Assembly (NCBI GenBank): GCA_025153755.1
Contig: JAOALD010000002.1
Span: forward strand, 62,001 to 126,000
DNA: 64,000 nucleotides
Source of the DNA: SAR92 clade bacterium H921
GTDB lineage: Bacteria; Pseudomonadota; Gammaproteobacteria; Pseudomonadales; Porticoccaceae
Direction: 5' to 3'
Part shown: positions 1 through 64,000 of the stretch, in pieces
Layout: every line of letters starts with the position of its first letter
How positions within the stretch are numbered: the first letter of the stretch is position 1
The notes under the pieces: model-generated
Told to the model about the DNA's origin: nothing
Seen by the model: the letters and a program-made list of their open reading frames with translations, nothing else
Database searches by the model: none
Made by a program: the position numbers and the translations under genes

Positions 1-654
1 GCAGTGATTTGTGAGCGGGAAAATCCGCTGGATGCCTTTGTTTCCAATACCTACAAAAGTCTCGATCAATTACCTAGAGGTGCAGTTGTTGGCACCTCAA
101 GTCTGCGCCGACAATGTCAGGTGCGTGCTCATTTTCCAGACCTGCAAATTAAAGAGTTGCGTGGCAATGTTAATACCAGGTTAACTAAGCTAGATAGGGG
201 TGACTATGAAGCCATTATTCTGGCCAGTGCCGGGCTTATCCGTCTGGGCATGGGTGACCGAATTGCTAGTACCTTAACGCCAGAACTGTCCTTACCGGCC
301 GGTGGTCAGGGTGCTGTGGGTATCGAATGCCGCACTGGCGATACTGCTACCCGCGAGCTTTTGTCTCCTCTGCACAATGCAGATACGGCAACTTGCGTGC
401 TTGCAGAACGAGCGCTAAATCGTCATTTACAGGGCGGCTGTCAGGTGCCAATCGCCTGTTTTGCGCAGCTCAATGCTAATGAGCGCACCCTTGATTTGCG
501 TGGGCTAGTAGGCAGTGTTGACGGCGCGACTGTGTTGCGCGCCCAATTGAGTGGGCCAAGAGAAGATGCCCAGGCACTGGGTATAGAATTAGCAGAGCAA
601 TTGCTGTCTCAGGGCGCTGGAGCGATACTGGCTGAGGTCTATGGTAGCAAATAG
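1..654 (+). CDS. hemC: Hydroxymethylbilane synthase, 3' part (truncated by window edge)
   Basis: Polymerises four porphobilinogen units into hydroxymethylbilane in heme/tetrapyrrole synthesis (cytosol). The reading frame is open from base 1 and lacks roughly the first 100 residues of a ~310-residue enzyme, so no start is present in the window. Family motifs seen: [33 protein letters not shown] and the cofactor-anchoring GGCQVP, whose Cys (codon at 439-441) should carry the dipyrromethane cofactor. The stop lies inside hemD (14-base overlap), so the two are probably translated together. Identification is certain; only the N-terminus is unseen. Confidence 0.97.
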
Positions 655-1390
655 TCTTGCCCATAAACGCATTCTAGTGGTTCGCCCGCTGCGCGCCAAA
701 GATACATTTTTGGCGCTTTTAGAGCAGTCTGGCGCCGCAGTGACTTACACGCCAATTATGTGTATCGAGCCGCTGTCAGACAGTCAGCCTATATTGAACC
801 ATATTTTAAAGTTTGATCAGTTCGATCAGGCGATTTTCATCAGTGCTAATGCCGCTGAGATAGGGTTGCAATGGTTAGACCAGTATTGGCCTATGTTGCC
901 TGTCGGCATGGAGCTATTTGCCGTGGGCCAGAAAACCGCGGACATACTCACTAGCTATGGTTGTAGGGTTATCTGTCCATCGCAACAGCAGAATACCGAG
1001 GGTCTTTTAGCGCTTGAGCAGCTTCGTAATCTCAGAGGTAAATCAACGATTATTTTCCGCGGTGGCGGCGGCCGGCAGACATTGGGGGACACCTTAGAGA
1101 GTCGTGGTGCAACGGTGACCTATTGCGAGTTATATCGCCGCGTGATCGAGCCAGAGAGATTGGCGCTGGCGCAATCCCAGGCCGGGGAAGTCGATTGCCT
1201 AGTTATTCATAGTGGTGAGCTTTTGAGGGCAATGGCCGACTCGGCCAATTTAACACTGCCGGTTGTAGTACCTAGCGAGCGGGTTGCGCATATGGCCCGG
1301 CAGCTGGGCTATGCAACCGTAGTGGTTGCCGAAAATGCCTTACCAGAGAAAATGTATAGCGCGACTATGGAGTATTTTAATACTCGTTAA
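641..1390 (+). CDS. hemD: Uroporphyrinogen-III synthase
   Basis: Cyclises and inverts ring D of hydroxymethylbilane to give uroporphyrinogen III. The 249-residue length is normal for HemD, a fast-diverging family. The N-terminal strand [22 protein letters not shown] and the [14 protein letters not shown] segment match the usual two-lobed fold; the C-terminal lobe carries the VIHSGELL stretch. The ATG follows a GAGG just upstream inside hemC. Its position between hemC and hemX is the standard gammaproteobacterial hemCDXY order, which supports the call as strongly as the sequence does. Confidence 0.93.
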
Positions 1391-1435
1391 AAGGTTTAGA
1401 ATAAAACGATTTTTCCAAGAAACCGAGGGTAGATA

Positions 1436-2548
1436 GTGACCGAATCGAGCGATCAGGCAGACTCTAAGGTGCCACCAGAGGCAGCTATAGATGAGAGTAA
1501 AGGTGCAATTGAGTCAAAAATATCAACGCCTAGTAAGGCGCGCTGGCTTAAGTTATTACTCTTACCAATTATTATTCCCGCTATTGGCGCTGGCGCATGG
1601 CTGGCCAAGGCTGAATTTGAGCAGCGTATTGCCCTCGAGAGAAGCACTATCGCTGCTGCCTGCTTCGACAGCGCCAGTAAAAGCATAGATCAGAAAACTA
1701 TGGAAATTGAACAGCGTCAGTCTATGCGCGATCAAAAAGTGGACGAAGCACTCTCTGCGATTCGACAAAACCTTAGTGTTCAGGATAAGCGTCTTCACCA
1801 GTTTAGTGTGACCAACGGCAATGGCTGGCTTTTTGCTGAGGCGCTCTATTTAGCTCGGCTGGCTAATCAGCGCCTACAAACTGAACGCAGCACTAAAAAC
1901 CCTCTGGCGCTGCTCGAGAGCGCAGATGTTATTCTCAAACGGTTAGATGATCCGGAACTAATACCCGTGCGCGCCGCTGTCGCCGATGACATTGCTGCCC
2001 TGCGTCTTGCCGACGAGATTGATCTGACTGGGCTCTATTTAGAGCTTAGTGCGCTTGCTGAGAAGGTGGATGAGCTCGGGTTACTTGACGCTCCCGCGCA
2101 AAGGGTGCACAAATCAATCCAGCTCGCTGAGACAGCAGACCAGCAAAAGGAAAATCAGGGGCCACTGGATAATTTCATGGATGCTGTGAGCAAACTTGTT
2201 CGAGTAAGTCAGCGATATCAGCCTATTGAGCCCCTATTGCAGGGCAATGAAGCGGCTATTGTGCGGCACAATATGCGGCTTATGATTGAGCTGGCCCAAA
2301 ATGCAGTAATAAGACAGGAACAGACCATTTACAGCCATAGCCTCGATAGAGCTCAAAGCTGGTTGGAGAAGTATTTTCAACTTAATTCCAGTGCTGAGAT
2401 TATGCAGCAGCGCCTATCCAGTCTCCGTGACGTGCAAATTGTTCAGCAGCTGCCCGATATCAACGGTTCGCTTATGGCGATAGATGCGTTTGTTGGCCTA
2501 CGCAAAAGTCAATTATCCGAGACTGATGACAAGGTGCCGCGACAATGA
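1436..2548 (+). CDS. hemX: HemX-family membrane protein
   Basis: HemX of the hemCDXY operon, a single-pass inner-membrane protein whose exact role is unsettled; older annotation as uroporphyrinogen methyltransferase is not supported by any SAM motif here. The protein is 370 residues: a polar N-terminus, one membrane segment at about residues 37-57, then a long helical, probably coiled-coil periplasmic domain rich in Gln, Glu, Ala and Leu. It begins with GTG after a GAGGG-like Shine-Dalgarno. Its TGA overlaps the hemY ATG (ATGA), indicating translational coupling. Confidence 0.88.
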   Translation: MTESSDQADSKVPPEAAIDESKGAIESKISTPSKARWLKLLLLPIIIPAIGAGAWLAKAEFEQRIALERSTIAAACFDSASKSIDQKTMEIEQRQSMRDQKVDEALSAIRQNLSVQDKRLHQFSVTNGNGWLFAEALYLARLANQRLQTERSTKNPLALLESADVILKRLDDPELIPVRAAVADDIAALRLADEIDLTGLYLELSALAEKVDELGLLDAPAQRVHKSIQLAETADQQKENQGPLDNFMDAVSKLVRVSQRYQPIEPLLQGNEAAIVRHNMRLMIELAQNAVIRQEQTIYSHSLDRAQSWLEKYFQLNSSAEIMQQRLSSLRDVQIVQQLPDINGSLMAIDAFVGLRKSQLSETDDKVPRQ

Positions 2549-3750
2549 GAAAAATGTTACTGATACTTATGCTGGCGTTGTCTCTCGGCGCGGCAGGTAT
2601 CTGGCTGTTGCAGCAGGACAGTGGCTATATTTTAGTTAGCTTCGGCAATACCAACATAGAGATGAGTATCTGGGTCGGTATCTTTCTCTATGTGGCTCTA
2701 TCTGTGGTCTTGATATGGCTTTTTTTATTGGTGCGGTGGCTTGCTAGCGCAGGCGGTTTACGCCTTTGGTGGGGTTCATTTAGCAGTGCGCGACATCTTA
2801 GCAAAACAGCTCAGGGTCTCATGCTTTATGCTCAACACGACTGGCAAAAAGCTAGCCAGTTACTGTCTCAGTCTGCCGACAAGTCTTCAATGCCAGTGAT
2901 CAATTTATTATTTGCGGCTCGAGCTGCGGCGGACAGTAACGATCTTGAAAAGGCTCGGCAACTTCTACAGCGGCTAAAAATAAGCTATCCCAACGAGGCT
3001 TTTTCTGCGGATAAATTATTGGCAGAGTTGTTGATTATTGATGAAAATTTTGTCGATGCGAGGCCGCTTATTGAAGAACTTTACCGAGCTAAACCTAGCG
3101 ATCGAGCTATTTTACGCTTACTGGCGGACACCTATTACTTGACTGGAGACTGGCGGTCACTGCAAAAAATCCTTCATGACCTCAGTCATTACGGCGCTCT
3201 GAGTAGAGATGCTGCTACCAACCTTGAGATAGACACCTACTTAAACCTATTGCTCGCATACATCCCAGATCCAGAATTAAATGAAGCCGAACAGCAGGAT
3301 AATTTAATAGACCTATGGGACCTAGTTCCCAAATCATTACGCAGACTACCTGAGCTAATATGTGCCTATGCAGACGCCCTGCAAAAGGTTAACGGGGCTA
3401 GCCGGCTACAACCGATAATAGCCAAAGCATTAAATGCTAGCTGGCACGCAGACTTGGTTGAACGCTTCGGTCAGTTGCAGTCTGATTCACCGCAGCGGCA
3501 GTTGGCCGTCGCGGAGAAGTGGCTACCCGATCATGTCGATGATCCAGACCTACTGCTGGCGCTTGGCCGTATCTGCCGCCGCGCAGAGCTACCAGGCAAG
3601 GCGCGAGACTATCTGACGGCGGCTACTAGTATAAACCCCTGTCCAGAAACCTATCTTGAGCTAGCAGAGCTGTTGGATTCGATGAATGATCAGAGCAGTG
3701 CTGAAATGTACCGTCATGGGCTGTTAATTGGCCTACAGCTAGAGCGCTAG
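2545..3750 (+). CDS. hemY: HemY-family TPR membrane protein
   Basis: Proteobacterial HemY (not the protoporphyrinogen oxidase of the same name), implicated in late heme-pathway organisation. Two membrane segments near residues 3-22 and 42-66 are followed by a helical TPR-like region with repeated AAR, LLAxLLI and LRLLADTYYLTGDW elements. At 401 residues it is of usual length. It overlaps hemX by four bases. At its 3' end it runs into mnmC on the other strand: both stop codons are read from one CTAG (3747-3750), so the two genes overlap by four bases with no terminator between them. Confidence 0.9.
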   Translation: MRKMLLILMLALSLGAAGIWLLQQDSGYILVSFGNTNIEMSIWVGIFLYVALSVVLIWLFLLVRWLASAGGLRLWWGSFSSARHLSKTAQGLMLYAQHDWQKASQLLSQSADKSSMPVINLLFAARAAADSNDLEKARQLLQRLKISYPNEAFSADKLLAELLIIDENFVDARPLIEELYRAKPSDRAILRLLADTYYLTGDWRSLQKILHDLSHYGALSRDAATNLEIDTYLNLLLAYIPDPELNEAEQQDNLIDLWDLVPKSLRRLPELICAYADALQKVNGASRLQPIIAKALNASWHADLVERFGQLQSDSPQRQLAVAEKWLPDHVDDPDLLLALGRICRRAELPGKARDYLTAATSINPCPETYLELAELLDSMNDQSSAEMYRHGLLIGLQLER

Positions 3751-5552
3751 ATACGTTTCTTTTTTAAGTCTCTAATTACAAAGCGAGCGGGGTGCATTGC
3801 AAGGCGCAATTCGCGCTCCAAAGGGGTTATTTCTCCGGCAATTTCGGTGGCCAGTATCTCCGCGGTAAGAGGGGCATAGCAAAGTCCACGAGACCCCATG
3901 CCACAGTGCACATACAGATTGGGCTGATAACTGCCTAGACTGGGTACTAGTTTGCGTGCATCACGCCTCAAGTCGCTGAACTCATCGAGGAATGTGGGCA
4001 GGTAAGGAACAGGCCCAACGATAGGTAGATAGTCTTTAGTGGTGCAGCGATAGTTGGCTCTACCGCCCATAGATGAGGTATTTTGTGGTCCTAAAGCGAG
4101 ACCTAAACCGTTGTCTGTGGCATTCATTTGTTCAATATTGGCGCAATGATCTTGCTCCCGCAGCTCGGTTGTAAACAGCCCCTTATTATAGGTTGCGCCG
4201 CAGTTATGGGTGCCATTTAGTGCGGGGGTGATGTAACCCTCACCACAGATCACGGTTTTTAGCCCGATACTGACGTCAGAGCTCGACAACAGGCTGATTT
4301 GCCCACGCAGCTGAGTAACAGGCAAAAAGTTAGTCTGTTCAAACTGCTCGCAGCCATAGGCGTTAGCAATTACAAGTGTCTCGGCTTCAATAGCAATTTG
4401 ACTGTGTTGATCTAATAGTTGCCAGCTGTTGTCTTTGCGAACTAGTTTTTTGATGTCAGCACTGACCAGCGGAATACTTGCCCTTGCCAATAGTTGCTGG
4501 CAAATCTGTGCCGGGGGTAGCCAGCCCAATTGAGGGAAAAATAGGCCTAGGTCTGAACTCATTGGGATTCCACTGCGTGCGCATAAACTGGGATTATCAA
4601 GCAGCTGTACCAGAGCATCCTGACCACCAAAGCGGTTACTGATAGCAAGAAAATCTTGTTTCACTTTGGAGTTTTCAGGTACTACCAAAACACCGCATTG
4701 GTCACCATAGCCAGCATCCCAAAAAGGTTTGTAGTAGCGACTGGCAAGCATTAGTGCGGCTAAGTTAATCCGCGGTAAGGGTTGGTCGCGCACCGATAAC
4801 TTAGGGTAAATAATTGCTTGGCTATTACCCGAAGCCTCTTGACCGGCAACAGGGTGGCGATCAATGACACTGACGTGATAGCCGCGCTTTTTGAGCGCTG
4901 CCGCCGCCGTGCAGCCGGCAATACCGGCGCCTAAAATAACCACAGTTTTTTTGTCTTGTCTGGGTTTGGTTTTATTGAGATACCAAGGACTAGATGTTTT
5001 AAGCTCAGTATCAAAGGCAGAGGTGCCTGCCATGCTGGTATCTGGGCCTGACAGTGCAGCGACAGTTTGCCTTAGTTGAGCTGAAGCTTCAGTTATAAAC
5101 CACCCGTCTACAGGCTTGGTATTATGTCTCGCTAAACCTGCATCATCACTTTGGGATATCTTATTGAACATGGTTTCGGCGGCGCCAAACATTAGGCACA
5201 AACTTATGCGGCCAGCAAATAATTCTAGGTAATGAATGCCGTCGACAGTGGCTGGATAAACTTTAAGTAGTTGTGCTGTTAGGCCGGCATACTGAGGAAA
5301 ATTGGCTAGCATCCGGTGGAGTTCAGTTTTTGTCAGTGGCTGTGCCGAGGCTGAAATAAATTGTAGGCGCCAATTCTTAGGTGCAGTTTCTAGCCACAGT
5401 TTACTAGCCGCCAGAAAGTCTCTGCCGTAGCCAAATTCGGTTTCTCCTAGGGTAAATAAGCCGCCACTATGGGGTAGTTTTTGCCAGCGCTGGAGCAAAT
5501 GGTTTTGTTCAAGATGGCGACTGTGTGAGGTTTCGGTACTAGGCTCAGTCAC
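3747..5552 (-). CDS. mnmC: tRNA cmnm5s2U34 oxidoreductase MnmC with a degenerate methyltransferase half
   Basis: MnmC finishes the mnm5s2U34 wobble modification: the C-terminal FAD domain removes the carboxymethyl group and the N-terminal domain normally methylates the product. The FAD half is intact: GAGIAG at 208-213, ASGNSQAIIYPKLS at 240-253, a late CTTKDYLPIVGPVP and GMGSRGLCYAPL. The first ~190 residues align with MnmC1 but look decayed: the SAM loop ESGFGTG is replaced by ETEFGYG, the WFLDGFAP active-site motif by WFITEAS, and the rest of the domain is absent (601 versus about 668 residues). The frame is continuous, so it is not a frameshift. Starts with GTG in a GTGA overlap with fldB. 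Confidence 0.9.
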   Translation of the reverse strand: MTEPSTETSHSRHLEQNHLLQRWQKLPHSGGLFTLGETEFGYGRDFLAASKLWLETAPKNWRLQFISASAQPLTKTELHRMLANFPQYAGLTAQLLKVYPATVDGIHYLELFAGRISLCLMFGAAETMFNKISQSDDAGLARHNTKPVDGWFITEASAQLRQTVAALSGPDTSMAGTSAFDTELKTSSPWYLNKTKPRQDKKTVVILGAGIAGCTAAAALKKRGYHVSVIDRHPVAGQEASGNSQAIIYPKLSVRDQPLPRINLAALMLASRYYKPFWDAGYGDQCGVLVVPENSKVKQDFLAISNRFGGQDALVQLLDNPSLCARSGIPMSSDLGLFFPQLGWLPPAQICQQLLARASIPLVSADIKKLVRKDNSWQLLDQHSQIAIEAETLVIANAYGCEQFEQTNFLPVTQLRGQISLLSSSDVSIGLKTVICGEGYITPALNGTHNCGATYNKGLFTTELREQDHCANIEQMNATDNGLGLALGPQNTSSMGGRANYRCTTKDYLPIVGPVPYLPTFLDEFSDLRRDARKLVPSLGSYQPNLYVHCGMGSRGLCYAPLTAEILATEIAGEITPLERELRLAMHPARFVIRDLKKKRI

Positions 5553-6088
5553 GTTGATGTAAGACCAAATTCAATCAAGAGTTGATCACACCAAAGGCTG
5601 ATAAATTCGTCAGAGAGTTCGAGCTGATTTTCATCGTCAAGTGGAAGCCCAACGAAAAACTTTTCATCATTGGTCAATGCCTTTGACTGTTCAAAGGTAT
5701 AGCCTTTGTTTGGCCAAGCTCCTACGGTGGTGGCGCCCTGATTTACCATCTTGGTCCACAGATATCCCAAGGCATCCTGAAACCATTGAGGATAGCCTAT
5801 TTGATCTCCCAAACCATAAACTGCAGCCTTAGCATGGGCAAGGTCTAGGCTATCAATGTCTTCCCAGTGAGTTTCCCAGTCTTCCTGAAGCTCACCGTAG
5901 TCCCAAGTCGGAATACCTAAAATAAGATAGTTGTATCCCTCCATCAGGCTTATTGGATCGTCGGCAATATTGTGCATATGAACAATGTTGGCATCGAGCC
6001 GGCTGTTGATATGGTCACGGATTTTTTCACCAGCCATTTCTGTATAACAAGTAGAACTACCGTAAAACAAACCAATGCGTATAGTCAT
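5549..6088 (-). CDS. fldB: Flavodoxin FldB
   Basis: Small FMN electron carrier of the long-chain flavodoxin type. The phosphate-binding GLFYGSSTCYTEM lies at the N-terminus, followed by LILGIPTWDYGELQEDWE and YGLGDQIGYPQWFQDALG, all characteristic of FldA/FldB and closest in wording to E. coli FldB. I place the start at the ATG whose bases overlap the trmL stop (ATGA), giving 179 residues; a 12-residue upstream extension would run into trmL and has no family counterpart. It lies directly before mnmC with a four-base overlap, so an electron-donor role for that flavoenzyme is possible but only an inference. Confidence 0.93.
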   Translation of the reverse strand: MTIRIGLFYGSSTCYTEMAGEKIRDHINSRLDANIVHMHNIADDPISLMEGYNYLILGIPTWDYGELQEDWETHWEDIDSLDLAHAKAAVYGLGDQIGYPQWFQDALGYLWTKMVNQGATTVGAWPNKGYTFEQSKALTNDEKFFVGLPLDDENQLELSDEFISLWCDQLLIEFGLTST

Positions 6089-6555
6089 ATTGAATCCGCC
6101 GAAACAAACCCTAACTGACGCCATGCTTCATAGGTCACTACTGATACTGTATTGGATAGATTGAGGCTGCGACTATGTGCCTGCATTGGCAGTCGCAATA
6201 CATTGGCAGCGCCCACTGCTGTGCGAATACTCTCTGGTAAGCCTCGGGTTTCTGGGCCGAATAGTAGCGCGTCATCAGGTTGATAATTGATTTTTGAATA
6301 ACAGGCTGATCCCTTAGTGCTCAGCGCATAGATATTTTTAGGGTTAGCCGATGCCAGGTAGGTAGGCCAATCGGCATGCACCTGCAGATTCTGGAATTCA
6401 CGATAATCCAGACCTGCCCGGCGCAGTTTTTTATTATCTAGGTCAAAGCCTAGGGGCTCAATTAGATGTAGTCTAAAACCAGTGTTAGCACACAGGCGAA
6501 TAATGTTGCCGGTGTTAGGCGGGATTTCTGGTTGGTACAAAACAATATCGAGCAT
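6085..6555 (-). CDS. trmL: tRNA (cytidine/uridine-34-2'-O)-methyltransferase
   Basis: SPOUT-class enzyme that methylates the ribose of nucleotide 34 in tRNA-Leu isoacceptors. At 156 residues it is the normal minimal size. Visible motifs: PEIPPNTGNIIRLCANTG near the N-terminus, LLFGPETRGLP (SAM knot, motif 2) and LRLPMQAHSRSLNLSNTVSVV (motif 3). It sits between gcvR (one base apart) and fldB (four-base overlap). Together with mnmC this makes a small tRNA-wobble-modification run. Confidence 0.96.
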   Translation of the reverse strand: MLDIVLYQPEIPPNTGNIIRLCANTGFRLHLIEPLGFDLDNKKLRRAGLDYREFQNLQVHADWPTYLASANPKNIYALSTKGSACYSKINYQPDDALLFGPETRGLPESIRTAVGAANVLRLPMQAHSRSLNLSNTVSVVTYEAWRQLGFVSADSI

Positions 6556-6556
6556 A

Positions 6557-7066
6557 TTAAATATCTACAATCTCTACCATTAGGTCATCGGAGAGACCTT
6601 CTAATAATGTGGTCAAATCAGGTTGTGACATGCCACTAGGCATCTGCAAGTACGCATGGGCATGGAACATCATGCCTGCAGACATAGGTGCACTGTCGCA
6701 GAAGGTTTCTAATGATTCTAGGTTGACCTTGCGGCTGGCCAGTTGCGCAGCAATTTCACCGACGATGCCGGGTCTATCATTAGCAATAATCTCAATACAC
6801 AGCGGTATGTCGTGCTGCGCTGGATAATTGCTATCTTCAACAGTAATGGTAATCCCATAGTCACTGAGTCCAACTAAGGCGTCTTGTAGTGAACTGTTAT
6901 GCTGAGCATCGACCTCGATAAGTAATATACCGGCAAATTTACCGGCTAGGCGATTCATGCTGCTTTCCATCCAGTTGCCGCCGTGAGCGATGATAGTCTG
7001 TGCTATTTGTTCAACAATGCCAGGACGGTCTTCAGCGAGAATGGTTACTACCAAATGGTTGGTCAT
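6557..7066 (-). CDS. gcvR: Glycine cleavage system regulator, GcvR-like ACT protein
   Basis: Two ACT domains (about residues 1-80 and 88-169) with the typical openings VTILAEDRPGIVEQIA and IEIIANDRPGIVGEIA. This is the architecture of GcvR, which antagonises GcvA to repress glycine cleavage genes; it has no DNA-binding domain of its own. At 169 residues the length fits. No gcv genes or GcvA are in the window, so the glycine link rests on family knowledge alone. First gene of the minus-strand gcvR-trmL-fldB-mnmC run. Confidence 0.83.
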   Translation of the reverse strand: MTNHLVVTILAEDRPGIVEQIAQTIIAHGGNWMESSMNRLAGKFAGILLIEVDAQHNSSLQDALVGLSDYGITITVEDSNYPAQHDIPLCIEIIANDRPGIVGEIAAQLASRKVNLESLETFCDSAPMSAGMMFHAHAYLQMPSGMSQPDLTTLLEGLSDDLMVEIVDI

Positions 7067-7164
7067 AGGGGTGCCTAAAAAGCATTTTTAAATTCGCGTT
7101 ATTATGGCACTAATCGATGGCGCTGTTATAGTTTGCACTCAATCAATTGCGGAACTCACAAATT

Positions 7165-7938
7165 ATGAAAAATATTAAGATAAATGGGCTTTCTCTGATA
7201 TTGATACTGGGCATCGCCTCAGTGGCACTTACAGCCCAAGCAGAGCGAGACTCATCTCGAGATCAGTTTCGCCATCCTGTTGAAACTATTGATTTTTTCG
7301 GCTTAACCCCTGAGATGAATGTAGTTGAGATTACTCCAGGGGGTGGTTGGTATACCGAGTTATTGGCTGATTACATTACCGGAACCTTATTTGCGGCTCA
7401 CTTTAATCCTAAGTCAAAAGGTGAGTACTTTCGCAACTCGCGGGCGCGTTTTGAAAAGAAACTACTCGCCAATCCGCAGCTCTATGGCAATGTTGAACTG
7501 CATACTTTTGATATTTCGATTAATTTACTGACAACTCCAGCTAACAGCGCTGATGCCCTGGTGACGTTTCGCAATGTTCACAATTGGCTGCGATCCAATA
7601 ACGAAGCGGTAGCCTTTGAGTTGTTTTATAAAACCTTAAAGGCAGGTGGGATCTTGGGGGTGGTTGAGCATCGAGCGGCATACGGCACAGATCGCGAGAC
7701 TATGTTAACAAGTGGTTACATGACTCAGGAATACGTTATAGATTTGGCTGAGCGCGCTGGTTTTGTGCTCGAAGCTAGCACTGAGATTAATGCAAACCCA
7801 AAAGACAGCGCTGATCACCCGAAAGGAGTTTGGACATTGCCGCCTAGTCTTCGGCTCGGCGCTGTGGATCGTGATAAATATTTGGCGATTGGCGAAAGTG
7901 ATCGTATGACTTTGAGATTTAGGAAGCCTAAGTTGTGA
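7165..7938 (+). CDS. Exported class I SAM methyltransferase-like protein (COG4798 type)
   Basis: 257 residues with a clear Sec signal peptide (about 1-26, hydrophobic core then AQA cleavage site) followed by a Rossmann methyltransferase fold: VVEITPGGGWYTELLA is the SAM-binding loop, DALVTFRNVHNWL and GGILGVVEHRA are later strands. Exported members of this predicted-methyltransferase group are widespread in proteobacteria, but their substrate is unknown. An export signal on a SAM enzyme is odd because SAM is cytoplasmic. I start at the ATG at 7165 (GGAA just upstream); an upstream TTG would add six residues ahead of the signal peptide. Overlaps yheU by four bases. Confidence 0.8.
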   Translation: MKNIKINGLSLILILGIASVALTAQAERDSSRDQFRHPVETIDFFGLTPEMNVVEITPGGGWYTELLADYITGTLFAAHFNPKSKGEYFRNSRARFEKKLLANPQLYGNVELHTFDISINLLTTPANSADALVTFRNVHNWLRSNNEAVAFELFYKTLKAGGILGVVEHRAAYGTDRETMLTSGYMTQEYVIDLAERAGFVLEASTEINANPKDSADHPKGVWTLPPSLRLGAVDRDKYLAIGESDRMTLRFRKPKL

Positions 7939-8246
7939 TTGAAATTCCTCTGGATCGGCTCAGTCCTGAAATTCTTAAAGCGGTAATTGAAGAGTTTGTT
8001 CTCCGCGAGGGCACTGATTATGGCGTTTCGGAAACTAGTATGGACAGTAAAATAATCCAGGTGCGACGCCAGCTAGATAGAGGTGATGTATTGATTACCT
8101 TCGACCCTGGGACAGAAAACTGTACCTTGCTCACTAGACATCAGTTTACGCGCTATGTGTTAGAGCATGAGTCGGCTAGTGCAGGTGAAAACTCCTATGA
8201 GGACTACTCGCAACTGGCTAATCAAGATAACCAGAGTAACGATTAA
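7935..8246 (+). CDS. yheU: YheU-family (UPF0270) small protein
   Basis: 103 residues. The first ~70 match the YheU family: IPLDRLSPEILKAVIEEFVL, REGTDYG and VRRQLDRGD are the hallmark segments. The acidic, Asn/Asp-rich tail after residue ~75 is longer than in E. coli YheU. Function unknown. GTG start inside the upstream stop (GTGA), and its TAA shares one base with the tilS ATG, so it is embedded in a coupled three-gene unit. Confidence 0.85.
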   Translation: MIEIPLDRLSPEILKAVIEEFVLREGTDYGVSETSMDSKIIQVRRQLDRGDVLITFDPGTENCTLLTRHQFTRYVLEHESASAGENSYEDYSQLANQDNQSND

Positions 8247-9598
8247 TGGCCAGGATCGAGCAATTAGAGGGGGCAGCGGTATTTGCATCTTGGCAGTCTC
8301 AGCTTGATTCTGCGCCACAGATTTTAGTCGGGTTTAGTGGTGGTTTAGACTCTACAGTTCTCCTTACATTACTCAGCGATCTTGTTCCAGCTCAGCGCCT
8401 GTGTGCTGTGCATATCAATCATGGTCTGTCAGTGAATGCGGACCAGTGGCAATCTCATGTGGATAGTTTTTGTCAGTCCCTTGGTGTGCAGCTGCACTGC
8501 GAAACTGTCTCGGTGAAGGCGGCGGGTGAAGGGCTAGAGGCGGCTGCTCGCGAGGCCAGATATGGTGTGTTTTCCCGGTTGATTCAGCCCCATGGGCTGC
8601 TTGTTCTTGGTCATCATGCAGATGACCAGGTTGAGACGGTACTCTACCGACTATTACGGGGTTCAGGAAATAGGGGGCTATCTGGTATTCCAGTTTCACG
8701 AAGCCTAGCCGGTGGTCGCGTAATTAGGCCTTTGCTTCAGTGGCAAAAAGCTCAAATACAGGACTTCGCCGAGCGGCGCCATCTAGTCTGGGTTGAAGAT
8801 GAAACCAATCTACAGAGCACCTTTGACCGCAATTACCTGCGTAACCAAGTGATACCCGCGATTGCCGATCGGTGGCCGGATTATACCCGGCGTATAAGTC
8901 ATTCAGCGCAGTTGAGCAAAGATAATGGTGACCTTGCCGAGACAGTGGCGGCAGATGACCTGCAAACGTTAAAGATTAAGGTGGAACGAGGCGGTTGGTC
9001 CCTGTGTCTAGATACCTTCACAGCGCTGTCGGCCTTGCGTCAGAGAAATGTGTTGCGTCACTGGCCAGGTGTTTACCAATTGCCGTTGCCAGGGCATAAA
9101 ATTATTAATGAAGTGATTGACTCTATCGTCAAAGCTCGTGACGATGCTACGCCAAAGGTATTGTCCCAGAGTCTGCAGTGGGGAAGATTTCGCAATCGAC
9201 TCTATCTTTTGTCAGCCATACCTGACTGTGGCGAAGTGTATGAGGATTTACACTGGCATACCGAACTGCCCCTATCTCTGCCCGACGGCAGCTGTTTAAG
9301 GGGCGAAAAACATCTCGGCCAGGGTCTGCTGATCCCATCGGGACAGCCGCTCACCGTGCGCATGCGTAGCGGTGGTGAGCGCTGTCAGCCTGCAGAGAGG
9401 CGGCACTCTACTAGCCTCAAAAAACTACTTCAGGAATATAATGTAGAGCCCTGGTGGAGAGATAGAATCCCGCTGCTATACGCCGGCCAACAACTTGTTG
9501 CTGTTGGCGATTTATGGGTTTGTGCCGGCTATCAGGCGTCATCAGATCAGCAGGGCATTCTTATTTACTGGCATCTTAGCCCGCAAGTAGATTACTGA
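8246..9598 (+). CDS. tilS: tRNA(Ile)-lysidine synthase
   Basis: Converts C34 of tRNA-Ile(CAU) to lysidine using ATP and lysine, an essential step for AUA decoding. The PP-loop SGGLDSTVLL lies near residue 30; HINHGLS, LGHHADDQVETVLYRLLRGSG and the FDRNYLRNQVIP segment are characteristic. The C-terminal part contains the RSGGERCQPAERRHSTSLKK substrate-binding domain. 450 residues, normal for the long gammaproteobacterial form. One-base overlap with yheU. Confidence 0.97.
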   Translation: MARIEQLEGAAVFASWQSQLDSAPQILVGFSGGLDSTVLLTLLSDLVPAQRLCAVHINHGLSVNADQWQSHVDSFCQSLGVQLHCETVSVKAAGEGLEAAAREARYGVFSRLIQPHGLLVLGHHADDQVETVLYRLLRGSGNRGLSGIPVSRSLAGGRVIRPLLQWQKAQIQDFAERRHLVWVEDETNLQSTFDRNYLRNQVIPAIADRWPDYTRRISHSAQLSKDNGDLAETVAADDLQTLKIKVERGGWSLCLDTFTALSALRQRNVLRHWPGVYQLPLPGHKIINEVIDSIVKARDDATPKVLSQSLQWGRFRNRLYLLSAIPDCGEVYEDLHWHTELPLSLPDGSCLRGEKHLGQGLLIPSGQPLTVRMRSGGERCQPAERRHSTSLKKLLQEYNVEPWWRDRIPLLYAGQQLVAVGDLWVCAGYQASSDQQGILIYWHLSPQVDY

Positions 9599-9653
9599 TG
9601 GATTCAATGCAGATCTTAGTAGAAACACAGGGGCCTTTCTGTTAATCTGCTAC

Positions 9654-9673
9654 CCCATCTTACACAGGATGGG
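9654..9673 (+). other. Small perfect hairpin in the tilS-pyrG gap
   Basis: CCCATC and GATGGG form a 6-bp stem with an 8-base loop in the 152-base gap, about 80 bases before the pyrG ATG. It is not followed by a run of T, so it is a poor intrinsic terminator. It could be a leader structure for pyrG, but nothing else supports that. Confidence 0.35.
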
Positions 9674-9708
9674 CCGCGACCAGATTCATGGTTAAAAGAC
9701 CTCTCTAA

Positions 9709-12239
<2,531 letters not shown>

Positions 12240-12283
12240 CCGGACTATTTAACTGCGGCCGCTAATTATTACCCTCAATTTAG

Positions 12284-13597
<1,314 letters not shown>

Positions 13598-13644
13598 TTT
13601 GATCGAGATAGCATCTGTTGTGCTAAAGAGAATAGAATAAGCAG

Positions 13645-13965
13645 ATGCGCTGGTTACTGATCATACTTACTGTCCTTTTCGTTGGCTTACAGTTTAGGCT
13701 GTGGGTCGGCGAGGGGAGTCTCGCCCACAAGGCGGAATTGACTAAAAAAGTGGAGCAACAGCGTCAAATAAACCAGCAGTTACAGTCACGCAATCAACAG
13801 GTTGCCCAAGAGGTTGAGAGCTTAAAAACTAACCTCGACTCTATTGAGGAAAAGGCGCGCAAGGATCTGGGTATGATTAAAGAGGGTGAGATCTTCTATC
13901 TGGTCATAGATAAAGATGAGCGTATCATGCCGTCGTCGCAGGACACTGAGGCCGATCAACCTTGA
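13645..13965 (+). CDS. ftsB: Cell division protein FtsB
   Basis: Bitopic divisome protein that pairs with FtsL and FtsQ. 106 residues: a membrane helix at about 1-18, then a coiled coil rich in Gln, Glu and Leu to about residue 75, with the conserved ARKDLGMIKEGEIFYLV segment near its end. Placement between eno and ispD is the classic gammaproteobacterial arrangement. Overlaps ispD by four bases. Confidence 0.95.
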   Translation: MRWLLIILTVLFVGLQFRLWVGEGSLAHKAELTKKVEQQRQINQQLQSRNQQVAQEVESLKTNLDSIEEKARKDLGMIKEGEIFYLVIDKDERIMPSSQDTEADQP

Positions 13966-14672
13966 GTAACAAATCACCAAAATATTGGGCCATAGTCCCT
14001 GCTGCGGGAACAGGTAAGCGATTTTCGGCAGATATTCCAAAACAATTTCATCATTTAAATGGCAGTCTTGTGGCGCAGCACACGTTGAGCCGCCTGCTGA
14101 GTATTCCCGTGATTGAAACGATTGTGTGTCCCTGTGATACCAGTTCTGGTTACTGGTCTAAGATACCTGCCATTGAAAACCCTCGAGTGCGCCTAGTCAC
14201 TGGAGGTGATCAACGCGCTCATTCGGTTATAAACGGTCTGGTGTCTATACATGATATTGCTCACAGGAATGACTGGGTTCTGGTCCATGATATGGCGCGT
14301 CCCTGTATAGCGCCAGCCAGTATTGGTCGACTAATCACGCAGGTTGGCAATCATCCAGTGGGTGGCATTCTGGCCAGTGCTATTAATGACACCTTAAAGG
14401 TTGTCAGCCCTCAGGGTGATATTGTTAGTACCGTAAACCGTGCCGAGTACAGGGCCGCCCAGACGCCGCAAATGTTTCGCTATGGTCTGTTGTTTGATGC
14501 AATACAGAGCATGCTTGATAGTAAAAAGATCCCGACTGATGAAGCCTCTGCTATTGAATACGCAGGCAAGCAGGCGATAGTAGTAGAGGGGCGGCAAGAC
14601 AACATAAAGATTACTCGTCGGGAAGATTTAGTTATTGCCGAAGCCATTATGAAAAATCAGGAGGCGGAGTAA
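13962..14672 (+). CDS. ispD: 2-C-methyl-D-erythritol 4-phosphate cytidylyltransferase
   Basis: Third step of the MEP isoprenoid pathway (MEP + CTP to CDP-ME). The nucleotide-binding PAAGTGKRF lies at the N-terminus; [10 protein letters not shown] and [11 protein letters not shown] are family motifs and 236 residues is typical. I accept a TTG start lying in the ftsB stop (TTGA) because the conserved WAIVPAAG strand begins only nine codons later and no ATG or GTG is available before it. One-base overlap with ispF. Confidence 0.96.
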
Positions 14673-15148
14673 TGCGCATAGGACATGGCTATGATGTGCA
14701 TGCCTTTGGGGATGGCAATGTATTGATACTGGGGGGCGTAAAAATTCCCTTTACCCATTCATTTGTAGCGCACTCGGATGGCGATGTATTGATTCATGCG
14801 CTAATTGATGCCCTGCTCGGCGCTTTGGCCCTAGGCGATATAGGTCAGCATTTTCCGGATACAGATGCCAGTTATAAAAATAGCAACAGCCGCGACTTGC
14901 TAGCAGTGGTGGTCGCCATGATGGCCAGTAGAGAATACAGGCTAGGTAACGCGGATATTACTATAGTTGCACAGAGCCCAAAAATGGCCCCCCACCTAGA
15001 GAAAATGCGGCTGAATTTAGCGGCAGATATGGACTGTGATGTCAGCCAGATTAATATTAAGGCAACGACTTCCGAAAAGCTTGGTTTTACCGGTCGTCAT
15101 GAGGGCATTGCCTGCCATGCTGTGGTTCTTCTAAGTTCAGACGTGTAG
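14672..15148 (+). CDS. ispF: 2-C-methyl-D-erythritol 2,4-cyclodiphosphate synthase
   Basis: Cyclises CDP-ME 2-phosphate with loss of CMP in the MEP pathway. 158 residues; the metal ligands sit in [26 protein letters not shown] and the [10 protein letters not shown] loop is present, as is the C-terminal [13 protein letters not shown]. Forms a coupled pair with ispD. Confidence 0.98.
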
Positions 15149-15150
15149 CC

Positions 15151-16113
15151 ATGTTGGCCAGCGCAGACGCCTATCAATTTAAGTTTCAGCATATGCCCCG
15201 GGCCCTGGGTAAACCTCTAGGGCCAGCGCTATTTCGAAGCCAGCTAGAGGACTTCCAAGTTGATGAAATTATTGACTTCCAGCCCAGCGCTGAAGGTGAG
15301 CATCTTTTGGTGCATGTTCGCAAACGTGATCAAAATACTCGTTGGGTTGCAGGTCTGTTGGCAAAATTAGCTGATATAGGCCGCAATGATGTAGGTTACT
15401 GCGGTATGAAAGATCGTTTTGCTGTAACTACCCAGTGGTATAGCTTGCATCTTCCTGGTCGAGATCTGAGGGTAAGTCAGCTACAGCACGATGACTTTGA
15501 AATAATTGCTAGCCATCGGCATCATAAAAAGCTCCGCCGCGGCATGCATCAGGGAAATCAATTCAGTATTGTTTTGCGCGATTTTAAGGCTGATCGGGCC
15601 CTAGTGTCAGAGCGCTTGCAGCAGATAGAGCGGGAGGGTGTACCTAACTATTTTGCTGAGCAACGGTTTGGTCACAATGGTGCTAATCTTCACGAGGCCC
15701 AGAGATTGATTGACGCCGACCAACTCAAAGGCAATCGCAGGGGCACTGGAATCTATTTATCGGCTGCGCGCTCTTGGCTATTTAACCTAGTTTTGGCGCA
15801 GTATATCGAGCAGGGACAGTTGCCTGATCAGACCGGACCATTATGGGGGCGGGGACGTTCCAATGCGGATATCGACAGTGTCCAAACAGAGAATGACGTA
15901 CTTGCCCACTGGCAGAGCTGGTGTTATGCGCTGGAACATGCGGGTCTCAAACAGGAGCGTCGCAACCTGGTTTTAAAGCCGCAAGATTTACGCGCGCAAT
16001 GGTCTGATAGTGACTGTTTATCATTGCATTTCACTCTGGCCAGCGGTTGTTTTGCCACGGCACTACTGCGTGAATTAGCCGAATTATTCCGCCCGGAATT
16101 TGAAGCCCTGTGA
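15151..16113 (+). CDS. truD: tRNA pseudouridine-13 synthase
   Basis: Makes pseudouridine 13 in tRNA-Glu. Catalytic Asp88 sits in GYCGMKDRFAVTTQ; the NYFAEQRFG motif follows. At 320 residues it is somewhat shorter than the 349 of E. coli TruD, with the loss in the insertion (TRUD) domain. Two bases downstream of ispF. In relatives surE follows; here a 118-base gap leads straight to pcm. Confidence 0.95.
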   Translation: MLASADAYQFKFQHMPRALGKPLGPALFRSQLEDFQVDEIIDFQPSAEGEHLLVHVRKRDQNTRWVAGLLAKLADIGRNDVGYCGMKDRFAVTTQWYSLHLPGRDLRVSQLQHDDFEIIASHRHHKKLRRGMHQGNQFSIVLRDFKADRALVSERLQQIEREGVPNYFAEQRFGHNGANLHEAQRLIDADQLKGNRRGTGIYLSAARSWLFNLVLAQYIEQGQLPDQTGPLWGRGRSNADIDSVQTENDVLAHWQSWCYALEHAGLKQERRNLVLKPQDLRAQWSDSDCLSLHFTLASGCFATALLRELAELFRPEFEAL

Positions 16114-16231
16114 TATATTGTGAATCAAGTAATAGTGCGGTTCATAGCCATGTTCCAGGCTGTTTAATCAGGGGCTTTGGTGCCGCTTTTAAATCATGCT
16201 TTTAATTAAAATTTATTAATAGGGGAAGTAG

Positions 16232-16903
16232 GTGAACTCGATCGAACTAGCTGGCGTTGGTATGACATCCCAGCGAACCCGTGAGCGACTCATCCAGCGT
16301 TTAATCGATCAAGGTATTAGCAGCCAGGCGGTACTGGATGTTATTCGTATGACCCCGAGACATATATTCCTTGATCAAGCACTGTCTCACCGTGCCTATG
16401 AAGATACGGCGCTACCTATTGGTTACTCCCAGACATTGTCCCAACCCTATATTGTTGCCCGCATGACGGAAATACTACTCAGTGGAGGCCCTCTCAAAAA
16501 GGTTTTAGAGATTGGTACTGGCTCAGGTTATCAGACTACTATCTTGTCTCAGTTAGTGACCGAGGTATGTACTGTAGAGCGTATAGAACCGCTGCTAAAA
16601 AAGGCCACGGATCGTTTTAGAAGGCTAGGTCTTAAGAATATTAGCGCCGAGCTCTCCGACGGTAGTTTTGGTTGGGACAAGCATGCGCCCTATGATGGCA
16701 TTATTACCACAGCAGCCCCCCAGACTGTGCCAGAGGAACTTTTGCGTCAGATGGCACCAAACGGGATTCTGGTAATCCCTGTAGGCAATGGCCAGTCTCA
16801 GGATCTCAGGGTGCTGAAGCGGGTTGGCGACTCTTCTGAATTTGATGAAGAAATTGTTGAGAAAGTAAAGTTTGTACCGCTTCTTGGTGGGCTATCCCGC
16901 TAG
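16232..16903 (+). CDS. pcm: Protein-L-isoaspartate O-methyltransferase
   Basis: Repairs isoaspartyl residues in aged proteins using SAM. SAM motif LEIGTGSGYQTTILSQL and the later YDGIITTAAPQTVP and IPVGNGQSQ match PCMT; 223 residues. GTG start with AGGGGAAG 5-6 bases upstream, preferred over an internal ATG ten codons on. Part of the stationary-phase pcm-nlpD-rpoS block. Confidence 0.96.
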   Translation: MNSIELAGVGMTSQRTRERLIQRLIDQGISSQAVLDVIRMTPRHIFLDQALSHRAYEDTALPIGYSQTLSQPYIVARMTEILLSGGPLKKVLEIGTGSGYQTTILSQLVTEVCTVERIEPLLKKATDRFRRLGLKNISAELSDGSFGWDKHAPYDGIITTAAPQTVPEELLRQMAPNGILVIPVGNGQSQDLRVLKRVGDSSEFDEEIVEKVKFVPLLGGLSR

Positions 16904-16983
16904 GCTGCATCGCCAGATCAGCAGCGATATTTGCATAAATTCTTAAAGTAGGTGTGATAGCAAAGGTTACAACAGGAGTTCAC

Positions 16984-17931
16984 ATGCGCAACCCAGGTCA
17001 TTATTTGTTACTTTTTTTGAAGGGAATGGCTATGGGCGCCGCAGATGTTGTGCCTGGTGTCTCTGGCGGTACTATTGCGTTTATTAGTGGTATCTATGCA
17101 GAGCTAATCGACACTATTAAATCTCTAAACTTGTATGCGATCACAGTTCTTCGCCGCGAGGGTATTGCTGCAGCCTGGCGATATATCAATGGTAACTTTC
17201 TGGTTACCCTTTTAGGTGGCTTGCTCACCAGCCTATTTTCACTGGCCAAGGTAATGCAGTATCTTCTGGTCGCACATCCGTTGCCGCTGTGGTCTTTCTT
17301 TACCGGTTTAATTTTAGGCTCGGTTATTTACCTGTTACGTCAGAATGTGCCTCAGAGGGCAGTTGATAAAGGGCTTTTAATTCTCGGTATTGCAATAGCC
17401 TACGGCATAGCCATTGCACCATCTGCCACCTTGCAGGGTGATTATTTAACAATGTTTTTCGCTGGCAGCATCGCCCTGTGTGCCATGATACTGCCAGGAA
17501 TTTCAGGGTCGTTTATAATGGTGTTACTGGGACTGTACCCGGTATTTATCGGTGCAATTGTCAATTTACAGTTCGATATTCTTGCAGTTTTTGCACTTGG
17601 TGGGCTGATCGGTCTTATGGCCTTTAGTCGGTTACTTTCATGGTTATTGGACCACTATCAAGCGGCTGTAATTGCTACTATGTGTGGGTTTCTAATCGGC
17701 AGTTTGAATATTATTTGGCCCTGGAAGCAGGTCATTGAAACCACCACCAGTCACTCGGGGAAGACAATGGTGCTGGCATCTGAAAATCTATTACCCAACC
17801 AATTCTCTGTGACGGGCCAAGATCCTCAAACGGCGGCCTGCTTGATGGCATTCTTTTTCGCCTTGATATTGGTGTTAGGATTGGAATATATTGGTAAAAA
17901 GTACGCTGAAAAACCAGTGCCGGCTGAATAA
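16984..17931 (+). CDS. popT: DUF368 polyprenyl-phosphate carrier (PopT type)
   Basis: Multi-pass inner-membrane protein of the DUF368 family, members of which are known to return undecaprenyl phosphate across the membrane for reuse in envelope synthesis. About eight to ten hydrophobic segments; each half carries a P-G-[VI]-S-G motif (ADVVPGVSGGT near residue 20 and ILPGISGSF midway), the inverted-repeat hallmark of the fold. I start at the ATG preceded by AGGAG, giving 315 residues; an upstream GTG would add ten polar residues. It is inserted between pcm and nlpD, next to envelope-related nlpD. Confidence 0.88.
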   Translation: MRNPGHYLLLFLKGMAMGAADVVPGVSGGTIAFISGIYAELIDTIKSLNLYAITVLRREGIAAAWRYINGNFLVTLLGGLLTSLFSLAKVMQYLLVAHPLPLWSFFTGLILGSVIYLLRQNVPQRAVDKGLLILGIAIAYGIAIAPSATLQGDYLTMFFAGSIALCAMILPGISGSFIMVLLGLYPVFIGAIVNLQFDILAVFALGGLIGLMAFSRLLSWLLDHYQAAVIATMCGFLIGSLNIIWPWKQVIETTTSHSGKTMVLASENLLPNQFSVTGQDPQTAACLMAFFFALILVLGLEYIGKKYAEKPVPAE

Positions 17932-17932
17932 T

Positions 17933-18679
17933 ATGTTGAAAATACTTCCCAGTGTTGTCTGCCTGCTGACCCTTGGTGCCTGCGCCAGTTACGAGGCGCC
18001 AGTCAGTTCACTAGCTCAGCCACCCAGTATGCGTATAACCACCCATGTGGTTGCCGCTGGAGATACTCTTTACTCTATCGCCTGGCGCAATGATGTGAAT
18101 TTCAGGGTATTGGCACGAGCCAATGGTTTGCGTGAACCCTATCATATTCACTTAGGCCAGCGCCTTACCTTGGAAACCCAGGGTACAGATTCGAATAATA
18201 TGCCTGCTACGGGATCTTTAGAGTCCGCTGCGCAATCATCTAAGGCAGCGTCCACTGCGGTCAAATCCAAGGTTAAGAGAGCACCTGTATCCGTAACAAA
18301 GTTGTCCAACTCGGAGGTTTACGGTGATAGTTGGACATGGAAATGGCCCATACAGGGTAAAACAGTAAAAACCTTTAGTCCGGCCGATCTGCGTAAAGGT
18401 ATAAGTATTAAAGGCGCTGGTGGTGCTAGGGTGCGTCCTGCGGCACCGGGAACCGTGGTTTATGCCGGTGACGGATTACGTGGTTATGGTAAGCTAGTGA
18501 TTATTAAGCACAGCGAGACATTCCTCAGTGCTTACGGTCACAATGAAAAAATAATGGTGAAAGAGGGGCAAACTGTTAGGCAAATGGAGATAATCGCATC
18601 ATTGGGAGCCAAGGGTACGATGCATTTTGAGATAAGAAAAGATGGGTATCCTGTAAATCCCGCCCTATATTTACGTTAA
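17933..18679 (+). CDS. nlpD: Lipoprotein NlpD, LysM plus inactive LytM domain
   Basis: Outer-membrane lipoprotein that activates the amidase AmiC during division. Start moved to the ATG just after the popT stop, giving 248 residues and a proper lipobox (LTLGAC, Cys near residue 17). A LysM domain follows (THVVAAGDTLYSIAWRN to LGQRLTL), then a Ser/Ala/Lys linker and a C-terminal LytM domain with YAGDGLRGYGKLVIIKH and MHFEIRKDG. The HxGxD zinc site of active LytM enzymes is RKGIS here, so it should be non-catalytic, as in E. coli NlpD. Directly upstream of rpoS. Confidence 0.94.
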   Translation: MLKILPSVVCLLTLGACASYEAPVSSLAQPPSMRITTHVVAAGDTLYSIAWRNDVNFRVLARANGLREPYHIHLGQRLTLETQGTDSNNMPATGSLESAAQSSKAASTAVKSKVKRAPVSVTKLSNSEVYGDSWTWKWPIQGKTVKTFSPADLRKGISIKGAGGARVRPAAPGTVVYAGDGLRGYGKLVIIKHSETFLSAYGHNEKIMVKEGQTVRQMEIIASLGAKGTMHFEIRKDGYPVNPALYLR

Positions 18680-18804
18680 TTTTTAATTTATCATTGTCAA
18701 TGACTCGTTTAAAGTAAGAGTTAGGTATCTAAAGGAAGGATACTTGAGTAAGAAGGGTTAGCACCAGGATCGGTTGCTAAATTAAGGAAGATAGTGCAAA
18801 GGGG

Positions 18805-19737
18805 ATGCCAAACGTGACGGATGAAGCGTTAGTATTAGATCAGCGTGCGCCAGCCGCTGACGGTCAGGAAGACACCGCAGAGATAAGTTATCAGGTCATT
18901 GATGCAACAAGTCTCTACCTTAAAGAAATTGGCTTCGCGCCGCTGTTGACGGCCGACGAAGAGGTTTTCTACGCTCGTAAACTGCAAAAAGGATGTGAGA
19001 AATCACGTCATAGAATGATCGAAAGTAACCTGAGATTAGTCGTTAAAATCTCTAGACGTTACATCAATCGCGGTCTTGAGCTGTTGGATTTAATTGAAGA
19101 GGGCAATCTGGGACTGATGAGAGCCGTTGAAAAATTTGATCCTGAGTTAGGGTATCGGTTTTCAACTTATGCGACTTGGTGGATACGTCAGACAATAGAG
19201 CGCGGGCTAATGAACCAGTCGCGTACTATTCGACTACCCGTACACGTGGTCAAAGAGCTCAACGTATATCTACGTGCTTCACGTAAATTGGCTCAGCAAG
19301 TCGATCATTCGCCAACATCAGAGGAAATCGCGGTTGAGGTGGGCAAGCCTGTAGCAGATGTGATTAAAATCCTTGGTTTTAGTGAGCGTATATCTTCAAT
19401 TGATGTTCCAGTGGCCGATAAAGAAAAAACCCTAGTTGAAACAATTGCCGATGAAAACGGCCTTAGCCCTGAGAGCGAGATCGAGGAAGAAAATCTCATG
19501 GATCGCCTTGGCGTATGGCTAGATCAGCTACCCGAAAAGCAACGGGAGGTGTTGGTGAGGCGTTTTGGCCTCAAACATCACAAGGAAGAAACACTGGAGC
19601 AGGTGGGTCGAGAAATTGGTCTGACCCGCGAGCGCGTTAGACAGATTCAGGTCGATGCATTGCACCGCTTGCGCGATCTGTTGCGTCAACAGGGTCTCGA
19701 CCAAGATGTATTATTTGAGGATTTCGATGGAATTTAG
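18805..19737 (+). CDS. rpoS: RNA polymerase sigma factor RpoS
   Basis: Stationary-phase and general-stress sigma factor. Region 1.2/2 contains [47 protein letters not shown] and [15 protein letters not shown]; regions 3 and 4 run to [17 protein letters not shown]. 310 residues, about 20 shorter than E. coli RpoS. The nlpD-rpoS neighbourhood confirms the call over other sigma-70 paralogues. The 125-base gap after nlpD has no obvious terminator; part of its promoter probably lies inside nlpD as in relatives (inference). Confidence 0.97.
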
Positions 19738-19747
19738 TTGGCAGGGT

Positions 19748-19777
19748 AAAAAAACCCGGCAATTACCGGGTTTTTTT
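19748..19777. terminator. Bidirectional intrinsic terminator between rpoS and ppa
   Basis: A7-CCCGG, a six-base loop and CCGGG-T7 form a hairpin flanked by A and T runs, so it works for both strands. It lies between the convergent rpoS and ppa stops. Confidence 0.93.
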
Positions 19778-19796
19778 AAGCTTATCCAGTTAATAT

Positions 19797-20327
19797 TTAT
19801 TCAGCCAGATAACGCTCTCTAGAGGCTATAATTTCAGCTCGAGCAGCTTCGGCATTGTCCCAGCCATCAACTTTTACCCATTTACCTGGCTCGAGCGCTT
19901 TGTAGTTTTCAAAGTAATGCACGATCTGATTGATTAGTAGCTCTGGAAGATCAGATGCCTCTTGAACATGATCGTATATTTTAGTGAGCTTTGTGTGTGG
20001 AACTGCCAAAAGCTTAGCGTCAACACCGGATTCATCGCTCATATTTAAAACACCTACTACACGACTGCGAATGACCGCACCTGGTACGACAGGGTAGGGC
20101 GTGACGACCAACACATCCAGTGGGTCCCCATCCTCTGACAGCGTTTGAGGAACATAGCCATAGTTAGCTGGATAGAACATAGGGGTCGCAACAAATCGGT
20201 CTACAAAGATAGCATCGCTGTCTTTATCTACTTCATATTTGATGGGGTCGTGGTTTGCTGGGATCTCAATAATTACATTGATGTCATTGGGTAGGTCTTT
20301 GCCCGCAGGTATGTCGTTGTAGCTCAT
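19797..20327 (-). CDS. ppa: Inorganic pyrophosphatase (family I)
   Basis: Hydrolyses pyrophosphate released by biosynthesis. 176 residues; [20 protein letters not shown] holds the DxDPxD metal-binding site, with [18 protein letters not shown] near the N-terminus and [10 protein letters not shown] near the C-terminus. Monocistronic, convergent with rpoS. Confidence 0.98.
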
Positions 20328-20710
20328 TTGAATAGTTCCATTAGGTTGCGTTGCCGAGAAGCCGCGGATTATAGCTATTTGATCAAAATTTGGCCAGTAG
20401 CTAGTACCTGAAAACTCCTCGGCACTGGCAAATATTCATCCTAATATTCAGGTTACAAAGTAACTAAAAAATGAGAATCAAAGCGGTTCACTCTGAGATC
20501 ACAGGGAAAAGAGTGAAGTTTGAATAAGTTAAGCCTGTGATAGCAATAGTGAGCACCAGCGAGTCCCATAAGTTACCATGGTTATTTCACTGGATAGCTG
20601 TAAATCAAGTAAACTACCAAGGTGCAGTTAAGCGCATAGCTAAACTATGGAATCCTAGGTGCCCTATTGATTGGGCATCACTAACAAGAAAGTTCATAAG
20701 GAACGGTCCA
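20328..20710. other. Divergent intergenic region between ppa and the RND operon
   Basis: 383 bases without a convincing gene. An open frame upstream of the adaptor gene runs through its last part, but it has no RBS-linked start and is not adaptor-like. A TGCCC/GGGCA inverted repeat with an 8-base spacer lies at about 20659-20676, roughly 35 bases before the adaptor GTG. Promoters for both neighbours should be here; I cannot fix their boxes. Confidence 0.5.
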
Positions 20711-21775
20711 GTGAATAACAATATTCGTTTTGCTCTCATGTTTTTTTTGGCTATCGTGGTTTGGTTTGGCAGTGGTTTGATTAAAACATCGGACGAGTTG
20801 GTGTCAGCAAGCAATGTGACTGAAAGCTATACTAAAGTGCAAGTTAGAAACTCCAGTCAACGATTATTTAGTCGCACCTTAACAATGCGGGCCAGAACAG
20901 AACCCAATAGAGCAGTGCATGTGCTTGCTCAGTTGTCTGGGAAGATTTCCGCTATTTTGGCCGAAGAAGGTAGCTCGATTGATCAGGGGCAGGGTATTTG
21001 CCAGATAGATGCTGAAGACAGGCATCTGCGCCTAAAGCAGGCCGAAGCTGCCCTTGAGAATGCTACCATTGCTTACCGTGGGGCATTAAAGCTTAAAAGT
21101 GGTGGCTATCAATCTGAGCTCGCTATCTCTCAAGCAAAAGCGGCGCTAGCGGCGGCAAAAACTAATCGCAAACGTGCTCAAATTGATACTGAAAATCTCC
21201 AAGTAAAGGCTCCGTTTGCGGGTATTGTTGAGTCTCGACCTGTTGAAATTGGAGACTTTATAACGCCAGGCCAAAGGTGTGCCACTGTGGTTGAGTTAAG
21301 TCCGCTAAAAGTTGAGGCGCTGGCAACTGAAGCAGAAATTGGTAATCTAGCCTTAAATGCACCAGCAGAGGTTGTTATTGCAGGTCAAACGTACTCCGGT
21401 GCGCGGCTGTCTTTTCTTGCCTACCAAGCCAACATCGCTACTAAGGGATATAGGGTAGAGGCTTTGATGGACAATCCAGATCAATTATTGAGAGCTGGCG
21501 TGTCGGCTCAGCTCAATGTCAAGCTTGCACCTGTGCAGGCTCATCTGATCCCGGCGAGTAGTATTTTGCTGGGTGACAGAGGAAATTCGATCGTAAAGGT
21601 ACTTCTCGCTGATCAGACCGTCGCCTCAATGCAAATAGCGACGATAGGTGAGTCTAGAGACGGTATTTGGGTCACCGGTTTGCCAGAAGAGGTGCTTTTG
21701 GTGACAGTGGGACAAAATTACATTATCGATGGTGAGCGCGTTGAGCCTGCGTTTTCAATTAGCCTTGAACAGTAA
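20711..21775 (+). CDS. RND efflux periplasmic adaptor (membrane fusion protein)
   Basis: HlyD/AcrA-type adaptor linking an inner-membrane RND pump to an outer-membrane channel. I start at the GTG preceded by AAGGAA, giving 354 residues with one N-terminal membrane anchor (FALMFFLAIVVWFGSGL). A barrel-sandwich half (VHVLAQLSGKISAILAEEGSSI) precedes a helical hairpin (QAEAALENATIAYRGALKL), the second half (LQVKAPFAGIVESRPVEIGDF) and a beta-barrel. The pump gene follows after 21 bases. No regulator or outer-membrane factor is adjacent, so a shared TolC-like partner is likely. Confidence 0.9.
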   Translation: MNNNIRFALMFFLAIVVWFGSGLIKTSDELVSASNVTESYTKVQVRNSSQRLFSRTLTMRARTEPNRAVHVLAQLSGKISAILAEEGSSIDQGQGICQIDAEDRHLRLKQAEAALENATIAYRGALKLKSGGYQSELAISQAKAALAAAKTNRKRAQIDTENLQVKAPFAGIVESRPVEIGDFITPGQRCATVVELSPLKVEALATEAEIGNLALNAPAEVVIAGQTYSGARLSFLAYQANIATKGYRVEALMDNPDQLLRAGVSAQLNVKLAPVQAHLIPASSILLGDRGNSIVKVLLADQTVASMQIATIGESRDGIWVTGLPEEVLLVTVGQNYIIDGERVEPAFSISLEQ

Positions 21776-21796
21776 ATACGTGAGACTGGCCTCCCT

Positions 21797-24700
21797 ATGA
21801 AATTTCTTAATCTCGTTGTCGATCATTCCAGGGCAACACTAGCGATTATGCTACTAATTCTTGTTGCCGGCGCAGGTTCGAGATTGTCGATGCCAGTAGA
21901 GATGAACCCTAATGTCACCCTCCCTGTGGTTATGATTATGGTACGCCATGATGGTATTTCTCCAGAGGATGGGGCGAGATTGCTGGTGCGACCGATTGAA
22001 AAAGAACTTAAAACCCTAGATGGATTAGACGAAATTAAGTCCACCGCTAGAGAAAGTGTCGTAGTAATTACCGCTAAGTTCGAGGTAGCAAACAATATTA
22101 AAGAAACTTTGGCGGAAGTACGTGAGGCCGTCAATCGGGCCAAAGCAAAGTTTCCCCAAGAAACCAAAGAGCCGATTGTAAATGAATTGAGCCCGAGCCC
22201 AGAGCCGACCATTGTGGTGACATTCTCTGGTGATAATGTCGCCGAGCGCGAGCTTTTCAAGGCGGCCAAATTCTTTCAACGTGAGTTGGAAATGTTGCCT
22301 GATGTGCTCAAGGCAGATATGTCTGGGCATCGCGAAGAAGTTGTAGATGTTGTGGTTGATCCAGCCAGACTTGAGCAGTATGGCCTTCGTATTGATGAGT
22401 TGGTACGCGCGGTCAGACTCAATAACCTATTGATTCCGGCTGGGGAAATGGATGTAGCCCAGGGCCGCTTTGGAATTAAAGTACCTGCACTTTTAGAAAC
22501 TGCTGCCGATATACGCGCGCTACCTGTTCGCAACAACGCAGAGGGTTCTATTACTTTGGGAGATGTGGCCTCGGTCAGGCGTACTTTCAAAGACACCACC
22601 GGATACAGTTTCATCAACGGCAAGAAAGCTATAGCCATTGAGGTGCGCAAACGCCTTGATGCCAATCTGATAACCACCGTTAATGCTACTCGAGCTGCAG
22701 TTGATAGATCCAGAGACAGTTTCAGTGCTGAAATGGATATTGGCTACGTTTTTGATGCATCAGTGTTTACCAACAAAATGGTTAGTGAGCTTCAGGGTAA
22801 TATTGTTACTGCAATGTGCTTGGTTCTGATATTAGTTGTAGCAACGCTGGGGCTAAAGTCGGGTTTATTAGTTGGTTTTGGCATTCCATTTTGTTTGCTG
22901 GGTTCATTAATTATTATCAATACCATGGGCTTTAGCTTTAACTTTATGGTTATGTTTGGATTGCTGTTGTCGCTTGGTATGTTGATTGATGGCGCTATTG
23001 TGGTGGTAGAGTTTGCCAATACTCAGGCAGCCGCTGGCCTTTCAGCACGGGAGGCCTACATTACCGCCGTGCGCCGAATGGCCGTTCCTGTGATTGCCTC
23101 TACGGGAACAACGCTGGCGGCATTTTTGCCGTTGCTTTTTTGGCCGGGAGTGTCCGGTGATTTTATGTCCTATCTGCCAATCACCGTATTTGCGGTATTA
23201 GCCTGGTCGTTAACCTACGCACTTATTTTTGCGCCGACGCTTGGTGTTGCTTTGGCGCGTCGCCGTGGTAAGCAAAGAAAGCTACCAGAGAATCATCTCT
23301 CAGAGGAATCTGCAAAGACGCTGTTCGAGCCACTTCAAACTGCTTATTTGAATTTACTTCGGCCAGTGATCAGTGCTCCTGTAAAGTCAGCGGTTATAGC
23401 TATGGTGCTATTGATCGGTACTTTTGGTGCCTACGCCAGCTTTAATGCGGGGCAGGAGTTTTTTACGCCCATTGAGAGCCAGTACGGCATGGTGGGTGTG
23501 AGAGCTCAGGGTAATATGTCAATAGAGGAACAACGTGATATTACCTTTAAAGTCCAAAATGTGGTGGCTGATATTGAGGGCGTTGATCAGGTCTATGGCT
23601 ACTCTAAGGGCGGGGGCATGCTGGTGTACGGGTCTGACGTTAGTCGAGATGAGATTAGTTCATTTCTCGTTGAGCTTTACCCACGTGAAGAGCGCGACCG
23701 TGGTAGTAAAGATATTTTTGAAGAGATCCGCCAGCGCACTGAGGCCTTGCCCGGTATTTATGTTAACGCAGTAGAAATGGAAACAGGGCCACCGACAGGA
23801 AAAAGTATTCAACTACAGGTGTCTTCACCGGATCGGCAAGTGATGTATAAAACAGCAACCCAGATTAAACAGTGGGTCGGGAGCAATGTTGAGGGTATCA
23901 GAGACCTGCAGGATACTTTGCCGCTAGCGGGTATTCAGTGGGAAATCGAAGTTGATGCGTCTCGAGCGGCCATGTTAGGTGTCAATGTGGCCGATGTTGG
24001 CAATATGGTTCAGATGGTCACTGGAGGAGTCATGATTGGTGAGTTTAGGCCCGATGATGCTGATGATGAGATGGAAATCAGGCTACGCTTCCCAGAGGCG
24101 GATCGCCAGCTGGCATCAATTGATAGTTTAAGAATTAATACACCCAATGGCCCAGTGCCAATTAGTAGCTTTGCTAAACGTGTTGCCAAGCCTCGCGTCG
24201 ATGCTATTCAGCGAGTTGATATGATCGAGACGGTATTTATTTTGGCTAATTCGGAAGACGGCTACTTGCCCGATGACCAAACACGAGAAATCTCTAATTG
24301 GTTGCAGCAACAAGAATTTGATCCCTCAGTGAAAATAACTTTTCGCGGTGCAAACGAAGAACAGGCTCAGGCTGCTGAGTTTCTTTCGACCGCTTTTTCT
24401 CTGGCGATGTCGGTGATGCTTATCATGCTGGTGATGCAGTTTAATAGCTTTTATCAGGCTGGGCTTATTTTATTTTCTGTGGTCATGTCTACCGCAGGGG
24501 TTCTTTTGGGTCTGCTGATCTCGCAAGCCGTATTTAGTACTATCTTGACGGGTGTGGGTATCGTGGCACTGGCGGGCATAGTGGTAAATAATAATATTGT
24601 ATTGATTGATACCTACAATTATTTGCGCCGCAACGACCCATTGCTGCCAGCAGTTGATGCGGTTTTTAACGCGGCAAAGTCGCGATTTAGGCCTGTGATG

Positions 24701-24952
24701 CTAACCAGTGTCACAACCATTGTCGGTCTGTTGCCGTTGGCCAACGGTTTGAGTGTCGACTTAGTGAATCGTAGCTATACTTTCGGCGGTATGGTCGCAT
24801 CTTGGTGGCAGCCATTGGCCAGTGCCATCGTTAATGGGCTGGTTCTATCTACTGTTTTAACCCTGCTACTTACGCCGGCTATGTTGCTTATCCCAGAGAT
24901 CATATCTAAGCGCTTTGGTATACGTGTGGCGGAACACCAGCACAATGACTAG
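21797..24952 (+). CDS. RND efflux pump permease (AcrB/HAE1-like)
   Basis: 1051-residue proton-driven exporter with the standard plan: TM1 at residues 10-30, a large periplasmic loop, TM2-6, a second loop and TM7-12. TM4 reads LGMLIDGAIVVVEF; the usual Asp-Asp proton relay is Asp-Gly, a variant seen in some RND subfamilies, so the pump may still work. Late motifs GIVALAGIVVNNNIVLID and RFRPVMLTSVTTIVGLLPL are typical. Substrate unknown. Co-transcribed with the adaptor. Confidence 0.93.
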   Translation: MKFLNLVVDHSRATLAIMLLILVAGAGSRLSMPVEMNPNVTLPVVMIMVRHDGISPEDGARLLVRPIEKELKTLDGLDEIKSTARESVVVITAKFEVANNIKETLAEVREAVNRAKAKFPQETKEPIVNELSPSPEPTIVVTFSGDNVAERELFKAAKFFQRELEMLPDVLKADMSGHREEVVDVVVDPARLEQYGLRIDELVRAVRLNNLLIPAGEMDVAQGRFGIKVPALLETAADIRALPVRNNAEGSITLGDVASVRRTFKDTTGYSFINGKKAIAIEVRKRLDANLITTVNATRAAVDRSRDSFSAEMDIGYVFDASVFTNKMVSELQGNIVTAMCLVLILVVATLGLKSGLLVGFGIPFCLLGSLIIINTMGFSFNFMVMFGLLLSLGMLIDGAIVVVEFANTQAAAGLSAREAYITAVRRMAVPVIASTGTTLAAFLPLLFWPGVSGDFMSYLPITVFAVLAWSLTYALIFAPTLGVALARRRGKQRKLPENHLSEESAKTLFEPLQTAYLNLLRPVISAPVKSAVIAMVLLIGTFGAYASFNAGQEFFTPIESQYGMVGVRAQGNMSIEEQRDITFKVQNVVADIEGVDQVYGYSKGGGMLVYGSDVSRDEISSFLVELYPREERDRGSKDIFEEIRQRTEALPGIYVNAVEMETGPPTGKSIQLQVSSPDRQVMYKTATQIKQWVGSNVEGIRDLQDTLPLAGIQWEIEVDASRAAMLGVNVADVGNMVQMVTGGVMIGEFRPDDADDEMEIRLRFPEADRQLASIDSLRINTPNGPVPISSFAKRVAKPRVDAIQRVDMIETVFILANSEDGYLPDDQTREISNWLQQQEFDPSVKITFRGANEEQAQAAEFLSTAFSLAMSVMLIMLVMQFNSFYQAGLILFSVVMSTAGVLLGLLISQAVFSTILTGVGIVALAGIVVNNNIVLIDTYNYLRRNDPLLPAVDAVFNAAKSRFRPVMLTSVTTIVGLLPLANGLSVDLVNRSYTFGGMVASWWQPLASAIVNGLVLSTVLTLLLTPAMLLIPEIISKRFGIRVAEHQHND

Positions 24953-25037
24953 GCTGGGTAAAGGCTGCTAACTCTTAAGATTTTTCTCTAGGGCTGGGTT
25001 GTTACAATGGCACTGGTTAAAAGCAGCACCTCGATTA

Positions 25038-25053
25038 CTGGTTATAAAAACAG
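25038..25053 (+). promoter_or_regulatory. Candidate LexA (SOS) box upstream of dinB
   Basis: CTGGTTATAAAAACAG fits the CTG-N10-CAG LexA core, AT-rich inside and flanked by TA and TT as in good boxes. It ends 77 bases before the dinB start and overlaps where the -35 of a TATACT -10 (25067-25072) would sit. It diverges from the best consensus at the fourth base. Confidence 0.65.
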
Positions 25054-25130
25054 TTAATATTGGTTTTATACTGTACTAGAGGTCTATTAAAGTATCCCAA
25101 ACAGCTATTTTTATAGAGACTGGTATCTGA

Positions 25131-26192
25131 TTGAGAAAAATAATCCACTGTGACTGTGATTGTTTTTATGCCGCAGTTGAAATGCGCGATGACCCGTCTC
25201 TGCGCGATTTACCCATTGCTATAGGTGGCAAGTCAGATCGCCGTGGCGTTGTTGCCACCTGCAACTATAGAGCAAGGGAATACGGCGTTCGCTCTGCTAT
25301 GCCTACTGGCCAAGCGTTAAAACTCTGTCCGGATTTGGTGGTTGTACCAGGTACTATGGCAAAGTACCGAGAGGCGGCCCAGCAGATTCGCCAAATTTTC
25401 TATAGGTATACAGATAAGGTCGAACCACTCTCGTTGGACGAGGCCTATTTGGATGTCACTGACTGTACCGCTTGTCATGGTAGCGCCACATTAATCGCTG
25501 CAGAGATTCGCCGTGTTATAGCGCTAGAAGTAGGTGTAACAGCCTCGGCGGGCATAGCACCTAATAAATTCCTCGCAAAAGTTGCCAGTGATCTCAATAA
25601 ACCTGACGGCCAGTATGTGATTACGCCACCACAAATCGATGAGTTTGTCGAAACACTCCAAGTAAAGCGTATTTTTGGCGTGGGTAAGGTGACCAATGAA
25701 AAACTGCGTCGCCTAGGTATTGAAACCTGTGGGGACCTTCAGCAGCGTTCATTGCTGGAATTAGTGGATAAGTTTGGTGCTTTTGGCAAGCGTTTGCACG
25801 ATCTGAGTTTCGGTCGAGATGATCGCAAAGTAAACGCCAATAGCAGACGCAAATCGCTGAGTGTCGAGCGCACCTACTCGGAGGATTTAGCCGATCAGTC
25901 AGCGTGCCAGCAAAAACTACCTGATTTGCTGCTTGAATTACGTAGTCGATTGCGTCGTGTCGACTCAGACTATATTGTGACCAAGCAGCTGATAAAGATG
26001 AAGTTTAGTGACTTTACCAGCACAACGGTTGAACGACAGGTGGTCAAGGGTTTGCCTATCGAGAGCTTTGAGGATCTCTGTGTTCAAGCTTGGGAGCGGG
26101 GTGGACTATCTGTCAGGCTGCTAGGGCTTGGTGTAAGATTTGTCGATACGAGAGACGAGGGCCGCGCTGTACAATTAGAGTTATTTCCTTGA
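25131..26192 (+). CDS. dinB: DNA polymerase IV
   Basis: Y-family translesion polymerase. Opens with RKIIHCDCDCFYAAVEMRD: Asp8 and the SLDEAYLDVT pair Asp103/Glu104 are the catalytic metal ligands, and residue 13, the steric gate, is Tyr. Thumb and little-finger regions follow (FGVGKVTNEKLRRLG, SVERTYSED). 353 residues and near-complete colinearity with E. coli DinB. Starts with TTG; no in-frame ATG precedes the catalytic Asp. The C-terminal LELFP resembles a beta-clamp-binding motif. Confidence 0.97.
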   Translation: MRKIIHCDCDCFYAAVEMRDDPSLRDLPIAIGGKSDRRGVVATCNYRAREYGVRSAMPTGQALKLCPDLVVVPGTMAKYREAAQQIRQIFYRYTDKVEPLSLDEAYLDVTDCTACHGSATLIAAEIRRVIALEVGVTASAGIAPNKFLAKVASDLNKPDGQYVITPPQIDEFVETLQVKRIFGVGKVTNEKLRRLGIETCGDLQQRSLLELVDKFGAFGKRLHDLSFGRDDRKVNANSRRKSLSVERTYSEDLADQSACQQKLPDLLLELRSRLRRVDSDYIVTKQLIKMKFSDFTSTTVERQVVKGLPIESFEDLCVQAWERGGLSVRLLGLGVRFVDTRDEGRAVQLELFP

Positions 26193-26219
26193 GATTATCT
26201 ATTACAGATAATCTCAAGG
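26187..26219 (+). other. Perfect 14-bp inverted repeat over the dinB stop codon
   Basis: CCTTGAGATTATCT, the loop ATTAC, then the exact reverse complement. The dinB TGA (26190-26192) lies in the left arm. There is no T run on either side, so it is not a standard intrinsic terminator; it may protect the mRNA 3' end or assist Rho-type termination (inference). Confidence 0.8.
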
Positions 26220-26311
26220 GAGGTTCACGAGTAGTAGTATCAACCTGTCTATGTGAATTCTAGTGCTAATTTGTTAAACTTAGAAATTGCATCGCTGATA
26301 AAAATAATATC

Positions 26312-26647
26312 GTGACGACCCGATCCAGTAAAAGCTCTATGCGCGACGAACTTCGGAAAAAAACTGAGGAGTTTCTTAAGCGTGGTGGCGAGATTAAGCA
26401 GCATAATCAAGGGGAGACCGGTGAACCCGCCGATAAGCCTAGAGCTAGATCGGTTTTTGTCAGTGGAGAGCCTCGCCAAACCAGAACCTACATCAATGAT
26501 GTGGTATCAGCACTGGATAGCCGCAAGAAGAAAAAGACGCCATCAAAACTCATAAAAGCTAGCAAGCGCCCGAAAAAGAAACTTATCTATGATGATTTTG
26601 GTGAGCCGGTGCGCGAAGTGTGGACCGATCATCCTAAAGCTCCCTGA
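26312..26647 (+). CDS. Small basic hypothetical protein
   Basis: 111 residues if the GTG is used, 102 from an internal ATG (26339); neither has a strong RBS. An N-terminal amphipathic helix leads into EEFLKRGGEIKQHNQG, a FLxRGGxI pattern that I recall from several small gammaproteobacterial nucleic-acid or polymerase-associated proteins (weak resemblance only). The rest is a Lys/Arg-rich, likely disordered stretch (SRKKKKTPSKLIKASKRPKKK) and a conserved-looking C-terminal IYDDFGEPVREVW. Convergent with lipA, seven bases between the stops. No function assigned. Confidence 0.65.
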   Translation: MTTRSSKSSMRDELRKKTEEFLKRGGEIKQHNQGETGEPADKPRARSVFVSGEPRQTRTYINDVVSALDSRKKKKTPSKLIKASKRPKKKLIYDDFGEPVREVWTDHPKAP

Positions 26648-26654
26648 ACCTTAT

Positions 26655-27644
26655 TTATAAAAGTTTTGTTACATCCTCGCCTCTGTCTTGCTTGTCAGCA
26701 TGATAGCTAGATCGCACCAAAGGCCCACAGGCAGCCTGTTTAAAACCAATGCTCAGAGCATATTCCGTGTACTGCGAAAACTCATCAGGGTGTACAAAGC
26801 GTTCTACTGGCAGATGGGCCGCAGAGGGTTGCAGGTACTGGCCCACGGTTAACATGTCTACATCATGAGCACGCAGGTCATCCAATGTGCGCAGTAACTC
26901 GTCTTTGCTTTCGCCCAAGCCGACCATTAACCCAGACTTGGTTTTAACCTCTGGGTTGCGAGCCTTATATTCCTTGAGTAGTTTAAGTGACCAATCATAG
27001 TTAGCACCGGGGCGTGCCTCGCGATAGAGCCGCGAGATAGTTTCCATATTATGGTTAAACACATCAGGGGGTGTGGCAGACAAAATATCCAAAGCTGGAT
27101 CCATACGGCCGCGAAAGTCAGGTACTAGCACCTCTACCTTTAGGTTTGGGGATAATATTTTGGCCTCCCGAATGCAGTCAGCAAAATGTTGGGCGCCGCC
27201 ATCGCGTAAATCATCGCGGTCAACGGAGGTAATTACCACGTACTTGAGTCCCATCTCATGGATAGCACTGGCCAGATTGGCTGGTTCATCCACATCTAGT
27301 GGATTGGGTTTGCCATGACCAACATCACAAAAGGGACAGCGCCTAGTACAAATCTCACCCATGATCATAAATGTAGCAGTGCCGCCGCTAAAGCACTCAT
27401 GCAGGTTAGGGCAAGCAGCCTCTTCACAGACAGTGGCCATTTTATGACTGCGTAAAATATCTTTAATTTCTTGCACCTTGGGTGATGCTGATAGGCGCAC
27501 TCGCATCCACGGCGGCTTGCGCTGAACATCCACCGTAGGGATAACCTTCACCGGTATTCGCTCTACCTTGTCGGCACTTCGCAGTTTTTCTCCCTGCTGC
27601 AGGCGCCGTGTGCGTTTTGGTGGAGTTACGGAGTCGATCGTCAT
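26655..27644 (-). CDS. lipA: Lipoyl synthase
   Basis: Radical-SAM enzyme inserting two sulfurs into protein-bound octanoyl chains. The auxiliary cluster cysteines lie in [12 protein letters not shown] and the radical-SAM cluster in [18 protein letters not shown] and GLMVGLGE are family segments. 329 residues. Lies nine bases after lipB in the conserved dacA-ybeD-lipB-lipA order. Confidence 0.98.
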
Positions 27645-27653
27645 AGCCTTACC

Positions 27654-28277
27654 TTAATTTTTCTCGTATTCATTATAGCCAAGTGCTGTACATAAATTAT
27701 CAGCCAATACCCCCGCTACCTTATCAATGTGTGGTGCTGTATCGACTAAATCTGCTAATTGAGTCATAGGCACATCTAGCCCGCAGGGATTTATGCGCTG
27801 CCAAGGCGCCATATCCATAGATACATTGAAATTTAAGCCATGGTAGCTACAGCCTTTACGGATACGCAGTCCAAGTGAGGCTATCTTAGCGCCATCGGCT
27901 GTATACACTCCAGGCGCATCGCGGCGCGCGGTCGCACTCACGTGCCAATGCGCCAAGGTGTCTACCAGTGCCTGTTCAATAAGCGTCACCAGATCTCGTA
28001 CGCCAAGCTTTAAGCGCTTGAGGTCCACCAAAATATAAGCGGTGATCTGGCCGGGGCCATGGTAGGTTACATGGCCCCCACGATCACTTTTAACCACCGG
28101 AATGTCACCGGGTACTAGTATGTACTCATCTTTGCCAGCTTGTCCCTGAGTAAATACGGCCTCGTGTTCAAGCAACCAAATTTCATCTTCGGTCGTTGCG
28201 TCACGTCCGTCATTAAAAGCCTTCATATCTGCAAAAACAGGGCTATATCGCTGCATGCCTAGCTGACGGACAATCAT
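27654..28277 (-). CDS. lipB: Octanoyl-[acyl-carrier-protein]:protein N-octanoyltransferase
   Basis: Moves octanoate from ACP to lipoyl domains before LipA acts. Motifs [11 protein letters not shown] and [14 protein letters not shown] (catalytic Lys) and NPCG (catalytic Cys) are present. 207 residues. Two bases separate it from ybeD. Confidence 0.97.
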
Positions 28278-28279
28278 TT

Positions 28280-28549
28280 TTAAAGCACCATTTTAACTCT
28301 AGAGCTAACTTTTAGGTCCGCAAAAATACTGTCTAGCTGAGATTTGCCAGTTGCTCTGATCACCACGGTCATAGATTGCCAGCGACCTTTACTACTATCA
28401 CGAATGGCTATTTTACGACGATCAAATCCGGGGGCATGGAGATCCATCACCTGCAATATATGGGCGTGAAGATCTGGATGTGCCTCCCCTAAAACTTTGA
28501 TTGGGTAGTCACAGGGAAATTCAATTTTAGGGGCTTGCTCTTCGCTCAA
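28280..28549 (-). CDS. ybeD: DUF493 (YbeD) family protein
   Basis: 89 residues with an ACT-like ferredoxin fold: [19 protein letters not shown] at the start and [19 protein letters not shown] in the middle are the family's conserved stretches. Conserved next to lipB throughout gammaproteobacteria; biochemical role unknown. Confidence 0.93.
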
Positions 28550-28566
28550 TGGACTATGCTCAACAA

Positions 28567-29742
28567 TTAGGAAATAATTTTAGTAAAAAATAAAACAATC
28601 CAGTCAAAGAACCGGGACATAAAGCCGGCCTCGGCAATCTCTTTCTCTGCCACCAAAGGTAAGTCGATTAGCATTTCACCTTCGAGAGTTACCTGTAAGC
28701 GCCCAAGCTCCTGACCAGCAGATACTGGTGCTTCGATCTGTTCGTCGACAAGTATATTAGCCGCTAGATTTTTCTGGGCGCCGCGAGGAAAGGTCAAGGT
28801 AACATCATCAGCAATGGTCAGATTTAAAAACTCCTCAGTGCCATACCAGATTTTAGTGTTTGCCTTAATTAGATCACCTGCGGCATATATAGTATTCGTG
28901 TCGAAGTTTCGAAACCCGTAGGACAGCAATTTTTGTGATTCTTTAGCTCGGGAAGTTTCGTTACTAGCCCCAAGCACTACCGACACCAGACGTTGCCCAT
29001 TGCGCTCAGCGGAGGCAACCAAACAGTAGCCAGCGGCGTTGGTGTAGCCTGTTTTTAATCCGTCTACACTAGCGTCTCGCCATAGTAAGCGGTTTCGATT
29101 AGGCTGGTTAATATTGTTGTGTGAAAAATATTTTTTTGAATAAATACTGTAATGCTTTGGGTGGTCAATAATAATAGAGCGAGCAATTAATGACAGATCG
29201 CGAGCCGAAGATACCATACCCTTTGCAGGTAACCCAGTTGCATTCATATAAACAGTATTGTCCATGCCTAGGAGTTCTGCCTGAAGATTCATGGTGTCGG
29301 TAAACGCGTCTTCGCTGCCGCTAATATGCTCTGCCAAGGCGATAGCCGCGTCATTACCCGATTGAATAATTACGCCATGCATAAGATCAAGTACTGATAC
29401 GCGAGTGCGTGGTTTTAAAAACATGGTCGAACCATCAGTCTTGGCGCCTCCACGTCTCCATGCGTTGTCACTTATTAGTATCTGGTCGGTCTCCGCAAGA
29501 CGCTCAGCTTGAATTTCATTTGAGACGATATAGGTCGTCATCATTTTGGCCAAACTTGCAGGTGGAAGCTGCTGATCAGCATTGTATTCGACTAGAACAT
29601 GGCCCGTTTGCGCATCTACTAGTATCCAGGCTTTGGCCGCTAGGTCTGGTGCCGCAGGAATTAATTTTTGAGCCTGAGCAGTTGTAACGACTATTGGGCA
29701 ATAGGCGATAATTACGGAGAATAAAATCCATTTTTTAAACAT
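28567..29742 (-). CDS. dacA: D-alanyl-D-alanine carboxypeptidase (PBP5/6 type)
   Basis: Trims the terminal D-Ala of peptidoglycan stem peptides in the periplasm. I use the internal ATG (391 residues) that begins a normal signal peptide ending near AQA; the open frame extends 32 codons upstream but that part is not signal-like. Catalytic motifs: SLAK (Ser63-Lys66), SGN in IQSGNDAAIALAEH and KTG in DGLKTGYTN. A C-terminal amphipathic helix (SRFFDWIVLFFTKIIS) should anchor it to the membrane. Confidence 0.96.
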   Translation of the reverse strand: MFKKWILFSVIIAYCPIVVTTAQAQKLIPAAPDLAAKAWILVDAQTGHVLVEYNADQQLPPASLAKMMTTYIVSNEIQAERLAETDQILISDNAWRRGGAKTDGSTMFLKPRTRVSVLDLMHGVIIQSGNDAAIALAEHISGSEDAFTDTMNLQAELLGMDNTVYMNATGLPAKGMVSSARDLSLIARSIIIDHPKHYSIYSKKYFSHNNINQPNRNRLLWRDASVDGLKTGYTNAAGYCLVASAERNGQRLVSVVLGASNETSRAKESQKLLSYGFRNFDTNTIYAAGDLIKANTKIWYGTEEFLNLTIADDVTLTFPRGAQKNLAANILVDEQIEAPVSAGQELGRLQVTLEGEMLIDLPLVAEKEIAEAGFMSRFFDWIVLFFTKIIS

Positions 29743-29838
29743 AGAGCGGCCACCGAAAATAATGAAGTATTTGCCGCGCAGTTTACCATCACAAACGCAG
29801 TTATGCCCGTCTGTGGTTAACTGTATTAAAGATAACAT

Positions 29839-30675
29839 TTAGGGGTTAACGACGAATCCAGAAATGCCAGCAGTCTGTTGCAGGGCCCGTTTAATGAGTC
29901 GTAGCTCCATATTGTCGGCAATGGGCCCAACCCATACTTTATACAGGTTGTCACGTTGCTGAACCAAAATAGGGAGAGCAGTAAATTTACGTACTGCTTT
30001 TTGTATACTCTGCGCAGAGGCGGCATCACCAAACGCGCCTACCTGAAGATAGGGGCCCTGATTTATGGCCACTGGCGATGTTACTTCCTCAGTCGGCGTT
30101 GGCACCTCGGCCTTCGTTGGTTGTCGGCTGAGGCTGCCTGATGGGTCTATAGTTTCAATTAAAACCTTGGCAGTGCCTTTATCTGCAAAGCCTAGTTTTA
30201 GTGCGGCAACGTAGGACAGGTCGATAATCCTTGGTCCATGAAAGGGGCCGCGATCATTTACTCGAACTACAATTTTCCGTTTATTTTCCAGATTGGTGAC
30301 GCGGACATAACAGGGAATTGGCAGTGATTTATGCGCCGCAGTCATAGCGTACATATCATAAATTTCACCATTGGAAGTCTTGCGGCCATGGAACTTAGTG
30401 CCATACCAAGAGGCTACCCCCTCTTCTGAGTAGTCTTTACCCGATGGAAGAACAAAGTAGGTTTTACCAAAAACCTGGTAGGGGCTTTTGTTACCTGCTC
30501 GGGTAATGGGCTCGATTTTTGGAGTGGCGTCGGCAATGCTGCTTGTATCAACGCGCTTACCAGCACCGTCCGACTGTGGTGTGTGCTCCGCGACTGTGGA
30601 TATCTGGCTGCATCCGCAGAGTAAAATCACCGCCAACACTAGGCTCAGAGGTCTAACAGTTTTGTGCGGACGCAC
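29839..30675 (-). CDS. rlpA: Septal-ring lytic transglycosylase RlpA with SPOR domain
   Basis: Lipoprotein that cleaves denuded glycan strands at the septum. Lipobox LLCGC near residue 22, a double-psi beta-barrel domain (EEGVASWYGTKFHGRKTSNGE through VRVNDRGPFHGPRIIDLS) and a C-terminal SPOR domain (YLQVGAFGDAASAQ to the end) for binding denuded glycan. 278 residues. Overlaps the 3' end of mltB by 23 bases, so the two are co-expressed. Confidence 0.95.
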   Translation of the reverse strand: MRPHKTVRPLSLVLAVILLCGCSQISTVAEHTPQSDGAGKRVDTSSIADATPKIEPITRAGNKSPYQVFGKTYFVLPSGKDYSEEGVASWYGTKFHGRKTSNGEIYDMYAMTAAHKSLPIPCYVRVTNLENKRKIVVRVNDRGPFHGPRIIDLSYVAALKLGFADKGTAKVLIETIDPSGSLSRQPTKAEVPTPTEEVTSPVAINQGPYLQVGAFGDAASAQSIQKAVRKFTALPILVQQRDNLYKVWVGPIADNMELRLIKRALQQTAGISGFVVNP

Positions 30676-31687
30676 AGATGCGATTCCTCATAAGTTCACT
30701 TAGCTGATAAACCGCCATGGCGTATTTAGTGCGTGGATTATAGCGTCCAATAACATAAAAGTTGTACATCCCTATCCAGTATTCAGTGCCATATTTTGCT
30801 GCAAAACTCATGGGAAATGCCTTGCTGCTCGGGGCAAATGTATCTACTGGCTTGTAGCCTTGGGCCATTAGATCGGCAATGGTAGCTGTGGGGCGTTTCA
30901 TTTTATTAAGGCTCTCACTGCTGGGAGTCTTGTCTATGGTTGCTCTCGTGGCTACCGGCTGATCTTTTTGCCAGCCATGTTTGGTGAAATAATTGGCAAC
31001 ACTGCCGATAGCATCTGTGGGGTTAGTCCAGATATCGGCAAAGCCATCACCATCATAGTCAACCGCATAATTGCGATAGCTATTAGGCATAAACTGACCC
31101 CAACCCATAGCACCAGCATAGGAGCCTTTCAATGCAAGGGGGTCTTGATTTTGTTCCCGAGCCAGCAGCATTAGGTGCTCTAACTGTATGGTAAAAAACT
31201 TTTTCCGCGATTCGCGTCTCTCGGTATAGGTGTAGTAATCAAAGGCTAATGTTGCCAATGCATCAATCACTTTATAGCTACCAGTATTTCGGCCATAGTT
31301 GGTTTCCACACCAATAATACTAACGATAATGGCAGGATCAACACCAAATTCCCGCTCAGCTTTGGCTAGGGTCTCTTTATTCTGCTGCCAAAATTCAATA
31401 CCGCGATCGGCACGAGTATCAGTAACAAATATTTTTCTGTATTCATACCAGGGTTTAGCTTTTTCAGCGGGACGACTCATGGCTTTAACGATAGATTTTT
31501 GGTGATTAGCTTGAGCTAGCCAGTTTAGTACCTGTTCCCGATCAAAATTATGTTTGGTTACCATGGTCTCTACAAACGCAGTGGCTTCAGGGTGCTCGGA
31601 GTAATCAGCAAGACTGACGGTGGCAAAAATCATTGCTGCAATAAAAATAGTGCATGCAGCTAAGGTGTTGTTTATAAAGTTTTTCAA
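30653..31687 (-). CDS. mltB: Membrane-bound lytic murein transglycosylase B
   Basis: Cleaves peptidoglycan glycan strands to anhydro products. 344 residues with an N-terminal signal segment ending near SLA; no convincing lipobox, so it may be soluble in the periplasm. Catalytic Glu in SIIGVETNYGRNTG; GAMGWGQFMPNSY and the DYDGDGFADIW calcium-type loop are typical. TTG start lies in the rodA stop (TTGA). Confidence 0.94.
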   Translation of the reverse strand: MKNFINNTLAACTIFIAAMIFATVSLADYSEHPEATAFVETMVTKHNFDREQVLNWLAQANHQKSIVKAMSRPAEKAKPWYEYRKIFVTDTRADRGIEFWQQNKETLAKAEREFGVDPAIIVSIIGVETNYGRNTGSYKVIDALATLAFDYYTYTERRESRKKFFTIQLEHLMLLAREQNQDPLALKGSYAGAMGWGQFMPNSYRNYAVDYDGDGFADIWTNPTDAIGSVANYFTKHGWQKDQPVATRATIDKTPSSESLNKMKRPTATIADLMAQGYKPVDTFAPSSKAFPMSFAAKYGTEYWIGMYNFYVIGRYNPRTKYAMAVYQLSELMRNRICASAQNC

Positions 31688-32823
31688 AGATCAGTCCTAA
31701 TTCGTCTTGGCTCGGTGCTAATAGCCATTAGAATACCAAATCCAAGAAACAGTGTCACAATTGCTGTGCCTCCGTAGCTAATAAATGGAAGGGGTACACC
31801 AACGACTGGCAGTATCCCTGAAACCATACTCATATTGACAAAGATATAGGTGAAAAATGTCAGACTCAGGCTACCTGCAATCATATGACCAAAATGCGAC
31901 TGGGAATTAATTGCGATCAACATACAGCGACCAATTAGCAGTGCATAGAGCGCGCATAGGGATAGCACACCAACAAATCCAAATTCTTCCGCGAGAACGG
32001 CAATGATAAAATCTGTGTGGCTCTCAGGTAAAAAATTCAACTGAGACTGGGTACCCTGTGTCCAACCTTTACCACTCCAGCCACCTGAGCCAATAGCTGT
32101 GGTTGACTGAATAATATTCCAACCTGCACCTAATTTGTCATCTTGGGGCGACAACAATGTCAATACACGCTGTTTTTGGTAGTCGTGTAAAACATATATC
32201 CACAGAGTTGGTATGGCTGCCAGAGCCAAAAAAAATGCAGTAGCCAGATAGCGCTTGCGCAGGCCCGCAAGGAAAATGACAAAAAAACCTGAGGCAAAAA
32301 TTAATATAGCAGTACCTAGGTCGGGCTGTCGGGCAACGAGTAATACAGGGATAATAGTTATGACCAGTACTATCAGCACATGCTTGAAAGTCGGTGGGAT
32401 GTAATGTCTACCCAAATAGGCTGACACCATTAGCGGTACCGCAACCTTCATTAATTCAGACGGCTGAAAGCGGGTTATGCCTAAATCTAACCAGCGCTGA
32501 GCACCCTTGGCACCAACCCCAAAAAATAGCACAATCACGAGTGAAAATAAGCCTATCATATAAAGTGCAATAGACCAGCGCTGCCAGAATCGTACCGCGA
32601 ATTGCGCGGTACCGAACATTACACCAAACCCCACCAGCATAAGCAGTGCCTGACGTTTTACATAAAATAAATTTTGCCCGCTGGCACTGTAAAGCACGAT
32701 TAATCCAACCCCACACAGAGTGATCAATATAGCCAGCAAGGGTAGGTCTATATGCAGCGAGCGGCCTCTGCGTCTGTCAATGCCCGAGTCCTGCATGCGG
32801 CGTACAAAATCGTCTCTATACAT
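31684..32823 (-). CDS. rodA: Rod-shape glycosyltransferase RodA
   Basis: SEDS peptidoglycan polymerase of the elongasome, partner of PBP2. 379 residues, about ten membrane helices. Typical segments: ARQPDLGTAILIFASGFFV, TAIGSGGWSGKGWTQGTQSQL, LPESHTDFIIAVLAEEFGF and VGVPLPFISYGGTAI. Begins immediately after the mrdA stop with no spacing, consistent with one mrdA-rodA unit. Confidence 0.97.
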   Translation of the reverse strand: MYRDDFVRRMQDSGIDRRRGRSLHIDLPLLAILITLCGVGLIVLYSASGQNLFYVKRQALLMLVGFGVMFGTAQFAVRFWQRWSIALYMIGLFSLVIVLFFGVGAKGAQRWLDLGITRFQPSELMKVAVPLMVSAYLGRHYIPPTFKHVLIVLVITIIPVLLVARQPDLGTAILIFASGFFVIFLAGLRKRYLATAFFLALAAIPTLWIYVLHDYQKQRVLTLLSPQDDKLGAGWNIIQSTTAIGSGGWSGKGWTQGTQSQLNFLPESHTDFIIAVLAEEFGFVGVLSLCALYALLIGRCMLIAINSQSHFGHMIAGSLSLTFFTYIFVNMSMVSGILPVVGVPLPFISYGGTAIVTLFLGFGILMAISTEPRRIRTDL

Positions 32824-34698
32824 TTAATGCCCCACCTTAGCTATGTCTAGTTTTGGTTGTACTGCTTTGGATTTCATATACGCATCCATTACTAGGCGGG
32901 CAATAGGCGCAGCAGCTGAACTACCGTGTTCACCATTTTCAACAATTAAGCCTATGGCTATCTTTGGGTTCTCCGCTGGAGCGAAGGCCACAAATAGGGC
33001 GTGATCCCACTGGCTCTTGTCGATTTTAGAGCTGTCATATTCTTCCTCCGCTTTAATGCTAATCACCTGAGCGGTTCCAGTTTTTCCGGCAATTTTATAA
33101 TCCAATCCTTTATTAATGCCTTTAGCCGTTCCCCGCGATGAATGCACAACATCTCTCATTGCCTGGTGCACATAGTCCCAGTGCACCTGTTTTATATCTA
33201 GAGGTTCGGCGAGGGGATTTTCTGCAATAGGCACTCCATTAATAGATTTAACTAGTTTAGGTGCAATCATTTTGCCGCGGGATGCAATTCGTGCCGACAT
33301 CACTGCCAGTTGCAGTGGCGTTGCCAGCATAAATCCCTGGCCAATACTGGTGTTGATAGTATCGCCGTTAAACCAGCTCTGACCTCGAGCGCCTTTTTTC
33401 CAAAGTCGTGAAGGCATAATGCCGGGCCGTTCACCGGGCATGTCAATACCGGTAATCTGTCCCAAACCGAATTTTTCGCTGTAGCTAGAGAGTAAGTCGA
33501 TACCAGTTTTAATGCTCATGTTGTAGAAAAATACGTCACAGGATTCGATGATAGCTTCGGCCAGATCAACCCCTCTGCCATGGCCTCCAAGCTTGGAGTT
33601 ATGGTCGCGCCAGGGGCGCTCGATACCCTCCATAATGAAATAGCCGGGATCATCGATCGCGTAGTCCATGGAGATGGTATTGCTATGAAGCCCGATTAAG
33701 CCAAATAGCGGCTTAATGGTTGAGCCAGGTGGGTACTGGCCACTAATGGAGCGGTCAAACAGGGGGCGATCCTTCGAGTTGAGCAGGGCATCGTAAGTTT
33801 TTTGACTAATTCCGGAGACAAACAGATTTGGATCGTAGCTAGGCGCGCTAACCATAGCCAATATACCGCCAGACTCTACATCAATAGCGACCAGTGCACC
33901 CCGCTCGTCCTTAAAAGCCTGGTGAGCAATACGCTGTAAATGGCTGTCCAGATACAGGGTTAGGTTACTGCCCGGCACTGGGTCGACTTTGTCTAGAATA
34001 CGCATTACTCGCCCGCGAGCATTGGTTTCGACCTGTTCGTTACCCACTTCGCCGAGCAATAGGGGCTCATAGAATTTTTCTAGACCAATCTTACCAATAG
34101 AATCGGTGCCGCTGTATTTAACGCTGTCTATGGTCTGGCTCTCCCGTTCATTGATGCGTCCAACATAGCCAATTAGGTGGCCGTATAGGTCACCATTTGG
34201 GTAAAAGCGCGTCAACCTAGCGGCGACTTCTACCCCGTTTAAAAGATAACCATTCACTGCCAAGATTCCTCGTTCTCGCTCAGTAAGATTATATTTCAGA
34301 GGCGTTTGCTCGTAGGGTTTTCGGCGCTTTAAGCGTTTCTCAAAAAGGTTAATGTCAGCGTCAGTAATCTTGATCAATGAACTGATGGTGGCCAAAAGTT
34401 TGTCGAGATCCTCAGTGCGTTCGCGCACCACGGTTAGAATATAGGTAGGACGGTTATCGGCAAGCAGCGCCCCGTTGCTGTCGTAGATAAGCCCTCGAGA
34501 CGCTGGAGCAGGGCGCACGTGAACGCGATTATTATCAGAATGGGTAGCGAAATCTTGGTGTCGGGTCAACTGAAGGTCTGCATATCGAGCAATAAGTCCC
34601 ACCCCAGCGATAATTATTATCAATGCCGAGATAAGCAGTCGACCACTAAAAATTCTGCGTTCGCGGGCTGGGTCTGAAAAAGCGGCATCATTAATCAT
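32824..34698 (-). CDS. mrdA: Penicillin-binding protein 2
   Basis: Elongation-specific transpeptidase. 624 residues: an N-terminal membrane anchor (~18-38), a pedestal domain (HVRPAPASRGLIYDSNG) and a transpeptidase domain with STIK (in QYPPGSTIKPLF), SCD (in ESCDVFFYN) and KTGTAQ. First of the rod-shape and wall-remodelling run that continues to dacA. Confidence 0.97.
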   Translation of the reverse strand: MINDAAFSDPARERRIFSGRLLISALIIIIAGVGLIARYADLQLTRHQDFATHSDNNRVHVRPAPASRGLIYDSNGALLADNRPTYILTVVRERTEDLDKLLATISSLIKITDADINLFEKRLKRRKPYEQTPLKYNLTERERGILAVNGYLLNGVEVAARLTRFYPNGDLYGHLIGYVGRINERESQTIDSVKYSGTDSIGKIGLEKFYEPLLLGEVGNEQVETNARGRVMRILDKVDPVPGSNLTLYLDSHLQRIAHQAFKDERGALVAIDVESGGILAMVSAPSYDPNLFVSGISQKTYDALLNSKDRPLFDRSISGQYPPGSTIKPLFGLIGLHSNTISMDYAIDDPGYFIMEGIERPWRDHNSKLGGHGRGVDLAEAIIESCDVFFYNMSIKTGIDLLSSYSEKFGLGQITGIDMPGERPGIMPSRLWKKGARGQSWFNGDTINTSIGQGFMLATPLQLAVMSARIASRGKMIAPKLVKSINGVPIAENPLAEPLDIKQVHWDYVHQAMRDVVHSSRGTAKGINKGLDYKIAGKTGTAQVISIKAEEEYDSSKIDKSQWDHALFVAFAPAENPKIAIGLIVENGEHGSSAAAPIARLVMDAYMKSKAVQPKLDIAKVGH

Positions 34699-34716
34699 GG
34701 TGGTTTATCCTATCAT

Positions 34717-35187
34717 CTAACTGCGGTGATAAGGGTGATTAGCATTTATCGTCCATGCTCGGTAGAGTTGCTCCATTAGCACAATCCGCACCAATGGATG
34801 CGGTAGAGTTAGTTCTGAAAGTGACCAACGCATATCAGCTCGGGCCAAGCAAGCAGCGGACAGTCCATCTGGGCCGCCAATCAATAAACTTATATCTCGG
34901 CCCTCCATTTGCCAGTCTGTTAACGCAACAGCCAACTTTTCAGTACTCATGGTCTTTCCTAGCACATCTAGGGCGACCACAAAATCTCTGGGTCCCATGG
35001 CTTTCAATAAGGCCTGGCTCTCGGATTCAATCGCCTTGGCTGCCGATTGATTTTTTCCTCTATTACCCAGAGGTATTTCAATAGCTTGGACGCGCAGCTC
35101 TGGAGGCATGCGTTTACCATATTCATTGCAACCCGCAGCAACCCAATCTGGCATTCGAGTTCCAACTGCCAGTATGCGCAGTTTCAT
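34717..35187 (-). CDS. rlmH: 23S rRNA (pseudouridine-1915-N3)-methyltransferase
   Basis: SPOUT methyltransferase acting on helix 69 of the large ribosomal subunit. 156 residues; LLIGGPDGLS and the C-terminal EQLYRAWTINANHPYHR are signatures. Standard neighbour of rsfS and mrdA. Confidence 0.97.
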   Translation of the reverse strand: MKLRILAVGTRMPDWVAAGCNEYGKRMPPELRVQAIEIPLGNRGKNQSAAKAIESESQALLKAMGPRDFVVALDVLGKTMSTEKLAVALTDWQMEGRDISLLIGGPDGLSAACLARADMRWSLSELTLPHPLVRIVLMEQLYRAWTINANHPYHRS

Positions 35188-35201
35188 CGTCAGGACGCTA
35201 C

Positions 35202-35579
35202 TTATTCGTCGCCGGACAGAGAGTCGAATTCATCATCGGCATTCACAGGGCGATCGCCGGGACGCAGTGCCCAGAGACGCTCCAAATCATAAAATGCACG
35301 GGTTGCCGGCAACATTAGGTGGACGATTACATCGCCAAAGTCTACCAGAATCCACTCGGCAGTATCATCGCCCTCAACCCCAATTAGGTGATGGCCAGCT
35401 TTCTTGCCTTCCACTGCTACATTTGATGCTAGAGATTTTACCTGCCGGTTAGAGCTGCCGGTGGCAACTATCATGGTGTCCATAACGTCGGTGAGTTCGC
35501 TCACGTCTATACTGGAAATATCAATGGCCTTAACTTCTTCAAGGGCGTTTATAACAATGTCTTGCAAGGATTGCGTCAT
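35202..35579 (-). CDS. rsfS: Ribosomal silencing factor RsfS
   Basis: Binds ribosomal protein L14 to block subunit joining under nutrient stress. 125 residues; KAIDISSIDVSELTDVMDTMIVATG, GSSNRQVKSLA and AEWILVDFGDVIVHLM are the family core, followed by a variable acidic tail. Between nadD and rlmH as usual. Confidence 0.96.
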   Translation of the reverse strand: MTQSLQDIVINALEEVKAIDISSIDVSELTDVMDTMIVATGSSNRQVKSLASNVAVEGKKAGHHLIGVEGDDTAEWILVDFGDVIVHLMLPATRAFYDLERLWALRPGDRPVNADDEFDSLSGDE

Positions 35580-35588
35580 GGCAATTAT

Positions 35589-36221
35589 TTACTCATATAG
35601 GTGATGATGTTGAATATAGTCGACCACTGATTCCGGGGTCAAATAACAGATGTTTTCGCCGTTACTTACCTTGTTACGAATACTGGTCGACGAAATAGCC
35701 AGCATCGTTAGCTCACAAAAATAAATTTTCCCTTGAGCGCTTTGTTTAAGGGTCGTCAAATCATCACAGCGATGCAGGGTAATCCAGTCGGCTAAATAGC
35801 CCGTCTGGGGGATGGAAAAGCTTGGTCGCGACGACACAATAATATGACAGTATTGACTAATTCGCTGCCAATCATGCCAGCTATCTAGGCTGTTGAGTGC
35901 ATCCATGCCAATACATAAAAATAACGGTGTTTGATCGCCTATTTGCTCGCGTATCAGGCGCACGGTGTCTATGCTATAACTCGGTGCTGGCCGCTGTAAT
36001 TCAATATCTTCAGTATCCAGGGTTGTCTCTCGGCCAATAGCTAGCTGCAGCATCTCTAGGCGTTGCTCACCACTGACTTCAGGTTCACCGCGATGGGGCG
36101 GGAATGCACAGGGCATCATACGAATACTGTCTACCTGCAAAAGTTCCGCCAACTCTGTAGCTATTCGCAAATGCCCGAAATGAACAGGATTAAAGGTGCC
36201 GCCAAATAGAGCAACAGACAT
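35589..36221 (-). CDS. nadD: Nicotinate-nucleotide adenylyltransferase
   Basis: Forms nicotinate adenine dinucleotide in NAD synthesis. The nucleotidyltransferase motif GGTFNPVHFGHLR is at the N-terminus and ISSTSIR near the end. I take the ATG that shares a base with the proA stop (TAATG), giving 210 residues; the longer frame would extend into proA. Coupled with proA. Confidence 0.96.
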   Translation of the reverse strand: MSVALFGGTFNPVHFGHLRIATELAELLQVDSIRMMPCAFPPHRGEPEVSGEQRLEMLQLAIGRETTLDTEDIELQRPAPSYSIDTVRLIREQIGDQTPLFLCIGMDALNSLDSWHDWQRISQYCHIIVSSRPSFSIPQTGYLADWITLHRCDDLTTLKQSAQGKIYFCELTMLAISSTSIRNKVSNGENICYLTPESVVDYIQHHHLYE

Positions 36222-37477
36222 TATTCGCGTATCTGGCCGTCGCCAAACACGATCCACTTTTGGCTGGTTAAACCTTCGAGACCAACCGGGCCCCGTGCAT
36301 GAATCTTGTCTGTGGAAATACCAATTTCAGCGCCCAATCCATATTCAAATCCATCAGCAAAACGTGTCGACGCATTAATCATTACCGAACTGGAGTCCAC
36401 TTCGGCAATAAAGCGCCTGCCGCGATCAAAGTCTTCGGTCACAATCGATTCTGTGTGCTTAGAGCTGTATTGAGTGATGTGCGCAATTGCTTCATCTATG
36501 CCGGACACAATTTTAATGGATAAAATGGGCGCCAGATACTCTTCCCCCCAATCCTGCTCTGTGGCTTCAATAATTGAATCGATAATTTCCCGTGACTTTT
36601 GACAGCCACGCAGCTCGACATTCTTTTGCGTATAAATTTCAGCCAGTTGTGGGAGTATTCTCTGAGCAACCGACTCGGCAATCAGCAGTGATTCCATTGC
36701 GTTACAGACCCCATAGCGATGAGTCTTGGCATTATCAGCAATGGTCACGGCCTTTTGCAGATCAGCATGATCATCAATGTAGACATGACAATTTCCGTCC
36801 AGATGTTTTATAACTGGTACACGAGCATCGGCGCTAATGCGCTCAATAAGGCTTTTACCTCCGCGGGGCACAATAATGTCCACGTGATTGGCCATGGTAA
36901 TCAGCTCGCCCACGGCATCACGATCAGTGGTATTGACTACCTGCACCGCAGTCTCAGGCAAACCTGCGTCAGTCAGGCCAAGAGCAATACAGGCAGCAAT
37001 AGCTTGATTGGATAGAATGGCTTCACTGCCACCGCGCAATATGGTGGCATTACCAGACTTTAGACACAGGCTGGCGGCATCAATGGTTACATTGGGGCGC
37101 GACTCATAAATAATGCCAATCACACCGAGAGGGACGCGCATTTTACCGAGCTGAATACCACTAGGGCGAAAACCAAGATCTGTAATCTCGCCAACAGGGT
37201 CCTGTAGAGCGGCAACCTGTTTTAGGCCTTCAATCATGCCATCAATGCGCTCATCATTGAGTTCTAGACGATCTAGCAAAGCAGCGTCCAGGCCATTGGT
37301 ACGGCCATTTTCCATATCCAGAGCATTGGCCGCTAAAAGCTTATGACGACTGTCATTAAGCTGCGCGGCAATCGCCAGCAGGGCATTGTTTTTAACTGCC
37401 GACGCGGCTCGCGCTAGTACCCGAGAGGACTGACGGGCAGCAATCCCGAGTTCCTGCATGTAGGTTTTAATATGCAT
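36221..37477 (-). CDS. proA: Gamma-glutamyl phosphate reductase
   Basis: Second step of proline synthesis, reducing glutamyl-5-phosphate to the semialdehyde with NADPH. 418 residues; [15 protein letters not shown], the catalytic Cys in [14 protein letters not shown] and [20 protein letters not shown] are conserved. First gene of the minus-strand proA-nadD-rsfS-rlmH block; proB is not nearby. Confidence 0.98.
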
Positions 37478-37642
37478 AGCTATATTTTAACTGTCCATCA
37501 GGCTTAACTGGTTACAATTAAGCGTATAAAAGGAGGGTATTATACGGGGTGTACCGCCATAATTCCCTATTTTCAGTGGTATCCAGTCAATTTCCCTCAT
37601 AGGCGCGTATAAAATGTCGATTTGTGACAAAAGGATGCCCCA

Positions 37643-38458
37643 GTGCAGTCTGCTCTTTCGCTATTAACCGATCATAAAGCTTGGCTTGTGCTCACCGGAG
37701 CCGGTGTCAGTGCTGAGTCTGGGGTACCCACCTATCGGAATAGCGCGGGCGTCTGGCAGCGCAAGCAGCCGGTGACGCATCAGGATTTTATGACCCAGCA
37801 CAGCGCCAGACAGCGTTTTTGGTCACGTAATATGGCGGGATGGCGCTTTATGACTGATGCGCAACCTAATTCAGCTCACCAGGCTCTGGTCAGACTACAA
37901 CAGTTGGGGGTGGTATCTTGCTTGGTAACCCAAAATGTCGATGGCCTGCATCAGCGCGCCGGCAGTCGCGCTGTGATAGACCTCCATGGTAGGGTGGACA
38001 AGGTGTCGTGCATGGCTTGCGGGTTTCAGCAGCCAAGAGCGGCAATTCAAAGCTGGCTGGAGAGAAAAAACCCTGAGTATGCCTTGTTGGTCGGCAGTAT
38101 AGCGCCAGATGGTGACGCGGATATAGATCATCTTGATTACAGCAGTATGCAGGTTCCCAGCTGTCAAAATTGCGGCGGTATTATGAAGCCAAATGCAGTA
38201 TTTTACGGAGATTCTGTGCCCAAAGAACGCGTCCTGAAAGCTGAGCAACAATTGCAAAAGGCCGATGGTTTAGTGGTTGTGGGGTCATCCTTGATGACCT
38301 ATTCGGGCTATCGTTTTTGCCTTTGGGCGCAGCAACAGGGCAAGCCGATACTAATATTAAATGAGGGTAAGACAAGAGCCGATGCAATAGCCACCGTCAA
38401 AATTGGCGGTTCTTGTGCCACAGTATTGTGGTGCTGGCTATCTGCCCTTGGCGATTAG
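37643..38458 (+). CDS. Sirtuin-family NAD-dependent protein deacylase (class II-like)
   Basis: 271 residues. NAD site GAGVSAESGVPTYRN, TQNVDGLHQRAGS and catalytic His in DLHGRVDKV; two zinc-type Cys pairs (CMAC and CQNC). The GIMKPNAVFYGDSVP and VVVGSSLMTYSGYRF wording is nearer the SIRT4-like class II branch than CobB class III. GTG start with AAGG about nine bases upstream; an ATG eight bases earlier is out of frame. Substrates unknown. Single gene between two minus-strand genes. Confidence 0.9.
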   Translation: MQSALSLLTDHKAWLVLTGAGVSAESGVPTYRNSAGVWQRKQPVTHQDFMTQHSARQRFWSRNMAGWRFMTDAQPNSAHQALVRLQQLGVVSCLVTQNVDGLHQRAGSRAVIDLHGRVDKVSCMACGFQQPRAAIQSWLERKNPEYALLVGSIAPDGDADIDHLDYSSMQVPSCQNCGGIMKPNAVFYGDSVPKERVLKAEQQLQKADGLVVVGSSLMTYSGYRFCLWAQQQGKPILILNEGKTRADAIATVKIGGSCATVLWCWLSALGD

Positions 38459-38468
38459 CTGGTGTACT

Positions 38469-39482
38469 TTAAAGATATTTACTCACTATATCCGCTAGCG
38501 CCTCAAGATGTGCCGGGTCATCATTTAAGCAAGGTATATAGTGAAAGGTTTCCCCTCCATGATCAGTGAAACTCTCCCTCGCCTCCATGTTGATCTCCTC
38601 AATAGTCTCGAGGCAGTCAGAGGAAAAGCCCGGGCAGATAACGGCTACATGTTTGACGCCATCCTTAGGCATAGCCTCTAGGGTTTTGTCGGTGTAGGGT
38701 TGCAGCCATGGCTCACGGCCAAAACGAGACTGGAAGGTGGTCATGACCTGATCTTCCTCCATGCCCAAACGCTCGCGTACCAAACGTGTGGTCTGATGAC
38801 AGAAGCAATGGTAGGGATCCCCTTTATTCAAATACCTCTGCGGCGTGCCATGATATGAAAAAACTAGTTTATCTGGCTGGCCATGGTCAGCAATATGCTT
38901 GCGGATACTGGTGCAAAGGGCGTCAATATAGAGTTCCGATTGTTGGTATCCACCAATAAAATGTAATTCTGGTACCCAGCGAGTTTTGGTAAACGTTTGC
39001 GCTACCGCATCAAACGTGGAGCCGGTAGTTGCCCCTGAATACTGAGGGTAGAGCGGCAGTACAGTGATATCCCGTACGTTTTGAGCAGTTAACTCGGCAA
39101 TTGCCGAGGCCATAGAGGGGTTGCCGTAACGCATACCCAATACCACAGGCACATCCTCATTAAACTTTTTGTCGAGAATCTTTTTAACTCCAGCCACCTG
39201 TGCCTTACTGTGCACCATCAATGGCGAACCACCTTCAGACCAGACACTGGCATACAGTTTGGCTGAACGGCGTGGGCGAATCCGCAAGATAATTAGGTTG
39301 AGAATCATCCACCATAGCAAGCGGGGAACCTCAACGACTCGAGGATCGCTCAGGAACTCTCTTAAGTAACGGCGCAACTCAGCAGTCTTGGGGGCATCGG
39401 GTGTCCCCAAATTACACAGCAAAACCCCACGTCGAGGTGAAGGGCCTTGGTGGTCATAGTCTGTTTGGCCTTGGTACTTCAT
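38469..39482 (-). CDS. hemH: Ferrochelatase
   Basis: Inserts Fe2+ into protoporphyrin IX, the last heme step. GVLLCNLGTPDAP at the N-terminus, active-site His in KLVFSYHGTPQRYL and Glu in CPGFSSDCLETIEEI. The ATG at 39482 has AGGAG eight bases upstream and gives 337 residues; an upstream start would add ten. Its stop is ten bases from the sirtuin stop (convergent). Confidence 0.97.
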   Translation of the reverse strand: MKYQGQTDYDHQGPSPRRGVLLCNLGTPDAPKTAELRRYLREFLSDPRVVEVPRLLWWMILNLIILRIRPRRSAKLYASVWSEGGSPLMVHSKAQVAGVKKILDKKFNEDVPVVLGMRYGNPSMASAIAELTAQNVRDITVLPLYPQYSGATTGSTFDAVAQTFTKTRWVPELHFIGGYQQSELYIDALCTSIRKHIADHGQPDKLVFSYHGTPQRYLNKGDPYHCFCHQTTRLVRERLGMEEDQVMTTFQSRFGREPWLQPYTDKTLEAMPKDGVKHVAVICPGFSSDCLETIEEINMEARESFTDHGGETFHYIPCLNDDPAHLEALADIVSKYL

Positions 39483-39966
39483 TGGGGCGCTCCTAAAGCT
39501 CGGTTGTGGCATATCTAGGCGAAACGATACGGCAAGCGGCTCGTTTCGCCAAATCTATTTGTGCGAAGGTATACGCCATGAAATTGGCAGTGGATGGATA
39601 GGCTATCTACACATTTGTTGATAGTTGATCCTGATGCCCCCGTCAAAGGAGGTTACTAGGTTGCCTAACTGACAACCTTATTTGTTGATCTGATCATTTT
39701 GAATTTCAAGTTGATGCCCGAAAGTGTGAATGGTGGTGTTAGTAATGTGGGTGGCAATCGATGCACTGTTACACTTATTACTTGATGGAGCATAACCCTG
39801 GGTGCTAATCATAGGAAGATTTCACAGGTATTTAACATATTTATGTCAATTTGTTCAGACATAAATCTACTCCTTAGGTAAACTAACGCGCCTTCCGCCG
39901 CTTAAGCGGTGAAAGGCTTTAATGCCATTGGCTATATTTTTCGTTACGAGCTAGGATTTTTCGGGT
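39483..39966. other. Long intergenic region between hemH and prfC
   Basis: 484 bases with no coding sequence I can support. It should contain the divergent hemH and prfC promoters; no -10/-35 pair is convincing. The only structured element is the hairpin at 39890-39917. No tRNA, repeat array or integrase remnant is seen. Confidence 0.55.
39890..39917 (+). other. Long hairpin in the prfC leader
   Basis: GCCTT...AAGGC and CCGC...GCGG stack around a TTAA loop with one mismatch and one G-T pair. It ends 49 bases before the prfC ATG and is followed only by TTT, so it is more likely a leader structure than a terminator. Confidence 0.5.
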
Positions 39967-41553
39967 ATGTCAGACAATAGTTTTGCCAATCAAGTGAAGA
40001 AAAGGCGCACCTTTGCAATTATCTCTCACCCAGATGCAGGCAAGACCACCATTACAGAAAAATTATTGTTGCTGGGCAACCTGATTCAGGTAGCGGGGAC
40101 AGTTAAGGGGCGCAAAAGTGATCGCCATGCGACCTCTGACTGGATGTCCATGGAAAAAGAGCGCGGTATTTCGGTAACCTCCTCGGTCATGCAGTTTCCC
40201 TATAACGACTGTATGGTCAATCTGCTTGATACACCAGGTCACGAAGATTTCTCCGAGGATACCTATCGCACGTTGACAGCAGTTGACTCATCACTGATGG
40301 TAATTGATGGGGCTAAAGGGGTGGAAGCCCGTACCATTAAACTGATGGATGTATGTCGATTGCGCGATACTCCCATCCTGTCATTTGTAAATAAAATGGA
40401 CCGCGATATACGTGATCCGATTGATCTATTGGATGAAATAGAGAGCGTGCTTAAAATAAAGGCGGCGCCGATTAATTGGCCGATTGGTATGGGTCGCGAA
40501 TTTCGTGGGGTTTATAATTTCTATACCGATACGATACATGTCTACGAGCAGGGCAAGGGGCATACCCTGACTGATGATATTCAGGTTCAAGGGCTTAAGT
40601 CGCCGGAGGCACGTGCAGCGCTTGGAGCCTATGCAGATGATGTACTTGAGGAGCTAGAGTTAGTAAAGGGTGCGACCAATCTATTTGCAATGGATGAGTT
40701 TCTCTCCGGGCAACTAGCACCGGTCTTTTTTGGAACGGCAATGGGTAATTTTGGTATTCGTGAAATGCTCAATGACTTTGTCCGTTGGGCGCCAGAGCCA
40801 CAGCCGCGCCAAACTAAGGACCGCGAAGTAGTGGCCAACGAACCTAAATTCAGCGGCTTTGTATTTAAGATTCAGGCCAATATGGACCCTAAACACCGAG
40901 ACCGTATTGCCTTTTTGCGTATTTGCTCGGGAAAGTACACTAAAGGGATGAAAATGAAGCATGTTCGCACAGGCAAAGATGTGCGCGTATCAGATGCCTT
41001 TAGCTTCAAAGCGGGTGAGCGGATATCGGTCGAAGAAGCAGTGGCTGGCGATATTATTGGCCTACATAATCATGGCTCCATTCAGATTGGTGATACCTTC
41101 ACTGAGGGCGAGACGCTAAAATTTAGTGGCATTCCGCACTTCGCACCTGAGTTATTTAAGCGCATTCGGCTAAAGGATCCATTAAAGGCCAAGCAGCTAC
41201 AAAACGGAATTCGCCAGCTGTCAGAAGAGGGTAGCACTCAGGTGTTTTTCCCATTCCGTAATAATGACGTTATTGTGGGCGCCGTGGGACAGCTACAGTT
41301 CGATGTTGTGGCCTTTAGGTTGCGTGAAGAATATGGTGTCGAGGCAATTTATGAACCGGTGAATGTGCATACGGCGAGATGGACCGAATGCCAAGACCCT
41401 AAAGCGCTAGACGCATTTAGAAATAAGTCTGAAGATAATCTGGCTCTAGATGGGGGTGGTCACCTTACCTACTTGGCACCCACGCGAGTTAATTTATCCC
41501 TTGCTACAGAGCGTTATCCAGAGATAGCATTCAGAGCAACACGAGAGCACTAG
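39967..41553 (+). CDS. prfC: Peptide chain release factor 3
   Basis: GTPase that recycles RF1/RF2 from the ribosome. P-loop [23 protein letters not shown] and NKMDRD are present; [14 protein letters not shown] is specific for RF3. 528 residues, full length. The 5' end, where SXT-type elements integrate in vibrios, looks intact. Confidence 0.98.
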
Positions 41554-41609
41554 TGTCAGTCGGCACGGCTTAAATAATAAAAATAATAAACTCTAGTAAA
41601 GAGGTAGGC

Positions 41610-42215
41610 ATGAGCAGGCAGGTAATTCCCGTATCCCAAGAACAGTGCCCAGCGCATCTGCGCACTAATCGCAGTGCATTGACCCGCTGGTTTGGCCGTA
41701 CCTTTTATCGGAGTATCGGTTGGAATCTAGAGGGATCAGTTGCCGACTGTGAACGCTTGCTGGTTGTAGCTGCTCCCCATACTAGTAATTGGGACTTCGT
41801 CTATGGGATCTCCATGGTGCTGGGTATTAATGCACGAATTCGCTGGCTCGGTAAACACACTATCTTTATTCCCGGCTTTGCCTGGTTTATGCGTTGGTTG
41901 GGTGGCATTCCGGTAAATCGCGAAAAGCCCGATGCGGTCATGGGCTATGTTGAGGAGGCGGTCAAAAAAGATAGCGGTGTGATTATTGTTGTCGCCCCTG
42001 AGGGAACGCGCAAAAAGTCACCAAAATGGAAGAGCGGCTTTTTACGTATTGCGGAAAAGAATAACTGCAAGATTCAGTTGGGCGCATTGGACTTTCCTAA
42101 CAAACGAATTGTTCTGGGAGATATGTTTGAACCCACAGGTGACCACGAGGCTGATATTGCCGCAATTATTAAATACTATGGCCAGTTTAAAGGCAGGCAT
42201 CCCGATCAATTCTAA
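41610..42215 (+). CDS. PlsC-family acyltransferase
   Basis: 201-residue lysophospholipid-type acyltransferase. HX4D motif in APHTSNWDFVYG, a second block GKHTIFIPGFAWFMRWLGGIPVNR and PEGTRKKSPKWKSGF. It has no clear membrane span beyond a hydrophobic stretch around residues 85-100. The substrate may be a lysolipid or lipid A-like acceptor; the sequence does not tell. Confidence 0.87.
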   Translation: MSRQVIPVSQEQCPAHLRTNRSALTRWFGRTFYRSIGWNLEGSVADCERLLVVAAPHTSNWDFVYGISMVLGINARIRWLGKHTIFIPGFAWFMRWLGGIPVNREKPDAVMGYVEEAVKKDSGVIIVVAPEGTRKKSPKWKSGFLRIAEKNNCKIQLGALDFPNKRIVLGDMFEPTGDHEADIAAIIKYYGQFKGRHPDQF

Positions 42216-42240
42216 ACTTAATTAGTGAGCGCTTACTTAT

Positions 42241-42993
42241 ATGGATATATCTATATATGCTCATTTTATTCTTGTTGTCGTAGCTTTTTTTGCAGGTTTA
42301 ATCTCCTCAGTTGCCGGGTCTGGTGGTATTTTAACACTGCCGGCTTTACTGTGGGCCGGACTGCCACCACTGGCCGCACTGGCGACTAATAAGGTGCAAA
42401 GCTCGCTGGGTACCCTGTCCTCGGCCTGGAATTTTTTTAGTAAAGGCCATCTAGATGTACTGCCCCTGCTCAGTTCCGTCGTGATGGCAGTGTTGGGTTC
42501 AGTGGCGGGCACTTTTTTGGTTCAGAGTCTCGATACTTCTACATTAGCCAAAGTCATCCCCTTTTTGTTATTGGCCATCGCGATATATTTTTTATTCGCT
42601 CCAGGAGTCAATGATGCAGATTTTCCACAAAAAATAAGCCAGCGCTTGTTTGCCTGCACTGCGGCTTTGGGTATGGGTTTTTATGGTGGATTTTTTGGTC
42701 CTGGCATGGGTTCTATTATGCCGTTTCTGTTTGTTTGGTTACTAGGTCATAATTTAGTAAAGGCCACTGCAGAAACCAAACTGATAATACTGGCTGTAAA
42801 TGGTACCTCGGCGCTTATTTTTGTATACAGTGGCTATGTTGTTTGGCAGCTTGCGATTGCCATGTCAGTGGCTCAGATAATAGGTGCGCGATTAGGTTCT
42901 AATCTTGTTGTAAAAGGTGGAGCCCGCTTTGTGCAACCTGTAATTACATTGATTACGATGTTGATGGCGGCTAAATTACTGTTCTTTCCTTGA
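42241..42993 (+). CDS. TSUP (TauE/SafE) membrane transporter
   Basis: 250 residues, about eight membrane helices in two repeats: GLISSVAGSGGILTLPAL and GFYGGFFGPGMGSIMPF are the paired conserved loops. Members move sulfite, sulfonates or other organic anions; the substrate here is unknown. No sulfur genes nearby. Confidence 0.88.
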   Translation: MDISIYAHFILVVVAFFAGLISSVAGSGGILTLPALLWAGLPPLAALATNKVQSSLGTLSSAWNFFSKGHLDVLPLLSSVVMAVLGSVAGTFLVQSLDTSTLAKVIPFLLLAIAIYFLFAPGVNDADFPQKISQRLFACTAALGMGFYGGFFGPGMGSIMPFLFVWLLGHNLVKATAETKLIILAVNGTSALIFVYSGYVVWQLAIAMSVAQIIGARLGSNLVVKGGARFVQPVITLITMLMAAKLLFFP

Positions 42994-43007
42994 CCGAAGG
43001 AGTATCT

Positions 43008-43352
43008 GTGAACTTCATTATTACCCTCGTTCTGACTCTGCTGGTGGTGATGTTGGCACTGGTTGTTTTTCGCTATGTGGGATTACCTGTCTATCGGATA
43101 GAAGCGCTTAATATTGAGCGTTTACTAAAATCTGTACTGGCCCAGACTGCTACCAGCGCAGACTGGGATGTGTTCACTGGTATGCCTATCCACCACAACC
43201 CAGAGCTGGATAAAATTCGCATGCAATGTGTTATGTTAGAAGCCAGTGAAATGACTGAACGCGATGGACGAGTTATATTTTCTGCCGCTGGCCGTCTACA
43301 ATTACAACAGATACTCAATCAGCTAAATGCTTTAAAAAGACTAGAGAATTAG
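43008..43352 (+). CDS. Small single-pass membrane protein of unknown function
   Basis: 114 residues from a GTG with AAGGAG five bases upstream. One membrane helix at about 3-24, then a soluble domain with FTGMPIHHNPELDKIRMQC and EASEMTERDG, followed by a C-terminal helix. I recognise no family. It starts 15 bases after the TSUP stop and ends 11 bases before the AI-2E gene, so it belongs to that unit. Confidence 0.75.
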   Translation: MNFIITLVLTLLVVMLALVVFRYVGLPVYRIEALNIERLLKSVLAQTATSADWDVFTGMPIHHNPELDKIRMQCVMLEASEMTERDGRVIFSAAGRLQLQQILNQLNALKRLEN

Positions 43353-43362
43353 AGGCACACCC

Positions 43363-44427
43363 ATGATAGAAAACACCTCACCTATAGCCCGATTTTTAGT
43401 GGTTTTTGCCGCTCTTGTGATTGTGGTGTCAGGATTGAAGATGGCAGGACCCCTGTTGGTGCCATTTTTACTTGCCGTATTTGTTGCCATGATTGTTTCC
43501 CCATTGCTGGGCTGGCTGAAAAACTTTCAAATCCCTAGTGGCTTGGCGATTTTTCTGGTGGTCATGGTGATTCTTCTTGTCGGTCTGGTTCTGGGTGCGG
43601 TGATCGGATCATCAATCACTGACTTTCGTCAAGATATACCCCTTTATTCGGCTAAGCTCTCAGCGATGAGTGACGCTGTGCAGCAGTGGTTAATGTCCCG
43701 CGGGATTGAAATTGAAGCCCAGCAATGGCAAAACAGCTTTGATCCTAGTGCAGTAATGAAATTGGTGGGCAGCACGCTGGCCTCATTTGGAAACGTTATG
43801 ACCAACGCGGTGATGATTCTGTTGACGGTGATTTTTATACTTGCCGAGAACATGGGTTTTGGTGAAAAGTTGCGCTTGGCTCGAGGCAATGAGGCGTCTC
43901 AAGAGTGGCTAACTAAATTTTCCAATAGCATCCATAGTTACCTGGCTATCAAAGCGGCTATTAGCTTGATCACTGGCTTGATTATTTTTATCTGGCTGTC
44001 GATTCTTGGAGTTGATTATGCGGTTTTGTGGGGCCTGCTGGCCTTCATGCTTAACTTTATACCTACGGTTGGCTCATTTATTGCGGCAGTGCCTGCGGTG
44101 TTACTGGCATTGGTGCAACTGGGGATCTTAACGGCAGGCCTAACATTGGGTGGCTTTGTGTTGGTTAATCTGGTGATGGGTAATGTGATTGAGCCGCGCT
44201 GGATGGGACGAGGCTTAAATCTTTCGCCGCTGGTGGTGTTTGTATCATTGGTACTCTGGGGTTGGGTGCTGGGCCCTGTGGGTATGCTACTGTCTATTCC
44301 GCTGACTATTATGGTTAAGATTGCCCTAGAAAATCAGCCTGAATCTCGCTGGATCAGTATCATGCTCGGCGGTGCGCCAGCTACAGAAACTCCTTTGGCT
44401 GATTCTACTGACCAGCTAGACAGTTAA
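43363..44427 (+). CDS. AI-2E family transporter (PerM/YdiK-like)
   Basis: 354 residues with about eight helices. The conserved AI-2E segment NFIPTVGSFIAAVPAVLLAL is near residue 230, and LVNLVMGNVIEPRWMGRGLNLSPLVVFVSL near 265. Members include TqsA and PerM; the substrate cannot be told here. Ends the acyltransferase-TSUP-small protein-AI-2E run. Confidence 0.9.
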   Translation: MIENTSPIARFLVVFAALVIVVSGLKMAGPLLVPFLLAVFVAMIVSPLLGWLKNFQIPSGLAIFLVVMVILLVGLVLGAVIGSSITDFRQDIPLYSAKLSAMSDAVQQWLMSRGIEIEAQQWQNSFDPSAVMKLVGSTLASFGNVMTNAVMILLTVIFILAENMGFGEKLRLARGNEASQEWLTKFSNSIHSYLAIKAAISLITGLIIFIWLSILGVDYAVLWGLLAFMLNFIPTVGSFIAAVPAVLLALVQLGILTAGLTLGGFVLVNLVMGNVIEPRWMGRGLNLSPLVVFVSLVLWGWVLGPVGMLLSIPLTIMVKIALENQPESRWISIMLGGAPATETPLADSTDQLDS

Positions 44428-44506
44428 CTGGTCACTTTCACGAGACCATATTTAGTCTTTATTAGCCACATTAGGCTCTTAGCTAGGGGTTGCGCCTGTG
44501 GCGTTG

Positions 44507-45166
44507 TTAATCAGCTTTACCTAGGGGTGCTCGCCGCAGGTAGGCCAGAACTCCAGCATAAAAAAGTGGTGTCATAAGCAGCCATGGAAGCTGCCCTTGC
44601 AGTGTGACGGTGCGGCCCTGAAACTCGAATAATACTGGATTCCACCAAGGACCAAAGGGCGATAGTGGTGCCCAAGATAGGGGCTTACCAACCTCGAGTT
44701 GATCATGATATAAAAACATCTCAACCAGAATGTTTTGTCCAATAAATAAAAATAATAGACATAAAAACACCCAGTGGCGCCAGTGGGAAAATAATACCCG
44801 GTTGCGGCCAGATATCAGCCAAACAGCCAGTAGCCCACCGCAACTAATTGACCCTGCATCCGCGAGTGAGTTGAGTATCCAGTTTAGGTGCAGAGGAAGT
44901 CGCTGAGTAAGGCCTAGGGCGCGGCGAACGTCTACAGAGTCACCAGCAATGATGCCGTAGTTGAACCAGAGTTCCCAACCCAGAGCACAGACTACAAATG
45001 TACTTATATAAACCGGTAAAACCCAGGCGGGAATTACTTGTCGATAGTGCAAGTAAGGAATAGCGAACAATGGCGTGAGCGCACTGCAATAGACTACAAA
45101 TACCAGCCGAGTTTGTTCCCATGTCAGTACGTCCATAATATAGCCCGCGTTATATTTTCCTGACAT
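44507..45166 (-). CDS. Uncharacterised multi-pass membrane protein
   Basis: 219 residues with about six hydrophobic helices and a conserved-looking WELWFNYGIIAGD, HLNWILNSLADAGSISCGG and GPWWNPVLFEFQG. I do not recognise a family. A start at residue 11 (45136) is equally possible; neither has a good RBS. It is convergent with the AI-2E gene and divergent from the DUF4399 gene. Confidence 0.65.
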   Translation of the reverse strand: MSGKYNAGYIMDVLTWEQTRLVFVVYCSALTPLFAIPYLHYRQVIPAWVLPVYISTFVVCALGWELWFNYGIIAGDSVDVRRALGLTQRLPLHLNWILNSLADAGSISCGGLLAVWLISGRNRVLFSHWRHWVFLCLLFLFIGQNILVEMFLYHDQLEVGKPLSWAPLSPFGPWWNPVLFEFQGRTVTLQGQLPWLLMTPLFYAGVLAYLRRAPLGKAD

Positions 45167-45291
45167 TGTAAGTCGAACTGATCTGCCAATAATACAGGCG
45201 GACGAATGGAGTAGACCTACAGAATATTTGCGTAACAGCTACAAAGCTGTGATTATACCGAGGAATAAATTTTACAAAGGATGTAAAACCT

Positions 45292-45756
45292 ATGCAGAAC
45301 ATGTCTTTTTTGATTGCGCCCAAACTGATTGCGCGAGCCCTTTTACTGTCTTTTATATCGACTATTTGCGCGCCAGCTATAGCTCAAATGACAGAGTTAT
45401 CCTCGGATGTGGCGGCCGATGCTAGGGTATGGATTGAATCCCCTGGCGATGGGCAGGTTGTCAGTTCGCCGGTGGCTATCGTGTTTGGAAGTGACAACGT
45501 CAGCATTTCGTCAGCGGGGGTGGAACAGGTTAACAGTGGTCACCATCATCTTTTGATCGATATGGAAGAGCTCCCTGTGATGGATATGCCTCTGCCGGCC
45601 CATGCTCAGCTTATTCATTTTGGTAAGGGGCAGACCTCCGCCAAGTTGTCATTAGAGCCTGGCGAGCACAGTTTACAGTTGCTGCTGGGTAACTATATCC
45701 ATGTGCCCCACACTAGGCCGGTTATGTCAAAAAAAATAACAATTGTGGTGAAGTGA
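45292..45756 (+). CDS. Exported DUF4399 protein
   Basis: 154 residues with a signal peptide (cleavage near AIA-Q, residue ~31). The body has ESPGDGQVVSSPVAIVFG, SGHHHLLIDMEELP, LIHFGKGQT and LEPGEHSLQLLLGNYIHVPH, the DUF4399 hallmarks; the His-rich loops suggest metal binding, but function is unknown. Convergent with xseA (17 bases apart). Confidence 0.87.
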   Translation: MQNMSFLIAPKLIARALLLSFISTICAPAIAQMTELSSDVAADARVWIESPGDGQVVSSPVAIVFGSDNVSISSAGVEQVNSGHHHLLIDMEELPVMDMPLPAHAQLIHFGKGQTSAKLSLEPGEHSLQLLLGNYIHVPHTRPVMSKKITIVVK

Positions 45757-45773
45757 TTTGCGCTAAGCTGATT

Positions 45774-47123
45774 TTAGAGAGATTTAGTGGTCGTAGCAGT
45801 TACAGCAAGGATGAGTTCGCCATCGGTTAGCTGACCTTTTACTGTATCTCCTGCAGATACCTGATCGACGCTACTAAGTATCTTGTCGGAGTTGTCACGA
45901 ATAATCGCATAACCACGGCCCAAGGTTTTTAAGGGGCTTACAGTATCCAGCATTTGCATAGCTTGCGACGTCTCCGTCTGCTTGTTTGATAACTGCTGAG
46001 CCACTGCGCGCATCATTTGTTTTGTTGAATGGGCAACGGCCTTTTGACGCTGAGCGATTGCGGGCCTCTGGTTTTGAGCTAGCAACTTGTCGCGCACAGT
46101 ATTCATGTAGGCTAATTGCGCTTGCACCTTTCCCGTAATGGCACGACGCAACCTAATTTCTAAATGATCCAAGTGTTGGGTCTGTTCCTGCAGCCTATGG
46201 CCTGGATGGCGCAGGCGTTTTTGCAAATAGTCGGTGCGCTGTTCTAACTGTCGGATTTTCAGCGAGAGCGCTTCGTTAAGGAGTATTTCAAAGCCCTCAA
46301 ACTGATTGAGCATATCTTCTCGATCCGGGCTCAACAGCTCGGCTGCTGCTGAGGGTGTTGGGGCTCGCAGGTCGGCAACAAAATCGGCAATAGTGAAGTC
46401 CACCTCATGACCGACCGCACTCACTACAGGTATCGTACTGGCAAAGATGGCTCTGGCGACCACCTCCTCGTTAAATGGCCATAAGTCTTCGAGAGATCCA
46501 CCCCCACGGCCAACAATTAGGGCATCGCACTGGCTGTGTTGATTGGCATCGGCTATAGCTTGAACAATTTGTTTAGCTGCCTGCTCTCCCTGTACTAAAG
46601 TGGGAAAGATACTGATTCTAATAGAGGGAAAGCGACGCTGTAGCACCGAAAGGATATCTTTAACCGCCGCACCAGTAGCTGAGGTAATAACACCCACATG
46701 ACTTACCGAATTGGGCAGGGGCTGTTTGTGCTGATTATCAAACAGACCCTCCGCGGTTAGTTTTTGTTTGAGTTGTTCGAACTGACGCTGCAGGGCGCCA
46801 AACCCAGCCTCTTCCATATGTTCAATGACTAGCTGATATTCACCGCGGCCCTCGTAAAGACCGGCTCGGCAGCGCACTAAAACTTGAGTTCCATTGGCTG
46901 GTTGAAAGCCAACACGCTGATTGGCATTGCGAAACATAGCGCAGCGCACCTGAGCCTTGTCATCTTTTAGGGTCAGATACCAGTGACCAGAGCCGGGGCG
47001 AGCAAAGTTAGATATTTCACCTTCCACCCAAAGCATGGGTAGCTGGGTTTCGAGCAGGTTGCGCACGCTTCGATTGAGCTGGCTTACGCTAAAAATCTGG
47101 CGTTCTGAGGGATTGGCATTCAT
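45774..47123 (-). CDS. xseA: Exodeoxyribonuclease VII large subunit
   Basis: Nuclease degrading single-stranded DNA from both ends. 449 residues: an N-terminal OB fold (MLWVEGEISNFARPGSGHWY), a catalytic domain with GRGGGSLEDLWPFNEE and GHEVDFTIADFVADLRAPTPSAAAEL, then a long coiled coil. xseB is not in the window. Divergent from guaB. Confidence 0.97.
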   Translation of the reverse strand: MNANPSERQIFSVSQLNRSVRNLLETQLPMLWVEGEISNFARPGSGHWYLTLKDDKAQVRCAMFRNANQRVGFQPANGTQVLVRCRAGLYEGRGEYQLVIEHMEEAGFGALQRQFEQLKQKLTAEGLFDNQHKQPLPNSVSHVGVITSATGAAVKDILSVLQRRFPSIRISIFPTLVQGEQAAKQIVQAIADANQHSQCDALIVGRGGGSLEDLWPFNEEVVARAIFASTIPVVSAVGHEVDFTIADFVADLRAPTPSAAAELLSPDREDMLNQFEGFEILLNEALSLKIRQLEQRTDYLQKRLRHPGHRLQEQTQHLDHLEIRLRRAITGKVQAQLAYMNTVRDKLLAQNQRPAIAQRQKAVAHSTKQMMRAVAQQLSNKQTETSQAMQMLDTVSPLKTLGRGYAIIRDNSDKILSSVDQVSAGDTVKGQLTDGELILAVTATTTKSL

Positions 47124-47125
47124 TA

Positions 47126-47142
47126 GCCTATTGTAAATAGGC
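47126..47142. promoter_or_regulatory. Inverted repeat just upstream of xseA
   Basis: GCCTATT-GTA-AATAGGC, perfect 7-bp arms, lies three bases from the xseA ATG in the 141-base xseA/guaB gap. It could be an operator or a hairpin in the xseA leader that affects ribosome access. Confidence 0.4.
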
Positions 47143-47255
47143 CAGCTGTCTTAAGTCACTGATTATGTTCCTTTTAAAGCCTAAATATTTGTTTACCTAG
47201 ATACGGCCACTGATTTATAATAAGCCGCTTACTTTTTAAAACCTCACTGAGGTAA

Positions 47256-48740
<1,485 letters not shown>

Positions 48741-48764
48741 GCTAAAGGTGTTGCTGTGTTTTAA

Positions 48765-48805
48765 AAAGGGCTGCGTTCAGACAATATCGCAGCCTTTCTT
48801 TTTTT
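48765..48805 (+). terminator. Intrinsic terminator or attenuator between guaB and guaA
   Basis: AAAGGGCTGCG pairs with CGCAGCCTTT across a 13-base loop, followed by CTTTTTTT. It stands 12 bases before guaA, so it may attenuate guaA rather than end the operon outright. Confidence 0.85.
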
Positions 48806-48816
48806 AAGGTTAACAA

Positions 48817-50394
48817 ATGTCAGATCTACATTCGCAAAAAATTCTTATTCTCGATTTCGGGTCGCAGTACACCCAATTGATCGCTCGCCGTGTGCGGGAG
48901 ATTGGTGTTTTCTCTGAGATTCGTGCCTGGGATATTAGCGAACAGGAAATCCGTGAATTTGATCCCAAGGGTATTATTCTCTCCGGTGGCCCCGAGTCAG
49001 TGACCGGCGGTGCCGATGCTCCTCGAGCACCAGACTGCGTATTTACCATGGGTCTGCCAGTACTGGGTATCTGTTACGGTATGCAGACCATGGCCGGACA
49101 GCTGGGTGGTAAGGTTGATACCTCCGATGTGCGTGAGTTTGGTTATGCACAGGTTAAGGTCGAAACAGAGTCGCGCCTACTGCAGGATATTAAAGATCAT
49201 ATTAACCCCGAAGGTGAGTCACTGCTCGATGTGTGGATGAGCCATGGTGACAAGGTTGTGGCTATGCCCGAAGGCTTTAGCCTGATGGCTTCAACCCCAT
49301 CCTGCCCGATTGCGGGTATGGTCAACGAAGATAAAAAATTCTATGGCATTCAGTTCCACCCTGAGGTGACTCATACATTGCAGGGGCAGCGTATGTTTGA
49401 ACATTTCGCCCTGCAAATCTGTGGCTGTGATGCCTTGTGGACTGCCGCCGCTATTATTGAAGATCAGATTGCTCGTGTTCAGGAACAGGTTGGTGATAGC
49501 CATGTTCTGTTGGGCCTTTCCGGGGGTGTAGATTCCTCCGTGGTTGCTGCGCTATTGCACAAGGCAATTGGTGACCAGCTGACCTGTGTGTTTGTGGACA
49601 ATGGTCTGCTGCGCAAAAATGAAGGCGATATGGTGATGGAGATGTTCGCCAAAAATATGGGCGTAAAAGTCATTCGCGCCAATGCCCAAGACAAGTTCTT
49701 AAATGGCCTGGTCGGCGTTAGTGATCCAGAAGCCAAACGCAAAGTTATCGGTAATACGTTTATTGAGATTTTCGATGAAGAATCCAACAAAATTGATAAT
49801 GTTAACTTTCTGGCTCAGGGCACTATTTATCCCGATGTGATTGAATCAGCCGCGTCTAAAACCGGCAAAGCACATGTCATTAAGTCGCACCACAATGTGG
49901 GCGGCCTACCTGATGATATGGCTCTGGATCTGGTGGAGCCACTGCGTGAACTATTTAAAGATGAAGTGCGCAAGATCGGCGTTGAACTGGGCCTGCCCTA
50001 CGATATGGTTTACCGTCACCCATTTCCCGGCCCCGGCCTTGGGGTACGTATTCTCGGTGAAGTAAAAAAAGAATATGCCGATATCCTGCGCGAAGCCGAT
50101 GCCATCTTTATCGAAGAGCTACACAACTCTGGCTGGTATCATAAAACCAGCCAGGCCTTTGCTGTATTCCTGCCCATTAAGTCTGTGGGTGTGGTAGGTG
50201 ATGCCCGTCGCTACGAATGGGTGATTGCCCTGCGTGCGGTGGAGACCATCGACTTTATGACAGCGCGTTGGGCACATCTTCCTTATGAGCTTTTAGAGAA
50301 AGTGTCCAATCGTATTATTAATGAGATTACTGAAGTTTCTCGCGTTACCTATGATGTTTCCAGCAAGCCGCCGGCGACTATCGAGTGGGAGTAG
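48817..50394 (+). CDS. guaA: GMP synthase (glutamine-hydrolysing)
   Basis: Aminates XMP to GMP. Glutamine amidotransferase domain: [17 protein letters not shown] and nucleophile Cys86 in [11 protein letters not shown]-pyrophosphatase domain: [16 protein letters not shown]-terminal [17 protein letters not shown]. 525 residues. The gene's 3' end is a known integration target for genomic islands in many bacteria. Accessory content starts right after it here. Confidence 0.98.
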
Positions 50395-50433
50395 TCGGGT
50401 AGGTGTAACCCATTGATTTATATAGAGTTGCGA

Positions 50434-50493
50434 GTTACAAACTTGTTACAAACGACCCCTAAAACAGGGGGTTTTACAAAGAAAGTTACAAAC
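50434..50493 (+). repeat. Three copies of GTTACAAAC downstream of guaA
   Basis: Exact 9-mers at 50434-50442, 50445-50453 and 50485-50493; the first two are spaced 11 bases start to start, one helical turn. A diverged copy (GTTTTACAAA) lies at 50471. Short tandem sites next to an island target can be integrase arm sites, but no integrase is seen. Confidence 0.7.
50455..50475 (+). terminator. Probable guaA terminator
   Basis: ACCCC, a short loop and GGGGT, then TTT. A compact hairpin 61 bases after the guaA stop; the T run is short. Confidence 0.6.
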
Positions 50494-50607
50494 GGTTGCG
50501 ATTACTGCAAATCATAAGTAACATTTAAGAATAGCAGCGTTAAATCACGCTGATACGCGATAAATGAGGCTTATTCTGTTCTAGTACATTAACTAGAAGA
50601 GAGTGGT

Positions 50608-50685
50608 ATGAGAGCAAACACACACGTGACTTTAGTGGCAGATAATACAGCACCGCAAACACAGCGCAGGGTTTTGACAGGTTAA
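50608..50685 (+). pseudogene. 25-codon ORF clipped by the IS left end
   Basis: An ATG with a GAGAGTGGT-type RBS opens a frame coding for 25 residues (MRANTHVTLVADN...), then stops shortly after it crosses into the presumed IS end at ~50669. This looks like the start of a former gene cut by the insertion. Too short to identify; it may also be chance. Confidence 0.35.
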
Positions 50686-51106
50686 CTTTTAGATGTGTCG
50701 TTTAGGCCTTATAATCTAGATATGAGCACATACAAAAGACATGTATTCCCTCCTGAAGTAATTAGCTTTGGGGTGTGGCTTTACTATCGATTCAACCTAA
50801 GTCATTGGGACATACAGGATTTACTGGCACAACGTGGCATTAATGTGAGTTACGAATCGTTGCGATGCCAGTGTCTCAAGTGTGGCCCAAAGTATCCGAA
50901 ACGGCTGAGAAAAAAGCATCGTGGTTTCGGAGACATATTTTTCGTCGATGAAGTATTCATCAGAATCGGAGGCAAACAACATTATCTCTGGCGTGCTGTT
51001 GATTAAGATGGTGAAGTTGTAGATGTATTACCTCAAACTAGGCGAAACACCCTAGCTGCTATGCGTTTCTTTAAAAGGATATTGAAGTCAGCTGGCGGTT
51101 CTCCGC
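50669..51106 (+). mobile_element. Remnant of an IS6-family insertion sequence
   Basis: The presumed left end begins near GGGTTTTGACAGG, about 53 bases before the transposase ATG, as expected for IS6 elements. Only the first ~127 codons of the transposase survive; the right end and its inverted repeat are missing. The remnant abuts the stop codon of the neighbouring glutathione S-transferase gene. Confidence 0.75.
50722..51105 (+). pseudogene. IS6-family transposase, nonsense mutation and 3' deletion
   Basis: The opening TYKRHVFPPEVISFGVWLYY, the helix-turn-helix region and the first catalytic Asp in FFVDEVFIRI are clearly IS6-family. After LWRAVD a TAA (51004-51006) replaces the Gln codon usual in family members (VDQDGEVVD); the same frame resumes DGEVVDVLPQTRR and MRFFKRILKSAGGSP before similarity ends near 51098. 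The second Asp and the Glu of the DDE triad are lost. Inactive. Confidence 0.85.
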
Positions 51107-52150
51107 TTATTTGTTTATTGTGGAATCAGCCAGATAGAAAGACATGATGCCGCTGTCAGCTATTATGGTGTTGCTGCAGTTGGCGCGCAAAAGTTCATCC
51201 TGTACATGCAGGCGAGCTTTCTCCAGCCGCTTCATCGAGCGTGCGACAAAGGGGCCATCACCGAGATCTAATTCAAAAAACTTGTCTCCTTGGCCAGCAG
51301 CGGCAATACTTGCTCCAGCAAATGCATGATAGTTATTGATTATATAATCGAATAGCGGAAATAAGGTTTCAGGTAATTGGTCATTATCTAGCCAACGAGT
51401 ATTAGAGCGAGCGCCCCCCCAAACTCTTGCGACATAGTCCTCAAATAATGGTAAGTGCTCACCTAGCCAGCTTTTGGGCTCCGGGTCGAGAAGAAAATGT
51501 GCAACGAAGGGACCCACCAGGGCGAAGTCTGCGAGGCAGGCTCGCTCTCCCAGTAAAAAGTTATTCTCTTTAAAATGAGCGACTAAAAGTTCCAATAGAC
51601 GAGCGAAGTCTGCCTTTATGGCATCGCTCTTATCGGGGCCCGCGCCCTGCACTTCGCATGCTGCAGCGCCAAATGTATTGAGCATGACCTCACCAAAGCC
51701 CTCTACCCTAGCTTCTTCATCATCGGTCAACTCAATATCAATATGCTTACTAAGCAGTATATTAGTGCCAAACCGTCTGCCAGTTACAATGACATTCTCT
51801 GGATAACACCATCGAGAGTGCAGGGCGTGTCTTGGATACCAGTGATTGAAAAAGTCTTCCAAGATAAAACAGGTACCTCGCTGTGACGAGCTATCGGGGA
51901 TGACTGGGCACCCATTAAAACGATCATGTAAGAATGGTCCAATGCTGATAGTGTCATTAATCATCCAGCCATCGGGCGTTTTTAAGATTGGTATGAAATT
52001 GGTACCGGCGCGGTTATTAATTGATTCAGTTGTTTCTTGAGACTTTATCTGCCATTGATAAGGAATCTGCTGATAGCGCAGCTGGGCCTCAAGTTTGCGA
52101 GTAAACATACTCATCTCTTGACCAATTAAAGTATAGGTACCTCTGTACAT
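51107..52150 (-). CDS. Glutathione S-transferase family protein
   Basis: 347 residues: a thioredoxin-like N-terminal domain (LEAQLRYQQIPYQW, NFIPILKTPDGWMINDTISI) and an all-alpha C-terminal domain (NNFLLGERACLADFALVGPFVAHF), with an extra ~80-residue C-terminal extension unusual for simple GSTs. AGGGGAAG precedes the ATG. The final codons lie against the IS remnant, so the extreme C-terminus may be a deletion-junction product. Substrate unknown. Confidence 0.82.
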   Translation of the reverse strand: MYRGTYTLIGQEMSMFTRKLEAQLRYQQIPYQWQIKSQETTESINNRAGTNFIPILKTPDGWMINDTISIGPFLHDRFNGCPVIPDSSSQRGTCFILEDFFNHWYPRHALHSRWCYPENVIVTGRRFGTNILLSKHIDIELTDDEEARVEGFGEVMLNTFGAAACEVQGAGPDKSDAIKADFARLLELLVAHFKENNFLLGERACLADFALVGPFVAHFLLDPEPKSWLGEHLPLFEDYVARVWGGARSNTRWLDNDQLPETLFPLFDYIINNYHAFAGASIAAAGQGDKFFELDLGDGPFVARSMKRLEKARLHVQDELLRANCSNTIIADSGIMSFYLADSTINK

Positions 52151-52360
52151 GTTCTAGCTTCCCCTTATTTATGCTGGCGATTATATTATTTTAGACCTAA
52201 TAATCTTACCATCAATGCCAGCCTCGTCACTGCAGTTATCCATAAAATTGACTTATCACTTAATATCTAAATGTAGTTAGACGTTGATTCTGAAATAAAG
52301 CTCAATGTTGATTTAATAATTGGGTTATTTTTAAGGGCACACAGGTATGGTTTTACTCAC

Positions 52361-54172
52361 ATGAACACTGTTACTCTCAATCAACGTGATATCGATTTTC
52401 TTCTCTATGAATTCCTCGATACAGATGCACTTCTGAGTAGGGCGCGCTACGCTGAGCATTCACGAGAAAGCTTCGATGCCACGATTAATGGCGCCAAGAA
52501 CATTGCCGAAAAATACTATGCGAACCACTACCATAAGGGCGATTCGGAGGAACCTGTCTTTGAGGGTGATTCCGTTACATTGATCCCTGAAATCCAGGCC
52601 GCCTGGGATGCCACTGCAGAATTTGGTTTACTTGGCGCTAGCTACGATTTCGAGGAGGGTGGTGTTCAATTACCTGAAGTTATCTGTAAGGTTTGCGGGA
52701 CCTATATTCAAGCTGCAAATTCAGGAAGCAGTGGTTACTATTTTGTTACTGCGGCGGCGAGCAATGTGATTCGGGCATTTGGCAATGAGCAACAAAAATC
52801 CCTGTTTCTTAGTTCTATGATGGATGGCCGAAGCGCAGGTACCATGGCTCTAACTGAACCCGCTCAGGGTTCAACGCTCGGTGACATTAAAACCTCGGCC
52901 ACACTACAGCCTGACGACAGCTATCTTATCAGAGGGCAGAAGATATATATCAGTAATGGTGATCACCGTCTGTCTGACAATATTGTGCATCTGGTTTTAG
53001 CGCGGATTGAGGGTGCTCCCAAGGGAACACGCGGAATCTCTCTATTTATTGTGCCTAAATTTTTAGTCAATACTGACGGTACTACTGGGGAGAGAAATGA
53101 TGTCGCCCTGGCCGGCCTGTTGCACAAAATGGGCAATCGTAGCGCTACATCCACCGTTTTAAATTTTGGTGAGCAAAAAGGAGCTGTTGGTTATCTTGTA
53201 GGTGAGCCTCATCAAGGGCTGCGTTACATGTTCCAAATGATGAATGACTTAAGAATTGGCGTGGGTTTGGGAGCATCGGCCCTTGCTTACAGAGGTTATT
53301 TACATGCTTTGGATTATGCCCGTGAGAGGCCTCAGGGTCGTCTGCCATCAAATAAAGATCCCCAGACTCCTCAGGTTAAGATTATTGAGCATGCGGACGT
53401 ACGGCGCATGCTGTTGGCGCAAAAATCCTATGCTGAAGGAAGTCTGGCGCTTTGTATGTATGCAGCGTCTTTAGCCGAAGACTGTAAAACTGCAGTTGCA
53501 GCCGATGATCGTGAGCACGCTGCCTTACTGCTGGATTTCCTGACGCCAATCGTGAAAAGCTTTCCGTCCAAATACGGCTGTATAAGTAATGATCTTGCGA
53601 TTCAGGTATTGGGCGGCTCGGGCTATATCCGAGAGTACCCAGTTGAACAGTTATATCGTGACCAGCGGTTAAACCCAATTCATGAGGGCACTGAAGGCAT
53701 TCATGGCTTAGACCTTCTCGGTCGAAAGGTTCTATCTAATAATGGTCAAAGTTATCAATTGTTCATTAGCCTAATCGAGAAGACGCTGGCTGATGCTGCC
53801 GCTATGCCGGAGATTGCACACTTTGTGCCTCCGATAAGAGAAGCTATTGATAGAACTCAGCGAGTAACTGAGTCTCTGCTATTTACAATCAAAGAGGACC
53901 CTGATCTTGGATTGGCAAATGCTACTGTTTATCTTGATATGTTCGGTCAGGTCGTTATTTCTTGGATCTGGTTAAAGCAGGCAGTGATAGCCGCTGGTAA
54001 GCTAAGTTCAAATGGTCCAGAGCAGGCTGATTCTGAGATTAATTTCTATCAGGGTAAGCTTTATGCCGCTCAATATTTTATTAATAGAGAGTTACCGCAG
54101 ACTATTCAGAAAGCCGCATTATTAGGGTTAAATGACAGTACCTGTTTTTATATGTGTGATGAATATTTCTAA
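52361..54172 (+). CDS. Large acyl-CoA dehydrogenase (DmdC-like, ~600 residues)
   Basis: FAD-dependent oxidation of an acyl-CoA. 603 residues, the length class that includes 3-methylmercaptopropionyl-CoA dehydrogenase (DmdC) and related enzymes with a C-terminal extra domain. Seen: TEPAQGSTLGDIKTSA, IRGQKIYISNGDH, the FAD/helix segment VLGGSGYIREYPVEQLYRDQR and catalytic Glu in IHEGTEGIHGLDLLGRK. The usual TYIISGTKIFIT-type active-site loop is present as YLIRGQKIYIS. No other dmd gene is adjacent, so the DMSP role is only possible. Confidence 0.88.
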   Translation: MNTVTLNQRDIDFLLYEFLDTDALLSRARYAEHSRESFDATINGAKNIAEKYYANHYHKGDSEEPVFEGDSVTLIPEIQAAWDATAEFGLLGASYDFEEGGVQLPEVICKVCGTYIQAANSGSSGYYFVTAAASNVIRAFGNEQQKSLFLSSMMDGRSAGTMALTEPAQGSTLGDIKTSATLQPDDSYLIRGQKIYISNGDHRLSDNIVHLVLARIEGAPKGTRGISLFIVPKFLVNTDGTTGERNDVALAGLLHKMGNRSATSTVLNFGEQKGAVGYLVGEPHQGLRYMFQMMNDLRIGVGLGASALAYRGYLHALDYARERPQGRLPSNKDPQTPQVKIIEHADVRRMLLAQKSYAEGSLALCMYAASLAEDCKTAVAADDREHAALLLDFLTPIVKSFPSKYGCISNDLAIQVLGGSGYIREYPVEQLYRDQRLNPIHEGTEGIHGLDLLGRKVLSNNGQSYQLFISLIEKTLADAAAMPEIAHFVPPIREAIDRTQRVTESLLFTIKEDPDLGLANATVYLDMFGQVVISWIWLKQAVIAAGKLSSNGPEQADSEINFYQGKLYAAQYFINRELPQTIQKAALLGLNDSTCFYMCDEYF

Positions 54173-54245
54173 AAAGCATAGCCTGTCTGCCACATACTCA
54201 TCAGATTACAACAATAACGAATAAACTCAACATTAAGGACCTGAT

Positions 54246-54920
54246 ATGGATTTTTCGACATTTGCTCGTTCTCGTAAAAGCACCAGAGGCTTCAAGCCTG
54301 ACCCCATTGCTGTAAGCCTGATCGAAGAGATTATCGATACTGCAAAATGGGCCCCATCGTCCTATAACACTCAGACCTGGCATATCCATGCATTGGCAGG
54401 GGAAGTGCTGGATAAGATTCGTGCCGGAAATACCGAGAATACTCTGGCAGGCAAGCCTCATGTCCGTGATTTCCCTTATAAAGAAGAATACGAAGCAGGG
54501 CATCGTCAAAATCAAATTGATGTTGCGGTGCAGTTATTTGAGGCTATGGGTATTGAGCGAGAAGATAAAGAAAAGCGTATGGATTGGATGTTACGCGGAT
54601 TTCGTCAATTTGATGCACCTGTGTCATTAGTGCTTACCTATGACAAGTATCTTGACCCGGCTGCGATAACCCACTTTGGTCTAGGTTCACTGGCTTACGG
54701 TATTGTGCTTGCTGCATGGGAGCGGGGTATTGGTTGTGTCATTAATGGGCAGGGCATTATGCAGTCAGACGTTGTTCGCAAGTACGCTAACATACCTGAT
54801 GATCAAAATATTATGATCTGTATTGCGATGGGTTATCCCGCGGATGGGTTCCCGGCGAATGATGTTCGATCAACACGGGCAGATAACAGTACATTTGTCA
54901 GTTATCTAGGGTTCGATTGA
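54246..54920 (+). CDS. Nitroreductase-family flavoprotein
   Basis: FMN-dependent oxidoreductase of the NfsB/FRP fold. 224 residues: ARSRKSTRGFKPDP at the N-terminus (FMN phosphate contact Arg), AKWAPSSYNTQTW, LGSLAYGIVLAAWERGIGC and ICIAMGYPAD. AAGGA about six bases before the ATG. Lies 73 bases downstream of the acyl-CoA dehydrogenase gene, same strand, probably the same transcript. Native substrate unknown. Confidence 0.9.
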   Translation: MDFSTFARSRKSTRGFKPDPIAVSLIEEIIDTAKWAPSSYNTQTWHIHALAGEVLDKIRAGNTENTLAGKPHVRDFPYKEEYEAGHRQNQIDVAVQLFEAMGIEREDKEKRMDWMLRGFRQFDAPVSLVLTYDKYLDPAAITHFGLGSLAYGIVLAAWERGIGCVINGQGIMQSDVVRKYANIPDDQNIMICIAMGYPADGFPANDVRSTRADNSTFVSYLGFD

Positions 54921-54978
54921 TGTCTTTTCAGACCATGGATTGCGGATTGCCGCAACCCATGGTCGATATCGTTTTGAG

Positions 54979-55821
54979 CTAGTCTAAATCGCTGGCATTG
55001 TGACGATCGCGCAACTGTCTTTTCTCTTCCCCCCAGACTCTATTGACTCTCAACCCTCTTTGAACTGCTGGGCGATCTTGAATACTCTCGGCCCAGCGAA
55101 TCACATTTTTATATTGGCCAACATCTAAAAATTCTTGAGCACTATAGAGAGAGCCTGAGACCAACATCCCGTACCAGGGATGGGTTGCCATATCGGCGAT
55201 GGTATAGTCTCTCCCCGATAGAAACTCCCGAGTCGCTAGAGTCTTGTCGAGAACGTCCAGTTGGCGTTTCACTTCCATGGCATAGCGGTTGATAGGGTAT
55301 TCATATTTCTCCGGCGCATAGGCATAGAAATGGCCAAAACCTCCGCCTAAGAAGGCCGCACTGCCCATTTGCCAAAATAACCAGGATAGACACTCCGCTC
55401 GGTCTGCAGCAGCGCTGGGTACGAAGGCGCCGAATTTTTCCGATAGATACAGCAAGATTGCTCCAGACTCAAACACGCGAGTGGGCTCAGGCGTACTGTG
55501 ATCAAGGAGTGCTGGAATTTTAGAATTAGGATTAATCGATACAAAGCCGCTGCCAAATTGATCTCCACTACCAATGTCCACTAACCACGCATCGTACTCC
55601 GCATCCTGATAGCCGAGGGCTAACAGTTCCTCAAACATAACGGTGACCTTGACTCCATTGGGCGTTCCTAGAGAATAGAGTTGATGAGGATGTTTGCCAA
55701 CGGGCAAGTCCTTGTCGTGGGTAGCACCAGCAATCGGCCGATTAGTAGAGGCAAATTTGCCGCCGCTATCTTGGTCCCACTGCCATACTTTTGGGGGAAC
55801 ATAGGTATTTTTGTCAGTCAT
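54979..55821 (-). CDS. yghU: YghU-type glutathione S-transferase / disulfide reductase
   Basis: 280 residues, collinear with E. coli YghU (Nu-class GST with glutathione-disulfide reductase activity): the N-terminal VWQWDQDSGGKFASTNRPIAG, LPVGKHPHQLYSLGTPNGVKV, INPNSKIPAL, FGHFYAYAPEKYEYPINRY and REFLSGRDYTIADMATHPW are all diagnostic. Convergent with the nitroreductase gene. Confidence 0.93.
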   Translation of the reverse strand: MTDKNTYVPPKVWQWDQDSGGKFASTNRPIAGATHDKDLPVGKHPHQLYSLGTPNGVKVTVMFEELLALGYQDAEYDAWLVDIGSGDQFGSGFVSINPNSKIPALLDHSTPEPTRVFESGAILLYLSEKFGAFVPSAAADRAECLSWLFWQMGSAAFLGGGFGHFYAYAPEKYEYPINRYAMEVKRQLDVLDKTLATREFLSGRDYTIADMATHPWYGMLVSGSLYSAQEFLDVGQYKNVIRWAESIQDRPAVQRGLRVNRVWGEEKRQLRDRHNASDLD

Positions 55822-55890
55822 TATTACTGTACTCTCTCAAGGTTTAAGCACATCTTGGTGAATCGCCGATAAGTTGTTACCCTGCGGCGT

Positions 55891-57195
55891 TTATGAGGAT
55901 TCTACTATCTGAAGTCTTTCTTGGTCATGTTTATAACGCAGGCCAGCAAATAAAAAACAAGGCATAGCGAGGAACGAAAAGACTGTAAAACCCAACAGTG
56001 TTACAGAATAGGGCTGATCGATCCCATAAGAGGCCATTACATCAATTGACACTCCTGTTATGGTAATACCAATGCCCATACCTATAACATTCATCAATAG
56101 AATTGAAAATGCGATAACTGTTGACCGCACTTCGGGAGGAATTAAACCCTGAATGCTCGCAAAGAATGGTCCGAAGAACGATCCAATCTGAAACATCCCT
56201 AGGAATAAGCCAATCGGTATCCATATCGAGTCACCGGGGGCTAATCGGTACGCTATCATAAAGGGAGAACAGGCCAAAAGAATAAAGAAAAGGAACACAA
56301 GGCGCCCATAGCCTGTTTTCTGGGTAAACCAGTCGCTGCCTATACCACCCACAAAGGTACCAATAATGCCTCCGGATAAACCCATCAATCCAGTTAGTTT
56401 GGCAATTTCATCGCGATCGAAGTTACGTTCTTGAACGAACCAAAGCTGATCAAAATAACCGGCTCCAATAAATACATGCAATAGCATCGCACCTGCCATA
56501 GCCGCCATAAGAGCAGGAGATTTTGGGATTGCAGCCATGGCAATCTTTGCAATTTGACGAATGCTGGGTTTTTCTATTTGTTCGTTGGCATCGATTAAAT
56601 GACGTCTGGGTGTTTCTTTTACAAAAAAGACTATTGCCGCAAGAACAAGGCCAATTCCTCCGAGCAAATAAAAACAGTTGCGCCATCCAATGACAGGGCC
56701 GAGAAACCCTGCTAGCAAAAAGCTACCACCAGCGCCAAGAGGCGCTCCAATATAGTAAAACCCGACTGCAAAGCCCAAGCGCGACTGAGGGAAACGATCC
56801 GCTAAAAGTGACATTGCACTAGGTGATAATATGGATTCTCCGACACCTATAAACATCCGAGGAATGGCCATACTGACAAAATTCCAGGCCAATCCTGAGG
56901 CCGCTGTTAGCGCGCTCCAAAGACTTACCCCAAAACTGATCAGGCGTGTCCGATTGACCGTGTCGGCCAACATGCCCATGTACAAACCTGCAATTGAGTA
57001 GAAAATAAGAAATACCAGGCCCGTAAGTAGTCCGTACTCGGTATTACTGAGCCCTAGATCAGGGACAATGTAATTTGCAAAAGCCGACATCAGATTTCGA
57101 TCAAGCATATTTAATACATTGAGAGAGGTCAGCAGGCATAGAAAGCCCATATCAGATGAAGAAATTGTATCTTTGCTTGGCATATCATTAGTCAT
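55891..57195 (-). CDS. MFS transporter (spinster-like), copy 1
   Basis: Twelve-helix major facilitator, 434 residues from the ATG with AAGG upstream; a TTG six codons earlier is less likely. NVLNMLDRNLMSAFANYIVPDLGLSNTEYGLLTGLVF and MGMLADTVNRTRL form the TM1-TM3 signature. More than half of the residues over the first ~160 positions match the MFS at 62591. Immediately followed upstream by the aldolase gene (21 bases), same strand. Substrate unknown; spinster-type carriers move lipids or organic acids. Confidence 0.9.
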   Translation of the reverse strand: MTNDMPSKDTISSSDMGFLCLLTSLNVLNMLDRNLMSAFANYIVPDLGLSNTEYGLLTGLVFLIFYSIAGLYMGMLADTVNRTRLISFGVSLWSALTAASGLAWNFVSMAIPRMFIGVGESILSPSAMSLLADRFPQSRLGFAVGFYYIGAPLGAGGSFLLAGFLGPVIGWRNCFYLLGGIGLVLAAIVFFVKETPRRHLIDANEQIEKPSIRQIAKIAMAAIPKSPALMAAMAGAMLLHVFIGAGYFDQLWFVQERNFDRDEIAKLTGLMGLSGGIIGTFVGGIGSDWFTQKTGYGRLVFLFFILLACSPFMIAYRLAPGDSIWIPIGLFLGMFQIGSFFGPFFASIQGLIPPEVRSTVIAFSILLMNVIGMGIGITITGVSIDVMASYGIDQPYSVTLLGFTVFSFLAMPCFLFAGLRYKHDQERLQIVESS

Positions 57196-57216
57196 TGTCT
57201 TTGGCCTTATCAACTA

Positions 57217-57951
57217 CTAGTCCTTGTATGAAGGGTCGATCTTGTCAATCAATCGAGTAAATGCAGTAAATTCAAGTTCGCCAGTGGGCTCGCCTATCCC
57301 TTGGATAGCCACTAGCTGTTCGGACTTGGCCAGGATCTCGGGGCCGATGGGAATGCTGGGTCGCCCAGTTGAGTCTGTGGTCACCTGAACCTGACAGGCG
57401 CGCTCGATCGCCCAGAGATTTTGGAAGGCCTCAGGAATACTGCGTCCACCCGTTAACAGGCCATGATTGCGCAGAATCATCAGGCTTTTATTGCCCAGAT
57501 TGGCGACCAGGCGTGACTTCTCGTCGTCCATAACCGTAATACCCTCAAAGTCATGGTAGGCAATCTGGTTATGCATCAGCGCCGAGTAGAAGTTGTCTGC
57601 GCGCAGTCCTTCTTGGGTACAGGCCACAGCCATACCGGCATTGGTGTGTGTGTGGGCGATACATTGGATATCTGGGCGTGCGGCGTGAATGGCGGTATGG
57701 ATAAGAATACCCGCCGGATTTACCGCGTAGTCGGTGTCTTCAACGATACTGCCATCAATATCAACCTTGACCAGATTAGAGGCTTTGACCTCGCTGTAGT
57801 GCAGGCCGAATGGGTTGATCAGGAAGTGCTGTTCGGGCCCTGGTACCTTAACGGTAATATGGTTGTAGATCATTTCGCTCCAACCCATATAGTCGAAGAT
57901 TCTATAGCAGGCTGCGAGCTTTACTCGCAGTTCTTGTTCGGTCTCTGACAT
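57217..57951 (-). CDS. Class II aldolase/adducin family protein
   Basis: 244 residues. Zinc ligands in CIAHTHTNAG and RNHGLLTGG; the N-terminal MGWSEMIYNHITVKVPG and FLINPFGLHYSEV are typical of the family. Members act as sugar-phosphate aldolases, decarboxylases or structural homologues; the particular reaction cannot be read. AAAGGGG precedes the ATG. First gene of a two-gene unit with the MFS. Confidence 0.9.
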   Translation of the reverse strand: MSETEQELRVKLAACYRIFDYMGWSEMIYNHITVKVPGPEQHFLINPFGLHYSEVKASNLVKVDIDGSIVEDTDYAVNPAGILIHTAIHAARPDIQCIAHTHTNAGMAVACTQEGLRADNFYSALMHNQIAYHDFEGITVMDDEKSRLVANLGNKSLMILRNHGLLTGGRSIPEAFQNLWAIERACQVQVTTDSTGRPSIPIGPEILAKSEQLVAIQGIGEPTGELEFTAFTRLIDKIDPSYKD

Positions 57952-58060
57952 TAACTTGCCCCTTTACAAACCTGTTCAGTATTACAATCTGTGTGCCGTT
58001 TTATCGGCCTTCTAGATATTCTCTGTCGTCTCTACTGTTATTTATGCAATAAAATTAGCG

Positions 58061-58471
58061 CTAGATCACCTGTGTACTGGCAATATTTAATTGCCCTTTT
58101 AAGCCAGCAAGTCGGTGGTGATAGGCTTCAAGATATTCGGGAGAGGCAACCATATCGATAAATGATTGCAGCGTTGGATACTTGGCAATAGCCATGACAT
58201 CCCACAGCTCCTCAACTTCTCCGACGACCATACCGTTAAATACACTGGTAAAAACCACATCACCGCCTAATTCCTTAATCAATGATCCAGTCACGGCACC
58301 ATAGATCTGGTAGGCTTCTATGCCCGAGAGGTCGGTTTCACGCCCATCTTCATACTCGGCTTTTTCTCTAAACTTCAGCAGGTTAACCATACAGACCGGG
58401 CCACCATTATCAGCTTTGAGTAAAGCTTCCATTTGCTGATCAGTTTTAGTGGATGCATTTATGTATTCCAT
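58061..58471 (-). CDS. DUF1330 family protein
   Basis: 136 residues with a dimeric alpha-beta barrel ferredoxin-like fold: PVCMVNLLKFREKA, YQIYGAVTGSLIKELGGDVVF and WDVMAIAKYPTLQSFIDMVASPEY are DUF1330 hallmarks. I choose the ATG with GGAG upstream; a TTG four codons earlier is weaker. Family members often sit in catabolic clusters, role unknown. 109 bases upstream of the aldolase start on the same strand. Confidence 0.87.
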   Translation of the reverse strand: MEYINASTKTDQQMEALLKADNGGPVCMVNLLKFREKAEYEDGRETDLSGIEAYQIYGAVTGSLIKELGGDVVFTSVFNGMVVGEVEELWDVMAIAKYPTLQSFIDMVASPEYLEAYHHRLAGLKGQLNIASTQVI

Positions 58472-58587
58472 TTGAATCTCCAAATATTAAGCTGGCACTC
58501 AATGAGCTCCAGCAATAATTTAATAACTAAACTATAAGCAAAAAATATCGCCTGACTTTCTGATAAAAATACCCGGATAACTAGAAT

Positions 58588-58602
58588 CTAAGGGACCCTT
58601 AG
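58588..58602. promoter_or_regulatory. Inverted repeat CTAAGGG-A-CCCTTAG
   Basis: Perfect 7-bp arms around one base, a size suited to a dimeric regulator. It lies 117 bases upstream of the DUF1330 ATG. No regulator gene is present in the window to assign it to. Confidence 0.5.
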
Positions 58603-58883
58603 CTAACATCATGTTTCGTCGAATATTAACTAGTTCTGATCACCTGTCTATTCATAGTTTGGTGTCGAATAATAACTAAAAGCTATGGGATGATAATGTT
58701 CGAAAACATAGATCATCGAGGTAATCTCAAAGTGTTGCTACAAAGTCATCGTTCAAATTAGCATGCTTTTGTAGCGCACTCTGCTTGTACTGATGTGATC
58801 CCTATGCCTGTTTGAATCAGCCACCCTATCCATAGCTCATAATTATTTGAACTTTACTTCTAAGGCATAACAAGACGTTATGC

Positions 58884-58906
58884 ACCCATAGTGCATTCCT
58901 ATGGGT
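58884..58906. promoter_or_regulatory. Inverted repeat ACCCATAG-N7-CTATGGGT
   Basis: Perfect 8-bp arms with a 7-base spacer, 89 bases upstream of the receptor ATG. Operator-like in size and position; a leader hairpin is the alternative. Confidence 0.55.
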
Positions 58907-58995
58907 AACAGTTCAGTGCAATGCCATACTGAAAATCGTCTCTGATCTATAGAGCCCATTTTATCAATAACACAATAATTAAGTTTAAGGAAATT

Positions 58996-61320
58996 ATGAT
59001 GAAATCTATCAATTCTATTGCCTTTACAAAGCTCGTAATCCTATCGACCACTATGGTTAGTTGCTTGAATGTACAGTCTCAAGAAAATGTGTCGGGTGGA
59101 TTTTCAGGTGTGGAGGAAGTGATCGTCACAGCGACCAAGCGAGCTGAAAGTAAGCAAGATATTCCTATTGCGATTTCAGTACTGGGTAGTGAGGAGATCA
59201 CTAATTCGAGTTCCAATAACATCAAAGATATTGTCGCTTTGATTCCTAATATGACATTTGAAGCCGGTAATAACAGCGCTACAGCGGATATCTCAATTAG
59301 AGGAATATACAATCAAGTTCAAGCTGGAGCGATAGGCTATGAATCTGGTTTGAGTGTCTATGTTGATGGTGTGTCCACGGGTAATCAATTTAATGCTAAT
59401 CAAAACCTGGGCGAGATTGAACGGGTTGAGGTTTTGCGAGGTCCTCAAGGAACATTATTTGGCAAAAATTCGATCGCTGGCGCACTTAATATTATCACCA
59501 AGAAACCGACTGATGAGTTTGCGGGGCGTGTCAGTTTTGAGCTAGGCGATCGCTCGTTACAACATTTTCAAGGCAATCTAAATATTCCTCTTAGCGATGA
59601 ACTAAGCTTACGCGTCTCCATGGGCGATCGCAGTAAAGACGGTTTTGTCGATAACATAACGCTGGGCGAGGAAGATTATGCTGGGACCATAGATGAAACC
59701 AGCGGTCGAATTCAGGTGCGATGGACACCCAGTGATAATACGACGATCGATCTTTCCTCTGATTATCTAGAAGTAGATCTTATAGACTACGTGTATGAGT
59801 ACATCGAAGGGTCAGAGCAATATGCAGGTATGCCACCAGCAGGCAGCCCAATGACCGCCATGTCCTTCGATGGAGTAAAATATACCCAATTTAATGGCTT
59901 CGCCAACACCACCAGTAAAGAATTGTCTGGCACCTCGCTATCCATTGAGCATACATTGGGAAATGGTTTCACGATTACCTCGCTTACGGGAATGCGTGAC
60001 GATGAAATGACCTTTCAGGCGGATATAGATGGTCAACCCATGACATTTATGGATGGTGTTTTTCCAATGACGTCTGAGCAAATCACTCAAGAGCTGCGAA
60101 TTGCCTCTCCAGCTGATGGGGCTTATGACTTTGTCGCAGGATTGTATTACTTCGACAGTGAGCAACACTCTTACCAAAATTTGACGATTGGCCAGGCTTT
60201 TGCTGCAGGATTGGATCAGATGTTTCCAGAGCAGATGCGAGGTTTTTTGGGGGGTTATAGCGCCGACCAACATATGCAAGTTGACACCCAAAGTATCGCC
60301 GCCTTTGCTCATGTCAACTACCATATCAGCGATGATCTGACTGCATTTATGGGCCTTCGCTATACCGACGAATCAAAGGCGTACACCGCTTTCCCATGTG
60401 TTTCAGATAGTCCCTTGAATATGCCCTGTAATGTTTTTGCTGGCGCGGGAGTTAGCGAAAGAACTGAAGCAGCAGATAAGTTGACTACATCAGAGCCTAG
60501 CTGGACTGTTGGCCTGCGCCGTAATATTGATGAGGACAGCATGCTGTATGGAAGTGTCTCTCAGGGTATTAAAACTGCAGCATTTAATAGTTTGTACAGC
60601 CAGGATCCGGCGATCAGTCTAGCTGCCGGGACCTTGGTCGCTGATGCAGAGTTTGTGACAAGCTATGAAATTGGCTACAAGTCCAGACTGATGGATGGTC
60701 GAATAGAAATTAATCTAGCCGCTTTTTATATGGACTACGAGGATATGCAAGTTTCTACTACAGATATGACCGCGGCCGTCCCAATTCTGCAGTTATCCAA
60801 TGCTGCGGCAGCGACTAGCCAGGGATTTGAGGTTGAGCTACGTGCTATGCCTACTGAGAATCTACTGATTATTGCTGGTCTGGGTGTAGTTGACGCAACC
60901 TATGATGAGTACACCGGTGTTACTGATAACAAGCTTGCCGCGCCGGTGGATGCTAGCGGCAATACAATTCCTTTGGCAGCTGATATAACCTTTAACGGTG
61001 CGATTCAGTATACGCGTCCTCTCGCTGGAGGCACATTAACCTCTCGACTTGACGGCTCATATATCGATACCAGATACGCCGTCGCTGGTGTGGTTAACTC
61101 CAATGATCAATTGTTGGATAGTCAAATGCTCTTTAACGTAAGGCTAGGTTACCGCCTCAATGATTCGAATACTGCCATTTCTCTATGGGTCAAGAACTTA
61201 ACGGATGATGACAGCGTTACCTACACAGATTATGGTGGTCAAAATTTTGGTGCTCCAGGTATTCATGGAATGTACATTCATCCTAGAAGTTATGGCGCTA
61301 GTGTCGATTATTCTTTTTAA
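58996..61320 (+). CDS. TonB-dependent outer-membrane receptor
   Basis: 774 residues. Signal peptide ~1-30, then a TonB-box-like EEVIVTATKRAESKQDIPIAIS, a plug domain (SVYVDGVSTGNQFNAN, GEIERVEVLRGPQGTLFGKNSIAGALNIITKKP) and a 22-strand-type barrel ending YGASVDYSF with terminal Phe. This subfamily is used for organic substrates as often as for siderophores; no iron genes are nearby. AAGGAA precedes the ATG. Confidence 0.95.
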   Translation: MMKSINSIAFTKLVILSTTMVSCLNVQSQENVSGGFSGVEEVIVTATKRAESKQDIPIAISVLGSEEITNSSSNNIKDIVALIPNMTFEAGNNSATADISIRGIYNQVQAGAIGYESGLSVYVDGVSTGNQFNANQNLGEIERVEVLRGPQGTLFGKNSIAGALNIITKKPTDEFAGRVSFELGDRSLQHFQGNLNIPLSDELSLRVSMGDRSKDGFVDNITLGEEDYAGTIDETSGRIQVRWTPSDNTTIDLSSDYLEVDLIDYVYEYIEGSEQYAGMPPAGSPMTAMSFDGVKYTQFNGFANTTSKELSGTSLSIEHTLGNGFTITSLTGMRDDEMTFQADIDGQPMTFMDGVFPMTSEQITQELRIASPADGAYDFVAGLYYFDSEQHSYQNLTIGQAFAAGLDQMFPEQMRGFLGGYSADQHMQVDTQSIAAFAHVNYHISDDLTAFMGLRYTDESKAYTAFPCVSDSPLNMPCNVFAGAGVSERTEAADKLTTSEPSWTVGLRRNIDEDSMLYGSVSQGIKTAAFNSLYSQDPAISLAAGTLVADAEFVTSYEIGYKSRLMDGRIEINLAAFYMDYEDMQVSTTDMTAAVPILQLSNAAAATSQGFEVELRAMPTENLLIIAGLGVVDATYDEYTGVTDNKLAAPVDASGNTIPLAADITFNGAIQYTRPLAGGTLTSRLDGSYIDTRYAVAGVVNSNDQLLDSQMLFNVRLGYRLNDSNTAISLWVKNLTDDDSVTYTDYGGQNFGAPGIHGMYIHPRSYGASVDYSF

Positions 61321-61355
61321 CACATAAATTTAGTCTTTGATAAACATTGGATAAT

Positions 61356-61384
61356 AAAAAGCTGAGTCAATAGCCCAGCTTTTT
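61356..61384 (+). terminator. Intrinsic terminator after the receptor gene
   Basis: AAAAAGCTG and CAGCTTTTT form a 9-bp stem across an 11-base loop with a terminal T run, 35 bases after the receptor stop. The next gene likely has its own start or depends on read-through. Confidence 0.85.
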
Positions 61385-61418
61385 ATTTGACATTAGGATC
61401 AAAAAAGGAGGTAAACCA

Positions 61419-62594
61419 ATGGAGGACGTTTCAGTTGTTACGTCTGCCACAGCGGCTACAAGCTCGTCGGAACATGCAGCCGCGATGGTTCCATATATTG
61501 CTGAGGGCACAAAACGCGCGGCTGCAGCCGGTAATCGTGGTCCGTTGCAGTTGGATAACAGTGGCAAACTTCACCCTGATATACTGAATGCGTATAACCA
61601 AAAAGGGTTCTATATCTTTGAGGGCGTTATCGGGGCAGAGGAGTTGGACAGTCTGCGTGCCGACGTCACCAATATGATCGACCGCGCCCCGGTGCAGCCC
61701 GGAGCGAAGGTAGATGCCAAAGGCCGTACGGCAATGGGGCTGGATCATGCTGCCGAGCCCTACTCCTTTATCAAACCCCTGTCGGACCCCTTTGGTGGCA
61801 CGGGACTATTGAATGGCCGCCATCCGGTCCAGATGATACAGCCCGAGCCCGAAGACGATGTTCCCAATGACGTTCTTTTTTTATTGCGGGATATATGCCA
61901 GGCCATGCCGGCCTGTCTGCGCCTGTATGGACATCCACAGCTATTGGGCATTGCCGAGGCTGTTAATGGCTCCGATTTTGTCCCCTACACTGAAGTCATT
62001 TTCGTCAAACAGGCGGGCCGAGGCGGCGCGGTATCCTGGCATCAGGACGGCGTAACCCATTGGCAGTCACCCAACTGGGACCTGGGTATCCACGGTTTTA
62101 ATTTTCAAGTGCAGCTCTATGATACAACCCCTGCAAATGGGTTATGGATCGTGCCTGGTAGTCATAAGCTGGGACATATCGATATCAAAAAAAGGGTAGA
62201 GGACAATGGAGGCGAGCGATTACCGGACGCGATTCCTCTAATCTGTGCACCGGGTGATGTGACCATCGTCAATAGACAGATGCTCCACGGCTCCTTCGCC
62301 AATACCTCGGTGGATCAGCGTATGTCTATTACCATCGGCTTTCACCGTCGAGCCTCAGTGCTGGGTCAGCGCAGCGCCCTGGCTATAGAAGGGGGCGATA
62401 TTTATGACGAGCAGCGCATATTTGAGCGATCAGCGGTAATTGCCGTGGCCATCGATGCGCGGGCTCAATATTTTCCCAATGAAACTCGCTATTGCTATGA
62501 ACCCTTTGTCGGGTTGGAAGAGGACTACCGCTGGAATGACGATACGTTTGAGAGGGTGATACGAAACTACAGCAGTAGGGATTTAGCAATTTGA
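61419..62594 (+). CDS. Phytanoyl-CoA dioxygenase (PhyH) family protein
   Basis: Fe(II)/2-oxoglutarate oxygenase of 391 residues. Iron ligands: HxD in VSWHQDGVTHW and the distal His in QMLHGSFANTS; Arg for 2-oxoglutarate follows in VDQRMSITIG. The first ~45 residues are low-complexity and Ala/Ser-rich. A strong AAGGAGGT stands six bases from the ATG. Substrate unknown; hydroxylation of an imported organic compound or its CoA ester is the inference. Confidence 0.9.
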   Translation: MEDVSVVTSATAATSSSEHAAAMVPYIAEGTKRAAAAGNRGPLQLDNSGKLHPDILNAYNQKGFYIFEGVIGAEELDSLRADVTNMIDRAPVQPGAKVDAKGRTAMGLDHAAEPYSFIKPLSDPFGGTGLLNGRHPVQMIQPEPEDDVPNDVLFLLRDICQAMPACLRLYGHPQLLGIAEAVNGSDFVPYTEVIFVKQAGRGGAVSWHQDGVTHWQSPNWDLGIHGFNFQVQLYDTTPANGLWIVPGSHKLGHIDIKKRVEDNGGERLPDAIPLICAPGDVTIVNRQMLHGSFANTSVDQRMSITIGFHRRASVLGQRSALAIEGGDIYDEQRIFERSAVIAVAIDARAQYFPNETRYCYEPFVGLEEDYRWNDDTFERVIRNYSSRDLAI

Positions 62595-63892
62595 CTGCGC
62601 AAGAGACAGACGCCACATCCCGAGACTATGGTTTTTTAATATTTTTGACCCTGATCAATGTATTAAATATCGTCGATCGGCAATTAATTGCCAGCTTGGC
62701 TAACTGGATAAAGCCTGAGTTAGGCCTGAGTAATACTCAATTTGGACTTTTAACTGGGCTCGTTTTCCTGTTCTTTTATGCGGTCGCCGGGGTCTTTATG
62801 GGTATTTTGGCAGATCGGGTTGACCGAAATCGTTTGATTGCGTTTGGTTTAGTGGTGTGGAGTGCCCTCACAGCCATATCTGGTATGGCAAAAGGGTTCC
62901 TCAGTCTCGCCATCCCTAGACTATTTATCGGTATTGGCGAATCAATTATGACGCCAACTGCTATGTCGATACTCTCGGACCGGTTTCCGTCAAAAAATCT
63001 CGGTTTTGCGGCTGGCTTTTACTACATGTCAGCGCCCCTAGGTGTGTCATTGAGTTTATTGATTGCGGCTTATCTTGAGCCCTTGATAGGTTGGCGTGGT
63101 TGTTTTTACGCACTCGGTGCACTGGGCATCCTGTTCTGCATCATTATGGTGTTCTTGAAAGAGACGCCTCGTAAGTCACAAATGAAAAGGCAGGGAAATC
63201 CAGTTAAGTCGCCAGAACTTCCGAGTATTAAACAAATGCTGGTCACGACCTGGAATGCTTTTGCTTGCTCTCCCGCTTTAAAGTTAACGGTGTTCGGCGC
63301 AGTGACTTTTCATGTTTTTTTGGGCGCTGCGATGTTTGAACAGATCTGGTTTGTCGAGGAGCGAGGTTTCGACCCCAATGATATCGCAGAGATAACCGGT
63401 TGGATGGCATTGGTTGCAGGCGTTGCAGGTAACCTTGCAGGTGGTATTGGAAGTGACTATTTTCTGCACAAGACAGGTATCGGTCGGCCGATGTTTATGT
63501 TCTGGATTACGCTGTTCATTATGCCGGTGATGCTTGCCTACAGATTTGTCGACCCTGCATCACCTCTTTTTATGGTTTGCATGTTCCTGGCTCTATTTCA
63601 GTATGGCTGCCTTTTTGGTCCTGTCTTTGGCACAGTTCAGGAGCTGGTTCCGCCTCAGATTCGGGGGACTGTCACCGCTGTTGTCCTTATGATGGTTAGT
63701 GTTTTAGGTATCGGTTTTGGCGTTACTTTTACCGGAGTCTTGGTCGACTGGTTACTCGCCAATAATATTGACAGTCCCTACACCAAAAGCCTGCTGTTCT
63801 GTACCGCAATCTCATTTTTAACCATTCCATTATTTTTCTTCGCTGGAAGGTATTTTGATCGTGATCGGCAGGCACTTAAGGAATGGGTTTGA
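62591..63892 (+). CDS. MFS transporter (spinster-like), copy 2
   Basis: 433 residues, twelve helices. TTG start in the dioxygenase stop (TTGA), so it is coupled to it. INVLNIVDRQLIASLANWI, GLSNTQFGLLTGLVF and IPRLFIGIGESIMTPTAMSIL mirror the copy at 55891 almost position by position, showing recent shared ancestry. Presumed inner-membrane step for the same or a related substrate. Confidence 0.9.
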   Translation: MTAQETDATSRDYGFLIFLTLINVLNIVDRQLIASLANWIKPELGLSNTQFGLLTGLVFLFFYAVAGVFMGILADRVDRNRLIAFGLVVWSALTAISGMAKGFLSLAIPRLFIGIGESIMTPTAMSILSDRFPSKNLGFAAGFYYMSAPLGVSLSLLIAAYLEPLIGWRGCFYALGALGILFCIIMVFLKETPRKSQMKRQGNPVKSPELPSIKQMLVTTWNAFACSPALKLTVFGAVTFHVFLGAAMFEQIWFVEERGFDPNDIAEITGWMALVAGVAGNLAGGIGSDYFLHKTGIGRPMFMFWITLFIMPVMLAYRFVDPASPLFMVCMFLALFQYGCLFGPVFGTVQELVPPQIRGTVTAVVLMMVSVLGIGFGVTFTGVLVDWLLANNIDSPYTKSLLFCTAISFLTIPLFFFAGRYFDRDRQALKEWV

Positions 63893-63938
63893 GTACTTCC
63901 ATATTAATACCTTATTTTGTTCTCAAGAGATTTGCATT

Positions 63939-64000
63939 ATGACCCGCCCCGTTCTAGTGATGATGAGGCCTTTACCCTTGCCTTTACTGTGGGCGAATGG
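63939..64000 (+). CDS. Start of an unidentified gene cut by the window end
   Basis: ATG opens a frame (MTRPVLVMMRPLPLPLLWAN...) that runs to the window edge; AAGAGA lies about ten bases upstream. It is 46 bases after the MFS stop on the same strand, so it could be the next gene of the cluster. Twenty residues are too few to name it. Confidence 0.45.
   Translation, partial: MTRPVLVMMRPLPLPLLWAN

Follow-up and report, generated by a model that had tools for sequence, protein, structure and literature searches.

Several described systems resemble parts of a locus in the genome of SAR92 clade bacterium H921 (G000), which was analysed in a stretch of 64,000 nucleotides, here called the window. 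Genomic islands that insert at guaA use an attachment core, reported as GAGTGGGA in PMC9376610. Like these islands (GIsul2 type), the block of genes considered here starts just after guaA, whose 3' end carries the same core sequence on the left flank of the block (50383..50390, + strand). It differs from them in its catabolic cargo, as far as profiled, and in that an integrase and a duplicated attachment site were not found: no integrase was recognised among the selected block genes that were profiled, and queries of 20 to 36 bases from the guaA end returned only the native copy in the 121 kb searched.

Catabolic loci that combine a receptor with esterases are known as a general kind from marine gammaproteobacteria. 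The present locus likewise unites TonB receptor, esterase and acyl-CoA enzyme genes, but it adds two divergent paralogues of the MFS carriers and a PhyH oxygenase, and it holds three receptors and three MFS genes. The oxygenase, PHYH, shares with the PhyH (phytanoyl-CoA dioxygenase) superfamily an above-cut-off Pfam match, the iron-binding triad and the fold. Among solved structures, EvdO1, which has a role in orthosomycin, comes closest in both sequence and fold; the identity is only about 19%, the TM-score by query length 0.60, and the neighbours of PHYH are catabolic. The carriers share the MFS_1 domain with Spinster-type MFS proteins, their best solved-structure sequence matches. Animal Spinster proteins are lipid carriers; the within-order relatives of the carriers described here differ from this type and its putative lipid role in adjoining glycolate oxidase, AtuA-type and esterase/receptor genes. 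Finally, the block shares with the UGSC selenoproteins, a major marine selenoprotein family, the motif, the UGA codon and the presence of selA, selB and tRNA-Sec on the same block. The difference is one of context, since the gene is part of a catabolic block that was very probably exchanged, and has a fixed partner gene as well as MFS, esterase, GST and receptor genes beside it. Such a setting was not found for UGSC selenoproteins in the accessible parts of the open-licence literature searched, nor was a description of the six-gene cluster found in the open-licence literature searched.

Sequence comparison makes it very probable that a catabolic block, of which the six genes form the end next to guaA, moved between SAR92-clade species. 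A route of uptake, ester cleavage and acid breakdown for its substrate is proposed tentatively, and the account combining block and route appears moderately well founded.

Layout of the six-gene cluster and its control region

The six genes lie on the strands given by the initial annotation. The minus strand carries MFS1, a Spinster-like MFS carrier (55891..57213, MFS_1), a class II aldolase family protein (57217..57951; NCBIfam PRK07044, 344.9 bits against a cut-off of 207) and a DUF1330 protein (58061..58483; Pfam, 24.5 bits against a cut-off of 23). A second copy of the aldolase, 84% identical, is found elsewhere in the same genome. The plus strand carries the TonB-dependent receptor TBDT1 (58996..61320, by family profiles), the Fe(II)/2-oxoglutarate oxygenase family protein PHYH (61419..62594; 70.4 bits against a Pfam cut-off of 22) and a second Spinster-like carrier, MFS2 (62591..63892; MFS_1, 164 bits). 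The annotated coupling of MFS2 to PHYH was borne out, the TTG start of MFS2 overlapping the PHYH stop by 4 bases, and the control region of about 0.5 kb corresponds to the 512 bp between the two arms (58484-58995). The layout is nevertheless not closed. The plus arm runs past the window edge into further catabolic genes, beginning with a D-2-hydroxyacid dehydrogenase ORF with a putative start (63855..64000, + strand, continuing to 64883 beyond the window) and including esterases, a pair of additional receptors and a third MFS from the family of MFS1 and MFS2, so that three receptors and three MFS genes fall within about 30 kb.

On the other side, the block opens with a glutathione-transferase-like protein (51107..52150, - strand, GST_C), whose amino-acid identity is 94% in strain H231 (G019) and 91% in a third genome (G048). 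It is followed by an acyl-CoA dehydrogenase family protein (52361..54172, + strand) and a nitroreductase family protein (54246..54920, + strand), both assigned from domain profile and block comparison, and by a glutathione-dependent disulfide-bond oxidoreductase (54979..55821, - strand, PRK11752 above cut-off). The block also holds acyl-CoA synthetase, CoA-transferase and carboxylase genes, and three of its genes, GST370-SDR3-CaiB, are consecutive. Among its esterases, the carboxylesterase has an N-terminus that resembles a lipobox, and that of the hormone-sensitive-lipase type enzyme looks like a signal sequence, both as read by eye.

The two carriers had been described as near-identical, with a match in more than half of the positions over the first 160 residues. 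The latter figure is accurate (96 of 159 aligned positions identical), but over 430 positions the identity is 50%, and the proteins fall on separate branches of a tree of which only the broad pattern was used, given its long branches and unsettled bootstrap. Their identity and their placement on separate branches led us to discard a recent duplication of the MFS genes.

Two elements of the control region stand out. A stretch of 44 nt (58653..58696, no strand), identical in three species, is a candidate regulatory element; no second copy was detected in 121 kb with up to 14 mismatches allowed. A perfect inverted repeat, ACCCATAG-N7-CTATGGGT (58884..58906, no strand), is a candidate operator, with arms identical in the three species and a spacer differing by one base in H231. 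An operator shared across the block was rejected, as the repeat has no second copy at fewer than 4 mismatches in 121 kb, and the three sites with 4 mismatches compare with 2-8 in shuffled sequence. Scans of the control region for sigma-70 promoters and terminators returned about as many sites as shuffles did.

Extent, divergence and distribution of the block

The block common to G000 and H231 spans 51.1 to ~115.7 kb in window numbering, past the window edge. H231 has counterparts for all but three of the 45 ORFs picked in the interval from 51.1 to 115 kb, the exceptions being TBDT1, the carboxylesterase and a 118-aa frame. The 42 shared genes have a median nucleotide identity of 94.2% and a median dS of 0.20 (range 0.00-0.58), whereas 19 genes from two other regions of the same genome pair are 68.6-81.0% identical with dS from 1.20 to saturated. 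The neighbouring guaA and guaB have dS values of 0.71 and 1.37, and beyond 115.7 kb the matches fall to 70-73%. The lowest values within the block belong to PHYH (0.05), MFS2 (0.00; all 433 codons identical) and the dehydrogenase (0.02). In G048, only the left ~35 kb is about as close, with a median dS of 0.25 for 25 genes to 86.5 kb, a set that leaves out TBDT2 (58% amino-acid identity) and two split or cut genes; four baseline genes are all saturated, and nine genes of the right half are at background divergence (dS 0.70-1.94). All dS values come from a Nei-Gojobori script, with genes dropped below 70% coverage or below 60% (baseline) or 85% (block) amino-acid identity. Low dS of the block in H231 and the third genome against high dS elsewhere implies that the cluster very probably moved horizontally. 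If the block passes in this way between species otherwise at about 70-80% nucleotide identity, the substrate range of SAR92 bacteria can jump between species.

The guaA site itself is variable. Its content differs in most of the relatives looked at, one of which has an integrase there, and the block is absent from it in all nine informative relatives. In the gap between guaA and the block of G000 lies a decayed transposase-like ORF (50695..51003, + strand; DDE_Tnp_IS240, 26.3 bits, just under the cut-off of 27). Spread by plasmids was considered and dropped: MFS2 matches no plasmid at E 1e-60, and the matches of PHYH to seven plasmid records are weak and partial.

The expectation that the six genes travel together holds within the genus, where they occur in the same order in three SAR92-clade species inside the block (five of them in H231), and fails beyond it, where they are scattered. 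When five of the genes were searched in 114 related genomes, only G000, H231 and G048 had copies with more than 90% identity; for the receptor, up to nine candidates per genome were scored among the matches listed, and MFS1 stood outside this search, its two close copies being known from synteny. In G108, relatives of the PhyH, MFS, DUF1330 and aldolase genes lie on four different contigs. In the flanks of 43 PHYH loci of other lineages (up to 10 kb per side, some much shorter; all stop-to-stop frames of at least 100 aa), relatives of MFS1/2, the receptor and DUF1330 were not found, and one locus contains an aldolase relative. At one locus, L039, there is an MFS gene of a different kind. Relatives of MFS1/2, the aldolase or DUF1330 were likewise seen at none of 18 further PhyH-like loci, mostly SAR92 paralogues. 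The PHYH scan of the genome contigs was a single one with six peptide patterns. MFS2 was recovered class- and phylum-wide from 2 of 369 genomes (E 1e-120) and 2 of 398 (E 1e-115), its own genome counted in each, and in the family of G077 from one of six genomes, G077 itself. MFS2 may be rare elsewhere, the class- and phylum-wide counts being based on at most four scored candidates per genome among the matches listed.

Two other readings bear on the extent and history of the block. The initial annotation took the six proteins to act on one compound, and they might form a self-contained uptake-and-oxidation system. The genes do belong together: G000 and G048 share their divergent order, and so does H231 except for the receptor. 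The inverted repeat and the 44-nt stretch are retained in all three. The conserved block, however, is far longer on both sides, the receptor is missing from H231, and the genes scatter outside the genus. In G902, moreover, MFS2 (68%) goes with the downstream module: it occurs together with MFS3 and counterparts of the block's SDR, GST, esterase, receptor and regulator genes, and relatives of PHYH, the aldolase and DUF1330 were not found in the 38 kb read. The larger block is the unit, and a closed six-gene system is unlikely. Alternatively, the block could be native and unusually conserved. It does occupy the same position beside guaA in G000 and H231, and in G048 its right half has diverged to the same degree as genes elsewhere. 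This history is nonetheless highly improbable, given 42 genes little changed at synonymous sites next to 19 genes at or near saturation, the dS of 0.00 for MFS2, the absence of the block from guaA in the nine relatives, and the failure of a search with five of the six genes to find copies above 90% identity in the other 111 of the 114 genomes.

Oxygenase, carriers, receptor and a proposed route

The iron triad of PHYH, H208-x-D210...H290, is intact and invariant in 37 aligned sequences, and the distal R301 occurs in at least 90% of the rows; the roles of these residues are assumed from general knowledge of the PhyH family. The model has a pLDDT of 92.2, and the best 50 PDB matches listed are, by title, oxygenases of this type with the double-stranded beta-helix fold. 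Many relatives come, according to their record titles, from metagenomes of Acidobacteria and Alphaproteobacteria, several of which we take to be sponge-associated.

The best solved-structure matches of MFS2 are 6e8j (105 bits), presumably a Spinster protein, SPNS1 (55 bits) and SPNS2 (about 50 bits). The lipid transport of animal Spinster proteins counts against the acid route proposed below, as it would fit a hydrophobic compound no less than a small acid. Carrier family f40 was matched at 28 places across 27 genomes, and the analysis covered 27 of these, which fall in 26 loci, leaving out G866. Ten of these loci lie within 6.5 kb of glcD/E/F genes, named from NCBIfam in one locus, and the other 16 are not glc-linked. 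MFS2 nests with three of the glc-linked carriers (support 98/98). More distant carriers of the genus have AtuA-type and carboxylase-like neighbours in all five loci fetched, and these two kinds of neighbourhood hint at acid carriers. Elsewhere, too, members of this MFS family adjoin receptor, esterase and oxidative genes.

Of TBDT1, H231 retains only a 50-bp remnant. The receptor is dispensable, because it is absent from this strain. The carboxylesterase is missing as well, and both genes border the patch formed by PHYH, MFS2 and the dehydrogenase. TBDT1 relatives in G001 and H231 (38%) have other genes as neighbours; that relatives of PHYH and TBDT1 elsewhere keep other company counts against the block account. 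TBDT1 was not accepted as a TonB-dependent siderophore receptor (TIGR01783, 161 bits, under the cut-off of 223.5).

On the proposed route, the TonB receptor would import an organic compound, esterified or bulky in some other way, through the outer membrane, and the envelope esterases (the carboxylesterase and the hormone-sensitive-lipase type enzyme) would release an organic acid, which the MFS carriers could move across the inner membrane. With Fe(II), 2-oxoglutarate and oxygen, PHYH would hydroxylate the acid, the hydroxyl may be oxidised by the D-2-hydroxyacid dehydrogenase and short-chain dehydrogenases, and the aldolase with the CoA enzymes further along the block might break the carbon chain. 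D-2-hydroxyacid dehydrogenases are a common family, which counts against the route. A recurrent pairing of PHYH with such a dehydrogenase was set aside, since 2 of 43 outside PHYH loci are too few to use.

PHYH and its carrier may instead handle or detoxify a natural product without feeding the cell. EvdO1, an antibiotic-modifying enzyme, is the best solved relative, the GST, nitroreductase and glutathione oxidoreductase genes adjoin the cluster, and the Acidobacteria and Alphaproteobacteria metagenomes supply many PHYH relatives. Set against this are the low identity and TM-score to EvdO1 and the acyl-CoA synthetase, CoA-transferase, carboxylase and acyl-CoA dehydrogenase of the block, typical of catabolism, and the reading seems improbable. 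Less probable still is an isoprene-like epoxide pathway made up of the glutathione and CoA genes, with the PHYH cluster as an accessory. In such pathways GST, SDR and CoA-transferase genes follow one another, as do GST370, SDR3 and CaiB here, and the first GST weakly matches the isoprene-epoxide GST IsoI. The score is, however, 21.5 bits against a cut-off of 300, GST370 has no NCBIfam match, and the genes profiled include no recognisable multicomponent monooxygenase. An isoprene-type pathway was rejected on the IsoI match. The uptake, esterase and acid route stays the tentative preference. According to PMC10746254, SAR92 bacteria are an abundant coastal group, and H231 has been isolated in culture and its genome made public, so that induction tests are feasible in this strain.

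Selenium genes on the block

The block encodes a UGSC selenoprotein frame with a GH-U-GSC motif and an in-frame UGA, together with selA, selB and tRNA-Sec (69.3 bits against a cut-off of 47). Coding is conserved on both sides of the UGA, at 66% identity in G902 and 49% in G861. The same apical hairpin, a putative SECIS element, follows the UGA in five sequences, with z-scores of -0.05 to -1.24. The frame adjoins a conserved 362-aa partner without a Pfam match, for whose model (pLDDT 68.3) a PDB search gave nothing at E 0.001 or better.

The block could constitute a selenium-dependent catabolic pathway, with the six genes as its entry arm and the UGSC protein and its partner as a core enzyme, moved with its own selA, selB and tRNA-Sec. 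This idea is doubtful on present sequence evidence. If true, it would place in a pathway a selenoprotein that is among the most abundant in the sea and has no known function; the presence of the protein and its synthesis genes on one block offers a route to learning its role. In G048, selA and selB are at background divergence (dS 1.70 and 1.94), so they did not move recently with the cluster. Also against the idea, the UGSC-partner pair is present in only one of the 43 other PHYH loci and in only 2 of the 26 f40 MFS loci. In its favour, the pair does occur outside the three SAR92 genomes: in G902 and G861 it is found near this MFS clade, and in an Acidimicrobiaceae genome it lies within 4 kb of a PHYH relative. 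In a divergent version of the block from another family, MFS2 remains near the selenoprotein pair.

The six-gene cluster within a larger gene block

The window is a stretch of a 614-kb contig from a genome of 2.57 Mb. The initial annotation described two divergent arms of three genes around a control region, and all six genes were found in place. The minus strand carries the MFS carrier MFS1 (55891-57213), a class II aldolase (57217-57951) and a DUF1330 protein (58061-58483). The plus strand carries the TonB receptor TBDT1 (58996-61320), the PhyH-type oxygenase PHYH (61419-62594) and the carrier MFS2 (62591-63892). MFS2 starts with a TTG codon four bases inside the PHYH stop, an overlap that may reflect translational coupling. 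The description holds except that the two carriers are not "near-identical": they are the same at 96 of 159 positions at the N-terminal start but only 50% identical over 430 positions, and are therefore paralogues rather than near-copies.

The reading of the six genes as a unit for one compound is too narrow, since the gene set runs past the window edge. MFS2 is followed by a D-2-hydroxyacid dehydrogenase, a type-B carboxylesterase, a hormone-sensitive-lipase type esterase, a haloalkane-dehalogenase-subfamily hydrolase (L005:3859-4905; 371.6 against a subfamily model cut-off of 265) and a short-chain dehydrogenase. Next come a second TonB receptor (TBDT2), a LysR regulator, a hydratase-like protein, an SDR and a DsbA-like protein, and then an acyl-CoA synthetase, a TetR regulator, a third MFS carrier of the same family (MFS3), a third receptor and a second esterase. 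The order continues with a 362-aa protein (no match in Pfam or NCBIfam), a second GST, an SDR, a CaiB-type CoA-transferase and a biotin carboxylase-carboxyltransferase. On the other side, reading from guaA towards the cluster, there is a decayed transposase-like ORF, and after it come a GST, an acyl-CoA dehydrogenase, a nitroreductase and a glutathione oxidoreductase. Catabolic gene blocks are familiar, and the make-up of this one is new; its exchange between species and its link to a selenoprotein make it of more than ordinary interest.

In the control region, an inverted repeat (58884-58906) keeps the same arms in three species, which also share an identical stretch of 44 nt (58653-58696). 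Within 121 kb, neither occurs again as a close copy.

Exchange between species at guaA

The block has been horizontally exchanged. Of 45 ORFs picked between 51.1 and 115 kb, all but three (TBDT1, the carboxylesterase and a 118-aa frame) have a counterpart in SAR92 strain H231. These 42 genes show a median nucleotide identity of 94.2% and a median dS of 0.20 (range 0.00-0.58), against a baseline of 68.6-81.0% and dS 1.20 to saturation for 19 genes from two other chromosomal regions. The adjoining guaA and guaB have dS values of 0.71 and 1.37, and matches beyond 115.7 kb are at 70-73%, some perhaps to paralogues. A third genome (G048) shares the block closely from 51.1 kb as far as about 86.5 kb (25 genes with a median dS of 0.25, a count that leaves out TBDT2, which is 58% identical in amino acids, and is set against a baseline of four genes). 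Nine genes farther right have dS 0.70-1.94, so that recent exchange there concerns the left part alone.

The dS between the window's genome and H231 is very low for PHYH (0.05), MFS2 (0.00) and the D-2-hydroxyacid dehydrogenase (0.02). Identity in 200-bp steps across 61.5-64.9 kb is 95-100%. Both results suggest that the trio was exchanged a second time, and more recently. Modules also move apart: in another relative (G028), a 4.3-kb contig carries the third MFS, receptor, TetR and synthetase at 91-96%, whereas the best match to PHYH in that genome is 47%.

The end of guaA carries GAGTGGGA at 50383-50390, the same core as that given for guaA-inserting islands in a passage of PMC9376610. Ten relatives were taken for their guaA flanks, nine of them informative (the contig of G033 ends at the site); the block is absent from this site in all nine, and the content differs in most. 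Partial second guaA copies follow guaA in G023 (L225), which also has an integrase, and in G029 (L232); these are signs of repeated insertion at guaA in the genus. An integrase-type island was nevertheless set aside for the block itself, because no second copy of the guaA end was found in 121 kb; it is therefore termed an exchanged block at a known hotspot.

Among 114 genomes of the relatives set, PHYH, DUF1330, the aldolase and MFS2 occur at >90% identity only in the window's genome, H231 and G048, and TBDT1 only in the first and last of these; the close MFS1 copies are placed in the same three genomes by synteny. This makes three of the 50 same-genus genomes (G000-G049). The co-occurrence of the six genes holds in these three, TBDT1 being missing from H231, and breaks down outside the genus. 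Of TBDT1, H231 retains a remnant of 50 bp, next to an intact control region, and the carboxylesterase is also missing; the two absent genes flank the patch of PHYH, MFS2 and the dehydrogenase. Judged by eye, LLSAC in the carboxylesterase is lipobox-like, and the N-terminus of the next esterase is signal-like. Receptor and envelope esterase therefore appear to have left together, with the inner-membrane and cytoplasmic steps kept. The 44-nt stretch and the inverted repeat are kept even in H231.

Outside the genus, the six genes scatter. One search of genome contigs gave 45 PHYH loci, two of them the same block. In the other 43 (flanks of at most 10 kb on each side, and some far shorter), no relatives of MFS1/2, the receptor or DUF1330 were found, and an aldolase relative was found in one; the closest outside locus (L039, 73%) has an MFS gene of a different kind nearby. 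A further set of 18 PHYH-like loci (L084-L101; for the most part SAR92 paralogues at 45-50%) lacks relatives of MFS1/2, the aldolase and DUF1330 throughout, and two of them have partial receptor matches. Genome G108 holds PHYH, MFS, DUF1330 and aldolase relatives on four contigs, one only 5 kb long. The aldolase gene is present in 57 of the 114 genomes at E 1e-60; the cluster copy is an extra one, and the other copy in the window's genome, 84% identical, lies on another contig.

A predicted selenoprotein and its machinery

Beyond the window, the block also carries selA, selB and then tRNA-Sec in a row (L102:13822-17263). Directly before the 362-aa gene lies a frame of 178 codons (L102:4210-4743, window coordinates 85210-85743) with an in-frame UGA within the motif GH-U-GSC. 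The flanking protein is conserved on both sides of the UGA (94-96% in H231 and G048, 66% in G902, 49% in G861). The predicted product of the frame fits the UGSC-containing selenoproteins, which passages of PMC2398784 and PMC13188914 describe as coming from ocean metagenomes and having unknown function. Five sequences have a hairpin downstream of the UGA, which does not differ significantly from shuffled controls. In G048, selA and selB are at background divergence, so their travel with the cluster is not obligatory.

A profile scan of the loci found UGSC frames in the window's genome, H231, G048, G902 (two), G861, G038 and an Acidimicrobiaceae genome (L075). In 8/8 frames, the UGA is present and a relative of the 362-aa protein (the partner) adjoins. 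The order in G902 is UGSC, partner, TetR, receptor, esterase, GST, SDR, MFS3, MFS2; some 13-18 kb away lie a gene resembling haloalkane dehalogenases (55%) and a relative of TBDT2 (40%). This locus is a divergent version of the block, MFS2 included; the 38 kb of sequence read showed no relative of PHYH, the aldolase or DUF1330. An MFS gene precedes UGSC and partner in G861, and the partner gene of L075 has a PHYH relative (57%) about 2.5 kb away.

The second UGSC and partner pair of G902 (L238:5789-8254) has a haloalkane-dehalogenase-like gene and a TonB receptor some kilobases off. Genome G038 has a different post-guaA block with tRNA-Sec, selB, selA, the UGSC frame and the partner relative (L228:10107-16353).

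Carriers, oxygenase and a possible route

The best solved relatives of the carriers are Spinster-type MFS proteins (6e8j is a bacterial Spinster protein). In another family of the same order (f40), relatives at E 1e-115 occur in 27 of 61 genomes, and at 10 of 26 loci two or more of glcD, glcE and glcF stand no farther than 6.5 kb from the MFS gene. In these ten, with relatives of MFS2 (L151, L181, L182, L191, L194, L197-L200, L204), the MFS gene adjoins glcF in eight and is separated from it by one or two genes in the others. At one glc locus, GlcE and GlcF scored above the NCBIfam cut-off and GlcD below (768.5 of 897; 518.3 of 567.9). In a tree whose bootstrap had not settled, MFS2 grouped with three glc-linked sequences (98/98), MFS3 paired with the G902 copy (97/97), and MFS1 stood apart on a long branch. 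The more distant MFS of the genus lies with an AtuA-type gene and acyl-CoA carboxylase- and acyl-CoA dehydrogenase-like genes in 5/5 loci (L207:9448-17214, L208-L211; AtuA identity checked in one). In G077, a different PhyH protein is followed by MFS, an unannotated gene, a LysR gene and malate synthase G. The glc, AtuA-type and malate synthase G neighbours point to carboxylic acids, including 2-hydroxy acids, as what the carriers may transport, although 16 of the 26 f40 loci lack the glc link. The f40 relatives near glcDEF are possible glycolate carriers.

The structure model of PHYH is confident (pLDDT 92.2), and the catalytic residues H208, D210 and H290 are invariant across 37 aligned sequences. 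EvdO1 is the best match in both fold and sequence, at 19% identity, a likeness that does not name the substrate. Receptor and envelope esterases would release an acid, which the MFS carriers would import; PHYH and the D-2-hydroxyacid dehydrogenase may then oxidise it, and the CoA enzymes may degrade the product. The UGSC protein may or may not have a part in this route. A PHYH paralogue (48%) in the window's genome lies near alkaline ceramidase, HMG-CoA reductase and a DUF3604 gene (L085:5486-16295).
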